Below, one piece after another: positions 1-64,000 of a DNA stretch of 64,000 nt (positions are counted from its first letter, which is position 1; the number at the start of each line of letters is the position of its first letter). The stretch is taken from the NCBI GenBank assembly GCA_014055465.1, contig WIAF01000001.1, positions 434,001-498,000 on the forward strand. Reading direction: 5' to 3'. The DNA is from Nitrospira sp. CR1.1. GTDB taxonomy: Bacteria > Nitrospirota > Nitrospiria > Nitrospirales > Nitrospiraceae. Under the pieces are notes generated by a model. The model did no database searches, was not told the DNA's origin, and worked only from the letters and a program-made list of their open reading frames with translations. A program made the position numbers and the translations under genes.

Positions 1-338
1 GTGCCGCTTTCAAATCTCTTGTCGGTCGTGTTGTAGGTATAGCAGCGGAGAGCATCAAAGTAGCCAGAATAGCGCGTGGTATTGGTCCATGTCGTGGTGG
101 TCGAGGTACTTCCGTCCGCTAACGTCCCGCACGAGGTCGACTCGCAAGCCCGATTGCTCATACTGCCGGAATTATCCATCAGGATGATGATATTCGGCGT
201 CGTTGCACCTGAGACGAAGGGCGGTGACGCCGTGTAATCCGCGTTGGAGACGACGGCTGCCGCATCGCTGGAGCCAAACAGACCGACACTGACACTACCG
301 ACAAGAACCATCAGCGAGGCAAAAGTTCTGCGATTCAT
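1..338 (-). CDS. pilY1: PilY1-like type IV pilus tip/adhesin protein, N-terminal part
   Basis: Only the first 112 or so codons are in the window; the rest lies beyond position 1. The sequence begins MNRRTFASLMVLVG and continues with a hydrophobic signal-peptide core ending near AAAVVSNADY. Around residue 50 it has NIIILMDNSGSMSN, the DxSGS metal-site motif that opens a von Willebrand A domain. PilY1 proteins carry such a domain and sit at the tip of type IV pili with the minor pilins, controlling extension and adhesion. It is the last gene of a minor-pilin set, the usual place for pilY1. A different exported vWA protein cannot be excluded because the C-terminal propeller is not visible. Confidence 0.75.
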   Translation of the reverse strand, partial: MNRRTFASLMVLVGSVSVGLFGSSDAAAVVSNADYTASPPFVSGATTPNIIILMDNSGSMSNRACESTSCGTLADGSTSTTTTWTNTTRYSGYFDALRCYTYNTTDKRFESG

Positions 339-414
339 GCGTGCTTCCTCCTCATCTCAAGCAAGACAACAGCGCCACAGTGTGGCTACGAGTTGAGACA
401 AGACCTTTCATGCG

Positions 415-735
415 CTATTGAGGCAAGGTGACCATCATCTTGTCGATGTGGCCTTCTTTCAGATGGAATTTGACGAGCGAGGTCGGCACAATGCGCTCCA
501 ACTCCAAGGGTCGACTTCTGTGGTCGACCACCAAAACGTTCGCTTTCAACACATAGGTCCGCCCGTCAATGCGAATCGTCGATCCCTGCACTTCATCAAT
601 CACACCGGACTGAAACCCGACCGTCGAAAAGAGCGTCAACTCCTGGTTCTGCTCGGTCTCCGCCTGCACCGAATATGACCCAACCAGCACGAGTGCCAGG
701 AGGCCAAGCACCACAAGGAGCATCCTGTTGTTCAT
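415..735 (-). CDS. Small exported protein in the minor-pilin operon
   Basis: 106 residues starting MNNRMLLVVLGLLALVLVG, a signal peptide probably cleaved after SVQA. The ATG at 735 was chosen because a GGAGAG ribosome site precedes it and the longer frame runs back through the end of pilX. The mature part (ELTLFSTVGFQSGVIDEVQG then IRIDGRTYVL) looks like a small all-beta domain. I do not recognise a family. It lies between the PilX gene and the PilY1-like gene, so a role in the periplasmic part of pilus assembly or in stabilising PilY1 is an inference from position only. Confidence 0.6.
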   Translation of the reverse strand: MNNRMLLVVLGLLALVLVGSYSVQAETEQNQELTLFSTVGFQSGVIDEVQGSTIRIDGRTYVLKANVLVVDHRSRPLELERIVPTSLVKFHLKEGHIDKMMVTLPQ

Positions 736-749
736 CACGCTCTCTCCTC

Positions 750-1385
750 TCAGTTGACCTTTTTCACACATGTATCGCCGTCCAAACAGCCATAGACCGA
801 GGTCACCGTACTGCTTGATCCGGTCGCGGCATTCGTCGCCGTACAAGTGATTCTGTACACGAATTCCGTAGAGGTCACCCCGGTGCCCTGCCCGGACTTC
901 GGATGTGCGTAGAGACGGTCGATGTCGCCATTGACGATAAAGCCGGGCAGATTCGTCATCACAAAATTGGGGTCCGTCGCCGCAGAGTCGGCATAGTTCT
1001 CAGCCAGCGTGCCGGTAGGGGCAGGGGAGGGAAGAGGAGAGGAGCCGTAGATCTCCTGCCAAAGAATCGCTGAGTTGGCTGCGGGAACCGGACCCGCCGG
1101 GGCAATAAATGAAGGGGGCAAGACGCCCGGTGGAGATAACGTTTGCTGGATGATGTTGGCCGCAAGGCCTTCACATGAATCCGCAGCCGCGACCACGGCT
1201 TCGGTTGTACGAAAAAATCCAGCCATACGGTTTTCCATGCTCGTCACGGTAATAGAGGCAATGCCAAGAATGGAAAGAATCAACAACATCAGCATCACGG
1301 TCAGCAAGGCAATGCCCCGCTGATTTCGTCGCCCGCATTCCCCGTTCGCTGTTGTCGCAGCAGATCCTGCCTGTCGTGGGTTCAT
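750..1385 (-). CDS. pilX: PilX-family minor pilin
   Basis: 211 residues. Residues 20-50 read RNQRGIALLTVMLMLLILS, the PilX-type prepilin leader: a Gly processed by PilD followed by a hydrophobic helix without the usual Glu5. Then comes ENRMAGFFRTTEAVVAAADS, typical of the PilX N-terminal domain. Two cysteine pairs occur in the C-terminal region. PilX joins PilV, PilW and FimU/FimT in the priming complex that starts pilus assembly. It lies between pilW (14 bp upstream) and the small exported gene. Confidence 0.88.
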   Translation of the reverse strand: MNPRQAGSAATTANGECGRRNQRGIALLTVMLMLLILSILGIASITVTSMENRMAGFFRTTEAVVAAADSCEGLAANIIQQTLSPPGVLPPSFIAPAGPVPAANSAILWQEIYGSSPLPSPAPTGTLAENYADSAATDPNFVMTNLPGFIVNGDIDRLYAHPKSGQGTGVTSTEFVYRITCTATNAATGSSSTVTSVYGCLDGDTCVKKVN

Positions 1386-1399
1386 TGCGGCGTCTCTCG

Positions 1400-2521
1400 C
1401 TACAGATTTCTCGGTTGGATGGTGCGGACCAGCACCCGTCTTCGTTGCTGTTGGTAGGTCTGGGCGTCATAGCCCGTGTCGGCCGACGGATTATGATCGC
1501 CGACAATCACAGGCCCCGTCGTGTTGACGGCTTTGGTGCCCTTCTCATCCAAGCCGTCGTCCGCCTTCGTCGGCTTGACGACGAGACTCACCTGCGCCAT
1601 TCTGATTTTGTCAGGCGTCCTCGGCGTGATCGCCCAGGAGCCGTCGGAGACAAAATCGCCCTGAGAAAAGGTCGGAAATCCACCGGACGACGTCCCGTCT
1701 TGATCATCGATGATCCCGTCAGCATAGAGCGGATTTGGCGCCGCCTGGTTGCATCCGTCACAGGCATACGTGATTTGGAGATCTTCGACGCCATCGACGA
1801 GCGGCACGTTGTCTCTGACGAGGCATGGCGCATTACTTCCGCAGGTGGCCGGCGTATTCACGACGATTTGGTATCGCACGCACTGCATGAGATACACAGG
1901 CGTACCGATGGGAAATTGCCCGCTCACATAGTTTCCGGCCCCGAATCCGATGGACGTCGCACCGATAGTTTTGACGGTTTTTGAGACCGCCCCTCCGATT
2001 GAAATCGTGGAATCGACGGCAAGGCCCTGAGCAAGCATTTCTGTAATGGCGGTGCCTGAGAGGCTGATCGAATTGTCAAATGTCGCCGCATTGGCGGTTC
2101 CGCCCGCAGCCGCCGTCAGTGTCCATCCCGTCGTGTTCATGATCGGCAACACCATCGACACACCATCCGCGCCGGTATCAGCTCCATTCGGCGATTGATC
2201 CTGCGGAAGCAATCCGACCGGTTTTGTCACAGCGCCGATCGTGGCCTTGCAGCTACCCACCGCGGCCGTCGCCGGATCAGTCGCGTTGTAATTGAAGCCG
2301 GCAAGCTTGATGTCCCGGCTGAGGAGATCGGTCGCCAGCCGGACATTCTGCTGGGTATCCGCCACCTGCGTGTTCACGACATTGGCACGATTCGAGGTGA
2401 CAACCATGGTCATGGTAGCCGCCACAATCACGACCGTGATCAACACGGCGGCCATCAATTCCACCAGCGTAAAGCCCTGTTGGTTCCGTTCACATCGACG
2501 CATCGGCATGCTCCACATCAT
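1400..2521 (-). CDS. pilW: PilW-family minor pilin
   Basis: 373 residues. Near residue 16 is QQGFTLVELMAAVLITVVIV, a class III prepilin signal with Gly-1, Phe+1 and Glu+5. The globular part contains SRDIKLAGFNYNA, characteristic of PilW. Several cysteines (YQIVVNTPATCGSNAPC, YACDGCNQ) probably form disulfides in the periplasm. Its start is two bases after the pilV stop, so the two genes are translationally linked. Confidence 0.9.
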   Translation of the reverse strand: MMWSMPMRRCERNQQGFTLVELMAAVLITVVIVAATMTMVVTSNRANVVNTQVADTQQNVRLATDLLSRDIKLAGFNYNATDPATAAVGSCKATIGAVTKPVGLLPQDQSPNGADTGADGVSMVLPIMNTTGWTLTAAAGGTANAATFDNSISLSGTAITEMLAQGLAVDSTISIGGAVSKTVKTIGATSIGFGAGNYVSGQFPIGTPVYLMQCVRYQIVVNTPATCGSNAPCLVRDNVPLVDGVEDLQITYACDGCNQAAPNPLYADGIIDDQDGTSSGGFPTFSQGDFVSDGSWAITPRTPDKIRMAQVSLVVKPTKADDGLDEKGTKAVNTTGPVIVGDHNPSADTGYDAQTYQQQRRRVLVRTIQPRNL

Positions 2522-2523
2522 GT

Positions 2524-3048
2524 CTATTCAGGCGCGACGACCGTCGTAAACACGGCGGTCTTATTCCGAGCGGTGCTCACATCTGTCTTTCTGGTTTGCC
2601 AATTCACTGTGATGGTCACCAAAAAGCGATTCATCGTCACCGGATTCGCAGTGGGATCCGGATCGAGGCGGGTTGACGTCACAACTCCTCCGGCATTGGG
2701 GAGACCGGAATTGGCCACCAGGGTTTGCCACTGCGCACAATCGCCCCAGGCCATGCGTTGCGTGCTGACGCTTTGCGGACATGCTGCGGCCGTTGTGGTG
2801 TTGTGGTAATCCAACACACGTTGCCGATTATTTTGAATGCGCTCAGCCATATCGGCGGCGATATTGGTGACGCGCGCCATATCGTTGGCATCAACATTTT
2901 TTCCCAGCGACATCCCGGACAATCCCGCGAGACCCAAGAGCCCGACTGAAAGCACTCCTGCTGCAACCATTGCCTCTAACAGGGTAAAACCCTGCTGCAT
3001 GGTCGACATCAGGCCGGACGCTTCTTTTTGCTGTCTCGTGTGTTTCAT
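2524..3048 (-). CDS. pilV: PilV-family minor pilin
   Basis: 174 residues. MQQGFTLLEAMVAAGVLSVG at residues 17-36 is a class III prepilin signal with Glu+5. The following segment, GLAGLSGMSLGKNVDANDMA then NIAADMAERIQNNR, matches PilV, including the AxxMAERI stretch that proteins of this family share. It sits between fimT and pilW in the order normal for minor-pilin operons. Confidence 0.9.
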   Translation of the reverse strand: MKHTRQQKEASGLMSTMQQGFTLLEAMVAAGVLSVGLLGLAGLSGMSLGKNVDANDMARVTNIAADMAERIQNNRQRVLDYHNTTTAAACPQSVSTQRMAWGDCAQWQTLVANSGLPNAGGVVTSTRLDPDPTANPVTMNRFLVTITVNWQTRKTDVSTARNKTAVFTTVVAPE

Positions 3049-3055
3049 TCAGCCT

Positions 3056-3559
3056 CTATGGACAAGTGGCCTGAGCGCACCAGTTCACCTTGCCGGAGGG
3101 AGTGACGACCAAGGAATAGACCGTCCCTTGTTGAGAGACCAGGGTCAGCGGCACGTTCGCCGTCGCCCCACTCAATCCCTGCCGAGTGAATTGCACCGTC
3201 GGACCACCGGTAAATCCGACGATCGCCTGAGGCAGCAGGATGGGGGCCAGCGCACCGCCAAAATCCACATTTACCCTGCCGGACACCAGCGCCAACGTCA
3301 CGGTGACGGCGAGATTGCGATTCATCGCAGCCATCCGGGCCAGGTTCAGGCTGCCGGCCAATTCGGTCGTGCCTTGTTTCAGCTGATACCGAGCATTCCA
3401 TTGCAGATAATTCGGAACGGCTACCATTGCTAGAATGCCGACAATCGCAACGGCGATCATCACTTCAATGAGGGTAAAACCCCTCTGGCAACGGGCAACG
3501 GAGGACCGGTGGTGGAAAGAAGAGACACCCATAGCGACAGGCAGATGAGCAAGTGCCAT
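3056..3559 (-). CDS. fimT: FimT/GspH-family minor pseudopilin
   Basis: 167 residues with CQRGFTLIEVMIAVAIVGIL (prepilin signal, Glu+5) followed by AVPNYLQWNARYQLKQGTTE and LNLARMAAMNRNLAVTV, the helix and first strand of the GspH/FimT/FimU fold. The C-terminal part has a single Cys pair (WCAQATCP). It is the first gene of the second minor-pilin set. The leader before the Gly is long (27 residues), so Met10 (3532) is a possible alternative start. Confidence 0.87.
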   Translation of the reverse strand: MALAHLPVAMGVSSFHHRSSVARCQRGFTLIEVMIAVAIVGILAMVAVPNYLQWNARYQLKQGTTELAGSLNLARMAAMNRNLAVTVTLALVSGRVNVDFGGALAPILLPQAIVGFTGGPTVQFTRQGLSGATANVPLTLVSQQGTVYSLVVTPSGKVNWCAQATCP

Positions 3560-3912
3560 GCCGATGAATTCTCAGAAAAATACTTGTCTAAGCAATTGAT
3601 ATCTCAGCCGCATTCATATCCGCTGCCGCACAATTCCGAGCGTTTGCTGATCACGGAGATGACAATTTTCGTCTGATGTAGGGCGATCTTTGCCCACACG
3701 TGGCAGGTCAACACCATGGGCTAAGAGAAGGGAGAGGCTGTCGTGAGCCCGAGGCAGGGTTCGCAAGATTAGAAAAATGGAAGGATACCAGCACAGGCAT
3801 CTTTTTCTACGAATCGACCCGCGCTGGAAGCGATTCGTGCCTGGAACCGGCTGACCTTCGCTGAAGGGTGGAAAGGGGCGACAGGCAATGGGCACAACCG
3901 AAGGGAAGGCCG
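3560..3912. other. Intergenic region upstream of the fimT set
   Basis: 353 bp between the end of the pilB-type gene and fimT. The minus strand has a 93-codon open frame here (3614-3895), but its translation is rich in Arg, Pro and Cys, has no domain and starts inside the pilB gene, so I do not call it. On the minus strand TTGCTT lies about 17 bases before AGAATT near 3565-3600, a weak candidate promoter for the second pilin set. No convincing terminator was seen. Confidence 0.5.
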
Positions 3913-5712
3913 CTATTTCATAGCCACTGCGCGCACTTGCTTGTATGTAGTGAGCCCTTGGAGGACCTTTTCAATGCCATCCTGCAGCAAGGTGTGCATG
4001 CCCTCACTTTTGGCAAGCGCCAGCAATTCCCCGGTGCGGGTTCTCCCTTGAATGAGCGCTTTCATCCGCTCTGAGACGACCATCAACTCATGGATTGGAA
4101 CCCGCCCACGGTACCCGGTGTGATTGCACACCTCACATCCTCGGCCGCGAAACAATCTGCACGCCCCATCATACGTCGGTCGCCGAGTTGCCCATTCTTC
4201 CTCTCCGAAAGCCTGCGCCAATTCATCGTATTCGCCGCGAGTCGGATGGTAGGACTCCCGGCAGTGCGAACAAATACGTTTACACAGCCGCAAAGCCAGC
4301 ACACCCAGCATGGCATCAGAAAAATTGAACGGATCACAACCCATATCAAGCAGCCGCACGACCGTTTCCACGGCACTATTCGTATGGATGGTGCTGAACA
4401 CCAGGTGGCCTGTCAACGAGGCTTCAATGGCAATATCCGCCGTTTCCTTGTCGCGCATTTCGCCGATCATGATCACATCAGGGTCGGCCCGCAGAAAGGC
4501 TCTCATCGTGGCGGCAAACGTCAGTCCGATCTTCGGGTGGACTTGCACCTGCCGTAGGCCATCCTGCGTGATCTCTATCGGATCTTCCGCCGTCCAGATC
4601 TTTCGTTCGTCCGTATTGATAGAAGCCAGAATGGCGTGCAACGTCGTCGTCTTGCCTGACCCTGTCGGACCGGCGCACAGGACAATACCATGCGGTTTAT
4701 GGGCGAGATGTTCAACCAGACGGCGAGTCTCGGCACTGAATTCGAACTCTTCGAGTCGCCTGGGACCGTTGGCGCTCAGCAAGCGGAGAACCACGTCTTC
4801 GTTAAACCCGGCGGTGGGAAGCGTTGCGACACGCAATTCAATCTCCTGCCCCGTAGTCAATTTGAAGCGGATTTTTCCATCCTGGGGCTTACGCCGTTCG
4901 GCGATATCCAGGCTGGCCATGATCTTCACGCGCGAGACAATCGCCCGACGATAGGCGGCGGGAATCCTCATGTAGGTGAAACACGTCCCATCCACTCGAA
5001 AACGCACAGCCGTTTCTTTACGGTCGGCATAAGGCTCGATATGAATATCCGACGCGCCACGCCGATAGGCCTCCGCAATAATCTGATTGGCGAGACGGAC
5101 GATCGCCGAATCGTTTTCGGTGATTGCGGCAATGGTCGCATTCTGCTGTTCTTCCAACTGTGCTTCACTGACCAGCTCGCCGAGAATGTCCGTGATCGGA
5201 TCGCCGACCTCACGCCCACACATGTCACTCAACACGCGCTCGATATCCGCCCGCAAACCTACGCGATACAAGACCGCCTGACCTGGAAATGCACGCCGCA
5301 CATCGAGCAACTTGTCAGGGTTTTGAGGATCGTCGATCAGAACCTCTACCCCCAGGTCCTGCCGCCGGAGAGGAACCCAATGATTCATTCTCAGATAGTC
5401 GAGGCTGAGGTTCTTCAGCAACTCAGGCTCCACGACCGTCTGCTCATCATAGGCGAGAAACGGACAGCCGTAGAATTCTGCCAAAACTGCGCCGATTACC
5501 GGTTTGGGAATTCGATAGCGATCCATGAGAAGCGTGGCCACATCCATCCGCTTTCGCCACGCTTCTGAAAGGGCAAGCGTCAGCTCCTCCTGCCGGATAA
5601 ACCCCTGACGAACGAGTGGCTCATAGAGGCCCGAGGGACGTATCCGGGGCGAGCATGGTTTCCCTGATGTCGGTCCGCTTGACAATACCCCTGTCGAAGT
5701 TGCGCGAATCAT
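3913..5712 (-). CDS. pilB: PilB/GspE-family pilus assembly ATPase
   Basis: 599 residues. An N-terminal GspE/MshE-type domain (about 25-170) is followed by the secretion ATPase core. Walker A GPTGSGKTT is at 348-356, the Asp box TAEDPIE at 374-380, Walker B DPDVIMIGEMRD at 410-421 and the His box TGHLVFSTIHTNS near 434-446. A four-cysteine zinc site is formed by C481-x2-C484 and C526-x2-C529, which marks an extension (PilB/GspE) ATPase rather than a PilT retraction ATPase. It powers addition of pilin subunits from the cytoplasmic face. The gene follows one minor-pilin set and precedes the other. A type II secretion GspE cannot be ruled out by sequence alone, but the PilX/PilY1 context favours pili. 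Confidence 0.88.
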   Translation of the reverse strand: MIRATSTGVLSSGPTSGKPCSPRIRPSGLYEPLVRQGFIRQEELTLALSEAWRKRMDVATLLMDRYRIPKPVIGAVLAEFYGCPFLAYDEQTVVEPELLKNLSLDYLRMNHWVPLRRQDLGVEVLIDDPQNPDKLLDVRRAFPGQAVLYRVGLRADIERVLSDMCGREVGDPITDILGELVSEAQLEEQQNATIAAITENDSAIVRLANQIIAEAYRRGASDIHIEPYADRKETAVRFRVDGTCFTYMRIPAAYRRAIVSRVKIMASLDIAERRKPQDGKIRFKLTTGQEIELRVATLPTAGFNEDVVLRLLSANGPRRLEEFEFSAETRRLVEHLAHKPHGIVLCAGPTGSGKTTTLHAILASINTDERKIWTAEDPIEITQDGLRQVQVHPKIGLTFAATMRAFLRADPDVIMIGEMRDKETADIAIEASLTGHLVFSTIHTNSAVETVVRLLDMGCDPFNFSDAMLGVLALRLCKRICSHCRESYHPTRGEYDELAQAFGEEEWATRRPTYDGACRLFRGRGCEVCNHTGYRGRVPIHELMVVSERMKALIQGRTRTGELLALAKSEGMHTLLQDGIEKVLQGLTTYKQVRAVAMK

Positions 5713-5781
5713 AGCGCTGATCCCTTTCCACCTACGTTGACGATGAGCCGATTGCCCGATGTCGAGAGAACACCTGTCGCC

Positions 5782-7269
5782 TCAAACTTTGGTCTGCCAA
5801 CTGCCCGGAGCGACAAACACCACCGGCAATCCCTGCACAAGCCCTTCGCGAAGATCGTGGTTGTACCACACCTCCAACATTCCCGAACCATTGGCGCCTT
5901 CCACAATCGCCCCCTGTGCCGCCACCCCGCCGTAGATTTTCAGATGGCCTGTAAATCGCACATCACCTGCGGCATACAAGACGCCTTGAAGGTGAATGCC
6001 GGACAGCTGCACCGGTATCCGCGTCCCGAGCGACTGCTGCCCCTCAGGCGGCGGGCTCAACGCCGGTACGGCTCTTCCGGAACTTCCTGCCTTCCACAGA
6101 ACATGCGCGTTCACAATAAAGATGCCTTCGGCATAGTCCTGATCGAGCACAATGGAACCCAAGTTGTCGAGGCGGGGCGGCATCCCATCCAGCGTGTCCA
6201 CAAACACGAGCCCCCGATGATCTCCCGGCCCCTTTGAGGCAAACACCTCGGATGCTGGACGCCCCAAACCGGGCTGAATCACACCCCCCTCATATAACAG
6301 CCCGTCCCGATCGATCCCGTATAATCGGCCAAACTGCATGGCCATCCGCTTCAAGGTCGCGTAGTCCCACTGATCCGCCTTGATGCCGGGGACCGGCTCC
6401 TGGTGAGCATGAACATTCAATGGCACCGCTGACCAGGCCTCGATCGGAAGCTGGGCGAAAAACGCATCGCCCCCGAGCCGGATCGTCAGCCACCGATCCT
6501 CGCGGTGACCCATTTCGTCATACGCCTGTCCGCTCACCGGAGCCACTCCGCTCTTGATCGGCACATCTTCCGGCCGGGGGAAATAGGCTCGACCACGAAT
6601 CACCATTTCACCCCAATGCGCGAACACGGATCCGGATCGGGACTGCACCGACTCACTTCCAAGAGCGCCGCTCTGCAACGGCGCATGTAGCGCGGGAACG
6701 GCATAGGCGCCGAATTCCATACTCAACGTCTTTGTGACACGCGAGGCAGGGCCAGCCCCCGCCGTCACTTCTACCGTGCAGAGCAAACCCGGCCGCGTTG
6801 CCCCGTATACTCGCAACTTGAGAATTTTCGCGAGGCCCTTCATCGATTTGAACCAGCCTGTCTGAGGATCGTTCAATAATCGGTCGTGTTGGAGATTCGC
6901 TGCATCGAACACCATATCAGGGTTGGCGCTCGTCCCGACGAATTGCGCATGACCCTGCGCGTCAACATAAGAAGGATCCCCCTGGGCATTGATCAGTCGT
7001 TTGGCAAACCAGGTCGTGGCGACTTCCTGCGGTTGCAGTGCCGGATCGTGAAACCACCCCATCACCACATCTACGGCCGCCTCCGCAGCGTGATGCGCCA
7101 CCCGCTCTTCCTGTAACGCACTGGCGCCCACGACTTCCTGCCCCGCCAGCTGCATGGAGGTCATTCCCAACAACGTGAGGAGAAATACCACCATCAGCAC
7201 CGCCAACAACGCCATTCCCCGTTCATCCCCCTGCTTTGCCCTCGATGACCGCTCCCCGCTCCTATTCAT
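5782..7269 (-). CDS. Large PilX-like pilus assembly protein
   Basis: 495 residues, more than twice the length of a usual PilX. Residues 14-45 (GDERGMALLAVLMVVFLLTL) are a PilX-type leader and transmembrane helix without Glu5, followed by EVVGASALQEERVAHHAAEA. The remainder is a long periplasmic domain with glycine-rich beta-type stretches such as GGVAAQGAIVEGANGSG and ends LPVVFVAPGSWQTKV. It occupies the pilX position in the first minor-pilin set, after pilW and before the ATPase. The long C-terminal domain could be an adhesin or a tip module; that is inference. Confidence 0.75.
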   Translation of the reverse strand: MNRSGERSSRAKQGDERGMALLAVLMVVFLLTLLGMTSMQLAGQEVVGASALQEERVAHHAAEAAVDVVMGWFHDPALQPQEVATTWFAKRLINAQGDPSYVDAQGHAQFVGTSANPDMVFDAANLQHDRLLNDPQTGWFKSMKGLAKILKLRVYGATRPGLLCTVEVTAGAGPASRVTKTLSMEFGAYAVPALHAPLQSGALGSESVQSRSGSVFAHWGEMVIRGRAYFPRPEDVPIKSGVAPVSGQAYDEMGHREDRWLTIRLGGDAFFAQLPIEAWSAVPLNVHAHQEPVPGIKADQWDYATLKRMAMQFGRLYGIDRDGLLYEGGVIQPGLGRPASEVFASKGPGDHRGLVFVDTLDGMPPRLDNLGSIVLDQDYAEGIFIVNAHVLWKAGSSGRAVPALSPPPEGQQSLGTRIPVQLSGIHLQGVLYAAGDVRFTGHLKIYGGVAAQGAIVEGANGSGMLEVWYNHDLREGLVQGLPVVFVAPGSWQTKV

Positions 7270-7290
7270 GTCTCTTGTCCTCTCTGCTGA

Positions 7291-8067
7291 TTACATCCGG
7301 ATCGCAATATCTCGCGAGAGCATCGATCCTTGTTGTCCAACCTGTATCGTCGCACGAACCCGCACGACATCACGCGCATCCGTCGCTATGCCTCCGCTGC
7401 TGGTGAAATACTGCAGCTGCACTCCGCTCACATCGCTCAACACTGTGCTCGCTATGCCGTCCACTTCTCGCATCAATCGCCCTGTCTTCTCATCAAGGCG
7501 CTTCACGTAATAGCGAACCCTATTCAGCAGAAAGACGGCGCTTTTCGCCTGATACTGCTCGGAAGTCGGCGCCATGAGCATCAATGTTTGCTTCCGGCCG
7601 TCAGTAGCCAAACGATTCCAGGCACAACGCGCGGCAGTACAGAGCAGCACTTGCTTGCCCCTTGGCCAATCGGCGCCATCTTCGACCGGCAAGTCCTGCC
7701 GACCAGCTTCCGCAACTTGGGTCAGGACGGTTGACGACCCGCTCAAGTTGGCAAAAAATTCGACTTCGTCCACCGCCATCTTCCTAAAAGCCGTCTCTCC
7801 ACCCAATAACCCGCCTCCCGCCAACCGCAGTTCGCTACACAGCACATCCAGCCCTAGCCGCAGTTCTTGATTGGCCGTCATGCTGGCGTGCTGGGCGCTC
7901 AACCGAAGACCGTAGGCGGCAAAGGCTTGAATCGCTCCCGATATCGCCACGCTGCTGATGGCCATGGCGATGAGGAGTTCGATCAGACTTACGCCCCTGG
8001 TGTTGAGACACCATCCTGTGCGCATCGGCACTACCTGTTGTGAGCGAAGAAGGCTTGCATGTGTCAT
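7291..8067 (-). CDS. PilW-like minor pilin of the first set
   Basis: 258 residues. NTRGVSLIELLIAMAISSVA at about 22-41 is a class III prepilin signal with Glu+5. Further on are LRLGLDVLCSELRLAGGGLL, reminiscent of the PilW LxRDIRxAG segment, and a disulfide-capable C-x4-C pair (LLCTAARCAW). The start overlaps the preceding gene by four bases (ATGA), showing translational coupling. It is a paralogue by position of the 1400-2521 gene. Confidence 0.82.
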   Translation of the reverse strand: MTHASLLRSQQVVPMRTGWCLNTRGVSLIELLIAMAISSVAISGAIQAFAAYGLRLSAQHASMTANQELRLGLDVLCSELRLAGGGLLGGETAFRKMAVDEVEFFANLSGSSTVLTQVAEAGRQDLPVEDGADWPRGKQVLLCTAARCAWNRLATDGRKQTLMLMAPTSEQYQAKSAVFLLNRVRYYVKRLDEKTGRLMREVDGIASTVLSDVSGVQLQYFTSSGGIATDARDVVRVRATIQVGQQGSMLSRDIAIRM

Positions 8068-8591
8068 GACAACGTCACCGAGCCGACAACGCGTGGATTT
8101 GCCCGGATCGTACGCACACGCACTTCGCGTTCCTGCCCGCCGAGCGTGGTGAACGTCGCCCGCGCCTCGATCGTCGCCAGGCTCGAAGACCCTGGCTGAC
8201 CTGCGCGATTCAGTTCCACCGTCCAGACCAGTCTGATATTGGAGCGCGTCTGACTGCCGGTGAAGATGCCGTCGCCATTTATTTCATCGTCCACTAGACC
8301 GTCGTCGCGCATGATGGACTCCAGAGTCCCGTTCTGATCGAGATCATCCGCCAACAACTGATCCCACGGCAGGCTTCGTTTCGCCTCCAGGCACGATTCC
8401 GCCAAAGCCAGAGCCGTTGTCGTCATCGCACCGCGCTGAAGGCCACGCTGAGCCCACTCGCACATTCCAATCGTCCCGATGATTCCAATCGACAGCACCA
8501 CCAAGGCCACCATGCTTTCCACCAGCGTAAACCCCGACGCACTCGTCATCGAACCGTGTTGTTTCATATACCTCACCTCAGGTCGTGTCAT
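8064..8591 (-). CDS. PilV-like minor pilin of the first set
   Basis: 175 residues with TSASGFTLVESMVALVVLSI (prepilin signal, Glu+5) and then GIIGTIGMCEWAQRGLQRGA. It keeps the short length and gene position of PilV but lacks the PilV-typical AERI stretch. The start overlaps the upstream GspH-like gene by four bases and the stop overlaps the downstream PilW-like gene by four bases, so three genes are tightly coupled. Confidence 0.8.
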   Translation of the reverse strand: MTRPEVRYMKQHGSMTSASGFTLVESMVALVVLSIGIIGTIGMCEWAQRGLQRGAMTTTALALAESCLEAKRSLPWDQLLADDLDQNGTLESIMRDDGLVDDEINGDGIFTGSQTRSNIRLVWTVELNRAGQPGSSSLATIEARATFTTLGGQEREVRVRTIRANPRVVGSVTLS

Positions 8592-9022
8592 GACATCGAC
8601 ACCCGTCCCGTGATGCTTACCGTCACCTGATGTGTCACCCGCCTGGAATCGATCAGCACCATGGTCGTTGCCGTAGCGGAACGGCCGCTGGCCTGGAAAA
8701 GAATTTCAGGCCTGGTGCTCATCGAATCGACAACGGTGCCTGTGTGCGCGAACTCATAACGACGCAGCACCTTCGGGTCACAGTCCACACATTCAGTGCG
8801 CAATTCAGATTGTTCCCTGTTCAGAACGACTCGAATACGTTCGTGCCGCGCCATCGCTAACTGCCGGGCCATGCGTAATTCCGAGGCAATCTCTGTCACA
8901 ACCGCCCGTTGACGCTGTTTCGCGACGAGAGCCGACCATCCGGGCGCGCTGACCCCCATCACAATCGCCACGATGGCGAGCACCGTACACAGTTCCACTA
9001 CACTGACTCCCCGTTCGTTCAT
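8588..9022 (-). CDS. GspH/FimT-like minor pseudopilin of the first set
   Basis: 144 residues from the ATG at 9022, chosen because AAAGGAGCGGAC precedes it and the prepilin signal then sits right at the N-terminus: MNERGVSVVELCTVLAIVAI. A longer frame back to 9175 has no such logic. The segment SELRMARQLAMARHERIRVV matches the conserved helix and strand of GspH/FimT. CVDCD provides a C-x2-C pair. It is the first gene of the upstream minor-pilin set. Confidence 0.83.
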   Translation of the reverse strand: MNERGVSVVELCTVLAIVAIVMGVSAPGWSALVAKQRQRAVVTEIASELRMARQLAMARHERIRVVLNREQSELRTECVDCDPKVLRRYEFAHTGTVVDSMSTRPEILFQASGRSATATTMVLIDSRRVTHQVTVSITGRVSMS

Positions 9023-9313
9023 GTCCGCTCCTTTCGTCGAGCGCGTAGAGCATTTCCAAGTTCCGTGCCGTTGCCTCGCTCGGCAGCGTGCCAGGAAGTC
9101 CATCGATAGGCTTCTTCGAAACCCGGGAAAAGATGTCGAGATTGCGAGGTTGTGCGCGAGCGAAGACGCTCGCACACCATCGTATGACGAGTGTCAACGG
9201 GCATGGACAATTGTGAACTGTTCCAAATCAGATACAGTGCCCCATCCATTCGGATACAGATCGCAGGAGCATGACTGTCTGTAAAGCGGCTATGGAAGCC
9301 GTTTTGCAGACAG
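9023..9313. other. Intergenic region between pilD and the first pilin set
   Basis: About 290 bp with no credible gene. It contains an imperfect stem-loop at 9151-9176 (CGAGCG-AAGA-CGCTCG core, extended by TGTG/CACA around a bulge), and a longer hairpin at its pilD end that is listed separately. A TTGACA occurs on the minus strand near 9192-9197, but no good -10 lies at the right distance, so the promoter of the pilin set is not assigned. Confidence 0.5.
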
Positions 9314-9315
9314 TC
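9273..9315 (-). terminator. Long stem-loop at the end of pilD
   Basis: Two 19-base arms (9273-9291 and 9297-9315) around a five-base loop pair at 17 of 19 positions; the two exceptions are wobble or mismatch positions. The hairpin overlaps the last two bases of the pilD stop codon. No T-run follows on either strand, so it may be a factor-dependent or mRNA-stabilising structure rather than a classical intrinsic terminator. Confidence 0.55.
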
Positions 9316-10087
9316 ACTGTGGCAGATTGATGAGAGACCAATACCAGTTGAGGAGAGGCTGGTGAAACAGGAGCGCGAGAAGCGATCCCACCGCGAGGAA
9401 CGGTCCGAAGGGAATATATTGATCGCGCCGGGTGATTCCGGCAGCAATGAGGCCGACACCGACCACGGAGCCCAAAAACGATCCGATCATAATGGCCAAC
9501 AACACCGGCTGCCACCCGATGAAGGCGCCGACCATGGCCATGAGTTTAATATCCCCGCCGCCCATTCCCTCTTTTCCGAAGACATAGGGGCTAACCCAGG
9601 CCAAGAACCATAGAATTCCTCCGCCCACAAGGACGCCGAGAAGCGAGTCCATCAGGCTGATCGGCAGAATGACGGCGGCGCACGCCAGACCAACGACAAT
9701 CCCCGGCAGAGTCACCGCATCAGGGATCATCGTATGGGAAAGATCGGTCCCCGTAATGACAATCAGCGCCGAGAGTACGGCCGCATAGGCCCAGGCTTCG
9801 GCGGAAAAATCGAACATCCAAAAAATCAGCACATATCCGATCGCGTTAGCCGCTTCGACCACTGGATATTGAATAGAAATCGGCGCATGGCAGGAACGAC
9901 ACCGACCCTGCAGGATCAGATAACTCAGAATGGGGATGTTGTCGTACACCGCGACAGGCCGGCCACAGGCGGGACAACGGGAGGCGGGCCATGCCACAGA
10001 TTCCTCGCGCGGCAATCGGTAGATACAGACATTGAGAAAGCTGCCGATGACCGCACCGAACAGCAGCACTATCACATAGGGGATCAT
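9314..10087 (-). CDS. pilD: Prepilin leader peptidase / N-methyltransferase
   Basis: About 257 residues from the ATG at 10087, which has GGGAGG just before it. It is a polytopic inner-membrane aspartic protease that cleaves prepilin leaders and methylates the new N-terminal residue. The N-terminal half holds the zinc-binding C-x2-C ... C-x2-C pattern (RCPACGRP, CRSCHAP). The two catalytic aspartates are visible in VITGTDLSHTMIPD and in GKEGMGGGDIKLMA, the GxGD signature. It would process all the pilins encoded next to it. Confidence 0.93.
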   Translation of the reverse strand: MIPYVIVLLFGAVIGSFLNVCIYRLPREESVAWPASRCPACGRPVAVYDNIPILSYLILQGRCRSCHAPISIQYPVVEAANAIGYVLIFWMFDFSAEAWAYAAVLSALIVITGTDLSHTMIPDAVTLPGIVVGLACAAVILPISLMDSLLGVLVGGGILWFLAWVSPYVFGKEGMGGGDIKLMAMVGAFIGWQPVLLAIMIGSFLGSVVGVGLIAAGITRRDQYIPFGPFLAVGSLLALLFHQPLLNWYWSLINLPQ

Positions 10088-10203
10088 CAAGCCTCCCGCC
10101 ACGGCTCGCTCGTCTCATGCCCGCACGCGTGGATTTAATTATACGTATACAGCCCTAGGACAATAAGAGCATGCATTCGCCCCTCCGCACCCGCCTCTTT
10201 TCA

Positions 10204-10233
10204 TTTACAAACGCCAGAAGCGCTGCGTATAAT
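10204..10233 (+). promoter_or_regulatory. Sigma70-type promoter of the LuxR-like gene
   Basis: TTTACA at 10204-10209 and a perfect TATAAT at 10228-10233 are separated by 18 bases. The predicted start near 10240 leaves a leader of about 70 bases before the ATG at 10310. Confidence 0.7.
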
Positions 10234-10309
10234 CCGACAACGTTTGGGCCTGAGAAGTCGAACGACTCAATCTGAGAATTGTCCTTATCCCAAGTGGAGC
10301 GAGACGTAC

Positions 10310-10594
10310 ATGCCGACAGCTGCCAGGACTACCAAAGGTCGAACCAGACCCCTCTTACCCGAGCCGATTCTTCCGGTTCGCAAACGTCGTCCGGAAGCAC
10401 TGACCACCCGCGAACAGGAAATCCTTGAACTGATCTGGACTGGCTTCAAGAATAAGGAAATCGCCCAACGGCTCAAGATCAGCGTGAAGACCGTCGAAGC
10501 GCACCGGGCCAACATGATGAAAAAGATTCGGGTCTCTAACACCGCGCAGCTGCTCAAGGCCGCCATTCAAGGAAAAATGCTCAAGCTCCGGTAA
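10310..10594 (+). CDS. LuxR-type helix-turn-helix DNA-binding protein without receiver
   Basis: 94 residues from the ATG at 10310. The C-terminal two thirds form a GerE/LuxR DNA-binding domain: LTTREQEILELIWTGFKNKE, then IAQRLKISVKTVEAHRANMM. There is no response-receiver or ligand domain; the first 30 residues are basic and Pro-rich. Such stand-alone LuxR proteins act as transcription regulators, but the target is unknown. The gene is divergent from pilD and convergent with rlmB, so control of the pilus genes is possible but only an inference. Confidence 0.8.
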   Translation: MPTAARTTKGRTRPLLPEPILPVRKRRPEALTTREQEILELIWTGFKNKEIAQRLKISVKTVEAHRANMMKKIRVSNTAQLLKAAIQGKMLKLR

Positions 10595-10610
10595 TCCGCC
10601 ATCTTCACTT

Positions 10611-11361
10611 TCAGGCCTTCCCTTCCCCTCGTTCCCGGCGCTGACGCACAGCCTCATACAGGACGATGGCCGCCGACGCAGAGACATTGAGCGAACCAAC
10701 CTTCCCCGACATGGGAATGTGCGCCGCATCATCGCAGGCACCGCGAACTCCTGGCCGCACGCCCTTCCCTTCTCCGCCAAACACCAGGGCGACGGGCCCG
10801 CGGAAGTCCAGCTGCGTGTAGACCTTCGGCGCTTCGGCATCCAACGCATATACCCAGACGCCGGCCTGTTGCAGACGCTCGATCCATCGCGACAGGTTGG
10901 ACACTCTGCCGACCGGCATATAATCCATGGCTCCGGCTGACGCCTTGGCCACCACACTCGTCAATCCCACCGCCCGGCGTTCGGGAATGAATACCCCCTG
11001 CACCCCTGACGCTTCAGCCGTCCGAAGAATCGCCCCGAGGTTGTGCGGATCCTCGACACCGTCGAGCAGCACCAACAGAGGAGTCTGATCAGGGGTCTGC
11101 GCCGAAGCGAGAATCATATCCGGGTCGGCATAAGACTTGGCGGCGACCAGGCCGATCACGCCCTGGTGGTGGCCGGCGGGAACAAGCCGATCAAAGGCCG
11201 CGCGTGGCTCGACATACACCGGCACGCGTCGCTCTCTGGCGAGCCGCACGACTTCCCCGAACTGCCGATCTGTTCCCAACACGAGCAGCCGCTGAAGAGG
11301 ACGGACCCCGGCACGAAGCGCCTCGCGCACCGCATGCAGGCCGTAAATCACTTCCGACGAA

Positions 11362-11387
<26 letters not shown>
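10611..11387 (-). CDS. rlmB: 23S rRNA (guanosine-2'-O)-methyltransferase RlmB (SpoU family)
   Basis: 258 residues. An N-terminal ribosome-binding domain (VIYGLHAVREALRAG, VPVYVEPRAAFDRL, HQGVIGLVAAKSY) is followed by the SPOUT trefoil-knot domain: LLDGVEDPHNLGAILRTAEA, ALVFGGEGKGVRP and IPMSGKVGSLNVSASAAIVL, the three SpoU motifs. The enzyme methylates G2251 of 23S rRNA in E. coli. The start overlaps the cysS stop by 26 bases, so translation is coupled. Confidence 0.92.
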
Positions 11388-12822
<1,435 letters not shown>

Positions 12823-12831
12823 GATGCGTCA

Positions 12832-13467
12832 TTACTCCATGGAGTGGCGGCGCCTGGGCCAATGCGACCAAACGAAATAGCCGAGGCCCACAGCGAGACA
12901 CACACCGATCACCAGATCGGCGTGATGGAAATACTGGTGTAATTCATTCCAGTGCTCCCCCATCTTTAATCCCACATATGCGAGCGCATAACAGAACGGA
13001 ACCGCCCCGACAAACGAATACAGCACGAACTTTTTAATGTCCATGCGCGCAATTCCCGCCGGGAGAGAGATGAACGTTCGAACCACGGGCAGCAGTCGGC
13101 CGATCAACACCGCCGCCTCTCCATGTTTCGCAAACCATCGGTCGGCCACTTCCATGTCATGCTGCGACACAAGCACATATCGGCCGTATCGCTCGACAAA
13201 CGGCCGCCCACCCCACACACCAACATAATAGGCCACTAAGGACCCCAGCACGTTCCCGATCGCACCGGCCAGAGTGACGCCCAGCAGAGTAAATTGGCCG
13301 GTGGAGACCAGATAGCCGGAAAACGGCATGATGATTTCACTCGGCAGGGGAATGCAGGCGCTTTCGATCGCCATCGTCACCACGATGCCGGTGTAGCCAA
13401 GGGTCGAGATGGTCGCAATGACAAATCTGCCGAGGACTTCGATCAACCACTCGATCAGTGCGGTCAC
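12832..13467 (-). CDS. DedA-family inner-membrane protein
   Basis: 211 residues with several hydrophobic segments. The family signatures are visible: AIESACIPLPSEIIMPFSGY, GNVLGSLVAYYVGVWGG, and GRLLPVVRTFISLPAGIARM with the conserved Arg and Gly residues. DedA proteins are polytopic membrane proteins linked to lipid-carrier (undecaprenyl phosphate) recycling and membrane homeostasis. The start overlaps the surE stop by four bases (ATGA). Confidence 0.88.
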   Translation of the reverse strand: MTALIEWLIEVLGRFVIATISTLGYTGIVVTMAIESACIPLPSEIIMPFSGYLVSTGQFTLLGVTLAGAIGNVLGSLVAYYVGVWGGRPFVERYGRYVLVSQHDMEVADRWFAKHGEAAVLIGRLLPVVRTFISLPAGIARMDIKKFVLYSFVGAVPFCYALAYVGLKMGEHWNELHQYFHHADLVIGVCLAVGLGYFVWSHWPRRRHSME

Positions 13468-14279
13468 GCGTGAGACCTCCTATGCGCACGCCGGCTCGCC
13501 GCGGTCCCGGTCGTGGACCGTTTGGAGAGCGGCTGCTCCCAGGCTTTAAAGTGTTCCAGCATCGCGTGGTGGGTCGTATCGAGATGGATCGGCGTCACGG
13601 ACACCATCCGGCGCTCCAAGGCTTCATGGTCTGCATCCTGCTTACGGCTCCACGATTGGCGGGTCCCCGCAATCCAGTAATATTTGCGCCCTCTGGGATC
13701 CACTTTCTCGACAATGGGATTATTGAAGCGGCGCCGGCTCAAACACGTGACCTTGACCCCCTTGATGGAACGTAACGGAAGATCGGGAATATTCACGTTC
13801 AAAATGGTCTCCGCCGGCAATCCGTGCCGCAGCACTTCAGCAGCCACTCGAGCCGCATACCTCGCCCCGACCTCAAACCGGAATGTCTCCCCGCCTTCCT
13901 GCGATACAGCTACCGATGGAATGCCGAGAATCGTTCCCTCCAAGGCGCCTGACACGGTACCGGAATACATCACATCATCGCCGAGATTTACGCCGCGATT
14001 GATCCCCGATACGATCAGCGCCGGAGATCCCGGCAAGATTTTCACCAACGCGAGATTGACACAATCCACGGGTGTCCCGTTCACCATGAACACGCGGGGC
14101 GCCATTTTGGTGATGCGCAGCGGTTTGTGCAGGGTGACCGCATGTCCCACCGCGGTTCGTTCGCGGTCGGGTGCGACAATCCACACTTCCCCCAGCGCGT
14201 CGAGCGCAGCTGCGACGGCATGAATTCCGGGGGACGCAATCCCATCATCGTTGGTTACCAGAATTCGTACGCGCGCCAC
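13464..14279 (-). CDS. surE: 5'/3'-nucleotidase SurE
   Basis: 271 residues. ILVTNDDGIASPGIHAVAAA carries the paired aspartates that bind metal. GTPVDCVNLAL and IVSGINRGVNLGDDVMYSGT hold the other conserved residues. SurE removes phosphate from nucleoside monophosphates and is a stress-survival protein. The last 20 or so residues are a basic tail (SKRSTTGTAASRRAHRRSHA) that is probably disordered. It heads the run surE-dedA-cysS-rlmB. Confidence 0.93.
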   Translation of the reverse strand: MARVRILVTNDDGIASPGIHAVAAALDALGEVWIVAPDRERTAVGHAVTLHKPLRITKMAPRVFMVNGTPVDCVNLALVKILPGSPALIVSGINRGVNLGDDVMYSGTVSGALEGTILGIPSVAVSQEGGETFRFEVGARYAARVAAEVLRHGLPAETILNVNIPDLPLRSIKGVKVTCLSRRRFNNPIVEKVDPRGRKYYWIAGTRQSWSRKQDADHEALERRMVSVTPIHLDTTHHAMLEHFKAWEQPLSKRSTTGTAASRRAHRRSHA

Positions 14280-14442
14280 AGAGACTCCTTCTGCATGGAA
14301 ACCACCGTGAACGGGAGTACCGGAACCGTCGGCTTGAGGGTGGTGGTGAGAAAAACGAGAAGAATCACCGGTAGGCGAAGATGGTCGGTCTCAATGACCA
14401 ACGTTTTTTAGGATTCGTGCGTGAGGGACTCCATCGTGCCGA

Positions 14443-14519
14443 TGGTCGGGGCGGCGGGATTTGAACCCACGACCCCTCGCACCCCAAGCGAGTGCGCTAC
14501 CGGGCTGCGCTACGCCCCG
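14443..14519 (-). tRNA. tRNA-Pro (anticodon UGG), CCA encoded
   Basis: On the minus strand the sequence opens CGGGGCG and closes CGCCCCG, giving a perfect seven-base acceptor stem, then discriminator A and an encoded CCA. The D-arm (GTAGCGCAGCCCGGTAGCGC), an anticodon stem around CTTGGGG with anticodon TGG, and a T-loop GGTTCAAATCC are all present. Total length is 77 bases including CCA. It lies downstream of merR in the same direction. Confidence 0.95.
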
Positions 14520-14581
14520 ACACGGCCGACATCGATGTTACCCACACGGTTGGACGCAGCCGCCCGCATCACCGGAACAGT

Positions 14582-14935
14582 TCACACTGAATGTGAATCG
14601 ATCATGCGGATGATCGCCTGGAGATCGCCCCTGACACGTTGTGCCAGTTCTTTCCGCGACCCGCTTTTCTTGACGGTTGCCCGTCCCCGGCGAGCCCAGT
14701 ACCGCTTCACTCCGGCCAGCGTGTGCCCTTCATCATAGAGCATGCGCTTAATCTCCAACACCGTATCCACATCACGTTGCACATACAGACGCTGATTGCC
14801 ACGGCTTTTCTTGGGCCTCAGGAAGCTAAACTCCGACTCCCAGAACCGCAAGACATAAGCCGGCAATTTAGAAATCTTGCTGACTTCGCCGATTTTATAA
14901 AAAACCTTACTTCCCAGTCTGGGATCATTCCCCAT
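14582..14935 (-). CDS. MerR-family transcriptional regulator
   Basis: 117 residues. After a short N-terminus comes [20 protein letters not shown] then WESEF, followed by [20 protein letters not shown] and [15 protein letters not shown], the winged helix-turn-helix of MerR regulators. There is little C-terminal sequence and no cysteine metal site, so it may be a small constitutive or protein-interacting type. It is about 40 bp after ihfA; this ihfA-merR order is common in bacteria. Its targets are unknown. Confidence 0.87.
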
Positions 14936-14976
14936 GACCGGTCCTCATGCTGCGTGTGCTCGTGGCAAGGTAGCGA

Positions 14977-15252
14977 CTAGGAATTCACGTACTTTTTAAA
15001 GACCTGACTGGGCCGAAACGTCACCACGCGACGGGGGGTAATGCCGATTTCTTCACCGGTTCGCGGATTACGCCCTTTGCGGGCCCCTTTGCTTCGAACG
15101 ACAAAATTTCCAAATCCTGCGATTTTGACTGCATCACCCTTTTGCAGCACTCCCTTCAGCAGATTGAGCACGAGTTCGACGATATCAGCTGCATCGTTTT
15201 TAGACACTCCAACCTGCTTGAAGATTTCGTTCGCGATATCCGCCTTTCTCAT
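14977..15252 (-). CDS. ihfA: Integration host factor alpha / HU-family DNA-bending protein
   Basis: 91 residues from the ATG at 15252 (MRKADIANEIFKQVGVSKND), preceded by a GGGGGGAAAGG ribosome site. It has the HU/IHF fold: AADIVELVLNLLKGVLQKGD, then VKIAGFGNFVVRSK and the DNA-intercalating arm GRNPRTGEEIGITPRRVVTF. The arm ends FRPSQVFKKYVN. It bends DNA as a dimer in nucleoid structure and promoter control. The alpha assignment rests on similarity and on the following merR gene. Confidence 0.9.
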   Translation of the reverse strand: MRKADIANEIFKQVGVSKNDAADIVELVLNLLKGVLQKGDAVKIAGFGNFVVRSKGARKGRNPRTGEEIGITPRRVVTFRPSQVFKKYVNS

Positions 15253-15335
15253 GCCTTTCCCCCCGCCATCCACTAGAGTCGTTCCTTAGGAAGTGCTTCT
15301 TGGTGTCGAGCGTCCAAGACAAAGAATTTCCCCAT

Positions 15336-15364
15336 AAGTTACGTGAGGTTACCTGGCCTGTCAA
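15336..15364 (-). promoter_or_regulatory. Promoter of ihfA
   Basis: On the minus strand TTGACA (15359-15364) is followed after exactly 17 bases by TAACTT (15336-15341). The -35 is perfect, the -10 is moderate. The predicted leader before the ihfA ATG is about 75 bases. This would start the ihfA-merR-tRNA-Pro transcript. Confidence 0.6.
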
Positions 15365-15397
15365 GGATTATATGCGCCGAATGGAGGGAAAACCGCG

Positions 15398-17041
15398 TCA
15401 GCGACCGGCAAGGAGCAATTTGTACTCGATGCTGTCGGCCAGCGCCTGCCAACTGGCTTCCATAATATTTTCTGAGACCCCGACCGTCCCCCACTTGTCT
15501 TTATGATCCCCTGATTCAATCAACACGCGCACCTTCGATTCCGTGCCCTTGTCCGCAGACAACACGCGCACCTTGTAGTCGAGCAGTTTCACTTCACGAA
15601 GCTGCGGATAAAATTTCTCCAACGCTTTGCGCAGCGCATGGTCCAACGCATTCACAGGTCCGGCTCCGACCGCCGCCGTATGTTCGACCACGTCCCCGAC
15701 CTTCACCATGACCGTCGCTTCCGACAGCAGAAGCCCATGTTCCTGCTTCTTTTCGACGATCACCCGGAAGCCCAGCAACTGAAAGGACGGACGATGGCTC
15801 CCCATCGCTTTGCGCATCAACAATTCAAAGGACCCTTCGGCGCCTTCGAATTGATACCCCTGGCTTTCACGCTCCTTGAGCGTCTCGACAAGCTCCTGGA
15901 GCTTCGCATGATTCTTCGTCAACGAAATGCCGTAGGCCTCGACCTTTTCCATTAATCCGCTGCGTCCCGCATAATCGGAGACCAGAATCCGGCGACGATT
16001 CCCCACAACGGCAGGATCAATGTGCTCGTAGGTGGCCGCATTTTTGAGGACCGCATGAATATGCACGCCTCCCTTGTGCGCAAATGCCGCATCCCCGACA
16101 TAGGGTTGCCGCTTATTGGGCATCAGATTGGCGATCTCCGTCACAAATCCTGAGACATCTTTCAGACGTGTCAGTTTGCTGCCGAGTGCCGGGCGCTGCA
16201 TTTTCAACTGTAGATTTGGGATGATGGAACAGAGATTGGCATTGCCGCACCGCTCGCCGATTCCGTTGATCGTGCCCTGCACCTGCAAAATTCCCGACTC
16301 CACGGCGACCAGTGAATTGGCCACGGCCATTTCGCTGTCATTGTGCGCGTGGATGCCCAAGGGTACCGGGCACTCCTGCTTCACGACCCGGCAAATTTCC
16401 CGAATCTCCCAGGGCATCGTGCCGCCGTTCGTGTCGCACAGAATGACCCGCTCGGCGCCGCCGGCGATGGCACGACGGATGGTCTGCAGCGCATACTCGG
16501 GATTGGCCTTATACCCGTCAAAAAAATGTTCCGCGTCATAGAATACGCGCCGATCTTTGGAACGCAGGTAGTGGATGGAATCCTCGATGAGTTCCAAATT
16601 CTTGGCAAGCGCAATGCCCAGGGCATCCGTGACCTGAAAGGACCAACTCTTTCCGAAGAGCGTGATGGTCGGCGTACCCGAATCCAGCAGTGCCTGAAGA
16701 TTTTTGTCTTTCCGGACCGGATTGCTGGCCTTTCGCGTCGAGCCGAACGCCACGATAGTCGCATTCCGAAGCGGCAGGGTTTTGATTTGTCGAAAGAACT
16801 CAATGTCTTTGGGATTCGCCCCAGGCCATCCGCCCTCGATGAAGTGCACACCGAGTTCATCGAGCTGTTGCGCGACGCGAAGCTTATCCTCAACCGAGAA
16901 ACTGACGTCCTCCGCCTGAGCCCCATCGCGCAAGGTCGTATCGTAGATCTCGAGTGCGGAAGCCTGCGCGGCGGTGAGCGTCAGCACGCGGGGTGATTCT
17001 GGAGCAGAAGACCGGCGTGAGGCTGTTGTTCGACGTTTCAT
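15398..17041 (-). CDS. cimA: (R)-citramalate synthase
   Basis: 547 residues. The HMGL-like barrel opens EIYDTTLRDGAQAEDVSFSV, holds the metal-binding GIHAHNDSEMAVANSLVAVE, and is followed by a C-terminal LeuA allosteric dimer domain (KLLDYKVRVLSADKGTESKV). The length and the QAEDVSFS variant fit the CimA subfamily rather than 2-isopropylmalate synthase. It condenses pyruvate and acetyl-CoA to citramalate, giving 2-oxobutyrate for isoleucine without threonine deaminase. The C-terminal domain is the usual site of isoleucine feedback. It is the last gene of the aspartate-family operon. Confidence 0.9.
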   Translation of the reverse strand: MKRRTTASRRSSAPESPRVLTLTAAQASALEIYDTTLRDGAQAEDVSFSVEDKLRVAQQLDELGVHFIEGGWPGANPKDIEFFRQIKTLPLRNATIVAFGSTRKASNPVRKDKNLQALLDSGTPTITLFGKSWSFQVTDALGIALAKNLELIEDSIHYLRSKDRRVFYDAEHFFDGYKANPEYALQTIRRAIAGGAERVILCDTNGGTMPWEIREICRVVKQECPVPLGIHAHNDSEMAVANSLVAVESGILQVQGTINGIGERCGNANLCSIIPNLQLKMQRPALGSKLTRLKDVSGFVTEIANLMPNKRQPYVGDAAFAHKGGVHIHAVLKNAATYEHIDPAVVGNRRRILVSDYAGRSGLMEKVEAYGISLTKNHAKLQELVETLKERESQGYQFEGAEGSFELLMRKAMGSHRPSFQLLGFRVIVEKKQEHGLLLSEATVMVKVGDVVEHTAAVGAGPVNALDHALRKALEKFYPQLREVKLLDYKVRVLSADKGTESKVRVLIESGDHKDKWGTVGVSENIMEASWQALADSIEYKLLLAGR

Positions 17042-17117
17042 AAATATGAGCGCTGCTCGGCCTGTCTTGAAGAGTCGCGGGGCCCGCCTCTTCAGCGGAC
17101 GGTTCCGTTCATAGCAA

Positions 17118-18353
17118 TCAGCTCAACGCCGGCGCTGATACGCGATCCAGGCCGAACGCAGTGTGGAGCGTGCGCATGGCCAATTCCAGATACTTCTCCT
17201 CGATGACACAGGAAATTTTGATTTCCGATGTGCTGATCATCATGATATTGACGCCTTCGCGTGACAGCACCTCGAACATTTTCGCCGCCACTCCGGAATG
17301 GGATCGCATGCCGACGCCGATAAGAGACACCTTGGCGATGGATTCGGTCACAGCGACCGATCGAGCCCCGATTTCCTGCGACAAACGCTGAACGAGATCA
17401 ACGGCATTGCGCAGGTCTGGCTTTGGCACGGTGAAGGAGATATCGGTCATGGAGGCCTGGCTGACGTTTTGGATGATCATATCCACAACGATATTGGCAT
17501 TCGCCACAGCACCAAAAACACGCGCGGCGATACCGGGACGGTCCGGCACCCCGACAATCGTAATCTTGGCCTGATTGCGGTCTCCCGTCACACCCGACAC
17601 CATGACCCCTTCCATATCGGCATCTTCACGTGTCACGAGGGTTCCCTTTCCTTCCTTGAAGCTTGAATTGACCTCCACCGGAACGGAATATTTCGCCGCA
17701 AATTCGACCGAGCGACTCTGCAACACCTTGGCGCCCAGGCTCGCCATTTCCAGCATCTCTTCGTAAGAAATCTTGTCGAGACGACGCGCGGATGGCACGA
17801 TGTTGGGATCGGCGGTATACACCCCGTCAACGTCCGTATAAATGATGCAGCGATCCGCTTTGAGTGCCGCAGCCAACGCCACCGCGGTCAAATCAGATCC
17901 GCCTCGTCCCAAAGTCGTGACATCCGAGCTGGCGTTAATCCCCTGAAACCCGGCGACAACCGGGATAACCCCGCCGGCGAGGGCTTCTTTGATACGGTCA
18001 GCCGTGACACGGGAAATTCTCGCCTTGGTATGCGCACTGTCCGTATGAATGCCCACCTGCCGGCCCGTGAAGGAACGGGCATTCACTCCTCTCCCTCGAA
18101 GCTCCATGGCCAACAAGGCGATGGTGACCCGCTCGCCCGTTGAAAGCAGCATGTCTAGTTCACGCTCATCCGGTGAGTTCGCCGCCTCATGCGCTAGCTT
18201 GAGCAGTCGATCCGTTTCGCCGCTCATAGCCGAGAGCACCACGACCACCTGATGCCCGTCTTTCTGCGCGCGCTCGACTCGTTCGGCGACGCGATGAATC
18301 CGCTCAATGTTCCCGACCGAAGTCCCGCCGTATTTCTGAACGATCAGTGCCAC
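17118..18353 (-). CDS. lysC: Aspartate kinase
   Basis: 411 residues. The kinase domain starts [20 protein letters not shown] and has [20 protein letters not shown] and [20 protein letters not shown]. Two ACT domains follow ([40 protein letters not shown]), ending in the [20 protein letters not shown] segment used for lysine/threonine sensing. It makes aspartyl phosphate, the common precursor of Lys, Thr, Met and diaminopimelate. It lies five bases after the ApgM-like gene. Confidence 0.95.
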
Positions 18354-18358
18354 AACCC

Positions 18359-19609
18359 TTACGCTCCACGATGGAATAGCCGCAGCATGAGTTTGGTGGC
18401 ATCGCGAGGCGCGGATCCGGCGATGGCCTTATCCTGTTCATGAAAGCGGGTTGCCGAGCCGACCGATGGCTGGGCGGCACCGTCGCATAGGGCATACAAG
18501 ATCGGCGGAGCCTCTGAACCGTGCCCCTTCGCCAGACCTGGATCACACACGACGAGCAGCCGGTGAGCCGGATACTTTGCCAGGGCCGCAAGAATCGGCC
18601 CGACCACCTGAGCATCGAAACGCTCAATGGCCTGCACCTTGTCCTGAACATTGGCCGCATGGAGCACGTCATCCGATAGACCGGCATGGAGATAAACAAG
18701 GTCTTTCTTGGCCAACTCTTGAACGACCGCGTTCACACAGCCGGCGAAGGTTTCTGATTCATCGCCACTATCGGCCGGCAAGTCGGCCGCGTCCAAGCCG
18801 GCGCAGAGACCAAGTCCGCGATGCACATCACTGGCTGAGACCACGACACCGGCGATCTGATAGCGCTCAGGTACAGGCGGCCACAACGGAGCGCGCCCCT
18901 GCCCCCACAACCACAGACAATTGGCCGGCTTGAGCCCTTCTTGCTCGCGCTCCTCATTGACCGGATGATCGCGTAGAATAAAAAAGGAGGCGTCCATGAT
19001 TTTTCGGAGCACATCGGCGCCATCGCCCGCTGGCAAGGCCTCAGCGATGGATTGTCCAACGAGCTGCTGAGGGTCTACGCAGGTCGCGCGCGATTTCCCT
19101 CCAACCCACACCATCAAATGCCGATGCCCGGACCCCGGGTAAAATTGAATGCTCTCCGATCCCAACTGTTCGTTGACGGCTTCGACCAACTCACGGGCCT
19201 GCTCCGTCTCGATCAGCCCGGCGGTCGCATCTTCCATGACCACATGCGGTCCCAGCTTCTTGATGTCGGCCGCGCGGTCTTTCCCGCCGGAGGCAGACTC
19301 GCTTCGCACCGTGACCATGGTGCAACGGAACACGACGTCCTGCTCACCCACCGTCACACCGAGACCTGCGGCCTCCAGCGGACCGGGGCCTGGATAATAC
19401 TTCTTGGGGTCATAGCCCAGGACAGCAACCGCGGTGACATCACTGCCGGTCGTGCCTGCGTCGGAAGGGAGACTCAAGAGTCCCACTTCTCCGCGTTGGG
19501 CGACTTGGTCAAGAAAGGGAGTCTTGGCGGCCTGGAGAGGCGTACTCCCACCGAGTTCCGCACAGGCGAGGTCTGCCATCCCGTCGGCATGCAGGATCAA
19601 ATATTTCAT
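18359..19609 (-). CDS. ApgM-family phosphotransferase, probable homoserine kinase analogue
   Basis: 416 residues of the cofactor-independent phosphoglycerate mutase (archaeal ApgM) branch of the alkaline-phosphatase superfamily. [20 protein letters not shown] holds the first metal site, [20 protein letters not shown] the catalytic Ser, and [20 protein letters not shown] a D/H pair. In the C-terminal metal motif the usual Asp-His appears as [12 protein letters not shown], so one His looks replaced by Pro. The gene is between thrC (18 bp) and lysC (5 bp), and no ThrB kinase is in the operon. ApgM-like genes in this place are annotated elsewhere as functional analogues of homoserine kinase, which I favour. 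A glycolytic mutase role remains possible. Confidence 0.85.
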
Positions 19610-19627
19610 GCAATGTTCCTGAGGTAA

Positions 19628-20686
19628 TCAGACATGAAGGAGGCGGGCCACATCATCGCGGGTGGCTTTCACCGTTTGAGGCTGACGTGAAATGCCGATC
19701 GCCGTATCGGCATCCTTCAAACCGTGCCCGGTCAATGTACACACGACCGTGGCACCTTCCTTTAATTGCCCGGCTTGGCTCAACTTAATCACACCGGCCA
19801 CCGAAGTAGCAGATGCTGGTTCGCAAAAGACCCCTTCTTCCCTCGCGACCAAGGCGTAGGCATGAAGAATTTCTTCATCCGTCACCATATCGATTGCGCC
19901 AGACGATTCTCCGACCGCCGTGAGGGCCGACTGCCAGCTGGCCGGATTGCCGATCCGTATCGCCGTCGCCACGGTCTGCGGCTCTTCCACGACATGCCCT
20001 AAGACAATCGGCGCGGCCCCGGCGGCTTGAAAACCCATCATCCGAGGCAAGCGCGTCGTTTGATTGGCCGCACGATACTCGCGATACCCATTCCAATAGG
20101 CGGTGATATTACCCGCATTCCCCACAGGAAGTACATGGACGGTCGGCGCATCACCCAGATCGTCGCAAATCTCCATCGCGGCCGTTTTTTGACCTTCAAT
20201 GCGGAACGGGTTGAGCGAGTTCACGAGCTCCACCGGATAGATCGCCGACAACTCCTTGACGATGGTCAAGGCCTGATCAAAATTTCCTTCCACCTGAATG
20301 ACCGTGGCTTGATGCATCATGGCCTGCGATAACTTGCCGAGAGCGATTTTTCCAGCCGGAATCAGCACATACACGGCAATGCCAGCCCGGGCTCCGTAGG
20401 CCGCTGCCGAGGCGGACGTATTGCCGGTGGAGGCGCACATGACCGCTCGCGCGCCTTTTTCGACAGCCTTGGAAATGGCCATCGTCATGCCGCGATCTTT
20501 GAACGATCCCGTCGGATTCATCCCCTCATACTTGAGGTAGAGATCCACCCCGGGGGCGATTTTTTTTGCCAGCCGTGTCGCACGAATGAGGGGCGTATTA
20601 CCCTCCCCCAGCGTGATGACCGGCGTCTGAGCCGTCACCGGCAGAAACTTCCGGTATTCTTCGATAATGCCGCGCCAGCGAGTCAT
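19628..20686 (-). CDS. thrC: Threonine synthase
   Basis: 352 residues, the compact PLP-dependent form. The cofactor lysine is in [40 protein letters not shown] binds the phosphate and [20 protein letters not shown] follows. The C-terminus has [20 protein letters not shown]. It converts O-phosphohomoserine to threonine. Its substrate would have to come from the product of the adjacent ApgM-like gene. Confidence 0.96.
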
Positions 20687-20732
20687 AACAACCTACTTAA
20701 CTACCTTCGCAACAAGAGCGGAGACTGCTCCC

Positions 20733-22046
20733 TCATTCGTCCTGCCCCTCAACCCTGATCAGGGTTGTCGGCTTGGAGATGTAGGGCATCGGATTGATTT
20801 CACGGAGCGCGTTCTGAACATCTCGCTCCTTAGCCATGTGCGTCATGATGACCACCGGCACAGTCTGCCCTTCCTTGCGTCCCTGCTGCAAGACGGAAGA
20901 AATGCTGATGCCGTAACGCCCCAACACCCCAGCAATCTGGGATAACACGCCAGGCCGGTCCAGGACCATAAAACGGATGTAATACAGGGAGGTGATTTCC
21001 TCCATCGGCCGCATCCGTAATGGCCGGCGTTGATCCGGCTGATAAGACGCCGGCGGCACACGTCCGGTCGCATGCTTGAGCATGTCGCGTGCAATGGACA
21101 TCACATCGCTCACGACCGCGCTGCCCGTCGGCATGGACCCGGCGCCGCGGCCATACAGCACCACGTCCTCTACGGCATCACCGACCAACTGAATGGCATT
21201 GTAGACACCATCCACTTTCGCGATTTGCGAGGCAGACGGCACCATGGTGGGATGCACGCGTGCTTCAATTTCTCCGTCGGAATATTTCGCAATTGCCAGC
21301 AGCTTGATGGTAAACCCGAACTCCTTGGCGTAGGCAATATCCAGCGGTGTAAGCCCGGTGATGCCTTCGGTATAAATTTCCTTGAAGTTGACCGGCGTGC
21401 CGTAGGCCAGACTGACCATGATGGTGAGCTTATGGGCCGAATCAATACCCGCCACATCGAATGTGGGGTCAGCCTCGGCATAGCCGGCTCGCTTAGCTTC
21501 CTCCAACACGACCTCGAACCGCTGCCCTTCGCTGGTCATCCGGCTCAGAATATAATTCGAGGTACCGTTGATAATGCCGTAGATCGATTGGATATTGTTC
21601 GCCGCCAAACCTTCGGTCAATGCGCGGATCACCGGGATGCCGCCCCCCACACTCGCTTCGAATCCCAGGTCGATCCCTTGACGGGAAGCCGCGGCGAAAA
21701 TCTCCTCACCATGCACAGCCAGGAGAGCCTTATTGGCCGTCACGACGTGTTTGCCTCGTTGCACCGCATCCAGAATGACTCGTTTCGCAAGGTCGTACCC
21801 GCCCATCAGTTCGATGACGATATCCACGCGCGGGTCCGTTAACACCTGCTGAATGTCCGTCGTCAACAGGCCTGGCGGAATCGCGATGCCCCGATCACGC
21901 GTGATATCCAAGTCCGCAATGCGCACCAGCTTGATCGGCACACCCACCCGGCGACGAATCAGGTCGGCATTCTCTATCAGCACCCGTGCCACCCCAGTGC
22001 CGACCGTTCCGAATCCGATTAACCCGACCCCGATTTCAGTGTTCAT
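20733..22046 (-). CDS. hom: Homoserine dehydrogenase
   Basis: 437 residues. The Rossmann start is [20 protein letters not shown]. Then come [40 protein letters not shown] and [20 protein letters not shown], the classic homoserine dehydrogenase signature. A C-terminal ACT domain ([20 protein letters not shown]) suggests threonine feedback. It reduces aspartate semialdehyde to homoserine. Its start overlaps the aminotransferase stop by four bases. Confidence 0.96.
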
Positions 22047-23239
22047 GGTTCCTGATCATCCAGATTCAAGACTTTCCGGATCCCGCGTAGAGCCTGCCGC
22101 GTACGGTGCTCATTTTCCACCAACGCAAACCGCACGAATTCATCGCCGCCTTCTCCGAATCCAAGGCCGGGCGATACCGCAACCTTCGCTTCACGGAGCA
22201 GCAACTTCGAAAACTCCAGCGACCCCATGTGCCGGAACGGATCCGGAATACGGGCCCACACGAACATCGTCGCCCGGGGCAATGCCACGGACCAACCGAT
22301 ACGATTCAGACCATTCACCAGGACGTTCCGGCGGTTTTGATACCGCTGCACAACCTCTTTCACGCAATCCTGCGGGCCATTCAACGCGACGGTGCTAGCG
22401 ATTTGAATCGGCTGAAAAATGCCATAGTCGAGATAACTTTTGAGCTTGGCAAGCGCCCCAACCACTTCACGGTTCCCGACACAAAATCCGACTCGCCAGC
22501 CGGGCATATTATAGGCCTTGGACAGCGTGTAAAACTCGACGCCCACATCCTTCGCCTCCGGCACCTGCAGAAAACTCGGCGCCTTATAGCCGTCGAATGC
22601 GATATCGGCGTAGGCCAGATCGTGAATCACAATCACATCGTGCTCTTTGGCAAATGCGACAATTTTCTTAAAGAACTCGAGATCGACCACGGCGGTCGTG
22701 GGGTTGTGCGGGAAATTGATGACCAGAATACGGGGACGCGGCAAGGTCTGACGATAGACCCGCAGCAGATCGTCGAAGAAATCGCTGTCCTGACGCAGCT
22801 CAATCCCGCGCACCTCACCGCCCGCAATAATGAAACTGTACATGTGGATGGGATAAGTCGGAGTCGGCGTGAGCACGACATCACCAGGCCCGATCGTGGC
22901 CAATGCCAGGTGTGCGAGACCTTCCTTCGAACCGATCGTGACGATCGCTTCGGTCTCGGGATCCAAGTCCACGTCATAGTTGCGCTTGTACCAACCGGTA
23001 ATCGCGTGGCGCAGTTTGGTGATGCCGCGCGAGGCTGAATAGCGGTGATTCTTGGCTTTCCTGGATGCCTCGATTAGTTTGTCGACGATATGGGGCGGCG
23101 TGGGCTGGTCCGGATTGCCCATCCCGAAGTCGATGATGTCCTCACCCCGTTGACGCGCCTCAAGTTTCAGGGATTGCACCTGGGCAAATACGTATGGAGG
23201 AAGTCGTTTGATGCGGTAAAAACCGTCGCTGATCGACAT
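22043..23239 (-). CDS. Class I/II PLP aminotransferase (AlaC-like)
   Basis: 398 residues of fold-type I. Conserved features are [60 protein letters not shown] and the PLP lysine in [20 protein letters not shown]. The best match in style is the AlaC / LL-diaminopimelate aminotransferase-like group, making alanine or another amino acid by transamination with glutamate. It is the first gene of the hom-thrC-apgM-lysC-cimA operon, so an aspartate-family or branched-chain role is also plausible; the exact substrate cannot be read from sequence. Confidence 0.87.
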
Positions 23240-23310
23240 GGATGTGTCAGACTCCTACTGGCGGGTCCTCTGCTGAACGGGTTGAGTCGTCACGCCTCTG
23301 AAAGGGGCGT

Positions 23311-23339
23311 ATTTTAATAGAGCCCTCAAAATGAGTCAA
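23311..23339 (-). promoter_or_regulatory. Promoter of the aminotransferase-hom-thrC-apgM-lysC-cimA operon
   Basis: On the minus strand TTGACT (23334-23339) and TAAAAT (23311-23316) are separated by exactly 17 bases, each one base off consensus. The predicted start near 23304 gives a leader of about 65 bases, which begins with a small hairpin (ACGCC/GGCGT). The rest of 23240-23540 holds no gene. Confidence 0.75.
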
Positions 23340-23423
23340 TTTCACTATATTTCTATGGAGTTGCAGCTTGCCGCTCTGCCGTGAACGCGGAAAAAATGTG
23401 ACGGCGCCTTGACAGAAGCCTTC

Positions 23424-23453
23424 TTGCCCCGCCCCACCTTCTTCTGTTAATAA
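23424..23453 (+). promoter_or_regulatory. Possible promoter of pdxJ
   Basis: TTGCCC (23424-23429) and TAATAA (23448-23453) are 18 bases apart on the plus strand, upstream of pdxJ. The -10 is only fair. A perfect TTGACA at 23409 has no partner at the right distance. Confidence 0.35.
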
Positions 23454-23540
23454 TGCCTCAGGAACAACAGAATTGTCTATGAATTTCGACCAGTTCCGGA
23501 ATCTTTCTCCAGCATCATCCATGGGAATGGCGGAGGTGTC

Positions 23541-24254
23541 ATGGCTCGACTAGGCGTCAATATCGATCATGTGGCAACACTCCGGCAGGCGCGCGGAGGA
23601 ACCGACCCCGATCCTCTGACCGCCGCAATCCTGGTCGAGCTGGCCGGCGCAGACGGCTTAGTGGTGCATCTGCGAGAGGATCGCCGTCATATTCAAGACC
23701 GCGACCTCACGATGCTGCGGGAAATCGTTCGAACCAAGTTAGATTTAGAAATGGCTGCTGACGACGCCATGGCCAAAATCGCCCTCAGCGTGAAACCCGA
23801 CCTGGTCACGTTGGTTCCCGAACGTCGTCAAGAGTTGACCACGGAAGGCGGATTGGATGTTGCCAACCACCGCGAGCGAATCCAAAAGATCGTCGAGTTG
23901 CTGAGGGATGGCGGAATTCCGACAAGTCTGTTCATTGAACCCAGCTTAGAACACGTCAAGGCCGCGCATAAAATCGGCGCGGCCTATGTCGAGTTGCACA
24001 CCGGCCGATACGCCAACGCCACACGTTCCAAGGAAGAGGATGAAGAGTTTGAAGCGATTACCCAGGCGGCAAAACTGGCGTACAAACTCGGCCTCGGAGT
24101 GAACGCCGGTCATGGCCTGACCTATAAAAACGTCAAACGATTGGCCAAACTGCCGGAGATCGTCGAGTTCAACATCGGCCACAGCATTATCGCCCGATCC
24201 GTCATGGTCGGGCTCGTTCAAGCTGTTCGCGAAATGAAGGAATTGGTGGCCTAG
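23541..24254 (+). CDS. pdxJ: Pyridoxine 5'-phosphate synthase
   Basis: 237 residues, normal length. It begins MARLGVNIDHVATLRQARGG, with ADGLVVHLREDRRHIQDRDL, LVPERRQELTTEGGLDV and VNAGHGLTYKNVKRLA, all PdxJ landmarks. The enzyme joins 1-deoxyxylulose 5-phosphate and 3-amino-1-hydroxyacetone 1-phosphate to form pyridoxine phosphate. This would supply the PLP used by thrC and the aminotransferases nearby. It is divergent from the threonine operon. Confidence 0.96.
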   Translation: MARLGVNIDHVATLRQARGGTDPDPLTAAILVELAGADGLVVHLREDRRHIQDRDLTMLREIVRTKLDLEMAADDAMAKIALSVKPDLVTLVPERRQELTTEGGLDVANHRERIQKIVELLRDGGIPTSLFIEPSLEHVKAAHKIGAAYVELHTGRYANATRSKEEDEEFEAITQAAKLAYKLGLGVNAGHGLTYKNVKRLAKLPEIVEFNIGHSIIARSVMVGLVQAVREMKELVA

Positions 24255-24323
24255 CCTGGCTCCGCTGCGGGGAACGGCCATGCGTCACCCCACCGAACAC
24301 CGGCCGGAGACCCGATTGACATC

Positions 24324-25880
24324 ATGATACCGATCGTGACCGCCGAGCACATGCGCGCGCTTGACCACCGAACGATCACAGAAGCTCAGGTGCCCTCCCT
24401 GGTACTGATGGAGCGAGCTGGAACAGGCGTCGTGCTTCACCTGGAAACGCGGTACGGACCGGTTGCGGGAAAAAGAATCGTCATCCTCTGCGGCAAGGGC
24501 AACAACGGCGGAGACGGCTTTGTCATTGCTCGATTGCTCCGGCGAAAAAAAGCCCAGGTCCACGTTTTGTTATTGGCGCCGACCACCGAACTCAGTCGCG
24601 ACGCAAAGGCGATGTATCAGCGCTTTCAACGAACCGCAGGTCCATCATCCACCACTCGTCCTACTGATGCGAATGCGCTTCGACAACGGCTGGCGGCAAG
24701 CGACATCGTCATCGACGCCATTCTAGGCACCGGACTTTCCGCGCCCGTGACCGGCTTGCACCGCGAGGCGATAGACGCCATCAATGCGGCCGGACGCCTC
24801 ACCGTCGCCGTAGATCTTCCATCTGGCCTTCATGCCGATACCGGGGCCATCCTGGGCGCCGCGGTGCGCGCGAACCTCACCGTCACCTTTGGCTTGCCGA
24901 AAGCAGGACTGTATTGCGGAGCCGGCATCGATTGCGCGGGTGTGGTTCATCTCGTCGATATTGGAATTCCGGCTTCGTTTGTCGAGGCCATCGGCAGCCG
25001 GCTGCTGCTCCTGACCGACGCCTCGGCGCACGCAGTGCTTCCTTCGCGGCGGCCGTCCTCGCACAAGGGAACCTATGGGCATCTCGGCATCATCGCCGGA
25101 TCGGTCGGCAAGACCGGGGCGGCGGCGATGGCGGCGATGGCGGCCCTTCGAATCGGAACCGGTCTCGTGACGGCCGCCGTTCCTTCAAGCGTGAACGACA
25201 TCCTGGAGGCCAAACTCCTCGAAGCCATGACTCTGCCGATGCCGGAAACCAAGGCACGTACGTTTGCCCGTTCTGGCCTGGATCGGCTGCTCGCATTCGG
25301 AGGATCCCGGGATGCCGTTGCGATCGGTCCTGGCCTGACAACGCATCCGGAGACCGTCGATTTGGTGCAAGAATTCGTGAAGCGCATCGACAAGCCGTGC
25401 GTACTCGATGCCGATGCACTCAATGCGTTGGCGGGAAAAGCCTCCTTGCTGACGGAATGCCATCATCCGCCGATTATCACACCTCATCCCGGAGAAATGG
25501 CCAGGCTCGAGGCAGAAGCCACCACTCTGTCCGTGAATGAAGATCGCCTCGGCACAGCAACGCGTTTCGCACGTGAACGCGGCGTGTTCGTCATTCTCAA
25601 AGGCGCCCGGACAGTCATCGCCAGACCGGACGGAGTCGCCGCGATCTGTCCGACCGGCAATCCTGGAATGGCCACCGCCGGGACCGGAGATGTCTTGACC
25701 GGTATGGTCGGCGGGTTGCTTGCCCAAGGCGTGAGCCCATGGGACGCCGCCTGTGCAGCCACGTACTTTCATGGCCTCGCCGGAGATCTCGCCGCGCAGC
25801 AACTCGGCCAGGCCGGCATGATTGCCCGCGATCTGATTCGCCATATCCCCCATGCCATCGCGCCAACCACCCACCTCTAA
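24324..25880 (+). CDS. nnr: Bifunctional NAD(P)H-hydrate epimerase / ADP-dependent dehydratase
   Basis: 518 residues with two domains. The N-terminal YjeF epimerase part (about 1-215) has LCGKGNNGGDGFVIARLLRR and IDAILGTGLSAPVTG. The C-terminal ribokinase-like dehydratase part (about 225-518) has KGTYGHLGIIAGSVGKTGAA, PHPGEMARLEA, FVILKGARTVIARPDG and NPGMATAGTGDVLTGMVGGL. It repairs hydrated NADH and NADPH. An Ala-Met-rich run (AAAMAAMAAL) is encoded by short GGCGATGGC repeats near 25120. It overlaps tsaE by 29 bases. Confidence 0.95.
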   Translation: MIPIVTAEHMRALDHRTITEAQVPSLVLMERAGTGVVLHLETRYGPVAGKRIVILCGKGNNGGDGFVIARLLRRKKAQVHVLLLAPTTELSRDAKAMYQRFQRTAGPSSTTRPTDANALRQRLAASDIVIDAILGTGLSAPVTGLHREAIDAINAAGRLTVAVDLPSGLHADTGAILGAAVRANLTVTFGLPKAGLYCGAGIDCAGVVHLVDIGIPASFVEAIGSRLLLLTDASAHAVLPSRRPSSHKGTYGHLGIIAGSVGKTGAAAMAAMAALRIGTGLVTAAVPSSVNDILEAKLLEAMTLPMPETKARTFARSGLDRLLAFGGSRDAVAIGPGLTTHPETVDLVQEFVKRIDKPCVLDADALNALAGKASLLTECHHPPIITPHPGEMARLEAEATTLSVNEDRLGTATRFARERGVFVILKGARTVIARPDGVAAICPTGNPGMATAGTGDVLTGMVGGLLAQGVSPWDAACAATYFHGLAGDLAAQQLGQAGMIARDLIRHIPHAIAPTTHL

Positions 25881-26445
25881 GCCGTCAACCGCCTCCTCTT
25901 CCCGGCAGAAGCGCGCACAGTCTCCCGCTGTCACTAAACCCTGGAAAACACTCCTTCGCTCCCGGCAGCAAACTCATCGGCTAGGCCGATGTCTGGGCCT
26001 CCTCCTCGAGGGAGGCGAAGTTCTGGCCCTGTTCGGAGAAATGGGTACTGGAAAAACGTCACTGGTTCGAGGAATCGCCGATGGACTCGGCGCCGAACCC
26101 ATGGCTGTGAGTAGTCCGACCTTTACCTTAATCCACGAATACCGTGGCCGCCTTCCTCTGATCCATACTGATTTATACCGCCTCACTGCCGCCCAACTCG
26201 AGAATACGGGCCTGGGTGACTACGTAGACGGCCGCGCTGTCCTCGCTATTGAATGGGCCGAACGCTGGGGCGCAGGGCTTCCGAATGATCGGCTCGAGAT
26301 TCATCTTACCCATCACCCCCCGTCCGCGCGACAGGCGGTGCTCACAGCCAGAGGCCCATCTGCGTTACGCCTGCTCCTCGCCCTTCGCTCTCGCATGTCC
26401 GTGCGTCGTCCCACTAGAGTGGTTTCGCAAACCCGTGTACAATGA
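25852..26445 (+). CDS. tsaE: tRNA threonylcarbamoyladenosine biosynthesis ATPase TsaE
   Basis: 197 residues, slightly longer than usual because of a 35-residue basic N-terminus that overlaps nnr. The core has Walker A LALFGEMGTGKTSLVRGI, then SSPTFTLIHEYRG, HTDLYRL and AIEWAERWG. TsaE works with TsaB and TsaD in making t6A37 of ANN-reading tRNAs. An internal start is possible but no better ribosome site was seen. The pairing with nnr is frequent in bacteria. Confidence 0.92.
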   Translation: MPSRQPPTSKPSTASSSRQKRAQSPAVTKPWKTLLRSRQQTHRLGRCLGLLLEGGEVLALFGEMGTGKTSLVRGIADGLGAEPMAVSSPTFTLIHEYRGRLPLIHTDLYRLTAAQLENTGLGDYVDGRAVLAIEWAERWGAGLPNDRLEIHLTHHPPSARQAVLTARGPSALRLLLALRSRMSVRRPTRVVSQTRVQ

Positions 26446-26469
26446 CCCTCGGCCAGGGAGGGCCTCGCA

Positions 26470-26814
26470 TTGATCCGCTTGATATTGGTAGGGACGGTAC
26501 TGCTGCTGGCGCTGTCGTTCTTTCTTCAGAATCAAGAACAGGAGGTCACTCTCCGGTATTTCTTCGGCCTTCGATCGGCTTCGATTCTGATCTATAAGCC
26601 GATCCTGGCCGCCTTCGGCGTCGGCCTGCTGGTGTCCGGTATTCTGCTCTTTCCGGCCTGGGTCCGCGGACGGATCGAACTTCGTCGCAAAACCAAGGCT
26701 CTGCAGGAAGCCGAAGTCGATTTGGAACGGCTGCGCCAGGCGCTCGACAAAGCCGCCCGCCGCGTAGGCACCTCTTCTGACATCCCCTCTGAGGGAGAAC
26801 CCGTCGATGGGTGA
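26470..26814 (+). CDS. LapA-domain (DUF1049) membrane protein
   Basis: 114 residues using a TTG start at 26470, supported by GGGAGG eleven bases before it. Two hydrophobic helices (LILVGTVLLLALSFFLQNQE, and ILAAFGVGLLVSGILLFPAW) bracket a short loop. A basic hinge and coiled coil follow (RRKTKALQEAEVDLERLRQA). This is the layout of LapA/YrvD-like proteins, which in E. coli act with LapB in lipopolysaccharide assembly. It overlaps mutS by eight bases. Confidence 0.8.
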   Translation: MIRLILVGTVLLLALSFFLQNQEQEVTLRYFFGLRSASILIYKPILAAFGVGLLVSGILLFPAWVRGRIELRRKTKALQEAEVDLERLRQALDKAARRVGTSSDIPSEGEPVDG

Positions 26815-29455
26815 CGCTGACGGCACGCCGTTGATGCGGCAGTACCGCGAGATCAAGCAGGCCTACCGTGATGCCATCCTGTTTTTCCGGGTCGGCGATT
26901 TCTATGAAATGTTTCAGGAAGACGCGATCGAAGCCTCCAAGCTTCTCTCGATTGCGCTGACGTCCCGGGATAAATCCAGCGACACGCCCATTCCACTGTG
27001 TGGCGTTCCCTATCATGCCGCGACAAATTATATCGCCAAGCTGCTTCGCGCGGGCCGAACGGTCGCCCTGTGTGAGCAAGTCGAAGACCCGAAACTAGCC
27101 AAGGGCCTGGTCCGACGGGAAGTCGTCCGGCTCTACACCCCCGGCACACTCATTGATAGCGAATTCCTGCCCTCCTCGGAATCCAACGTCCTGGCAGCCG
27201 TGGCGTCCCGTCTTCGCCCTGTGGGGCACGACTTGACACAGTGCTCCTTCGGGCTCGCGACGCTTGAGGTGTCAACCGGAGAGTACTGGCTCTGTGAATT
27301 CCATGGGCCGCAGGCACACATCGCCCTCATGGACGAACTCGCACGCCTTGACCCGAAAGAGCTGCTGTATGCCGAAGGAGTTCCACCGAGAGAATCATCC
27401 TGGATGGCTGAATTGACCGGACCTCGCTGCTGCGCGCAACCGGCGAACTGGTTTGAGTTGGACACCGGTCGCGCCATGCTCCAAGAACACTTCCAAGTGC
27501 ATTCGCTGGACGCCTTCGGGTGCCACCAGCTCACATTGGGCATCCAGGCCGGTGCAGCGGTATTGCGCTATGTCAGGGAGACACAGCCATCGGCCTCGCT
27601 CGACCATATTCGACACCTGCGGGTCAGACAGCCTCACGACGCCATGCATCTGGACAGCGTCACCATCCGCAACCTGGAACTCGTCAAGCCTGCGGGAAGA
27701 TGGGACGAAACATTGAGTAGCCGCTCGCCTCATACGCTACTCGGTGTCCTCGACCGCACCGTCACTGCGATGGGAAGCCGGTTGCTCCGCGAGTGGCTCC
27801 TGCGCCCTCTGGTTACTTGCGCTCCGATCGAAGCGCGCCTCACTGCAGTCGATGAACTCAAACAGAGTATTGATCCGCGCGTTCGTCTTCGAACGGCACT
27901 ACGAACCGTCCAAGACATTTCACGGCTCTGCAGCCGGATGTCTCTCGGAGCGGCCAATCCACGCGATATGTTGGCTCTGAAACTCTCATTATCCTCCCTG
28001 CCTGCGATTCAGGCTGACCTTTCCTCGCTGCAAGCCCCGCTCCTCGCCGACCTTGCGGCATCCTGGGACAACGCGCAAGACCTGTATGAGCTGATTGAAC
28101 GAGCGATTCTGCCCGACGCCCCGATTTCAATTCGCGATGGGGGTATCGTGAAGGACGGGTACCATCCAGAGGTGGACGAACTTCGTAAAGCCAGTCGCGA
28201 AGGGAAGGGCTGGATTGCCGGACTTGAGGCCAAGGAACGCGCCCGGACCGGCGCCGAGTCCCTTAAAATTCGGTATAACCAGGTCTTCGGATACTACATC
28301 GAACTCACGAAAGCTAATCTTGCCAAAGTTCCGCCTGACTATATTCGAAAGCAGACACTGGTTAATGCCGAGCGATTCATGACGGCCGAGTTAAAGGAAT
28401 TGGAGGAACGTGTCACCGGGGCCGATGTCAAACTCATGGCGCTTGAGCAATCGCTCTTTGAACAGCTCAGAACAGGCCTCGCCGCCGAAACAGCACGCCT
28501 GCAGGACATCAGCCGCAGGCTGGCCGTCTTGGATGTCCTGACCGCCCTCGCGGAAACCGCTGGATTAAACCGGTATGTGCGGCCGACCATCGATACGGGC
28601 GACGGCCTCCACATCAAGCAGGGCCGCCACCCTGTGGTCGAACGCCTTGATCTCTCAGGGGGATTTATCCCCAATGACACGCACCTGGATTTGCAGACCA
28701 GCCGCCTGCACATTCTGACAGGTCCCAATATGGCGGGAAAAAGCACCTATCTCCGGCAGGTGGCACTCATTGCCTTAATGGCGCAAATGGGAAGCTTCGT
28801 ACCGGCCGCCGAGGCCAGGATCGGATTGGTTGATCGTATCTTTACGCGGGTCGGGGCATCCGACAATCTCGCCGGCGGCCAAAGCACCTTTATGGTGGAG
28901 ATGACCGAATCCGCTCATATCCTCAACTGTGCGACAGTGCGCAGCCTCATTCTGCTGGATGAAATCGGTCGTGGAACCAGCACCTACGACGGCTTGAGCA
29001 TTGCCTGGGCCATTGCAGAATTCATCCAGGACCCTCAGCGGCTCGGAGCACGCACGCTCTTCGCGACCCACTATCATGAAATGACCCAGCTGGAGAGGCT
29101 GCGAACCGGGATTACCAATTATTCCGTGGCGGTCAAGGAGCGTGCGGGAAAAGTTCTATTTTTACGCAAGATCGTCCAGGGAGGAGCTGATCGAAGTTAT
29201 GGAATTCATGTCGCACAACTAGCGGGGCTGCCGGAAACGGTCATACAGCGAGCCAGGGCTGTCCTTGCCCAGCTGGAATCGACGACGTCCCCGCACCCCA
29301 TTCATGAAACTCAGCAAGCCCTTCAGTTTGATTCCACGCTGCCGGCACCCCATCCCATGCTGGAGGAAGTCCGACAAATGGACCTCTTCTCCATGACACC
29401 CCTTGATGCGCTCAATCGGCTGGCCGCCTGGCAACAACGGCTCCTGAGCGAGTAA
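26807..29455 (+). CDS. mutS: DNA mismatch repair protein MutS
   Basis: 882 residues, full length. The mismatch-binding domain has AILFFRVGDFYEMFQEDAIE with the Phe-x-Glu that stacks on the mismatch. The ATPase has Walker A LTGPNMAGKSTYLRQVALIA, VGASDNLAGGQSTFMVEMTE, Walker B LILLDEIGRGTSTYDGLSIA and FATHYHEMTQLE. It recognises mispaired bases and recruits MutL. It ends the nnr-tsaE-lapA-like-mutS run and is followed by a bidirectional terminator. Confidence 0.97.
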   Translation: MGDADGTPLMRQYREIKQAYRDAILFFRVGDFYEMFQEDAIEASKLLSIALTSRDKSSDTPIPLCGVPYHAATNYIAKLLRAGRTVALCEQVEDPKLAKGLVRREVVRLYTPGTLIDSEFLPSSESNVLAAVASRLRPVGHDLTQCSFGLATLEVSTGEYWLCEFHGPQAHIALMDELARLDPKELLYAEGVPPRESSWMAELTGPRCCAQPANWFELDTGRAMLQEHFQVHSLDAFGCHQLTLGIQAGAAVLRYVRETQPSASLDHIRHLRVRQPHDAMHLDSVTIRNLELVKPAGRWDETLSSRSPHTLLGVLDRTVTAMGSRLLREWLLRPLVTCAPIEARLTAVDELKQSIDPRVRLRTALRTVQDISRLCSRMSLGAANPRDMLALKLSLSSLPAIQADLSSLQAPLLADLAASWDNAQDLYELIERAILPDAPISIRDGGIVKDGYHPEVDELRKASREGKGWIAGLEAKERARTGAESLKIRYNQVFGYYIELTKANLAKVPPDYIRKQTLVNAERFMTAELKELEERVTGADVKLMALEQSLFEQLRTGLAAETARLQDISRRLAVLDVLTALAETAGLNRYVRPTIDTGDGLHIKQGRHPVVERLDLSGGFIPNDTHLDLQTSRLHILTGPNMAGKSTYLRQVALIALMAQMGSFVPAAEARIGLVDRIFTRVGASDNLAGGQSTFMVEMTESAHILNCATVRSLILLDEIGRGTSTYDGLSIAWAIAEFIQDPQRLGARTLFATHYHEMTQLERLRTGITNYSVAVKERAGKVLFLRKIVQGGADRSYGIHVAQLAGLPETVIQRARAVLAQLESTTSPHPIHETQQALQFDSTLPAPHPMLEEVRQMDLFSMTPLDALNRLAAWQQRLLSE

Positions 29456-29504
29456 CGATTCTCCATCGACGCCCTCAAATTTGGCTCTATGCCGAATAAA
29501 CAAA

Positions 29505-29533
29505 AAGGCGGCACCCTTGTGGAGTGCCGCCTT
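29505..29533. terminator. Bidirectional intrinsic terminator between mutS and the exported-protein genes
   Basis: AAGGCGGCAC (29505-29514) and GTGCCGCCTT (29524-29533) form a perfect ten-base stem with a nine-base loop. Read on the minus strand the stem is followed by TTTTTGTTTATT-type sequence; on the plus strand by CTTTC. It separates convergent transcription units. Confidence 0.85.
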
Positions 29534-29562
29534 CTTTCATGAGCGAATTAACGAGCTAGAAC

Positions 29563-30234
29563 TTAGTGCTTGCTACCCTGATTGTACTTGGCAGTCCAAG
29601 GGATCAGATTGGCAATCGGCTTGCCATCGGGCAACAACACATCATACTGCAGGGGCAAATTGGCTCCATCCGGAGTCTTCGGCGATGTGTTCAACAACGT
29701 CTTCGCAGCGTGGCAAGGAGCATCCACTTCCGTCTTGCCTTCACATTCCTTGAGACGAAGGGACGAGATGCTCTTCGGCTTGCCCATTTCCCCGGCATTG
29801 TCATTGAGTTTCTTCACGGAGGTGATCACCCGATGATTCTGCTCGGTTTCCTGGGCCACAAACTCAACCAACGTAGTTGGAGATCCAGGGGGAACTTCCT
29901 TCGCCGCCGCCGGTCCGGAATGCGGACGGGCCATGGACTTCAGTTGCTCCCATACATTCTTATCCGCCGGATAAAACTTGAGGTTCTTTCCAGGATGAAC
30001 TCTCTGCCACCATAATCCGCTCTCGGCGTTCCCGCCGAACACCGCGATGTTGAGCCACACTGCCTCATCGTACGGATCCAAAATAATCACCCGGCCCTGC
30101 AGCGTCGTGGGCTTGCTCAGATCTCCCCACTCAAAACGCTCCTGGAACGCCTCGATGGCTAGCGCAGTGGAGGAAAAACTTACCACCAAAGCTGCGGCAG
30201 CCATAAAGGTCCACCCTTGCTTTTGAAGCTTCAT
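29563..30234 (-). CDS. Exported protein of unknown function
   Basis: 223 residues. The ATG at 30234 was chosen because AGGAGG lies eight bases before it, rather than the GTG two codons upstream. MKLQKQGWTFMAAAALVVSF then STALA is a signal peptide. The mature part has LSKPTTLQGRVIILDPYDEA, WWQRVHPGKNLKFYPADKNV and two cysteines (KECEGKTEVDAPCHAA). I recognise no family. It follows another exported gene and probably shares its promoter, so both may work in the periplasm. Confidence 0.7.
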   Translation of the reverse strand: MKLQKQGWTFMAAAALVVSFSSTALAIEAFQERFEWGDLSKPTTLQGRVIILDPYDEAVWLNIAVFGGNAESGLWWQRVHPGKNLKFYPADKNVWEQLKSMARPHSGPAAAKEVPPGSPTTLVEFVAQETEQNHRVITSVKKLNDNAGEMGKPKSISSLRLKECEGKTEVDAPCHAAKTLLNTSPKTPDGANLPLQYDVLLPDGKPIANLIPWTAKYNQGSKH

Positions 30235-30294
30235 AATCACATCCTCCTTAAAGAAGACAAAAGAGTCTAAAGAATGTCGCCTCGCGTATAAATT

Positions 30295-30807
30295 CTATTT
30301 CAGAACCTTGAATCCGGTAATGGTACGACCATCAAGCGTCACTTCCATCGCGACGAGCTCCTGCGATGCCTTGATGATTTGATCCATCAAACCCTTATCC
30401 TTGACGGCCAACCGGACCGTGGTCTGAGCATGATGCCAACCGGCATAGGGATTATTCCTGTCCGTACCGCCAGTGTAGCCCCACGCGCAGCAGGTAAACA
30501 AAGGATCTGGCGGCTTAACATCCATCTGAGTTGAAGAACGGCCGCCACCTTCACCTGAGGCCGGATCACCGGTATTCCAGTACTGGATACCGAAGAGAAG
30601 TTCGTTATCAGGATTGTCGGCCCACTGCGACCACACACGACCTTTTAAGGTGTTGGTCGGCTCACCTTTGAAAAACTTACCACTGCCCGTCGTGACTTCG
30701 CTGGGTCCGCCCCCGGCTGGAGCATCGGCCGCCATCGAAACACCGGCGGTCAACAAGCCGACAACGGAGGAGACTGCAAGTGCGGCTAGAATTCCGACCC
30801 TATTCAT
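30295..30807 (-). CDS. Exported protein of unknown function
   Basis: 170 residues from the ATG at 30807, which has AAGGAGGG before it. The N-terminus MNRVGILAALAVSSVVGLLT ends in a signal site near SMAADA. The mature part holds TNTLKGRVWSQWADNPDNEL, LFTCCAWGYTGGTDRNNPYA and a C-terminal helix-strand tail (ELVAMEVTLDGRTITGFKVL). The double cysteine CCAWGY is striking and could bind metal or form a disulfide. It shares the phrase LxGRV with the following exported protein, hinting at distant relationship. Confidence 0.68.
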   Translation of the reverse strand: MNRVGILAALAVSSVVGLLTAGVSMAADAPAGGGPSEVTTGSGKFFKGEPTNTLKGRVWSQWADNPDNELLFGIQYWNTGDPASGEGGGRSSTQMDVKPPDPLFTCCAWGYTGGTDRNNPYAGWHHAQTTVRLAVKDKGLMDQIIKASQELVAMEVTLDGRTITGFKVLK

Positions 30808-31181
30808 AACCCTACCCTCCTTGGAAAAATGATGACCAGAGAACCGTTGAATCACAGTATCCCAAAAAAAGAGTTCAAGAAAACAAAAAATCCAGAGAAC
30901 GCGCTAGCAGGAGGAAGTGCGACACACACCCCCTTTCTCTCTGCTTACCTTCCCCTGTAATGCAGTCGAAATAAATTCGAACGTATAGGATGAAAACGGG
31001 GCCATGGTACTTAAATCCACCAAACGTGTCAAGGAAATGTTTTCTGAAAATCCTGCTGCCATCGCCAATAACAAAGTTCTATCTGATCAATCAGTTAGCC
31101 TGACAGGACCGCTTAAAAAAATCTCTTCTTCCTCTCGTTCCATTGCGCCGCCGACGGAAGATTTGGCGGACGGGTGATCCA
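30808..31181. other. Intergenic region with a minus-strand promoter and a possible small ORF
   Basis: 374 bp between the exported-protein pair and the M16 peptidase gene. It is AT-richer than its surroundings, notably the A-rich stretch near 30862-30892. A plus-strand frame at 31004-31177 would encode 57 residues (MVLKSTKRVKEMFSENPAAI...), but it has only a weak GGGG ribosome site and overlaps the promoter on the other strand, so it is not called as a gene. Confidence 0.5.
31004..31032 (-). promoter_or_regulatory. Promoter of the exported-protein pair
   Basis: A perfect TTGACA (31027-31032 on the minus strand) is followed after exactly 17 bases by TACCAT (31004-31009). The predicted leader before the ATG at 30807 is long, about 190 bases, and includes the A/T-rich tract, leaving room for post-transcriptional control. 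Confidence 0.55.
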
Positions 31182-32435
31182 TTATGACGCAAACGACTGA
31201 AGACTCCTGGCCGGAATCGGTCCGAGCGCCGTGATAGCAAGACAGCGCTGATCCAACAGTGTTTGCGCCACACGATAGACCTGATCCGTGGTCACCCGAT
31301 CAATCTCCCCGATCATCTGTTCGAGTGAGACATGACTGCCTTGCGTCAACTCATCCTTTGCTAATTTACTCATGCGGCTGTGCGAGCTTTCGAGGCTGAG
31401 CATGAGACTGCCCTTCATTTGATTCTTCACGCGCGCCAGATCTTTCGCATCAATTCCCTTGCTTCGGAGCTTCTTCAGCTCACGACAGACCACCTCTACG
31501 ACACGCTCCACCTCCTTAGGGCGCGTGCCTGCATAGACCGTCGTCATCCCGCCATCCGAGTATGTGGACAAAAACGAATAAATCGAATACACGAGACCAC
31601 GCTTCTCCCTCACCTCCTGAAACAGGCGCGAACTCACGCTTCCGCCTAGTACCCCATTCAGCGCATGAGCCGCATACCGGTCCTTATGCCCGGCACCCAA
31701 TCCTTGCAAACCCAAACAGAGATGGACCTGTTCAAGCGCTTTGCGCCGAACCAGTACTCCGCCGCGGACCTCAGGAGGCCGTCGACTCTGCTTGACGGCG
31801 ACGCCCTTGTGAGGGGCGGAGAAGTAACGTGCCAGGAGTTTCTCAAGGCGCTTCCAGGTGAAATTCCCCGCGACGGCGACAACTGTGCGCTCAGGATCGT
31901 AGTGAGAACCGACATAGGAAACGAGGTCGTGACGACCCAACGCCTGGATTCTCGGAGCTTGCCCTAGAATGGGCCGGCCCAACGGGTGGCTCCCGAGCGT
32001 ATGCTTCATATGGAGTTCCTGCACGAGATCCTCGGGATCATCCTGAACCATCCGGATCTCTTCCAGCACCACCTGCTTTTCCTTCTCGACTTCCTTGGGC
32101 TCGAATCGGGAACGGTAGAACAGGTCAGACAGGAGCTCCAGCGCGGCCTCCAATTGCTGATCGAGCACTTTCACATAAAACGTGGTCGTCTCGCGGGTCG
32201 TAAAGGCGTTCATCTCTCCGCCCAGCGCATCGATTTCACGGGAAATCTGCGTGGCCGACCGGCTTCGCGTTCCCTTGAAAAACATATGCTCCAGGAAGTG
32301 AGAGAGCCCCTCCTCTCCCGGCTGCTCATCGCGAGACCCGACATTGACCCAAATCCCGATCGTGACAGACTTCAACGTCGGGAGTAATTCGGCCACGACC
32401 CGCAACTTGTTGTCGAGAACGATCTTGCGATACAC
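31182..32435 (-). CDS. M16-family zinc peptidase (processing-protease-like)
   Basis: 417 residues. GEEGLSHFLEHMFFKGTRSR carries the inverted zinc motif HxxEH, with the second Glu in the downstream helix (EIDALGGEMNAFTTRETTTF). The middle has GLGAGHKDRYAAHALNGVLG and the substrate-binding REKRGLVYSIYSFLSTYSDG. This is the size of PqqL/YmxG-type bacterial members, cytoplasmic or periplasmic oligopeptidases. It is seven bases after pnp, a pairing also seen in Bacillus (pnp with a downstream M16 gene). Confidence 0.93.
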   Translation of the reverse strand: MYRKIVLDNKLRVVAELLPTLKSVTIGIWVNVGSRDEQPGEEGLSHFLEHMFFKGTRSRSATQISREIDALGGEMNAFTTRETTTFYVKVLDQQLEAALELLSDLFYRSRFEPKEVEKEKQVVLEEIRMVQDDPEDLVQELHMKHTLGSHPLGRPILGQAPRIQALGRHDLVSYVGSHYDPERTVVAVAGNFTWKRLEKLLARYFSAPHKGVAVKQSRRPPEVRGGVLVRRKALEQVHLCLGLQGLGAGHKDRYAAHALNGVLGGSVSSRLFQEVREKRGLVYSIYSFLSTYSDGGMTTVYAGTRPKEVERVVEVVCRELKKLRSKGIDAKDLARVKNQMKGSLMLSLESSHSRMSKLAKDELTQGSHVSLEQMIGEIDRVTTDQVYRVAQTLLDQRCLAITALGPIPARSLQSFAS

Positions 32436-32441
32436 GGTCGA

Positions 32442-34559
32442 TTATCCTGCGGGCGTCGGTTCGGTGGAGGGAGCCCCCGCAGGTGCCGGCATCGCTTCTT
32501 TCCGGCTCAAACGAATTTTCCCCTGCTTATCGATTTCCAGCACTTTCACCTGGATTTGGTCCCCCTCGGACACCTCGTCGGTGACGGCCTTCACGCGATG
32601 ATGGGCGAGCTGAGAAATGTGGACCAGGCCGTCCGTACCCGGAAGGACCTCGACGAAGGCGCCGAAATCCATGATCTTTCGAACCGTCCCCAGATAAATC
32701 TTGCCGACTTCGACTTCTTCCGTCAGGCGCTTGATCATATCGATGGCCTTCTGCGCCGATGCTTCGTCCGAAGACGCGATCGTCACATCGCCCGTGTCTT
32801 CCACGTTGATCTTCACACCCGTCTCCGCGATGATGCTGCGGATCATTTTTCCGCCTGGTCCGATGACGTCCCGGATCTTGTCCTGCTTAATCTTCATCGG
32901 GAATATGCGCGGAGCGAATGCGGACAATTTGGTCCTCGGAGCCGTCAACGCCTGCGCCATGCATCCGAGAATGTGCAGCCTGCCAGCCTTGGCTTGCGCC
33001 AGGGCTTCACGCATCAATGCGGAATCGATGCCCCCGATCTTGATGTCCATCTGAAGCGCGGTGACTCCGTTCTTCGTCCCCGTGACCTTGAAGTCCATAT
33101 CGCCCAGATGATCCTCCAACCCAAGAATATCTGATAGGACCAATACCTGATTACCTTCCTTGATCAGTCCCATCGCAATACCGGCCACCGGTTCCTTGAT
33201 CGGCACACCCGCGTCCAACAATGCCAGAGTTCCACCGCAGACCGTGGCCATGGAGGAGGAGCCGTTTGACTCAAGAATTTCCGACACAATCCGGACCGTG
33301 TAGGGAAACTTATCTTTACCGGGAATGATCGACTTCAATGCGCGCTCCGCCAGAGCCCCGTGCCCGACTTCGCGGCGCCCCGGAGACCGCAACGGCCGCG
33401 CCTCGCCGACACTGAACGGCGGGAAATTGTAGTGCAACATGAAGGTGCGCATATATTCGCCTTCCAGGGCGTCGATGCGCTGTTCATCGTCGGTCGTTCC
33501 CAATGTCACGACCGCCAAACTTTGCGTTTCTCCCCGGGTAAAAACCGCAGACCCGTGCGCGCGGGGCAACACCCCCACTTCGCAGGTGATCGGGCGAATG
33601 TCCGACGGACCGCGCCCATCGGCGCGCACCCGCTTTTCGAGAATCATGTTGCGAACTTCGGTGTACTCCAACCCGTGAAAAATAATCTTGACGTGCCGAT
33701 CACGATTCGGCTCGTCCGATTTGAGCGCGGCAAGCGTTTCCGCCAACACCTGGTCCAATCGCTCTTGCCGTGCGCTCTTATTGGGAATCAGAATGGCTTC
33801 ACGGATCGGCCCGGCCACCAGCCTCCGCACCTGTTCGGCCAAACCGGCATCGATCGGTTCTTGCTTCACCTCCCGTTTTGGCTTACCGGCCAGAGTGCGG
33901 AGCTCTTCGATCTTCGCCACGATTTTCTTGATCTCGCTATGCGCCAACTCAATCGCCTCAAGCATAGTCGCTTCAGGCAATTCATTGGCCCCCGCTTCGA
34001 CCATCATGACGGCATCAGCCGTTCCCGCCACCACGAGATGCAGATCGCTGGTTTCCAGCGATTCCAGATCAGGATTGACGACAAACTGGCCGTTGACGCG
34101 GCCAATCTTGACACCCGCAATCGGGCCATTAAACGGAATCGACGAGATCGCCAGCGCGGCGGATGCGGCGGTGATGGCAATCACATCAGATACGCCGGTC
34201 TTATCTGCCGACAGAACGGAGGTGATGACCTGGGTTTCAAAATAGTAGCCCTCGGGAAAGAGCGGGCGAAGTGGACGATCGATCAACCGGCTGGTGAGCA
34301 CTTCACGCTCGGAGGGTCGTCCCTCCCGCTTGAAATACCCGCCGGGAATCTTGCCCGCCGCGTAGGTTTTTTCCTGGTAATCCACGGTCAGCGGAAGGAA
34401 ATCCACTCCGGGTTTTGCGGTTTGTGAGGCCACGGCCGTCGCCAGGACCACGGTGTCGCCATACGTGGCCCAAATTGCGCCGTCTGCCTGCTTGGCAATA
34501 CGGCCGGTTTCCAGCGTCAAGCGGCGACCCGCCAACTCGATGTCTATGACATGTTTCAT
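32442..34559 (-). CDS. pnp: Polyribonucleotide nucleotidyltransferase
   Basis: 705 residues. Two RNase PH domains are visible (DFLPLTVDYQEKTYAAGKIP then KREGRPSEREVLTSRLIDRP; and RADGRGPSDIRPITCEVGVL then GTVCGGT-like ATVCGGTLALLDAGVPIKEP). A KH domain (IRDVIGPGGKMIRSIIAETG) and a C-terminal S1 domain (GTVRKIMDFGAFVEVLPGTD) follow. It degrades RNA 3' to 5' by phosphorolysis as a trimer. The gene is downstream of rpsO as in many bacteria. Confidence 0.97.
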   Translation of the reverse strand: MKHVIDIELAGRRLTLETGRIAKQADGAIWATYGDTVVLATAVASQTAKPGVDFLPLTVDYQEKTYAAGKIPGGYFKREGRPSEREVLTSRLIDRPLRPLFPEGYYFETQVITSVLSADKTGVSDVIAITAASAALAISSIPFNGPIAGVKIGRVNGQFVVNPDLESLETSDLHLVVAGTADAVMMVEAGANELPEATMLEAIELAHSEIKKIVAKIEELRTLAGKPKREVKQEPIDAGLAEQVRRLVAGPIREAILIPNKSARQERLDQVLAETLAALKSDEPNRDRHVKIIFHGLEYTEVRNMILEKRVRADGRGPSDIRPITCEVGVLPRAHGSAVFTRGETQSLAVVTLGTTDDEQRIDALEGEYMRTFMLHYNFPPFSVGEARPLRSPGRREVGHGALAERALKSIIPGKDKFPYTVRIVSEILESNGSSSMATVCGGTLALLDAGVPIKEPVAGIAMGLIKEGNQVLVLSDILGLEDHLGDMDFKVTGTKNGVTALQMDIKIGGIDSALMREALAQAKAGRLHILGCMAQALTAPRTKLSAFAPRIFPMKIKQDKIRDVIGPGGKMIRSIIAETGVKINVEDTGDVTIASSDEASAQKAIDMIKRLTEEVEVGKIYLGTVRKIMDFGAFVEVLPGTDGLVHISQLAHHRVKAVTDEVSEGDQIQVKVLEIDKQGKIRLSRKEAMPAPAGAPSTEPTPAG

Positions 34560-34707
34560 CTATGGTCTCCTCCGGTTAAATCCCACAGATGCCCACAGAG
34601 ATAAGCTCAATTCGCAAACGGAACCTTCACAGGCCTCTGCGCTCGCCGCGCGTAGACCCGTGCGTTTGAACTTGTTTCAGTGTTCACCTGCGGGGACAAT
34701 AGTTCGA

Positions 34708-34729
34708 CCGCCACGCAGAATGGTGGCGG
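34708..34729 (-). terminator. Stem-loop between rpsO and pnp
   Basis: CCGCCAC (34708-34714) pairs with GTGGCGG (34723-34729) around an eight-base loop in the 187-bp rpsO-pnp gap. No T-run follows. In E. coli the equivalent gap holds an RNase III-cleaved hairpin through which PNPase controls its own mRNA; whether this one does so is inference. Confidence 0.45.
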
Positions 34730-34746
34730 CCGATTCGATCATCCGA

Positions 34747-35016
34747 CTACTTACGAATACCCAGACGTTCGATCACGGCGCGATACCGGCCCTCTTCAAT
34801 GTGTCGGAGATAATCCAGCAAACGGCGACGTCGGCCGACCAACGTCAACAATCCACGCCGGGAATGGTGGTCCTTCTTGTGCATTTTAAAATGTTCCGTC
34901 AAATACGTGATCCGGTTTGTCAGAATGGCGATTTGCACTTCCGGAGAGCCGGTGTCCTTGTCATGCTGCTGAAAGCTCTTCATCAACTCCGTTTTCACTT
35001 CTTTTACCAGTGCCAT
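34747..35016 (-). CDS. rpsO: 30S ribosomal protein S15
   Basis: 89 residues, exactly the family length. It contains [40 protein letters not shown] and [20 protein letters not shown], the 16S rRNA-binding helices. It is an early-binding protein of the small subunit. It lies six bases downstream of truB. Confidence 0.98.
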
Positions 35017-35022
35017 ACGTCT

Positions 35023-36054
35023 CTACTCCTCTATTGAGTTCGCGATACTACCACCCTGTGATTCGTCCGTGACGAATACCTTTGACACAGCAATCGACAG
35101 CTCACTCGCACTCCGCGCCTGAACATCCAGCCCGGTGGGCATGGTGCCGATCGCGACTAATTGCCCGACACTGTCCTTGATGCGGATAGCCCGACCCGAT
35201 GCTTCCGAAAAAACCGTCGGCAGACCCTGCCAACTCAGCACATCTGCGGCCGGCACCGGCATCCCGTGTAAGACCTTCCGCGCCGTCTCTGCGCCAACGA
35301 TGCAGACGGGAAGTTCTACGAGCGCCTCGTCCAGTGTGAGCATCGATCCCGCCAGCGTCCCCTGAGCCAGGCGTGCCTCGACTTCCTCGACGGTCAATGC
35401 CTGCTCCACCACCAGCGGGCCGACGCGCTCGCGAATCAACGTCGCCATATGACCGCCGACCCCTAGCTGTTCTCCAATGTCCGCACAGAGGGTCCTGATA
35501 TAGGTGCCCTTGGAGCAGACCACCCGGAGCATCACATTCGGAAGCTGAATGTTCACAATTTCCAAACGAAAGACGGTGACTTCACGAGCCTGACGCGCCA
35601 CATCCTTGCCAGCTCTCGCGGCCTTATACAGGGGAACCCCTCCCACCTTCACGGCCGAGTACATGGGAGGAACCTGCTGTATACGACCCTCAAACCCGGC
35701 GACAATCTCCCGGATACGACTTTCAGTCAAGGCCGTAATAGGCGACCGCCGGAGCACCGTCCCTGTCGCATCTTGCGTATCGGTCGTTTCACCCAACTTC
35801 AGGCCGACCAGATACGTCTTATCCCACTCAAGCAGATATTCAGCGATGCGCGTGCCCCGGCCGACGAGCAACGGCAACACCCCTGTTGCCGCAGGATCCA
35901 GCGTGCCCGCATGGCCCAGCTTTATCCCGCGCAATTTCCCCCGAATCCGGGCAACCACATCGTGCGAGGTCCATCCGGCCTCTTTGCGGACATTGAGCAC
36001 CCCATCCTGAACCATCGCAGCCGTATGGAATTCCGTCGATGCAATCATAGTCAT
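35023..36054 (-). CDS. truB: tRNA pseudouridine-55 synthase
   Basis: 343 residues. The catalytic aspartate is in GIKLGHAGTLDPAATGVLPL. Other landmarks are KTYLVGLKLGETTDTQDATG, QVPPMYSAVKVGGVPLYKAA and VVCSKGTYIRTLCADIGEQL. A C-terminal PUA-like region follows. It makes pseudouridine 55 in the T-loop of tRNAs. The start is three bases after the rbfA stop. Confidence 0.96.
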   Translation of the reverse strand: MTMIASTEFHTAAMVQDGVLNVRKEAGWTSHDVVARIRGKLRGIKLGHAGTLDPAATGVLPLLVGRGTRIAEYLLEWDKTYLVGLKLGETTDTQDATGTVLRRSPITALTESRIREIVAGFEGRIQQVPPMYSAVKVGGVPLYKAARAGKDVARQAREVTVFRLEIVNIQLPNVMLRVVCSKGTYIRTLCADIGEQLGVGGHMATLIRERVGPLVVEQALTVEEVEARLAQGTLAGSMLTLDEALVELPVCIVGAETARKVLHGMPVPAADVLSWQGLPTVFSEASGRAIRIKDSVGQLVAIGTMPTGLDVQARSASELSIAVSKVFVTDESQGGSIANSIEE

Positions 36055-36057
36055 GGG

Positions 36058-36456
36058 TTACACATCGGGGCGAGAGGATTCCGGGAGCATACCTTCCCTG
36101 GTCTCATCCTGATGCAACCCGTCCAACAGGGCCAGAACCCGGTCAGCCCGCGGGCCGCTGACATCTTTCATAAAGATCAATTCCGGCAGGTAGCGTAGCG
36201 CCAGGCGCCGCCCGAGCTCCGCCCGGACGAAACCACTCGCCTTCGCCAGTCCATCGAATACCAGCCGCTCGTCCTTGTTCTGCTCCATGGTCGTGACAAA
36301 GACGCGCGCAATGCGCAAATCTTTAGTCAACTCCACATCGGTCACCGTCACGGAACGCACGCGCGGATCTTTGATCTTCCGCATCAAAATGTCAGCCACT
36401 TCCATGCGGATCTGATCTGCCACCCGATCGGCCCGGCTATACGTCGATTTCGTCAT
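36058..36456 (-). CDS. rbfA: 30S ribosome-binding factor A
   Basis: 132 residues with a type II KH-like fold: SRADRVADQIRMEVADILMR, KIKDPRVRSVTVTDVELTKD, LRIARVFVT and ELGRRLALRYLPELIFMKD. It helps mature the 16S rRNA 5' end, important in the cold. It is part of the nusA-infB-rbfA-truB-rpsO cluster. Confidence 0.94.
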   Translation of the reverse strand: MTKSTYSRADRVADQIRMEVADILMRKIKDPRVRSVTVTDVELTKDLRIARVFVTTMEQNKDERLVFDGLAKASGFVRAELGRRLALRYLPELIFMKDVSGPRADRVLALLDGLHQDETREGMLPESSRPDV

Positions 36457-36465
36457 GGCGCGGCC

Positions 36466-36747
36466 TTACAGCAACTCGATCCGAGAGCGGAGTAACTGAA
36501 TCGTGGGCACCCCCTGAATCAGATTCACGGCTTGGTCCAACACCTGATTGACGTGGGCGGATTCATTCGCCACGCAGGCCAAGCCTAAAATTGCCTTCTG
36601 CCACAACTCTTGATCCCCCACTTCAGCGACGGACACGTTGAACTTCTCCCGCAAACGACTTTTCACACTTTGCAAGACCCGGCGTTTGTCTTTCAATGAA
36701 TGTCCATCGGGGATGAACAACTCGACCGTACAAAGTCCGACGATCAT
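36466..36747 (-). CDS. DUF503 (YlxP-like) protein
   Basis: 93 residues beginning [20 protein letters not shown] with the typical [20 protein letters not shown] following, then [20 protein letters not shown]. These are the conserved marks of DUF503, found between infB and rbfA in many genomes (ylxP in Bacillus). The molecular role is not established; the location suggests ribosome assembly. Its start overlaps the infB stop by four bases. Confidence 0.9.
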
Positions 36748-39329
36748 GCCCGATGAGTTTGCGGAGAAGTGCCGCGGTGTGCCGATTCGAGCTTTGCCGC
36801 AACCTTGTCGATGGCAAACGCCTCGATGATGTCTCCTGATTTGAGGTCGTTGAAGTTTTCAACCGTGATGCCGCATTCATATCCCTGCTGGACTTCCCGC
36901 ACATCATCCTTGAAACGCCTGAGCGAACCCAACTTGCCTTCATAGACCACCACACTATCCCGAATCACACGCACCCCGGCGCTGGCCCGGGAAATGACGC
37001 CGTCCACCACGTAGCAACCGGCCACCAGGCCGGCCTTGGGGATCGTGAACATCTGCCGCACCTCAGCGCGTCCGAGGATGCGTTCCTTGAGCGTGGGTTC
37101 GAGCAAGCCTTCCATGGCCGCCCGGATATCGTTCAGCGCATCATAAATGATGCTGTAGAGACGGACGTCCACACCTTCTCGTTCCGCCAACGCCGCCGCT
37201 TTCGGTTCAGGACGGATATTGAACCCAATGACAATTGCCTTCGATGCGGCCGCCAGCAGAATATCGGTTTCGGTAATCCCTCCGACCCCGGTGTGCATGA
37301 CTCGCAACTTGACCGCCCCGGCCGGCATCTTTTCAACGGCGGCTGCCAAGGCCTCTGATGAGCCCTGCACGTCAGCCTTGATCACGATCGGCAATTCTTT
37401 GACATTGCCCTCTTGGATCTTGGCAAACAAATCATCCAGGCTGACCTTCGCCGGACCGGCCAAATCGGCTGCCCGCTGCTTCATCGCCCTTTCCTGCGCG
37501 ATCTCGCGAGCGACCCGCTCATCCTTCACAATGGTGAACGCATCACCGGCAGACGGCACTCCCGGCAATCCGATGACTTCAACGGGCACCGAGGGCCCTG
37601 CTTCCGTGGTTTTCTTTCCCGTATCCGTGATCAGCGCACGAACGCGACCGCTGAAATTGCCGACCACAAACGCGTCCCCCACATGCAAGGTTCCGCTTTG
37701 CACCAGAACCGTCGCGATGGGTCCCCGTCCACGGTCCAGCTTGGCTTCGATCACCAAGCCCTTCGCCATGCGGGTGGGGTCCGCTTTCAGTTCCAGAACT
37801 TCCGCCTGCAGGAGAATCATTTCCAAGAGCTGATCCAGACCGGTCCGTTGCTTCGCGGAGACTTCGACCATGATCGTGTCACCGCCCCACGACTCGGCTA
37901 CCAATCCATGCTCGGTCAGGGCATTTTTTACGCGGTCGACATTGGCGCCTGGTTTGTCCACTTTGTTGATGGCCACGATCAGCGGAACTCCGGCGGCCTT
38001 GGCATGATGAATCGCCTCAACCGTCTGAGGCATGACACCATCGTCTGCCGCGACGACCAAAATGACGATATCCGTCGCTTTCGCTCCCCGTGCCCGCATC
38101 GCCGTAAACGCTTCGTGGCCCGGGGTATCGAGGAACGTCACTTGCTTGCCGTGAACACCGACGATATAGGCGCCGATATGTTGCGTAATGCCTCCGGCTT
38201 CGCCTTCCGCCACCTTCGTTTCACGAATGGCATCCAACAAGGACGTTTTTCCATGATCGACATGGCCCATGATCGTGACGACCGGGGGCCGCGACACGGC
38301 ATGTTCTTCCCCGGAGGATTGCGCCGCCTCTTCCAGCAACGCTTCGCCCACCTTCTCCGTCGACACTTCCACCCTGGCGCCATATTCTTCGGCAATCAAC
38401 GACGCCGCTTCGAGATTAATCGACTGGTTGAAGGTCACCATCTGCCCCATATCCATCAGCTTCCGGACCACGTCCGCCGGCCGCTGACCGATGAGTTCCG
38501 CAAACTCTTTGACGCTGACTCCTGCGGTCAATTTCACGCTTTTCTTTCTCGGCTTGGTGATTTCCGTTGGCGAGGCATGGTGAATATGTTTGGACCGGTC
38601 TTCGCGCCGCTGCACCGGGATCGCCCGCAGATCTCCCCACCGGGTGGCGTCGTTCTTAAACTTGGCTTCGTCTTCTTCCCGGGTCCGTGGCGCCTTCTTG
38701 GCTTTTTTTAATTTCTCGCGGGCGGCGGCTTCACTTTCCAACACGTCCGGAACCAGGCTTTTCTTTTTCGCTGCCGCAAGGGGATCGACAGGAGGGGCCG
38801 TCATCACTGGAGCCTGGGATGGCTTGACCGTCACATCCTCGGCAGTCGCAACAACAGGCGGCTGGGGCTCGGCTTCTTCAGCCGGTACAGACGCAATTGG
38901 ACCAGCTTCGCCTACCTCAGAACCGGGCAGGGGGGCCGGAGTCACAACACCGGCGTCCGGTACTGCGGGAGCGGCCGGCGCAAACACGGCTTCCGCTGCG
39001 GCGAGCGACGCAGCAACCTCCTCTGCACCCTCTTCGCGTTTCTTCTTGATGAGAATGCGTTTTTTATCGGGCTTCGGCGGCTCTTCATGCGCGACCGCGT
39101 GCGAGCCACTAGGCTCTTTCGGCAAACGAACCATTTTTTTAGCCTCATGCCCGGAAGAAGGCGCCTCACCGGCGCGCGCCTTCGAGCCAAGCTTTTCGAG
39201 CGCGATGCGGACCGAATCGTCATCCAAGGCGCTGCTGTGGGACGCCACCGGAATCCCGAGCCGCTTCAATTCAGGAATCAGCTCCCGATTTTCCATCCCC
39301 AGCTGCTTTGCTAATTCGTACACGCGCAT
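36744..39329 (-). CDS. infB: Translation initiation factor IF-2
   Basis: 861 residues. The N-terminal IF2_N domain ([20 protein letters not shown]) is followed by a long Ala/Pro/Glu/Lys linker (about 60-250), then the GTPase: G1 [21 protein letters not shown]3 [21 protein letters not shown]4 [20 protein letters not shown]. The C-terminal fMet-tRNA-binding domains follow. It brings initiator tRNA to the 30S subunit. It sits downstream of nusA with a gap of about 60 bp. Confidence 0.97.
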
Positions 39330-39392
39330 ACAGTACCGCTCAGCTCCACCCGCTTAGATAATTGCCATTCAGCTCGTGAGTTCCGAGCTGCG

Positions 39393-40562
39393 TCAGTCTG
39401 CCAGCTGCGCCGCAGGCGGCGGAGGATCGTCTGTATCCCGCCGATTTCGTGCCTCATCCTGCTGGCGCTGGGCCTCGGTCTCTTCCGCCAAGGCCGCTTT
39501 GATGTCTCGATCGCGCTCCGCCTTTTCCTTTTCATATTCCGTCGCGCTGATGATATCGATCTTCCAGCCGGTCAGGCGAGCGGCCAGTCGGACATTTTGC
39601 CCGTTCTTCCCAATCGCCAGCGAGAGCTGCGAATCCGCCACGACCACCAATGCCGACTTCTTCTCTTCGTCGATACCGACTTTCTCGATGGTCGCGGGAT
39701 TCAATGCCTCCGCGATGAACACGCGAGGATCCTGCGTCCAGGTGATAATGTCGATCTTTTCTCCGCGCAACTCTCGCACCACCGCCTGTACGCGCGACCC
39801 CTTAATTCCGACGCAGGCCCCCACCGGATCCACGGCTTTATCACGCGAAGACACCGCGATCTTGGTGCGATCGCCCGGTTCGCGCACGATCGACTTGATC
39901 TCAACGATTTTCTCCCCGACCTCCGGGACTTCCAGCTCGAACATCTTGGCCACAAACTGCGGATGGCTACGGGACAGGATGACCTGCACGTCCTTCGGTG
40001 TGCGACGCACCTCCAGCAGCAACGCCTTCACGCGATCTCCACGCCGGTACGTTTCACGCGGGATCTGTTCCTGAATAGGAAGAATTGCCTCGGTCTTGCC
40101 GAGATCGACCAGGAAATTTCTCCGCTCCATACCGAGGATGATGCCGTTCACCAGGTCTCCCTGGCGCGTCGAATATTCCTTTTGAACGGCTTCCCATTCA
40201 GCTTCCCGGACCTTCTGAAAAATCACCTGCTTGGCAGTTTGAGCGGCGATGCGCCCTAACTCGTCCATCTCGATGAGGGAGCCGATTTCGTCACCGACCT
40301 CCGCGCCTTCATCGTATTCGCGCGCCTCCTTCAGGGAAATCTCAGCCTTCGGATTGGCCACCGTATCAACGATGATTTTCTTGGACACCACCGAAATTTC
40401 GCCGGTCTTGCTGTCAATTTCGACCTGGATATTCTCGGCCTGGCCGAATCGTTTTTTCGCAGCCGTTTGCAGCGCCGACTCGATCGCGCCAATGACCCTG
40501 GCCTTATCGATGCCCTTTTGACGGCCGATTTCATCGATGACGGCGATCAACTCTCGGTTCAT
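39393..40562 (-). CDS. nusA: Transcription termination/antitermination factor NusA
   Basis: 389 residues, the short form without the C-terminal acidic repeats of E. coli. It opens MNRELIAVIDEIGRQKGIDK and has an S1 domain (GDLVNGIILGMERRNFLVDL) and two KH domains (GACVGIKGSRVQAVVRELRG; LSLAIGKNGQNVRLAARLTG). The tail is charged (KAALAEETEAQRQQDEARNR). It binds RNA polymerase at pauses and terminators. It lies between rimP and infB. Confidence 0.96.
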   Translation of the reverse strand: MNRELIAVIDEIGRQKGIDKARVIGAIESALQTAAKKRFGQAENIQVEIDSKTGEISVVSKKIIVDTVANPKAEISLKEAREYDEGAEVGDEIGSLIEMDELGRIAAQTAKQVIFQKVREAEWEAVQKEYSTRQGDLVNGIILGMERRNFLVDLGKTEAILPIQEQIPRETYRRGDRVKALLLEVRRTPKDVQVILSRSHPQFVAKMFELEVPEVGEKIVEIKSIVREPGDRTKIAVSSRDKAVDPVGACVGIKGSRVQAVVRELRGEKIDIITWTQDPRVFIAEALNPATIEKVGIDEEKKSALVVVADSQLSLAIGKNGQNVRLAARLTGWKIDIISATEYEKEKAERDRDIKAALAEETEAQRQQDEARNRRDTDDPPPPAAQLAD

Positions 40563-40603
40563 AGCTCACACCTCATGGTTAACACACCACCGGGCACCGT
40601 CTA

Positions 40604-41125
40604 CTACTTGGAAAACTCAACCTTTCGACGCGCCAGCGCAATATGATCAAACTCCACCCGAATCGTATCCATAATTTTCTTCTGCTGGACAGCCAATGTC
40701 ACCGCGCAATCCTCCACCGCCACCACAGTCCCCTCCACCCGCCATTGCGACTGAAGCGGTTCGCGCAATTTGAGCGTCACCGGCTGTCCGATCACACGCC
40801 GATAATCTTGCACGGTCCGCAGGGGCCGATCTAGGCCGGGCGACGATATTTCCAGCGTATAGGCATGCGGAAACGGATCAATGACGTCCAGCGCCGGGCT
40901 CAGAGAACGATGCGCCTGCTCACAGTCTGTCAGCGAAATTCCGCCAGGCTTGTCGATGAAGACCCGGATCACGGTCCGGGGACCTTGGCCAACACACACC
41001 GTCTCGACCAACTCAAGGCCGTGGGATTGCAGAATGGGAGCCGCAACTTCTTGCACGCGGAGGTTGAGCACCTCAGCGCGTTTCACCGAAGGCTTCCCTG
41101 CCGACACCGCTCCCGCATCACTCAT
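40604..41125 (-). CDS. rimP: Ribosome maturation factor RimP
   Basis: 173 residues from the ATG at 41125. A TTG seven codons earlier (41146) would lie inside the T-run of a hairpin and has no ribosome site. The protein shows APILQSHGLELVETVCVGQG, RTVIRVFIDKPGGISLTDCE, ISPALDVIDPF-like SLSPALDVIDPFPHAYTLEI and SSPGLDRPL, the RimP signature. It aids late assembly of the 30S subunit. It is first in the operon with nusA and infB. Confidence 0.93.
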   Translation of the reverse strand: MSDAGAVSAGKPSVKRAEVLNLRVQEVAAPILQSHGLELVETVCVGQGPRTVIRVFIDKPGGISLTDCEQAHRSLSPALDVIDPFPHAYTLEISSPGLDRPLRTVQDYRRVIGQPVTLKLREPLQSQWRVEGTVVAVEDCAVTLAVQQKKIMDTIRVEFDHIALARRKVEFSK

Positions 41126-41140
41126 AGGCAAAAGTTGCTC

Positions 41141-41170
41141 AAACAAAAAAGTGGGCCCAGGCCCACTTAC
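41141..41170 (-). terminator. Hairpin with U-tract immediately upstream of rimP
   Basis: On the minus strand AAGTGGGCC and GGCCCACTT, nearly abutting, form an eight-base stem with a short loop and are followed by TTTTTTGTTT. It has the form of an intrinsic terminator. It ends the aminotransferase transcript and/or forms the 5' end of the rimP-nusA-infB message. Confidence 0.75.
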
Positions 41171-41179
41171 AGCGCGTGA

Positions 41180-41208
41180 ACCTTACCATGCCATAGGAGT
41201 GAAAGCAA
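41180..41208 (-). promoter_or_regulatory. Possible promoter of the rimP operon
   Basis: TTGCTT (41203-41208) and TAAGGT (41180-41185) on the minus strand are 17 bases apart. The start would be near 41173, just before the hairpin. The -10 is weak, so confidence is limited. Confidence 0.35.
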
Positions 41209-41214
41209 GGGACG

Positions 41215-42054
41215 CTAGCTGATCAGAGCTTCCCAACGACGAGACAAACGCTGTGACAGAGGGCCTGGCACTCCCGCGCCGATCTCATGCCCATCAATGC
41301 GTACGACCGGTAATACTTCCACTGTCGTTCCCGTCAAAAAGACTTCGGACGCCGTCAGGAGATCGTCCCGGCCGACGAAAGATTCCACAACCGGCAGCCC
41401 TTCCTTCCTGGCCAGATCCAGAACAATCGCCCGCGTGACCCCGGAAAGGATGCGGTGTCCTTCAGGTGCGGTCTCAATAACACCGTTTCGCACGATCATG
41501 ACATTACTGACAGACCCCTCGGTGACTAATCCATCTCGAACCAAAATGGCCTCGAATACATCGGCTTCCTTTGCCCGCTGGCGTGCCAGAACATTCGCCA
41601 AAAGATTGACGCTTTTAATATCGCAGCGTCCCCAGCGAATGTCGTCTACCGTGATGGCCCGAACCCCGGCCTTGCGAATCGAGGAGTCGAGAGAATGAAG
41701 CTCGCGAAAGGTCAGCACCGTCGTCGGCACAGGCGAGGCAGGAAAAGGATGATCCCGCGGAGCCTGCCCGCGCGTCACCTGCAGATAAATTTTGGTCTCA
41801 GGAAACCGGCTCAGCCGGAGGCCTTCCTGAATCAACGCCATCCACTGGTCCTTGGTGCGCCCCAGCGAGAGGTCCAATGCCTGCGCACTCCGCTCAAACC
41901 GGGCAAAATGCTCGTCTAGGGCAAATGGTTTCCCCCGATAGGTGCGGATAACCTCATACACGCCGTCCCCGAACTGAAACCCACGGTCCTCGATACTGAC
42001 CACGGCTTCCGCCACAGGACCGAAGTGACCATTCACACACGCAATGTCAGGCAT
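41215..42054 (-). CDS. Class IV aminotransferase (BCAT / D-amino-acid transaminase / ADC lyase family)
   Basis: 279 residues from the ATG at 42054; the frame runs further back but into the end of the preceding gene. Key features are VSIEDRGFQFGDGVYEVIRT, GRTKDQWMALIQEGLRLSRF, the PLP lysine in WGRCDIKSVNLLANVLARQR and VTEGSVSNVMIVRNGVIETA. The LxxRxGF... pattern and length fit D-alanine or branched-chain aminotransferases; the exact substrate is not readable. It is likely in a transcript with the three genes upstream and ends at a terminator. Confidence 0.88.
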   Translation of the reverse strand: MPDIACVNGHFGPVAEAVVSIEDRGFQFGDGVYEVIRTYRGKPFALDEHFARFERSAQALDLSLGRTKDQWMALIQEGLRLSRFPETKIYLQVTRGQAPRDHPFPASPVPTTVLTFRELHSLDSSIRKAGVRAITVDDIRWGRCDIKSVNLLANVLARQRAKEADVFEAILVRDGLVTEGSVSNVMIVRNGVIETAPEGHRILSGVTRAIVLDLARKEGLPVVESFVGRDDLLTASEVFLTGTTVEVLPVVRIDGHEIGAGVPGPLSQRLSRRWEALIS

Positions 42055-42080
42055 GGCCGTTTTCTCGCCGCCTCCTTGCC

Positions 42081-42413
42081 TCAAGACGCGGTGACGTAAA
42101 ATATCTGCCGGTCTTCGGCCGTGAATTTCCACCCCAATCGCTTTTCAAAGACCAGCCGATGAGTTCCGGGGGTCGAGGGCTTAAACTCGAACGTGCGCTG
42201 TCCTTGATCGACCGCATTGTTGCTGGCCGTGCGAAGAAAATCGTCCTCCACCAGGGGCATGACAGCGGCATCATACATTGGGACCCATAATTCGCCCCTC
42301 GTGCGATCCTCCCAGAGCCGGATGTGAACCGGCATTCCAACTCGCGCCTTGATGACTTTGGCACCCGGTTCCTGCTCGGTACCCGTGGGAACGGTTTTGC
42401 TTAATGGGCTCAT
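42081..42413 (-). CDS. Chagasin-like (I42-type) small beta protein
   Basis: 110 residues without a signal peptide. The order of landmarks resembles chagasin-type cysteine-protease inhibitors: IRLWEDRTRGELWVPMYDAA (compare the NPTTGYxW loop), then GQRTFEFKPSTPGTHRLVFE (compare FxFxALxPGxxxLxF), then KRLGWKFTAEDRQIFYV. The NPTTG loop is degenerate (DRTRGELW), so inhibitory function is uncertain. It lies between a Rieske gene and the aminotransferase. Confidence 0.55.
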   Translation of the reverse strand: MSPLSKTVPTGTEQEPGAKVIKARVGMPVHIRLWEDRTRGELWVPMYDAAVMPLVEDDFLRTASNNAVDQGQRTFEFKPSTPGTHRLVFEKRLGWKFTAEDRQIFYVTAS

Positions 42414-42448
42414 CTTCCTGAGAACTCCGACATCATCACTCCGCGCGG

Positions 42449-42778
42449 CTACACCTTGCGCCGCCCTCCGACAAATATCTGTCCGCCTTCCACCCGCACA
42501 TCATAGCTTCCGACGCAGTACCCTCCGCCGTCCGTCCCTTGCCCATTTCGAACATCAAAGGCCAAGTCGTGCCAGGGACAGGAGACGACATGCCCTTTCA
42601 CGCGGCCCTTATTGAGCGGGCCACCTTCATGAGGGCACGAATTATAGATGGCATGAAAATGCCCCTCGATATTGAACACCGCAATGGCACGCTCATTCAC
42701 CTTGACGACTTTGACCTGGCCAGGAGGAATGTCCTCAACCTTGGCCACACACTGAAACCCTTCCATAAGCGATTCCAA
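42449..42778 (-). CDS. Rieske [2Fe-2S] ferredoxin-like protein
   Basis: 109 residues. The cluster ligands are C48-x-H50 (NSCPHEGGPL) and C67-x2-H70 (VVSCPWHDLAFD), perfectly in the Rieske pattern. There is no signal peptide or transmembrane anchor, so it is soluble and cytoplasmic, like NirD or dioxygenase-type ferredoxins. It would carry electrons to an unknown partner. Confidence 0.92.
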   Translation of the reverse strand: MESLMEGFQCVAKVEDIPPGQVKVVKVNERAIAVFNIEGHFHAIYNSCPHEGGPLNKGRVKGHVVSCPWHDLAFDVRNGQGTDGGGYCVGSYDVRVEGGQIFVGGRRKV

Positions 42779-42793
42779 CTCCCCTTCTTCCTC

Positions 42794-43297
42794 TTACATC
42801 CGAAGCGTAAACTTCAGTTCCATCCCGGTCGTAATCCCCGCGCGTTTCGCGTACCCCGCCTCCGCCTCGATCAAATACCGAATCGGCTCAGGCGGAGGAC
42901 CGTAGAATGGACAAGGATCCTGGGCGCAAGGCTGCACCTGCTCTAGAATCTGCACCACATGATGACTCTCATCTACCCAGAACATATCTACAGGAAAGCG
43001 GAACTGACGAGTCGCCACACGATGCGCTCCCGTCGCCTCAAAGATATAAAGCATCCCCGTATCGGCTGGCAATCCTTCCCGAAAGGCGAGACCGAACAGC
43101 AGCTTTTCCGGCGTGCTGGCCACTTCCGTTTCCATCGTCTTCCCGTTCGGGAACTCCACGATGATGACCTCGGATTCCTTCGGCCCACCGAGAAACAGGC
43201 TCACACTGATCAGCAGGATCACTAAGAGCACAAACGTGACAATTTTTTTGCGACGCTGTTCCGATTCAGAGCCGCTCGCGCGCGTCACCATAACCAA
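42794..43297 (-). CDS. DUF192 exported/anchored protein
   Basis: 167 residues. An N-terminal membrane segment (KIVTFVLLVILLISVSLFLG) precedes a DUF192 domain: TPEKLLFGLAFREGLPADTG, MLYIF, FRFPVDMFWVDESHHVVQIL and IRYLIEAEAGYAKRAGITTG. A Cys pair (CAQDPC) interrupts it. DUF192 proteins have no firm function. It faces the periplasm and is divergent from the ferredoxin gene. Confidence 0.87.
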   Translation of the reverse strand: MVMVTRASGSESEQRRKKIVTFVLLVILLISVSLFLGGPKESEVIIVEFPNGKTMETEVASTPEKLLFGLAFREGLPADTGMLYIFEATGAHRVATRQFRFPVDMFWVDESHHVVQILEQVQPCAQDPCPFYGPPPEPIRYLIEAEAGYAKRAGITTGMELKFTLRM

Positions 43298-43415
43298 ATG
43301 CAGTCGGACATGGATGCATCCTTATGTAGTCGTACCTGCGCAGAGCCGCATGTACATTGGGCCCAAAGCCCCATGACTTGCCGAGTGCTAGGCCTTCTTC
43401 CCAAGGCTCATTCTG

Positions 43416-43445
43416 TTGACTTGCCGAAGAACGCCGGCATAGAAT
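43416..43445 (+). promoter_or_regulatory. Promoter of the ferredoxin gene
   Basis: TTGACT (43416-43421) and TAGAAT (43440-43445) are 18 bases apart, each one base off consensus. The start would be near 43452, about 87 bases before the ATG. Confidence 0.65.
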
Positions 43446-43538
43446 GCGGACCTGTTTCGCCGCGAACTATGGTCGCGGCGGCACGAAATTGTCAACATCT
43501 TATCCGTCATTAAAGGAACTGCGAAGGAGGCATAGGCC

Positions 43539-43886
43539 ATGGCGCTTCTGATCACCGATGAGTGTATTTCCTGCGGGGCATGCCTGCCAGAATGTCCCAA
43601 TGAAGCCATTTTCGAAACGCGAAGCGATGCTGAAGGCAAGGGCAACCACGTCGGAGACGGGCAAGGAGTCGGTGATAATATTTACGTCATCACTCATGAT
43701 CGTTGCACCGAGTGCGTCGGGCACTTTGACGAGCCGCAATGTGCGGCTGTCTGCCCGGTGGACAACTGTTGCATTGCCGATCCGGCCTATCCGGAGGCGA
43801 CTGACGTATTGCTGGAGAAAGCCAAATCGTTGAATCCGGACAAAGAAATTGATCCGGCCAAAGTTTGGAGCGGCGTCCGCAACTAA
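43539..43886 (+). CDS. YfhL-type 2[4Fe-4S] ferredoxin
   Basis: 115 residues; AAGGAGG precedes the start. The first cluster is bound by C9-x2-C12-x2-C15-x3-C19 (CISCGACLPECP). The second uses C56-x2-C59-x8-C68-x3-C72 (CTECVGHFDEPQCAAVCP), the long insert and C-terminal extension that mark YfhL/Allochromatium-type ferredoxins. An insert of about 20 residues (SDAEGKGNHVGDGQGVGDN) lies between them. These are low-potential electron carriers; in Nitrospirota such ferredoxins could serve the reductive TCA cycle, which is inference. Confidence 0.94.
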   Translation: MALLITDECISCGACLPECPNEAIFETRSDAEGKGNHVGDGQGVGDNIYVITHDRCTECVGHFDEPQCAAVCPVDNCCIADPAYPEATDVLLEKAKSLNPDKEIDPAKVWSGVRN

Positions 43887-43915
43887 TTAGATTTCGGCAC
43901 ATGTGCGCGGCGCCA

Positions 43916-43939
43916 CGAAGGCTCCTCCGGGAGCCTTCG
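43916..43939 (+). terminator. Hairpin after the ferredoxin gene
   Basis: CGAAGGCTCC and GGAGCCTTCG make a perfect ten-base stem with a TCCG tetraloop, about 30 bases after the ferredoxin stop. Only a short T-rich stretch (CTGTTTGG) follows. The rest of 43887-44103 holds no gene. Confidence 0.65.
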
Positions 43940-44103
43940 CTGTTTGGGCTACGAAGCAGCGGTGCAACAACGGAGACATCCCTGGCTTTCGGCAGTCGAC
44001 CGCTGTAGACTTTAAGAGAACTGTCGCCTGCGCAGGCCACCTCGTCCCCTCACGCGGCCCCGCGACATTCATCCATTGGCTACCCTCTCGACGGGAGGTA
44101 CAC

Positions 44104-44439
44104 ATGAAATGCTTCTCTCGCCTCGCGTTCTTAGCCGTCCTCGTCATCGCTCCGCTACCCTCCCAGGCCATGACCGACATGGGCGATATCGGCACCATCA
44201 TCGAAAGGTTCGTCACAAAACAATTCCCTGATGCAGCCAGTCATTTCTGGGTCGTGAACGACACCCAACAAGACGGCGACGAAATGATCGTGGATATGAA
44301 TGCTATCGTGACAGACCGACGGCAGACACCGCCGACGGAGAATCGCTTCCTGCTGTTGATCGTGGAAGGGCGACTTCAAGGCATTCAAAACATTCCGCTG
44401 GATACTGCGGCAGAATGTCAAAAAGAGCAGGAAGTCTAG
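44104..44439 (+). CDS. Small exported protein of unknown function
   Basis: 111 residues from the ATG at 44104, preceded by GGGAGG. The open frame extends further upstream but without a ribosome site. MKCFSRLAFLAVLVIAPLPS then QAM is a signal peptide. The mature part (IIERFVTKQFPDAASHFWVV then NDTQQDGDEMIVDMNAIVTD and NRFLLLIVEGRLQGIQNIPL) looks like one alpha/beta domain. No family was recognised. It stands alone between two terminator-like hairpins. Confidence 0.65.
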   Translation: MKCFSRLAFLAVLVIAPLPSQAMTDMGDIGTIIERFVTKQFPDAASHFWVVNDTQQDGDEMIVDMNAIVTDRRQTPPTENRFLLLIVEGRLQGIQNIPLDTAAECQKEQEV

Positions 44440-44477
44440 GCGAGTCTGTTTCGTACCACCTTCCGCGCCAGATACAA

Positions 44478-44513
44478 CAACGCCCCGTCTGCATCACTGC
44501 AAACGGGGCGTTG
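44478..44513. terminator. Bidirectional terminator
   Basis: CAACGCCCCGT (44478-44488) pairs perfectly with ACGGGGCGTTG (44503-44513). It sits between two convergent genes. T-rich sequence follows more clearly on the minus strand (TTGTTGTAT). Confidence 0.78.
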
Positions 44514-44537
44514 CAATTCCTACCTTTATGGGGCGGA

Positions 44538-45017
44538 TTACTTGATCATGACAAGCTTGCCACCGACGTGAGCCGGGTGCAAATGGCAGCGATAGGTCAG
44601 CGTGTTTCCCTGCGTCGCATTGAACATGTCGCTGGTCGGTACACCGATATACTTGGTTTCGCCCGGCTTCAGCACAACTTCAGCCTTCATCACAAACGGA
44701 GAAGCCGCGTTGACCGGATCGGTCATTTGAAATCCATGCTCGCTCGAAGAGTTATTCGTCACCTTCAGCACGACCGGACGTCCCGGGCGAATTTTAAAAT
44801 CGATCACCGTCACCGGCGGATACCAGGCCTTCAAGCTCCCGATCTCCACAGCGTACAATTCCGCATCCACAATTAATTCTTTAAACGGCTGACCGACCAC
44901 GGAGCCGGTATCCAAATCGCCGACCTCGACACCGCCAGCTTGCAACGCGTATGCGCCGGATGCCCCAGCCATTAACATGACCAGGCCAAAGAATACTGCT
45001 ACCATCGTCTTGCCCAT
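44538..45017 (-). CDS. Periplasmic cupredoxin with an unusual copper-ligand set
   Basis: 159 residues with a signal peptide (MGKTMVAVFFGLVMLMAGAS, cleaved near AYA). The mature domain has VIDFKIRPGRPVVLKVTNNS, SSEHGFQMTD with H94, and the C-terminal loop TYRCHLHPAHVGGKLVMI. The copper site is therefore C144-x2-H147-x2-H150. Plastocyanin and amicyanin have Met where H150 stands, whereas nitrosocyanin-type red copper proteins use Cys, two His and Glu. E93 is next to H94. It could be an electron carrier in the periplasm. The function is inferred from the fold only. Confidence 0.88.
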   Translation of the reverse strand: MGKTMVAVFFGLVMLMAGASGAYALQAGGVEVGDLDTGSVVGQPFKELIVDAELYAVEIGSLKAWYPPVTVIDFKIRPGRPVVLKVTNNSSSEHGFQMTDPVNAASPFVMKAEVVLKPGETKYIGVPTSDMFNATQGNTLTYRCHLHPAHVGGKLVMIK

Positions 45018-45289
45018 GACCTACCTCCTTAAAGAGATTAAGAAGAGATGCGATTAGGTTGGTGAATAATGACCGCCGCGCTCTGAACCTCTGCTAGACA
45101 CCGCGCCCCGGAGGCTAGCACACACTGCTCGGAAATGTCCTAAATAAAAGGCTGATGAGGGAAACCTTATAGCATAGGGATTAAAAAGGAAGCAAGAAAG
45201 TTCTTGGACCGTCAGCGGGCGTCTCCAGGCGGGAAATTTTCTGAGAATCCTGAGCAACAATCCGTCATTCAGCACGGTATTTCAAATGT
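45018..45289. other. Upstream region of the cupredoxin gene
   Basis: 272 bp without a credible gene; short frames here have no ribosome site or domain. It holds the cupredoxin promoter described separately and AT-rich sequence (45140-45195). Given the predicted start near 45159, the leader is about 140 bases. Confidence 0.5.
45166..45195 (-). promoter_or_regulatory. Promoter of the cupredoxin gene
   Basis: TTGCTT (45190-45195) and TATAAG (45166-45171) on the minus strand are 18 bases apart, with TGC directly before the -10 (extended -10 form). Confidence 0.6.
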
Positions 45290-46921
45290 TTACGGCAACG
45301 CGCTGCCCTCCGGTGGCATTTCGACCACATGGGATCCAATCAGTAGATCATATGGCGTGTAGTCATCCGTCAATGTCAGGCCCGGCGACCAGGGAGCAGT
45401 ACGTCGCGAGGCCAGCAGGGCTATCGCTTCAGGAGGTAATCGCCGAGCCTCGACCTGCATTTGAATACGCTTCACGAATTCGTCATACGACATCATATCG
45501 ATCGGGCCGCCGCCAAAGAAAATAAGATTCTCCGCCGTCGTCTGATGGGCACGCCACGGCCCCTTCACTCCGAACGATTCAATGGAGGGAAACGAGCTCT
45601 TCAACGTCTGCACGACTGCACTCGCACGCTGCAGATCGCCTCCTTCTCCTGAAGAGGCCAGATTGAGAGCCAACACACCGTTGGGATTCAGCTTGCCACG
45701 CAACTCTGAAAAGAACTCGACCGTGGTCAAATGGAAGGGAATGAGATGCCGGGCAAACGCGTCGACCCAAATCACGTCATAGGTCGCCTTTGTATCGCGC
45801 AGAAACACGCGGGCATCTTTCACGGACACATGGTGATTGGCGGGAGGATGGTATTCGAAATACTGTTCCGCCATTCGCACGACGACGGGATCAAATTCGA
45901 CGACATCCAATTCCAACTCAGGCCAGACTTGAGCGAGCCACTTCGCCAACGACCCACCGCCGTGTCCCAAAATGAGCCCTCGTTTGGGCTCCGGAGCCAG
46001 CGCAACCGCCGCTACCATGAGTTGGCTATAGGGAAGAAACAGGGCCGTGGGATCCGACCGCCACATCACCGCATGCCAGGTACGGTCGAGGACCAGATAG
46101 CGAAACAGATCATCGTCGCGCACACGGACTTGCTGATAGGGACTATCCTCCTGATACACCAATCCCGCAACTGGAGGGGCCTGACCGAACAATTGCCATC
46201 CCAGCATGAGCGCGCCGGTCATGAACAAACCAGTCAATTTCGTGACCTTCCCGCTGCCTTGTCGCAACCATAGCAACCCCAGCGCCAGTTGAATCATCCC
46301 CAGCGTGGCCACAAGGGTCTGCGTTCCCAACCAAGAAAGGAGAAAAAACGCGGTTCCCCAGGTCCCCGCCAAGCTGCCGACGGTGGATAACGCAATCATG
46401 CTGCCGGTACGGCGCCCGAGGTATCCCATGTCCACGACGGCCAACCGAAGCAATGCGGGCATCACTCCGCTCAAGCCGAACGCCGGAGGAGCCAGCAACA
46501 CACATGCCGCGAGGCTTGGGCCCCATCGCGGATCCTCGACCATTTTGGCGACTTTGAAAATGGCGCCCTGCCCCATCCAGGACATCAATAACGTCCAGGC
46601 GCCGGATCCAAGGAGAAGCCAAGCCAGGACCGCCGCAACGCGATACCGATCCGAGGCCCAGCCGCCGAAGGCATAGCCCGAACTCATGGCCGCCAGAATG
46701 ATCCCGATCAATGCCCCCCACACGAAGAGGGAATTTCCGAACACAGGAGCCAGCAAGCGGCTGCCTAAAATTTCAAGCGCCATCACGATAGCGCCGGTCA
46801 CGAGCGCCGTAATGAGCAAAAAGAGCCGGGAAATGGGAACGGAAGCAGGTCTTTGTGCCATCATCGACAAAAGACCGCGGGACACAGTGAGGAGACGCAT
46901 CGGCAGCGGGTGTGGGACCAC
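45290..46921 (-). CDS. Membrane-fused spermidine synthase-like protein
   Basis: 543 residues in the longest frame (GTG at 46921); Met8 or Met20/21 are possible starts, since no strong ribosome site picks one. The first 230 or so residues carry about seven hydrophobic helices starting FLLITALVTGAIVMALEILG. The C-terminal half is a spermidine-synthase-like methyltransferase fold: RGLILGHGGGSLAKWLAQVW, LDVVEFDPVVVRMAEQYFEY and YDVIWVDAFARHLIPFHLTT. The key GGGDG motif is GHGGGS. It may transfer an aminopropyl group or be a relative with other function. It lies seven bases after a CBS-domain gene. Confidence 0.8.
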   Translation of the reverse strand: MVPHPLPMRLLTVSRGLLSMMAQRPASVPISRLFLLITALVTGAIVMALEILGSRLLAPVFGNSLFVWGALIGIILAAMSSGYAFGGWASDRYRVAAVLAWLLLGSGAWTLLMSWMGQGAIFKVAKMVEDPRWGPSLAACVLLAPPAFGLSGVMPALLRLAVVDMGYLGRRTGSMIALSTVGSLAGTWGTAFFLLSWLGTQTLVATLGMIQLALGLLWLRQGSGKVTKLTGLFMTGALMLGWQLFGQAPPVAGLVYQEDSPYQQVRVRDDDLFRYLVLDRTWHAVMWRSDPTALFLPYSQLMVAAVALAPEPKRGLILGHGGGSLAKWLAQVWPELELDVVEFDPVVVRMAEQYFEYHPPANHHVSVKDARVFLRDTKATYDVIWVDAFARHLIPFHLTTVEFFSELRGKLNPNGVLALNLASSGEGGDLQRASAVVQTLKSSFPSIESFGVKGPWRAHQTTAENLIFFGGGPIDMMSYDEFVKRIQMQVEARRLPPEAIALLASRRTAPWSPGLTLTDDYTPYDLLIGSHVVEMPPEGSALP

Positions 46922-46927
46922 ACCATT

Positions 46928-47338
46928 TTACAAGGTCCCCCAATTTTTGAAATATCGGAGCAGATCGCGCACCGAAATCATTCCGACCACACGCCCTTCT
47001 TCGGTAATCACCAGATGCCGAATTCCTCGTTCGGCCATCACATCACTCGCCTCATGCGCGGATTGGGCGATATCGATCGTCATGATCGGGGCGCTCATCA
47101 CCGAGCGAACCGTCACCTGCTCGGACGCCGCTCCGCTGGCCATGGCTTTGCGGACAAGATCGGCCTCGCTGACAATCCCCACGTAGTCGCCATGATCAGC
47201 AACGAGCAGCGCCCCGACCCGGGCATCGCGCAATTGCTGCGCGACAACCAATAACGAATCATCCGGTCGCACCGTCTTCGTGATGGGACGCATCATCATG
47301 GCCAACGGTCGTTGGATGGGCCCGCCTGCAACCACCAC
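46928..47338 (-). CDS. Two-CBS-domain protein
   Basis: 136 residues. Two tandem CBS units are visible: VRPDDSLLVVAQQLRDARVG then ALLVADHGDYVGIVSEADLV, and QSAHEASDVMAERGIRHLVI then TEEGRVVGMISVRDLL. CBS pairs bind adenine nucleotides and regulate partners. No effector domain is fused. It is followed closely by the membrane spermidine-synthase-like gene and is divergent from ugd. Confidence 0.9.
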   Translation of the reverse strand: MVVAGGPIQRPLAMMMRPITKTVRPDDSLLVVAQQLRDARVGALLVADHGDYVGIVSEADLVRKAMASGAASEQVTVRSVMSAPIMTIDIAQSAHEASDVMAERGIRHLVITEEGRVVGMISVRDLLRYFKNWGTL

Positions 47339-47444
47339 GCGTCTTCTCCTGCAAAGAGGGCCGAATTCTACTCAAGTACGCCACAATCTGCAATTCATCC
47401 CGCGCTGCGTCATTTGGCACGAACCGCAAAAACCTGCGAGAAGA

Positions 47445-47473
47445 TTGCTCGCTTTGGCAGGCGTTGCTATACT
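47445..47473 (+). promoter_or_regulatory. Promoter of ugd
   Basis: TTGCTC (47445-47450) and TATACT (47468-47473) are 17 bases apart. The start near 47480 gives a 55-base leader, with GAGGAG before the ATG at 47535. Confidence 0.62.
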
Positions 47474-47534
47474 ACCGACTCTACACGAATTCTCACCCAC
47501 GGTTCTCGGCTTTTCTTAAAGAGGAGATGCATCC

Positions 47535-48854
47535 ATGCATATCAGCGTGATTGGAACGGGCTATGTCGGCTTGGTCACCGGGGCCTGCTTCGCAGAATTC
47601 GGCGTGAACGTCACCTGTATGGACACGGACGCGCGACGGATTGCCAAACTCGAAAAGGGGGAAGTGCCATTTTTTGAGCCCGGCATCACCGAACTCGTTG
47701 CCAAAGGCATCAAGGAAGACCGGCTCCATTTCACGACTGATGTCGCCAAGGCCGTCGACAAAGCCCTTGTCATCTTCATCGCCGTCGGAACGCCTCCGAA
47801 ATCGGACGGGTCAGCCGACTTATCGTACGTGGAAGAGGTGGGACGCGGGATCGCGAAGAATATGACCGGGTACAAGGTCATCGTCACCAAATCGACTGTC
47901 CCCGTCGGCACCGGCGAAAAATTGCGCGAAGTGATTAAAGCCAACCAAACCGGCCGATTCCGGTTCGACATCGTGTCCAATCCGGAATTCCTGCGGGAGG
48001 GCTCCGCCATTGAAGATTTTATGCGCCCCAACCGCGTGGTCATCGGCGCGGACAGCGAGCAGGCCGTCGCGATCATGAAAGACCTGTATCGCCCCCTCTA
48101 CTTGCTCGAAACGCCGATCGTGGTCACCGACATTCCAACCGCTGAGATGATCAAATATGCCTCCAACGCATTTCTCGCCGTCAAAATTTCATTTATCAAC
48201 GAAATTGCAACCGTGTGCGAAAAGGTGGGAGCGGACGTCCAGTTGGTGTCCAAGGGCATGGGGCTCGACAACCGCATCGGCAACAAATTTCTGCATGCCG
48301 GACCCGGGTTCGGTGGATCCTGCTTTCCGAAAGACCTCGCGGCCCTGGTCCAGACCGGTGAACGTGTCGGGTATCCGTTTCAGATTGCCGGCGCTGCAGC
48401 CAAGGTGAACTACGAACAGCACTTGCGAATGGTCGAGAAGGTCAAGGATGCGTGCGGAGGGGTCAAAGGGAAAACGCTCGGCGTGTTGGGCCTCTCCTTC
48501 AAACCCAACACGAACGATATGCGGGAAGCGCCCTCGTTGACGATCTTGAGCGAGTTGATGAAGGAAGGCGCCAAGATCCGCGCGTACGACCCGGCCTCGA
48601 TGGAAGAATCGGTGAAACTGCTACCAGGGATGGTCCCCTGCCAGGACACGTATGACGTTGCGGAAGGGGCCGACGGCCTCATTGTCATGACTGAATGGAA
48701 CCAGTTCAGAAATCTCGATTTCGAGCGGCTCAAGAAGGCGATGCGGGAGCCGTTGCTGCTGGACCTTCGCAACACCTACGAGTCGGACCGGGTCGTCCCC
48801 TACGGCTTCCGCCACGTCTCAGTCGGTCGTCCCACCAAGAATCCGGCCGCCTAA
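47535..48854 (+). CDS. ugd: UDP-glucose 6-dehydrogenase
   Basis: 439 residues. The NAD-binding start is MHISVIGTGYVGLVTGACFA. The middle has PEFLREGSAIEDFMRPNRVV, and the catalytic cysteine is in GPGFGGSCFPKDLAALVQTG. The C-terminal UDP-binding domain has LGLSFKPNTNDMREAPSLTI. It oxidises UDP-glucose to UDP-glucuronate for polysaccharides. It stands alone on the plus strand, convergent with the HEAT cluster. Confidence 0.96.
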   Translation: MHISVIGTGYVGLVTGACFAEFGVNVTCMDTDARRIAKLEKGEVPFFEPGITELVAKGIKEDRLHFTTDVAKAVDKALVIFIAVGTPPKSDGSADLSYVEEVGRGIAKNMTGYKVIVTKSTVPVGTGEKLREVIKANQTGRFRFDIVSNPEFLREGSAIEDFMRPNRVVIGADSEQAVAIMKDLYRPLYLLETPIVVTDIPTAEMIKYASNAFLAVKISFINEIATVCEKVGADVQLVSKGMGLDNRIGNKFLHAGPGFGGSCFPKDLAALVQTGERVGYPFQIAGAAAKVNYEQHLRMVEKVKDACGGVKGKTLGVLGLSFKPNTNDMREAPSLTILSELMKEGAKIRAYDPASMEESVKLLPGMVPCQDTYDVAEGADGLIVMTEWNQFRNLDFERLKKAMREPLLLDLRNTYESDRVVPYGFRHVSVGRPTKNPAA

Positions 48855-48865
48855 CCGGCGGCCGG
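48843..48865 (+). terminator. Stem-loop containing the ugd stop codon
   Basis: CCGGCCGCC (48843-48851) and GGCGGCCGG (48857-48865) form a perfect nine-base stem with loop TAACC, the stop codon itself. No T-run follows. It may act as a terminator for the convergent genes or protect the mRNA end. Confidence 0.5.
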
Positions 48866-48875
48866 GCGGCCACCG

Positions 48876-49586
48876 CTAGCTGAGCAGTTTTGCCGGTTCT
48901 GGCTGTGCCCCTTCTTTTGCCTTCGGCTTGTAACCCATCCGGTCGAGCACCTTCATGATCTTGGTTTTCAAGCGGTCGTCTGCCTCCGCCAGCGCCGTGG
49001 CGAGAGGCTCGACCGCCGGCTTGCCGATCTTCCGGATAATTTCTGTCGCCGACTGACGCACATCGTCTTCCTCGGCCACCAGCAGCGGCACGAGCGGGGG
49101 AACAGCCGACCCGCCGATCTTAATCAACGAATCATAGGCCCGCTGCCGCACATCGCCCACTTCATCGGTGAGGGCTTCGACCAGAGGCACCACCGCGCGC
49201 GGATCCTTCAAGTCGCCCAGGACTTCCGCCGCATATTTACGGTTGAGCCAGTGCGAATCCTTCAAATCGATCAGCATCGCGTCGGCTTTGGCGGCGTTCG
49301 GATCTTTCGCGCGAATCCGGAAGCTCTTGGCCACGCGCTTGCCGCCTTCTTCCACCACACGAATCGTGGCCCCGTCGCCCGGCTTGATCTTGAGGAACTC
49401 TTCGAGGGCTTCTTCCCCGACATCCAACACAACCGTTTTCCCGTCATAGGCCAACAGTTCGACTTCCAACTGTTTTGCCTCCGGATTGACGGCCACGACC
49501 CGCTCCGTCACCAGGTTGAATCCGTCTTTCTTGGGGCCGCCCTTCGGTCCGATTTGAATCAGTTTTACCGGTGCTTCTTCTGCCAT
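48876..49586 (-). CDS. HEAT-repeat protein with an N-terminal beta domain
   Basis: 236 residues; AAGGAA precedes the ATG. Residues 1-95 form a beta-rich unit (LVTERVVAVNPEAKQLEVEL, LLAYDGKTVVLDVGEEALEE, KPGDGATIRVVEEGGKRVAK) resembling an OB-like or KOW-type fold. HEAT repeats follow from about 110: RKYAAEVLGDLKDPRAVVPL, VRQRAYDSLIKIGGSAVPPL, RQSATEIIRKIGKPAVEPLA. HEAT repeats make superhelical protein-binding scaffolds. It is the last of five HEAT genes. Function not known. Confidence 0.8.
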   Translation of the reverse strand: MAEEAPVKLIQIGPKGGPKKDGFNLVTERVVAVNPEAKQLEVELLAYDGKTVVLDVGEEALEEFLKIKPGDGATIRVVEEGGKRVAKSFRIRAKDPNAAKADAMLIDLKDSHWLNRKYAAEVLGDLKDPRAVVPLVEALTDEVGDVRQRAYDSLIKIGGSAVPPLVPLLVAEEDDVRQSATEIIRKIGKPAVEPLATALAEADDRLKTKIMKVLDRMGYKPKAKEGAQPEPAKLLS

Positions 49587-49606
49587 AGTAGAGTTCCTTT
49601 ATCGGG

Positions 49607-50368
49607 TTATGACGAGGTCGCCTGTTTCCATCCCAAACTTGCGAGAACACCTTCGACGGTCTCTTGCACCATCGTATTTTCATCTTCCAAAAGAGGGAGC
49701 AGCGGCTCGATGGCCTGCTTGGCCCCGAGTCGCGCCAACGATTCAGCGGCATTCCGGCGGACAAGCCAGTCCTCATCCTGCAGGGACTGGATCAAGGCCT
49801 CGGCGCTGCGCGGGTCGCCGATCTTTCCGAGCGCCTCTGCCGCATGACGCCGAACCATCCAATTAGGTCCCAAGAGACCGCCGATCAATGCATCGACCGC
49901 CCTGGTGTCGCCGATTTTCTTCAACACCCGCGCGACATCTTCACGCACCGTGCCGTCACCCAGCGCGTCAATCAATCCAGGCGTCGCCCGGGAGTCGCCG
50001 ATACGCTCCAGTGCCCACACCGCCGCGGTCCTGACGGCTCCATCCTTATCCTTGAGCGCCGCCATCAGGGGATCGACGGCGCGGGGATCGCGGAACCGTC
50101 CGAGCGCGTTCGCGGCCTGTTCGCGGATCGCCCATTCATCGTCTCGCAAGGCCTCCAACAGCTGATCGAACGCAACGGGGCCGATGCGCACCACCGCCGT
50201 CGCGGCCGCTTCACGAATGACCACGTCCTCGTCCGCCATCAGGCCAATCAATTGAGGAACGGCCTCAATCCCCATCTGTCCGAGACTCGCCATCGCATGG
50301 TCCCGCAACGCCTCATTGTCGTCGCGCAACGCCGCTATCAATTGTGCAATTCGCTCGGCATCACTCAT
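49607..50368 (-). CDS. HEAT-repeat protein (PBS-lyase type)
   Basis: 253 residues from the ATG at 50368; it overlaps the preceding gene's stop by eight bases, while the longer frame would run far into that gene. About seven 31-residue repeats are visible, for example RDDNEALRDHAMASLGQMGI, IREQAANALGRFRDPRAVDP, VRRHAAEALGKIGDPRSAEA and VRRNAAESLARLGAKQAIEP. It has no catalytic motif and no signal peptide. Probably a cytoplasmic scaffold. It is coupled to its neighbours. Confidence 0.82.
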   Translation of the reverse strand: MSDAERIAQLIAALRDDNEALRDHAMASLGQMGIEAVPQLIGLMADEDVVIREAAATAVVRIGPVAFDQLLEALRDDEWAIREQAANALGRFRDPRAVDPLMAALKDKDGAVRTAAVWALERIGDSRATPGLIDALGDGTVREDVARVLKKIGDTRAVDALIGGLLGPNWMVRRHAAEALGKIGDPRSAEALIQSLQDEDWLVRRNAAESLARLGAKQAIEPLLPLLEDENTMVQETVEGVLASLGWKQATSS

Positions 50369-51461
50369 GATCGTCCGCTTCCTCCTGCCCGACCGGCTGT
50401 TCACCCTCGAGTGCCGCAAGTTTGTCCGCAATAAGGCCGGCGCTGTACGACACGATGCCGTCCCGATCGCTTCGCAACCGGTTGAACAGCTCGTTATACG
50501 GACGCAAGACCTCGACATCTTTGATTTTCGCCAGCGCCTCGATGGCCATCACTCGCAAGGGCCGGATCGGGATCGCTTCAATATACAATTGTGCCGGACG
50601 CGGATCGCCAATCAGCCCTAGCGACTTCACGGCATACTCCTTCACTCCGGTATCCTTATCCTTCTGCAGCCGTTTCATCAACGGTTCCACCGCGCGCACG
50701 TCACCGATTTTCCCAAGCAAATCCGCGGCGGCTTCACGGATGAGCCAATCGTCGTCCTCAAGATACTCGATGAGAATCTCAACCGCAGGCCGCCCGATCC
50801 CCAGGAGATCCATCACCGTGGCCATGCGGGCTTCCTCGCGTTCGCTCGCGCCCTCCACATCACGCAACGCATTAAACGTCGCATCGATCCGTTCCCGGAT
50901 GGCGCTCAGCTTCTTCAATGTCCGCACGGCGATTTCGCGGACCGCTGGGGAGGCCATGGCGTCGATCAATCCATCGGCTGAACGCGGGTCGAGCAGATGT
51001 TCGAGAATGGTCGCGGCCGTCGTTTGCGCCTCCGCAGCCGGGTGGCTCAACATTTCACACAACGGCGTGATCGCATTGGGAATCACGCCCAAGAGCTGCC
51101 GAACGCGATGACGCACATCCTCATCGGGCGACTCGTGAAGATTGCGCACCAACCCCGCCGCAGTGTTGTCGTCCAAATTGCCGGCCATCTGCTCAAGTGC
51201 GGCAAACGCGGCCTGCCGCACCGTCTCTTCAGGATCCCGAATCAACGTGACCAACGCAACGCCCGCAGCCGGATCTTTGATGCGCGCCAACATCGCCGCC
51301 GCTTCCACACGAAGAGGCACATCGCCTGTCCGCAGCGCCTGCGTCAAGGCGTGGACCGCCCGAGGACCGCCGGCCAGGCAAGCCGCCGTGGCTCGCATCC
51401 GCCGCCACTCTTCCTCGTGCGTCAACTCGGAGACTAAGGTGTCGATCGACTCTTTGGACAT
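50361..51461 (-). CDS. HEAT-repeat protein
   Basis: 366 residues with about ten repeats, such as RVEAAAMLARIKDPAAGVAL, VRQAAFAALEQMAGNLDDNT, IREAAADLLGKIGDVRAVEP and VKEYAVKSLGLIGDPRPAQL. The last 60 or so residues are an acidic, less regular tail (EQPVGQEEADDHE). No signal peptide or catalytic motif. No clear ribosome site precedes the ATG, so translation may depend on coupling. Function unknown. Confidence 0.8.
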   Translation of the reverse strand: MSKESIDTLVSELTHEEEWRRMRATAACLAGGPRAVHALTQALRTGDVPLRVEAAAMLARIKDPAAGVALVTLIRDPEETVRQAAFAALEQMAGNLDDNTAAGLVRNLHESPDEDVRHRVRQLLGVIPNAITPLCEMLSHPAAEAQTTAATILEHLLDPRSADGLIDAMASPAVREIAVRTLKKLSAIRERIDATFNALRDVEGASEREEARMATVMDLLGIGRPAVEILIEYLEDDDWLIREAAADLLGKIGDVRAVEPLMKRLQKDKDTGVKEYAVKSLGLIGDPRPAQLYIEAIPIRPLRVMAIEALAKIKDVEVLRPYNELFNRLRSDRDGIVSYSAGLIADKLAALEGEQPVGQEEADDHE

Positions 51462-51556
51462 CGTAAAAGAATTGCGCAGATCGAGATTGTGTTACTTGCC
51501 TAGGCTGAAGCGCGTTTCCGAAACCGCGCCCTCGCTCGATCAGCACAGGATCATGT

Positions 51557-52639
51557 TTAGACTCGCCCGGCGCGCCACCCAACCGCCGTGAGCGTTTCCC
51601 GAACGTGATACCGGATATTTTCATCCTGCTCGTTCGCCAGCATGGGCAGGAGAGACGGGATCACCGCCGGTCCGAATTTCGTCAGGGCCGTAGCGGCTTC
51701 CGACCGGGTAATGGTATTCCGCAAGGCCACGATGAGCGAAGGAATCGCCACCGCATCGGCGATCATCCCTAATGCACGGGCCGCCATCCCCATCGTGGCC
51801 ATCTCGTCCGTCCAGCCTTCGGCGCAGGGTGTGGCCGAACTTCTCGGCTCACCCAGCGGTACCCCCTCGACAACCCGCCGCAAAATTGGCACCACCCGGC
51901 GGTCGCCGATATGACCGAGGGCTTCGACTGCCAAGAGCCGTAACCCTGGCTCCTTCATCACCGCCACCAGATAATCCACCGCGCGCCCGTCTCGAATCAC
52001 GCCCAGCGCCCGGACCACATCTTCGCGAATCGCCGAGTCCCGTTCATTGAACAAGGTCCGCAACAAGGGCTCGACGGAGTCCGGCGACTTCAGCTTCCCC
52101 AATGCCTCCACCGCATGGAGGCGCACCAGCCAGTCATCATGCTGCAGGGCCTCAATCAACCCTGCCATCGCCGCAACGCCAATGGCGGCCAGCGCACTGG
52201 AAGCCTCCTCGCGGACGGCCTTGACCTTGTCTTGCAGCAGCGGCATCAGGGCAGGAACCGCGTCCGGGTCGCCGATCCGTCCCAAGCCCTTTGCCGCGTG
52301 CATGCGCACAATCCAATCGCGACTGCCCAGGGCTTTCATGAGCGGCGCCAAGACTCGCGCATCAGCCAGGGAAGCCAGAATGGCCGATGCCGCTTCTTGC
52401 ACCTGCAAGGCTGGATCGGTCAAACAGCCCGCCAAGGCTGGAACCGAGACGGATCCGAGCGATGAAAGGGCCCCGACTGCAGCTTCGCGGACCGCGCGAT
52501 CGGTATCGCGCAGCGCGTTCGTCAGCGGCAGTACGGCCCGCGCATCTTTCAGGGCGCCCAGCAGGGTCGCCGCTTCCTCGCGAATGGCCCAATCTTCATC
52601 CGACAGGGCTGCGATCTGTTCACTGACAGTGTCGGCCAT
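51557..52639 (-). CDS. HEAT-repeat protein
   Basis: 360 residues made almost wholly of repeats: IREEAATLLGALKDARAVLP, VREAAVGALSSLGSVSVPAL, RMHAAKGLGRIGDPDAVPAL, VREEASSALAAIGVAAMAGL, IREDVVRALGVIRDGRAVDY and so on. GAGG lies six bases before the ATG. A gap of about 95 bp separates it from the next HEAT gene. It has no catalytic signature. Confidence 0.82.
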   Translation of the reverse strand: MADTVSEQIAALSDEDWAIREEAATLLGALKDARAVLPLTNALRDTDRAVREAAVGALSSLGSVSVPALAGCLTDPALQVQEAASAILASLADARVLAPLMKALGSRDWIVRMHAAKGLGRIGDPDAVPALMPLLQDKVKAVREEASSALAAIGVAAMAGLIEALQHDDWLVRLHAVEALGKLKSPDSVEPLLRTLFNERDSAIREDVVRALGVIRDGRAVDYLVAVMKEPGLRLLAVEALGHIGDRRVVPILRRVVEGVPLGEPRSSATPCAEGWTDEMATMGMAARALGMIADAVAIPSLIVALRNTITRSEAATALTKFGPAVIPSLLPMLANEQDENIRYHVRETLTAVGWRAGRV

Positions 52640-52821
52640 GGCGCCTCGGCCTCTGGTGAGGCCATCGACCTTAACACAGCATTTTTTGAGGGGTCAACGC
52701 GGGTTGGCCCTACGACCTGACATCGCACCATCCCACGCAGCTGGTCGAAACGGAGGAGAAGAGACGCGGGCGCGTCGGAAGCTCTCAACAGGCCAGACCC
52801 CCCGTGAGAGAACGCCGAGGA

Positions 52822-54192
52822 TTACCGCACCGATCCTTTCGCGAAATCTCCGCTCGGACCGAAGCGACCGATATCTCCCAGCGGACGATCGACACGAAGA
52901 TTGTCGGCCTGACTGGAGTCCACCGAGGTCTCCTCATCGGGAGGTGTCCATCCCAGGTGCTCCAGCGTTTCCACGACCAGTAACCGCAGAGAATCCTTCG
53001 CAGTCAATCGGACAGACGCGTAGGACAGCACCCGCTCGCCTTCGGCTTCGACCTCCGAGGCCTTCGGATCGTACAGGAAAGAAATCAGCGGCTCGATGGC
53101 CGAATCACCGATCAACACCAGCGCTGCGGCAGCCTTCTCGCGCAACACCCCATCCTTCAACAGCATGATGAGATCGGGGATCACACGGGGATCGCGGAAA
53201 TGTCCGAGTGCGGTCGCGGCCGCTTCTTTGATAAACGCATCTTCGCTGACGATACATCCGGGGGTCGGTGTCCCATCCTGGCGAACACCTTTCCCTTTGA
53301 GGGCCGCCAACACGGCAGGGAGGGCGCGCGGGTCACCGATCATTCCGAGCGAGGCAATAGCATGCCGCTTCACAGCGCCGTCTTTCATGGCCTCCAGCAG
53401 TCCATCGATGGCCCGGGGATCACCGATCATTCCCAAGGCAATCGTGGCATCTTCGCGCACGGCCCGGTCCGGATCTTTTAAGGCCTCGATCAAGGCATCC
53501 ACGACGCGCGGCTCCCTCACCCAGCTTTTGCCGATTTGATAGTCCGTCGTCATGCCGCCCAACGCTCGAGCCGCATGGCAGCGCACGACGAAGTCCTTGT
53601 CCTTCATCGTTTCAAGGAGTAGATCGACTGATGGCTGTCCAATCGCGACCAGCGCAATGCCGGCGGTCTCACGCACGATCTTCGAGGAATCCCGGAACAG
53701 CTTGATCAAGGCAGGAATCGCCTTCGCGTCGCCGATTTTTCCCAAGGCTTCCGCCGCCGCACTCTTGACAGCGCCGTCGCGATCCCGACAGGCAAATATC
53801 AATGCGTCGACGGCACGTGAATCGCGAAGATCACCGCAGGCCTTTGCCGAATGTTCCCGGACACGCCACCGCTCGTCCTTCATCGCCGTAAGGAGCCGAT
53901 CCATCTGACCCGCGCCCAGTGACACCACGGCTGCGACCGCTTCGTTGCGGACTTCCATGATGGGATCATTAAACAACGCGATCAGCGCTTCGATCGCCTT
54001 CGGCCCACCGATCTTGGCGACGCCCCAGCCGGCCCGCGTGCGCACGCACCAATATTCGTCGCCGCAAGCGCCAATCAGCGCATCCAGGGTGATCGGGTCC
54101 GCCAACTGCGCCAGGGCTTTGACCGCTTCTTCACGGGTTGCATCATCCGGATCTTCAAGGGAATCAAGCAGATCATCGAGCGCCTGTGCCAT
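52822..54192 (-). CDS. HEAT-repeat protein, longest of the cluster
   Basis: 456 residues from the ATG at 54192, which has GAGG six bases upstream. About twelve repeats include TREEAVKALAQLADPITLDA, VRTRAGWGVAKIGGPKAIEA, VREHSAKACGDLRDSRAVDA and VREDATIALGMIGDPRAIDG. It overlaps the end of the preceding exported-protein gene by 20 bases, so the HEAT genes are tied to the exported genes upstream. A variable loop interrupts repeats near KGKGVRQDGTPTPGCIVSED. No signal peptide. Confidence 0.83.
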   Translation of the reverse strand: MAQALDDLLDSLEDPDDATREEAVKALAQLADPITLDALIGACGDEYWCVRTRAGWGVAKIGGPKAIEALIALFNDPIMEVRNEAVAAVVSLGAGQMDRLLTAMKDERWRVREHSAKACGDLRDSRAVDALIFACRDRDGAVKSAAAEALGKIGDAKAIPALIKLFRDSSKIVRETAGIALVAIGQPSVDLLLETMKDKDFVVRCHAARALGGMTTDYQIGKSWVREPRVVDALIEALKDPDRAVREDATIALGMIGDPRAIDGLLEAMKDGAVKRHAIASLGMIGDPRALPAVLAALKGKGVRQDGTPTPGCIVSEDAFIKEAAATALGHFRDPRVIPDLIMLLKDGVLREKAAAALVLIGDSAIEPLISFLYDPKASEVEAEGERVLSYASVRLTAKDSLRLLVVETLEHLGWTPPDEETSVDSSQADNLRVDRPLGDIGRFGPSGDFAKGSVR

Positions 54193-54664
54193 CACTCACC
54201 TCACTATTCCCGTAATAGGCATCACGTTGACCGCCATGAGGATAGGTGCGCTTGCACCGTACCACCAGGGTCTGAGTCCCGCGGCCCGCCACACATTGAT
54301 CGAGTGACTTGGAGTATTCCAGTTTCCCGTCCAAACTCACCGTGAAGGGGAAGTCGAAGGTAAAACTGATGAACTTATATTGTCCCGGCTTGAGCTGTAA
54401 CTCACGCGTTTCGGTCGTCCGGTACGCATCAGATGTTTCCGGATCCAATATCCAGAGCGATGGCGTAATGCCCGGCACCTGCCACCACGATTGGGGCACT
54501 AAGGGAGTCGGGTCGATCGTGATGGTATGTTCCTTGGTATAGGCGGGCGGCGGACCGGCCGCCAGGAGCCGTTCAGAATTTCCGGCGAGCACGGCGCATG
54601 ATAATGCGAGGATCCAGGTAAAAGTCTGCCGCCCAATGAAAGATCTTTGCGACAAGATACGCAT
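54173..54664 (-). CDS. Small exported protein upstream of the HEAT genes
   Basis: 163 residues from the ATG at 54664; the longer frame has no ribosome site. A signal peptide (RQTFTWILALSCAVLAGNSE) precedes a beta-rich part: HTITIDPTPLVPQSWWQVPG, LWILDPETSDAYRTTETREL, QLKPGQYKFISFTFDFPFTV and a Cys pair separated by 12 residues (QCVAGRGTQTLVVRC). It resembles no family I know. It is 10 bases after the alkaline-phosphatase-like gene and overlaps the first HEAT gene. Confidence 0.68.
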   Translation of the reverse strand: MRILSQRSFIGRQTFTWILALSCAVLAGNSERLLAAGPPPAYTKEHTITIDPTPLVPQSWWQVPGITPSLWILDPETSDAYRTTETRELQLKPGQYKFISFTFDFPFTVSLDGKLEYSKSLDQCVAGRGTQTLVVRCKRTYPHGGQRDAYYGNSEVSDGTGAR

Positions 54665-54674
54665 CGGTCCTCTA

Positions 54675-55727
54675 TTATTGCAGAAGTGGGGTGACAGGAG
54701 CAGCCGTGAACGCGGTCTTGAAAATTTCCTCGACCGGATGACTCTCCCATTCGGTATAGGTCGCCAGTCCGAGGGCGCGCATGACGGTTGCGCCCGTATC
54801 GATAATTGACACCGGCTGACGAATCGCGTACCCGGCCTTAATGCCGACGCCTGACGCGATCCAAGGCACGACCGGAACGGCATTCGCTTGATCGGCAGAC
54901 ATCTCACCGGAAGAAAACTGCGTTTCCCCGAAGGCGCTGAGCGAGGTGGCAAAGACCGTCGTCCGTTTCATCAGGCCGAGGTCACGATATAGATCGAGCA
55001 CGGTCCCCATCGCCTTATCCACAGCCTTTAACGCATCTTTATACGCGGCCGACTTCCAGCCTTGCGCCTCCCCAACACGCCCGGGAACAGGCAAATGCAC
55101 GACCAGAAGATGCGGCAACGAGGGAATGGCGTGACCATGCCCAGATCCGCTCGTAGCTTTCTTGAAATAATCACGCACATAGCCGACCAACCGGTCGGGG
55201 TTGCACTCGGCTCTCAGCGGCCCGCACATTTGATAATCCGTATAGGGTTCCGGTTTGGCGAGCTGATACAGAGATTCGTCCATGTAGAAGATGGCGCTGT
55301 CCCGGCCGCCGCTCAAATCGAGATAATCAAACACCGTCGGGGCGCGCGGATATCCACGGCTGAATTCAAAAACATTCCAGGTGATGCCATGCTTGGCCAC
55401 CGGCATCCCCGTCACCAGCGAGGCCATGGTCGGTAACCGTCGCGCAGGCGAAACTGCCGTGGCCGCCCAGGTGACCGCCCCATCTTTCACCAGAGAGGAC
55501 AGAACCGGCATCACGCCGCTCTTTAACGATTCCTGGCCAAACCCTTCCAAAACAAACAGAATGACATACTCCGTTGGCCCTGCCTGCGCGGAGGACGGAA
55601 CAGTATCTCCCGCGTCCCGTGCAGCCAACACTACCGAGGGAGAGAACGAGGCCAGGACGGTCAGGCTCAGGACAATGGCCAGGCAACACCCGACCGAGGC
55701 GGATGAAATATTGCGGATGAAACTCAT
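54675..55727 (-). CDS. Exported alkaline-phosphatase-superfamily protein, metal site degenerate
   Basis: 350 residues from the ATG at 55727 (GAGG six bases upstream). A signal peptide ends near VVLAARDAG. The fold is recognisable by YVILFVLEGFGQESLKSGVM, RRLPTMASLVTGMPVAKHGI, VFDYLDLSGGRDSAIFYMDE and LSAFGETQFSSGEMSADQAN. In active members the first motif is DGxR-like with Asp, a PDxxGH segment binds metal, and a SDHGM segment ends the site. Here the first has Glu, the second reads HLPVPGRVGEAQG and the third TSLSAFGE. It is probably inactive as a phosphatase/sulfatase. It opens the HEAT operon. Confidence 0.78.
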   Translation of the reverse strand: MSFIRNISSASVGCCLAIVLSLTVLASFSPSVVLAARDAGDTVPSSAQAGPTEYVILFVLEGFGQESLKSGVMPVLSSLVKDGAVTWAATAVSPARRLPTMASLVTGMPVAKHGITWNVFEFSRGYPRAPTVFDYLDLSGGRDSAIFYMDESLYQLAKPEPYTDYQMCGPLRAECNPDRLVGYVRDYFKKATSGSGHGHAIPSLPHLLVVHLPVPGRVGEAQGWKSAAYKDALKAVDKAMGTVLDLYRDLGLMKRTTVFATSLSAFGETQFSSGEMSADQANAVPVVPWIASGVGIKAGYAIRQPVSIIDTGATVMRALGLATYTEWESHPVEEIFKTAFTAAPVTPLLQ

Positions 55728-55771
55728 GAGATGCCTCACCAGACAATCGATTTATAAAGCGCAGAAAAAAT

Positions 55772-55801
55772 ACCTTAGCACGCTGTTTTCCGGGAAGGCA
55801 A
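55772..55801 (-). promoter_or_regulatory. Possible promoter of the exported-pseudoenzyme/HEAT operon
   Basis: TTGCCT (55796-55801) and TAAGGT (55772-55777) on the minus strand are 18 bases apart, with TGC before the -10. Predicted leader about 40 bases. Confidence 0.42.
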
Positions 55802-55917
55802 GGCACGGACCCCAGCCCTCCATAGCGCCTGAGAGGATTCGATGGTATCCTGAGCCAATCGGGATTGGGCATGTGATATCCCGTCTCCCGAACCCCTTCT
55901 TGCAGCGGGGCACCGCC

Positions 55918-57192
55918 ATGTCCGACAACCGTCCTTCTAGCGATTCCCGCTCCCCGGCCAGCGAGCTTCCACGGACCCGGGGCTTCGCGCCCCTGCTCGG
56001 CCTGGTCACACTGAGCCTCTTGTTCTCCCTGACCTGTCCCACCCCCAGTCACGCCGACATTCGCTTCGTGACGGCAACCGGAGAACATCGGATGACCGAC
56101 CGGGAAACCAGGATCGACGCGATCCGCCTCGCCACGGAGCAGGCGAAAAAACAGGCATTGGAACAGGTCGCGTCCTATCTTGAGAGTGTCACCGTCGTCC
56201 GGGATCTGGACGTCACCCGGGACGAACTTCGCAGCTACACGGCGGGACTGGTGCTGGTGCTCGATCAGCACGTGGACACCCGGCTCGATGGAGATGTCGT
56301 GGTGATCCTCGTCACCCTCAACGCGCAGGTGGATAGCGAAGAGGCGGCGCAGGCCATCACCACGCTGAAACAGAATGAGGACGTACGGCAGGAGTTGCTC
56401 GCGCTCAAAGAGGATGTCGATCAACTCCACCAGCAACTCGACGGCGCCAATAAGGCGCTCGCCCGCGCGAATTCATCGGAGCAAACCCGAACACTGCACC
56501 AGCAACGCGCCGACCTGCTCAATCGAGCCGAAGCGGACGCGATGGTGGCGCAGGCCTGGACAGACTGGGTGTTGATCGCCCCCTTCGCGCAACCGTACCC
56601 CTCGGCGGGGATGGCTCACGTCCAAGCCCTGCTTGGCATCGCAGGCCGCTTGAACCCGAATAATCCCCACCTCGCACTCGCTCTTCAGACCGTGGGAGCC
56701 ACATCACCACCGGCGCCACCCCAACCTCGACAGCCACCCGTGCCGCATACCGTGCCATTTTTGCCGAGATACTCTGTCGTGCCGCAACAACCGGCTCAGC
56801 CAGGCACTGCTCCGCCCGCTGATTCCAAGCAGCTCTCAACTGTCTACCAACTCAATCCGTTGCTGCCCAATCCATCAGGACAACCGCCGCAACCCAGCAA
56901 CAGCACGACTATCATCCAAGTCCATCCCAGACCGGGAACCTCACCGTCCGTCCAGGACCGCAGCATGATGCCGACCTATCGACAGATCCCGGCGCCAAAT
57001 AGTCCACCACGTCCTCTGACGTTGCACACCTACCGCGCCGGAGGCGGCATCCCATCGCCTCCGGCTCCTATCACACCGGACGCGGCCCCTCGAGGGCGGC
57101 GCCCGCCGGTCATTCAGCAGACGCAACCCGTCCCGTCTCCAGACTCCGATCCGCCCAGCAGTTCCACTCACACCAATCACGGGGGAAAATAG
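55918..57192 (+). CDS. Exported protein with LPP20/FlgT-like N-domain and Pro-rich tail
   Basis: 424 residues from the ATG at 55918; the frame is open further upstream, opposite the pseudoenzyme gene. A signal peptide follows a hydrophilic N-terminus (FAPLLGLVTLSLLFSLTCPT then PSHADIR). The domain ATGEHRMTDRETRIDAIRLA then TEQAKKQALEQVASYLESVT resembles the LPP20 / FlgT N-terminal type. A coiled coil follows (QELLALKEDVDQLHQQLDGA). The last 170 residues are Pro/Gln rich and probably disordered. A coiled, cell-surface or periplasmic structural role is guessed. It is three bases upstream of the next exported gene. Confidence 0.7.
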   Translation: MSDNRPSSDSRSPASELPRTRGFAPLLGLVTLSLLFSLTCPTPSHADIRFVTATGEHRMTDRETRIDAIRLATEQAKKQALEQVASYLESVTVVRDLDVTRDELRSYTAGLVLVLDQHVDTRLDGDVVVILVTLNAQVDSEEAAQAITTLKQNEDVRQELLALKEDVDQLHQQLDGANKALARANSSEQTRTLHQQRADLLNRAEADAMVAQAWTDWVLIAPFAQPYPSAGMAHVQALLGIAGRLNPNNPHLALALQTVGATSPPAPPQPRQPPVPHTVPFLPRYSVVPQQPAQPGTAPPADSKQLSTVYQLNPLLPNPSGQPPQPSNSTTIIQVHPRPGTSPSVQDRSMMPTYRQIPAPNSPPRPLTLHTYRAGGGIPSPPAPITPDAAPRGRRPPVIQQTQPVPSPDSDPPSSSTHTNHGGK

Positions 57193-57194
57193 CC

Positions 57195-57722
57195 ATGCCG
57201 CTGACATCGGGGCACATTCAGATGGCACTAGGCATGGCTTGCACTCTGCTGTTGGCCACATCCGCTACGGCGGCGGAATCCACCACAGAAGACGTTCGCG
57301 CCCATGCCGAACAACGTTTCCAACAGCTTCACGCGCCAGAACACAGGGACCGGCCACAGCGCGAGACCTCACCCTCCTACCACGCCGACCAGTTCCTGAT
57401 TGGACAGGGCCAAGGCGATCTGAGTAAAGGAACGCTCGTCTGTCAGCGAGTGTCCGAGTTGGCCGCCCGGGCTGACATTGCCAAGCAAATCCGGGTCCAG
57501 GTGAAGGAACATGCCACCGACCGCCTGCGCGAACGCACCGGTCGCGAAGCGGAACAGGATATCGAAATCGTGCGCGAGGAAATCGTTCAGGAATATTTGC
57601 AAGGAGTCACGATCATCGATCGCCGCATCGACAACGAAGCGAAGATCTGCACAGCCGTAGCCGTCATGCCGAAAACCACACTCCACCCGCCGCCCGCCGC
57701 CGAATCGGCACCCCGTCATTGA
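57195..57722 (+). CDS. Exported LPP20-like protein
   Basis: 175 residues. A signal peptide (MALGMACTLLLATSATAAES) precedes HADQFLIGQGQGDLSKGTLV then CQRVSELAARADIAKQIRVQ, the LPP20/FlgT-type pattern (GxGxG followed by an alpha-helix with ARADIAK). ERTGREAEQDIEIVREEIVQ and EYLQGVTIIDRRIDNEAKIC follow. It lacks a lipobox, so it is not obviously a lipoprotein. It lies directly after a protein with a similar domain. Confidence 0.68.
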   Translation: MPLTSGHIQMALGMACTLLLATSATAAESTTEDVRAHAEQRFQQLHAPEHRDRPQRETSPSYHADQFLIGQGQGDLSKGTLVCQRVSELAARADIAKQIRVQVKEHATDRLRERTGREAEQDIEIVREEIVQEYLQGVTIIDRRIDNEAKICTAVAVMPKTTLHPPPAAESAPRH

Positions 57723-57791
57723 GCGCATCCGGCTTCCGCGCCATTCCCTCCATTGAACTTCGGACTGCGTTTCGGGTAAGACAATCTTCCC

Positions 57792-59045
57792 ATGCCGATT
57801 GAAAACAATTTCCAGCATGACGAACTCTCCAGGAAGAATCCGGGCGACCGCCTGACCTATGCGGACTGGACACCGCCGCCTGACGTGGATTCGCCCGCCT
57901 GGCAAGCAGCCATGGGCCAGGCCGGACAGAAGTTATCGCAAGCCGGAGTGCGGCTTATCGTCTTCCTGCATGGGGCTATCCCAGGCACCGACGTCTTTGG
58001 TTTAGGGCGTCTCGACGAAGTGGGCGGCCTCAAGCGCGGGTATTCGCGCGGCATCTCCGGATTGGATTCACTCCTCTCGTTCATGCGGGAAGGCAGCAAC
58101 GGCATCACACCGCTTCCTGGCGGAATGAAACCGCCGCTGGCGAATGACGAGGCAACCAAAACGCTGCTCGACAGTCAGATCGGCGACGCAGGCAATTTCA
58201 CCGCACCGATCGTGGAGCGGTGCCGCAAAGCTCTCAACCAGGACGTTGCCAAACCCATTGCCTGCGTACGCGAACTCTGGTCCAGCGAACACCATCATCT
58301 CGGCCGCGCCCTGGCCGCCTGCCGTCTCTTGGACCATCTGCGCGCCTTGGTGAGTGAACAACGGTTGGGCCCCGGGGATCGCATTCTGATTCAAGCCCAT
58401 GGGCAGTCCGGTCTCGTGCTCGCGCTGGCCACTAATCTTCTCTGTCCCTCACCGATCACCGGACGGAAAGCATTGTTCGATTTGCTCCTCGCTGCGAACC
58501 CGCAGGGACCGGATGCGCAGGCCATTCAGCGCCTCGACCCGTTATTGACCAATGGCACCTTGCTCAATGGCGCAGTCCTCGATATCGTCACCTTTGGCAC
58601 GCCGGTAAGGTACGGATGGGACCCCTCCGGCATCGGCAAGCTGCTCCACATCGTGAACCATCGCAATTTGCGCACCGACGGGAAAACCTGGCTCTCCAAA
58701 ATGGACCTGCCGCAGATCACCGTCGAGATGCCGATCGCTTGGGGCGGCGACTACGTGCAGGAACTGGCCGTGGCCGGAAGCGATGCCCTGCCAGCCGAGA
58801 GCGCCAAAGCCGCCAATAAAGCGGTGTGGGAATTGCTAGAACCTTACGACGGCTTCGAACGCTGGGTGGAATGCGCCCGCCGCGCCACCCGCTTTCCAAG
58901 CGAGGGACAGTGTCTGCTCGTCGATTACAAAGACTGCACGAGCTCAACCAACGTCCGCGACCATTACTACGGCCACGCCGCCTACACGCGCGCAAACGCG
59001 ATGCTCTTCAACTTTACTCAGATCGTCGGTCGGCTGTATTCATAA
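57792..59045 (+). CDS. Alpha/beta-hydrolase-like protein with altered nucleophile elbow
   Basis: 417 residues without a signal peptide. Landmarks of a lipase/esterase-like fold are RLIVFLHGAIPGTDVFGLGR (52-71), LIQAHGQSGLVLALATNLL (199-217) at the nucleophile elbow, DIVTFGTPVRYGWDP (264-278) and DHYYGHAAYT (390-399). In canonical enzymes the elbow is GHSxGG; here it is A202-H203-G204-Q205-S206-G207, so the nucleophile Ser appears as Gly. S206 could act instead, but the spacing is off. It has no recognised family name. A homologous fragment lies at 59950-60042. Confidence 0.65.
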   Translation: MPIENNFQHDELSRKNPGDRLTYADWTPPPDVDSPAWQAAMGQAGQKLSQAGVRLIVFLHGAIPGTDVFGLGRLDEVGGLKRGYSRGISGLDSLLSFMREGSNGITPLPGGMKPPLANDEATKTLLDSQIGDAGNFTAPIVERCRKALNQDVAKPIACVRELWSSEHHHLGRALAACRLLDHLRALVSEQRLGPGDRILIQAHGQSGLVLALATNLLCPSPITGRKALFDLLLAANPQGPDAQAIQRLDPLLTNGTLLNGAVLDIVTFGTPVRYGWDPSGIGKLLHIVNHRNLRTDGKTWLSKMDLPQITVEMPIAWGGDYVQELAVAGSDALPAESAKAANKAVWELLEPYDGFERWVECARRATRFPSEGQCLLVDYKDCTSSTNVRDHYYGHAAYTRANAMLFNFTQIVGRLYS

Positions 59046-59207
59046 GCCTGACCGCTGACCCCATCCGGGCTTGTTGATCTCCCATCATTGTCCCCTACAC
59101 TCCCTCTTCGAGAGAGAACACGGGCAGAGCGCGCCTTCCTGCTTGCTCCCCAGCAAGTCGTCAAGTAGACTCTCTTTCAGAGTCCGTTTTTGCTCGGAGC
59201 CCCGTCT

Positions 59208-59411
59208 ATGCCACCATCACCCCCATCCCCAGACAACATACGGATTGCCGACAATTTGCGCCGCACGATCGAACTGACGGAGTTGGGGCTGGCCTTGCGT
59301 CAAGCCGTGATCGAGCAACGGGACGTACCGGGCGCGGGCGAGGGAATCACGCAGGTCATGCACGAAATTCGACTGGCCAAAGAGCAGGCATGGCGGCAGA
59401 GCCAATCCTAG
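59208..59411 (+). CDS. Small protein paired with a nucleotidyltransferase
   Basis: 67 residues from the ATG at 59208, with CGGAG nine bases upstream; a TTG six codons earlier is less likely. It is mostly helical: RIADNLRRTIELTELGLALR, QAVIEQRDVPGAGEGITQVM, HEIRLAKEQAWRQSQS. It overlaps the nucleotidyltransferase gene by 22 bases. The layout is like a type IV toxin-antitoxin pair, where a small partner accompanies an AbiEii/MenT-type transferase. No family recognised. Confidence 0.55.
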   Translation: MPPSPPSPDNIRIADNLRRTIELTELGLALRQAVIEQRDVPGAGEGITQVMHEIRLAKEQAWRQSQS

Positions 59412-59926
59412 TCCAAGCGTTCTCCGACCTCATCACCGACTTCAACCGACGCGAGGTGGCCTATGCGCTGGCCGGGGGCTGGGCCTACAGCGCCTTGGTT
59501 GAGCCTCGAGCCACGACCGATATCGACCTCCTTATTCTGCTGGATCCGCCTTCACGCGAACAGATACAGGCGCTCGTCTCATCCCTCTTCGACTCCACCA
59601 TCATCCATCCGAGCCCTATGGTCTTTCAGGGGATCTCGATTTGGCGAATTGTGGGAATCCGCTCCGAGCAGGAAGTCGTGATCGATTTCCTCCTGGCAGA
59701 CTCGGCCTATCTTCGAACCGCACTGGAGCGCAGACACACGGTCCCCTTCGGCGCGCTCCAAGTCCCGATGCTGGCGATCGAGGATCTCGTCATCCTCAAG
59801 ATGGTGGCGGGACGACTCCAGGATCGTGCCGATTTGGAGAAAATCCGCGCACGCCAGGCGGACTTACGCATCGATTGGACGTACGTTGACCGCTGGAAAA
59901 CGATGCTCGGACTTGCTGATCGTTAG
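59390..59926 (+). CDS. Nucleotidyltransferase-fold protein
   Basis: 178 residues. AYALAGGWAYSALVEPRATT has G29-G30 then TDIDLLILLD with the metal-binding D44-x-D46, and EVVIDFLLAD holds the third Asp (D99). This is the minimal nucleotidyltransferase fold. The C-terminal helices (EDLVILKMVAGRLQDRADLE) are like MNT/AbiEii proteins. It could be an adenylyl- or nucleotidyl-transferring toxin, or antitoxin, with the small upstream gene. Confidence 0.82.
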   Translation: MAAEPILVQAFSDLITDFNRREVAYALAGGWAYSALVEPRATTDIDLLILLDPPSREQIQALVSSLFDSTIIHPSPMVFQGISIWRIVGIRSEQEVVIDFLLADSAYLRTALERRHTVPFGALQVPMLAIEDLVILKMVAGRLQDRADLEKIRARQADLRIDWTYVDRWKTMLGLADR

Positions 59927-59949
59927 GTCAGGCAAGATTTTTAAGAAGC

Positions 59950-60042
59950 ATGATGGTGGAACTATTCGATCCCGGACGGTTCCCGAGCGAAGGCCAGTGC
60001 TTGCTGGTGGATTACAAAGAAGAACTGCCGGAGACGGAGTAA
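59950..60042 (+). pseudogene. Fragment homologous to the hydrolase-like gene
   Basis: A 30-codon open frame (MMVELFDPGRFPSEGQCLLV...) contains RFPSEGQCLLVDYK, identical over 14 residues to residues 367-380 of the 57792-59045 protein. Over 44 bases (59977-60020 against 58890-58933) 35 are identical, with nearly all differences at third codon positions. The match stops on both sides. It is most likely the relic of a diverged second copy, not a working gene. Confidence 0.72.
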
Positions 60043-60055
60043 CGGCGATTGCTTA

Positions 60056-60874
60056 TCACTTGGGATTTTCGAACTCATCAAACTCAATAACCCGCTCAAA
60101 CTTGCCGTCGCCATCTTCATCGATCTCCTCACGCACTTTAGCATCTAACTTATAATACATGCGCTTTTTGACTCTGCCTGTGGTTCGGTCAATAAATTCA
60201 ACCGAGTCAAGTCTTCCCAGTGCATTGTATTCAATCAGATCCGGCCGTCCGGCCCGACCGCGATCGATTTCCGTACGAATGACCTCACCAGCTTGGTTGT
60301 AGAAAAGCGCCGTCTCGAAATACCCATCAAAATCATTATCCAAGTTGGCAGCCCATGGGAATTGCCCCTTATACTCATAGACAACATCGTCCTTGCCGTC
60401 CGCGTTCCGATCATAGGCTGTACTGGTCATTGAAGAATATGTCCACAGCCAATACATGCACAGTGTGGCGGCAACTCCGATACAGCCCCCGAGCAAAACA
60501 CCAAATCCGAACGAGGCCCCTGAAGACGACACCTCTGACTGAATCGCAACCTTCTGAGATCCTTCCACCCCCTTCTCCACACCACACTTCCAGCAAGTGA
60601 CAAACTCCGTCGTATGACACTCGCCGCATGCTGCACATGTCCAATCAGACCCTGGTGTGGCCGTTGAAGCCTGACCGGCAAGCAACTCTTTTCCGATGTC
60701 ATAGTCCTGATCGTTGAGCACCCAGAGTTCTGGGAACACTTCCACAAACGGAACCGATCCGGCCAGTGAGGAACTCTGTTGATTCCTCACCACACAAGCA
60801 ATGCCCGCACCTTCAAGCAAATCTTTCAGTGATTCGATCTCGACCAGCGATTGGGAGACATGGAGTTTCTTCAT
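60056..60874 (-). CDS. DUF2007 / zinc-ribbon / transmembrane protein with DxDxDG repeats
   Basis: 272 residues. The N-terminus (LVEIESLKDLLEGAGIACVV, VFPELWVLNDQDYDIGKELL) matches DUF2007, a predicted signalling domain. A zinc ribbon follows: C80-x2-C83 and C94-x2-C97. A membrane helix lies at about 122-145 (FGFGVLLGGCIGVAATLCMY). The exported part has three calcium-loop-like motifs: DRNADGKDD (155), DNDFDGYFE (179) and DEDGDGKFE (252). The topology suggests an inner-membrane protein with the repeats in the periplasm. Function unknown. Confidence 0.75.
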   Translation of the reverse strand: MKKLHVSQSLVEIESLKDLLEGAGIACVVRNQQSSSLAGSVPFVEVFPELWVLNDQDYDIGKELLAGQASTATPGSDWTCAACGECHTTEFVTCWKCGVEKGVEGSQKVAIQSEVSSSGASFGFGVLLGGCIGVAATLCMYWLWTYSSMTSTAYDRNADGKDDVVYEYKGQFPWAANLDNDFDGYFETALFYNQAGEVIRTEIDRGRAGRPDLIEYNALGRLDSVEFIDRTTGRVKKRMYYKLDAKVREEIDEDGDGKFERVIEFDEFENPK

Positions 60875-60988
60875 CAGTCACCCACGAATGAGAGGAACAA
60901 TCGCACGACGGCTCTGCGCCATGACATTTTTGGCATAGAGCCAGGAGAGATATGGTTCTCTAGGAAAACGTAACCGATCGCCCTCATC

Positions 60989-61375
60989 TCAGTACGGCAT
61001 CTCGTCGTCATCAAACCCGAAATGGTGCCCGATTTCGTGCACGACCGTATCGCGCACCTCCTGCACCACTTCTTGTTTGGTTCGGCAAAGTCTGAGGATC
61101 GGCCCGCGGTAGATGGAGATTTTGGCCGGCAGTTGCCCGCCCGCTTGGAAAAATGATTCTTTGTCGAGGGAGAGACCTTGATAGAGGCCGAGCAAATCCT
61201 CGTCTTCCTCCATCTCCAGGTCGGCAAGCACTTCTGGAGAGGGCTCCTCTTCCACCACCACAGCGACGTTGGTGATGCGTTTAGCATATTCGTCTGGAAG
61301 CCCGTCGAGCGCCTCCCGCACTAAGGCCTGGAACTCAGGCTCGGTGACCGACAGCGATGCGCGTCTCCGTCCCAT
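60989..61375 (-). CDS. Zincin-like metallopeptidase-family protein
   Basis: 128 residues from the ATG at 61375; a GTG six codons earlier is possible. It has LSVTEPEFQALVREALDGLP, DEYAKRITNVAVVVEEEPSP, ISIYRGPI and a C-terminal VRDTVVHEIGHHFGFDDDEM with the HExxH zinc motif. This is the DUF1025/zincin-like family, small and without a signal peptide. Substrate unknown. It is 38 bp downstream of polA. Confidence 0.88.
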   Translation of the reverse strand: MGRRRASLSVTEPEFQALVREALDGLPDEYAKRITNVAVVVEEEPSPEVLADLEMEEDEDLLGLYQGLSLDKESFFQAGGQLPAKISIYRGPILRLCRTKQEVVQEVRDTVVHEIGHHFGFDDDEMPY

Positions 61376-61412
61376 AATGATGAGCCCTGGCACTCCCCGG
61401 TCGGTTCCCTCT

Positions 61413-64000
61413 TTACGGGTGAGCCGATCGCCAGTTCAACCCCACTCCGAGATCCACCTTGAGCGGCACCGATAACCCCAACGTCTGACCGGTTCCTTCC
61501 ATTTCGGCTTTCACGAGTTGTTTCGCCTGCTCCAATTCCTGTACCTGCACTTCGAAAATCAACTCGTCATGGACTTGGAGGATCATCTTGCAGCGAGGCA
61601 GTTCGTTCTGGAGGCGTTGATGAACCTTGATCATGGCCACTTTGATCAGATCGGCGGCCGAGCCTTGAATCGGACTATTCACCGCCATGCGCTCACCGAC
61701 GCCGCGCTGCGACGGATCGCCGCTTTGCAATTCCGGGATGGGGCGGCGGCGGCCGAGGATGGTCGTCGTATAGCCTTTGGTTTTGCCGTCGTTGATGTTC
61801 CGGTCCATCAGAGCCCGCACCGCCGCAAATTTCTCGAAGAAGGTCTCGATGTATTGTTTGGCATCGGCTTGCGACACACCGATGTTCGACGCGAGACCGA
61901 ACGGGCTGATGCCATACACAATGCCGAACACCACGCTCTTCGCCGCGCGCCGCATTTCACGCGTGACCTCTCCGGCAGGCAGGTTGAATATCTCCATGGC
62001 CGTGGCCATGTGAATGTCCTCGCCTTTCTCGAAGACCTGCAGCAGGCGAGGGTCTTGCGAGAGGTGCGCTAAAATCCGCGGCTCGACCTGACTGTAATCC
62101 GCGCAGAGCAGTTGATGGCCCGGCGGGGCGATAAAGGCTTCGCGGATACGCAAGCCGTAGTCACCCTTCACCGGAATGTTCTGCAGATTCGGGTCCGTGG
62201 AAGACAGTCGTCCCGTCGCCGCCACCGTCTGATTCAGGGAGGTATGGAGTCGTTTAGTTTCGGGGTTCACCAACTGCGGCAGGGCATCGACATAGGTCGA
62301 TTTGAGCTTCGTCAACGTCCGGTAGTTGAGGATCTGCGCCGGGAGGTCATGCTGCGATGCGAGTTGCGTGAGGGTGTCTTCATCCGTGGAGTAGCCGGTC
62401 TTCGTTTTGCGCAGCGGCTTCAGGCCGAGGGTTTCGAAGAGCACGGTCGCCAATTGCTTGGGCGAGCCGATATTGAATTCACCGCCGGCCAGACCGTAAA
62501 TGCTGCCCACCATCTGCTCCAGCTCACGCTCTAACTCCTTGCTCAGAGCCTGGAGGCCCTCGACATCGAGCAGAAAGCCATTCCGTTCGATCTCGGCTAA
62601 AACCGGCACCAGCGGCATCTCCACATCGTGAAAGAGCGTCAGGCTCCCTTGCTCCTTCAGGCGCTCACGTAGCATCGGCGCTACCTTCGCCGTGACCGCC
62701 GCCGCCTCGCCGCTTCGACGGACCAGGCCTTCATCGACATCAAACAGGGTCTGCGGACCCTTGGCTGATTCCTCGCTTGAGCCGGCGCCGAGTTGATAAC
62801 TCAGGAGATCCATGGCGATGGCTTCCAAGGTATGGGCGCGACGATTCGGGTTCAACAGATAGTCCGCCACCATCGTATCGAAATAGGGCCCCGGCATCTC
62901 GACACCCTGACGGTGGAGCGCCAGCAACAGCGGCTTGAGATCCTGAACCGCTTTCAGCTTACTCCCATCATGCAGGCATTCAATGAGGGGGCGTGGCCAG
63001 CCGCGCGCCTCGCCCTGAACGAAGGCCGCGTTCCCATCGGACCGACCCAACGCGCAGCCTCGAATATCTGCGCGCACCCCCGGCTCACCGATCAAAACGC
63101 AGGCCAAGCCCAACATCGCAGCTGCCGGTTGCTTCTTCAGAAACGCGTCTGCCGCTGCAGCATCGTGAATCTGTTCGACATCAACTCCCAATCGATTTTG
63201 CTCACGCGTCTCTCCCTGAAAAGCCTTCGCCAGCGTCATGAACTCCAGTTCACGTAGCAGACTCACCAGAGTCTCCGTCTGCGGCGCCTTCGCCTGAAAG
63301 TGGGCCGGCACAAATTCAAGCGGGCAGTCCAACTGAATCGTCGCCAGTTGCTTGCTCATCCGGGCCTGCTCGCCCTGCTCCAACAACAAATTCTTGGTTT
63401 TCGACGGCGTAACTTCTTCGATTCGATTCAGCAGCTCTTCGATGGTGCCGAACTGCGTAATCAATTTCACCGCGGTCTTTTCGCCGATGCCTTTGACGCC
63501 GGGAATGTTGTCGCTGGTATCACCCATCAGGCCCATAATTTCGACCACACGCGCCGGCTCCACGCCAAAGCGCACCTGCGAATCCGCTTCACCGAACCAT
63601 TTATCTTTCACCGGATCGTAAATACGCGTCTTGGGGGTGAGCAGTTGAAACATGTCCTTGTCGCTGGTGACGATCACCACGTCGAGGCCTTCGACTTCGC
63701 CTTTTCTCGCCAGGGTGCCGATCAGATCGTCGGCCTCGTACCCGGCCTGCCTGATGACCGGCAGAGACAGCGCTTCCACCACGCGATGGATATACGGAAT
63801 CTGCGCGCTCATGCCTTGCGGCATGGGAGGCCGTTGCGCCTTGTATTCCTTAAAGGCTTCATGCCGGTGAGTCGGACCTTTTTCATCAAACACGACGGCA
63901 ACATAGTCCGGGCGATGGTCCCGCAGCACCTTCAGCAACATGGTGGTGAAACCGTAGACCGCATTGGTCTGCAGGCCCTTGGAATTGCTCAAGGGCGGCA
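61413..64000 (-). CDS. polA: DNA polymerase I, 5' end outside the window
   Basis: The frame is open to the window edge; the last bases encode PPLSNS, so only the first 20 or so residues are missing. The 5'-3' exonuclease domain is complete (DEKGPTHRHEAFKEYKAQRP, DTSDNIPGVKGIGEKTAVKL). The polymerase domain has motif A CADYSQVEPRILAHLSQDPR, motif B RRAAKSVVFGIVYGISPFGL and motif C ILQVHDELIFEVQ. Between them, where proofreading enzymes have DTETD, the sequence is AAAMLGLACVLIGEPGVRAD. The 3'-5' exonuclease acids are therefore missing and proofreading is probably absent, as in Taq polymerase. Confidence 0.95.
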   Translation of the reverse strand, partial: PPLSNSKGLQTNAVYGFTTMLLKVLRDHRPDYVAVVFDEKGPTHRHEAFKEYKAQRPPMPQGMSAQIPYIHRVVEALSLPVIRQAGYEADDLIGTLARKGEVEGLDVVIVTSDKDMFQLLTPKTRIYDPVKDKWFGEADSQVRFGVEPARVVEIMGLMGDTSDNIPGVKGIGEKTAVKLITQFGTIEELLNRIEEVTPSKTKNLLLEQGEQARMSKQLATIQLDCPLEFVPAHFQAKAPQTETLVSLLRELEFMTLAKAFQGETREQNRLGVDVEQIHDAAAADAFLKKQPAAAMLGLACVLIGEPGVRADIRGCALGRSDGNAAFVQGEARGWPRPLIECLHDGSKLKAVQDLKPLLLALHRQGVEMPGPYFDTMVADYLLNPNRRAHTLEAIAMDLLSYQLGAGSSEESAKGPQTLFDVDEGLVRRSGEAAAVTAKVAPMLRERLKEQGSLTLFHDVEMPLVPVLAEIERNGFLLDVEGLQALSKELERELEQMVGSIYGLAGGEFNIGSPKQLATVLFETLGLKPLRKTKTGYSTDEDTLTQLASQHDLPAQILNYRTLTKLKSTYVDALPQLVNPETKRLHTSLNQTVAATGRLSSTDPNLQNIPVKGDYGLRIREAFIAPPGHQLLCADYSQVEPRILAHLSQDPRLLQVFEKGEDIHMATAMEIFNLPAGEVTREMRRAAKSVVFGIVYGISPFGLASNIGVSQADAKQYIETFFEKFAAVRALMDRNINDGKTKGYTTTILGRRRPIPELQSGDPSQRGVGERMAVNSPIQGSAADLIKVAMIKVHQRLQNELPRCKMILQVHDELIFEVQVQELEQAKQLVKAEMEGTGQTLGLSVPLKVDLGVGLNWRSAHP

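Follow-up and report, generated by a model that had tools for sequence, protein, structure and literature searches.

An exported alkaline-phosphatase-superfamily protein with a replaced catalytic site, and its constant small partner, in Nitrospirales

Bacterial pseudoenzymes of the alkaline phosphatase superfamily seem to be little described, and our literature search gave essentially only PbgA/YejM, which is disputed. According to one account this protein is a pseudo-hydrolase scaffold that senses lipid A (PMC13125744), whereas others report it to act as a Mg-dependent phosphatase (PMC7576196). The dispute calls for caution also in the case presented here, a protein called AP, which should not be called inactive without an assay. 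The gene lies in the window, a stretch of 64,000 nucleotides analysed from a Nitrospira genome of 4.44 Mb, and is followed by the genes of a small exported protein, BS, and of five HEAT-repeat proteins, H1 to H5 (Table 1). Named relatives of the AP gene are found in Nitrospira, including N. defluvii and N. moscoviensis, and a search of open papers found none on AP. Below, f1 is the family Nitrospiraceae, and f2 and f3 are two other families of the order Nitrospirales.

Table 1. Positions in the window of the genes and of the AP segments discussed in the text
Feature	Positions	Strand	Remarks
AP, exported alkaline-phosphatase-superfamily protein, putative pseudoenzyme, 350 aa	54675..55727	(-)	PF01663, AlphaFold model, order-wide homologues
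Glu61 (first metal position, canonically Asp)	55545..55547	(-)	Glu in 94/94 f1 and 10/11 f3 sequences, Asp in 6/7 f2 and 5/5 NPP
Arg97 (nucleophile position, canonically Thr)	55437..55439	(-)	R in 93/94 f1; T in 10/11 f3, 7/7 f2 and 5/5 NPP
Cap segment, residues 116-180	55188..55382	(-)	Strongest constraint; newly invariant D134, D137, D143, D164
Gly216...Glu220 (canonically DxxGH; Gly for Asp216, Glu for His220)	55068..55082	(-)	Alignment with intact relatives
Leu263-Ser264 (canonically the DH of SDHG)	54936..54941	(-)	L in 91/94 f1 and 11/11 f3; DH in all f2 and NPP
BS, exported small protein, 163 aa, predicted mostly beta, two invariant Cys	54173..54664	(-)	Directly downstream of AP
H1, HEAT-repeat protein, 457 aa	52822..54195	(-)	Overlaps the end of BS; order AP-BS-H1 kept in f1 and f3
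H2, HEAT-repeat protein	51557..52639	(-)	
H3, HEAT-repeat protein	50361..51461	(-)	
H4, HEAT-repeat protein	49607..50368	(-)	
H5, HEAT-repeat protein	48876..49586	(-)	

The reading frame of AP runs from an ATG at 55727 to a stop codon at 54675-54677. The PF01663 Phosphodiest profile matches residues 55-262 (E=3.9e-19, 69.9 bits, the curated cut-off being 23 bits) and is matched by all 11 members of set A1. An AlphaFold model of AP, made from 41 sequences (pLDDT 81, pTM 0.80), has its top Foldseek matches in the PDB among the Xanthomonas (Xac) NPP, ENPP1 and other ENPP enzymes, with E of about 1e-13 and a TM-score of about 0.63 by query length, and AP thus has the alpha/beta fold of the superfamily. 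The original prediction, in which the fold was called clear and the protein exported, was right on both counts: the N-terminus is signal-like and hydrophobic (KD 2.6) and forms a helix at residues 12-25 in the model. It is the single hydrophobic helix, with no other transmembrane domain, and we infer that AP is located in the periplasm.

The stretches LEGFGQE, HLPVPGRVGEAQG and TSLSAFGE were found in the translation, and they align with VDG/LDG, DxxGH and (S/T)DHG of intact relatives; a profile-profile alignment of AP with canonical NPPs of the same genus had a probability of 97.9%. All three had been pointed out as altered metal motifs, and this holds, but the claim that all visible metal motifs are altered overlooked two further losses, that of the nucleophile, replaced by Arg97, and that of the final metal His, which belongs to the HGT motif in f2 and is missing from AP. 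AP is therefore without the metal ligands of an NPP-type site (Asp, DxxxH, DH and His) as well as the Thr/Ser nucleophile of an active NPP-type phosphodiesterase. The metal loops retain Glu61 alone, and an invariant His211 is found five residues ahead of the lost Asp216. Glu61 would not by itself be inactivating, because LtaS/EptA/MCR-type enzymes use Glu at the first metal position (PMC7576196) and one f2 sequence, L054, has Glu there (VEG) with the rest of the site intact. Judged from its residues, AP is probably catalytically dead, and the inactivity would be complete.

The loss is fixed. When the six catalytic positions were scored in distinct sequences, no canonical residue was kept in any of the 94 sequences from f1, and one or two, usually Thr, in the 11 from f3, while the seven f2 sequences keep five or six and the genus's own NPPs all six. 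The original prediction had proposed a comparison of orthologues, and the altered residues proved to be conserved in f1 (Table 1). As the motifs are lacking in all 94 f1 and all 11 f3 sequences, under strong purifying selection, their loss is not a matter of chance. In the maximum-likelihood tree f1 and f3 form one branch (support 100/98), separate from f2 and from the NPPs, and a single origin of the loss is therefore sufficient. The stem of this branch is 2.45 changes per column, as compared to 0.53 for f2, and the placement of f2 relative to it involves long branches, of which the tree program warns. The order thus holds a natural series, from f2 with an intact site, over f3 where the metal site is lost and the nucleophile usually kept, to f1 where everything is lost and the Glu-Arg combination is fixed.

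An AP homologue is present in 149 of 154 good Nitrospirales genomes, which makes it a core gene, and outside the order a sample of the phylum gave weak partial matches at most. A search of viral contigs gave six pattern matches and no relative. The frame is open in almost all copies; for one orthologue, L026 in genome G017, the search reported a single in-frame TAG. The mature domain has a dN/dS of 0.039 within the genus, which means strong purifying selection, although this and the other dN/dS values for AP are rough because dS is above 1. The absence of the catalytic residues could also be what is seen in a decaying relic without function. We find this extremely improbable, and the selection and the distribution refute the status of a pseudogene, as do the retained frames, gene order and duplicates.

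The constraint is not evenly distributed over the protein. Within the genus, dN/dS is 0.012 for residues 116-180, here named the cap because they come after the nucleophile segment and before the following strands of the core, as compared to 0.061 for residues 203-300, with the same roughness in both values. Conservation of the SDHG/HGT segment drops from 0.88 in f2 to 0.52 in f1 and f3 taken together, whereas for cap residues 116-160 it holds at 0.87 between f2 and the pseudo clade. Furthermore, several cap positions, among them D134, D137, D143 and D164, are invariant in the pseudo clade and are other residues in f2. With the catalytic loop relaxed, the cap held and new residues made invariant, the constraint has moved from the catalytic loop to the cap. 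Ten acidic or His positions are at least 99% conserved in f1 and f3 (E61, H113, D134, D137, D143, E151, D164, H211, D237 and D310), and it is conceivable that AP is still an enzyme, with a site rebuilt from Glu61, His211 and the new cap aspartates and with a different nucleophile, particularly as Glu serves as the first ligand in LtaS/EptA (PMC7576196). We consider this improbable, as f1 lacks all six classical residues, has Arg for the nucleophile in 93 of 94 sequences and mostly Leu-Ser for DH, and the former SDHG/HGT loop is relaxed.

The most constant companion of AP is BS. At all 143 f1 and f3 loci where BS was found, it lies immediately downstream of AP on the same strand, and it was found near none of the 14 AP loci of f2. 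The f2 genomes do carry both BS and H1, away from AP, with the three genes on different contigs. Several Nitrospira have extra AP-BS pairs elsewhere, without H1, and the paralogous AP and BS form corresponding clades that branch internally in the same way, which shows that the pair was duplicated as a unit. AP and BS distances are correlated over 98 loci (r=0.89). The congruent trees support co-inheritance, and they do not prove contact between the two proteins, because linked genes share their history. BS belongs to no family in Pfam or NCBIfam. Its predicted structure (pLDDT 78, pTM 0.60) is mostly beta-stranded, and the best Foldseek match is an FbaB/SpyCatcher-type domain (E=0.016, prob 0.99); the matches are weak, so this fold is to be taken as a lead only.

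Some further observations were made around BS. At the loci L035, L036 and L094 the gene after a duplicate AP-BS pair encodes a protein of 812-830 aa that looks exported, and at L035 this gene is followed in turn by two for multihaem cytochromes, which are NrfH/NrfA-like by eye. In f2 genomes the homologue of BS (L167 3998-4390, and L164) has as its neighbours ABC-transporter genes that look LolD/LolE-like by eye, and a dihydroorotate-dehydrogenase-like gene. In the 3' half of BS, a block of about 240 bases (54180-54420, minus strand) hardly differs between 17 species of the genus, and is not conserved family-wide. Identity at third codon positions is 0.81-0.93 in the block, as compared to 0.53 in AP; over most of the first half of BS it is about 0.5. 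Rfam gave no match up to E=1 on 53900-55900. The block may serve to regulate the HEAT genes, or it may be the result of recent recombination. Assembly breaks or joins by runs of N occur within one and the same stretch of BS in four assemblies, L070/L170 (G009), L081/L171 (G002), L005/L172 (G026) and L173/L174 (G010), and these are probably related Nitrospira strains that share the near-identical block. A rearrangement as the cause of the apparently split BS in G009 was rejected in favour of an assembly artefact, the joins carrying N runs and three drafts ending contigs at the same spot.

AP had been placed at the head of a HEAT operon, and as gene order this is correct, AP coming first before the HEAT genes. 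H2 to H5 appear more loosely associated than AP-BS-H1; in f3 about 4 kb of other genes separate H1 from H2. No export signal was found in the HEAT proteins, and direct contact with an exported AP is therefore hardly possible. The HEAT proteins were rejected as the main partners of AP, as AP-BS pairs occur without H1 at the duplicate loci. Together with the matching paralogue clades, these duplicates imply that AP-BS is the unit, which in f1 and f3 usually stands in the context AP-BS-H1. A protein of 417 aa at 57792-59045, without Pfam or NCBIfam match, is also kept in both f1 and f3, its gene in divergent orientation relative to AP.

The composition of the unit bears on the suggestion, made in the original prediction, that AP is a ligand sensor. 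By analogy with PbgA/YejM and lipid A, a dead AP might bind a phosphorylated ligand of the envelope, a lipid or a nucleotide, and report it. An exported dead scaffold of the superfamily with a strongly conserved cap would suit such a role, but AP, its signal-like helix aside, lacks a transmembrane domain, and no kinase, response regulator or transcription factor belongs to the conserved unit, so that a transducer is missing; the HEAT proteins, lacking an export signal, are not the most constant partner, which is BS. The precedent is itself disputed as a dead enzyme (PMC7576196). On balance, we regard the sensor as a possibility, and a rather doubtful one.

Another idea is that AP-BS is tied to periplasmic nitrite oxidation, for instance by helping to assemble or protect an exported oxidoreductase. 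NxrB-like sequences, named so from a partial family match (TIGR03478, below its cut-off, E from about 1e-52 to 1e-41), were found in 9 of 13 f1/f3 genomes tested, and the f2 and f4 genomes gave weaker, shorter matches or none. The pseudo form therefore seems to accompany the nitrite-oxidising families, and one duplicate AP-BS pair is located near multihaem cytochrome genes. But this is one correlation resting on one origin and is phylogenetically confounded, four f1/f3 genomes, including that of the window, have no NxrB-like match, and the conserved unit contains no nxr gene. We think that such a tie is unlikely. The same low probability is given to its more specific form, where AP-BS would be a periplasmic module of nitrite-oxidising Nitrospirales, its phosphodiesterase having abandoned catalysis, with D134, D137, D143 and D164 of the cap making up a new ligand or metal site that senses or handles a substrate or cofactor of envelope respiration.

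The explanation that we find likely is that AP is a dead NPP-like phosphodiesterase, repurposed to serve after export, in the periplasm, as a subunit for binding or scaffolding that works with BS. The two-metal site would have been lost in the ancestor of two Nitrospirales families, and the nucleophile as well in the lineage of the Nitrospiraceae. AP may then have been kept in this role alongside BS, and the cap lobe (residues 116-180) is probably where it binds. The fold, the loss and fixation at the catalytic positions, the purifying selection, the shift of constraint and the genetic pairing of AP with BS are what the analysis shows; a physical complex of the two, with the cap as the binding surface, is what we infer from them. 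Against a dead subunit it can be said that Glu61 could act as a ligand, the way Glu does in LtaS/EptA-type enzymes, and that the invariant cap aspartates and His211 could form another metal site.

If so, in the Nitrospirales, which include major nitrite oxidisers, an enzyme appears to have been turned into an envelope component that binds or scaffolds. Almost every member of the order has the exported protein, and most have it with the catalytic site replaced and BS as its companion. AP would be a pseudoenzyme of a known superfamily, and its partner BS is new. The pair is a core one in the nitrifiers that are responsible for oxidising nitrite in soils and wastewater. Since the series of f2, f3 and f1 comes with a partner whose linkage to AP follows the same lineages, the route from enzyme to scaffold can be tested with related proteins.

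Among known systems, the NPPs of PF01663 (Xac NPP, ENPP1-7) are the best PDB matches and share the core fold and the sequence over AP residues 55-262. They differ from AP in that its metal ligands are all replaced, the first conservatively from Asp to Glu, the final His is absent, and in f1 the nucleophile is replaced. The closest relatives found with an intact site are the f2 homologues L051-L057, which are 33-38% identical to AP along the same length. In these VDG (one VEG), Thr, DxxGH, DHG and HGT are intact, and the genes are unlinked to BS or H1. PbgA/YejM/LapC resembles AP as an exported domain of the superfamily described as a regulator without canonical catalytic residues (PMC13125744, PMC7018646). 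Unlike AP, it has five transmembrane helices, a membrane domain at the N-terminus that AP lacks, and functions in enterobacterial LPS control. NF038282, the model for the PbgA/YejM family, did not match AP and gave 20.8 bits on an f2 relative, its cut-off being 825. The dead LytM peptidases of the DipM type and the bacterial pseudokinases have unrelated folds, but they, too, are dead enzymes kept as regulators or scaffolds (PMC10336132, PMC12599244).
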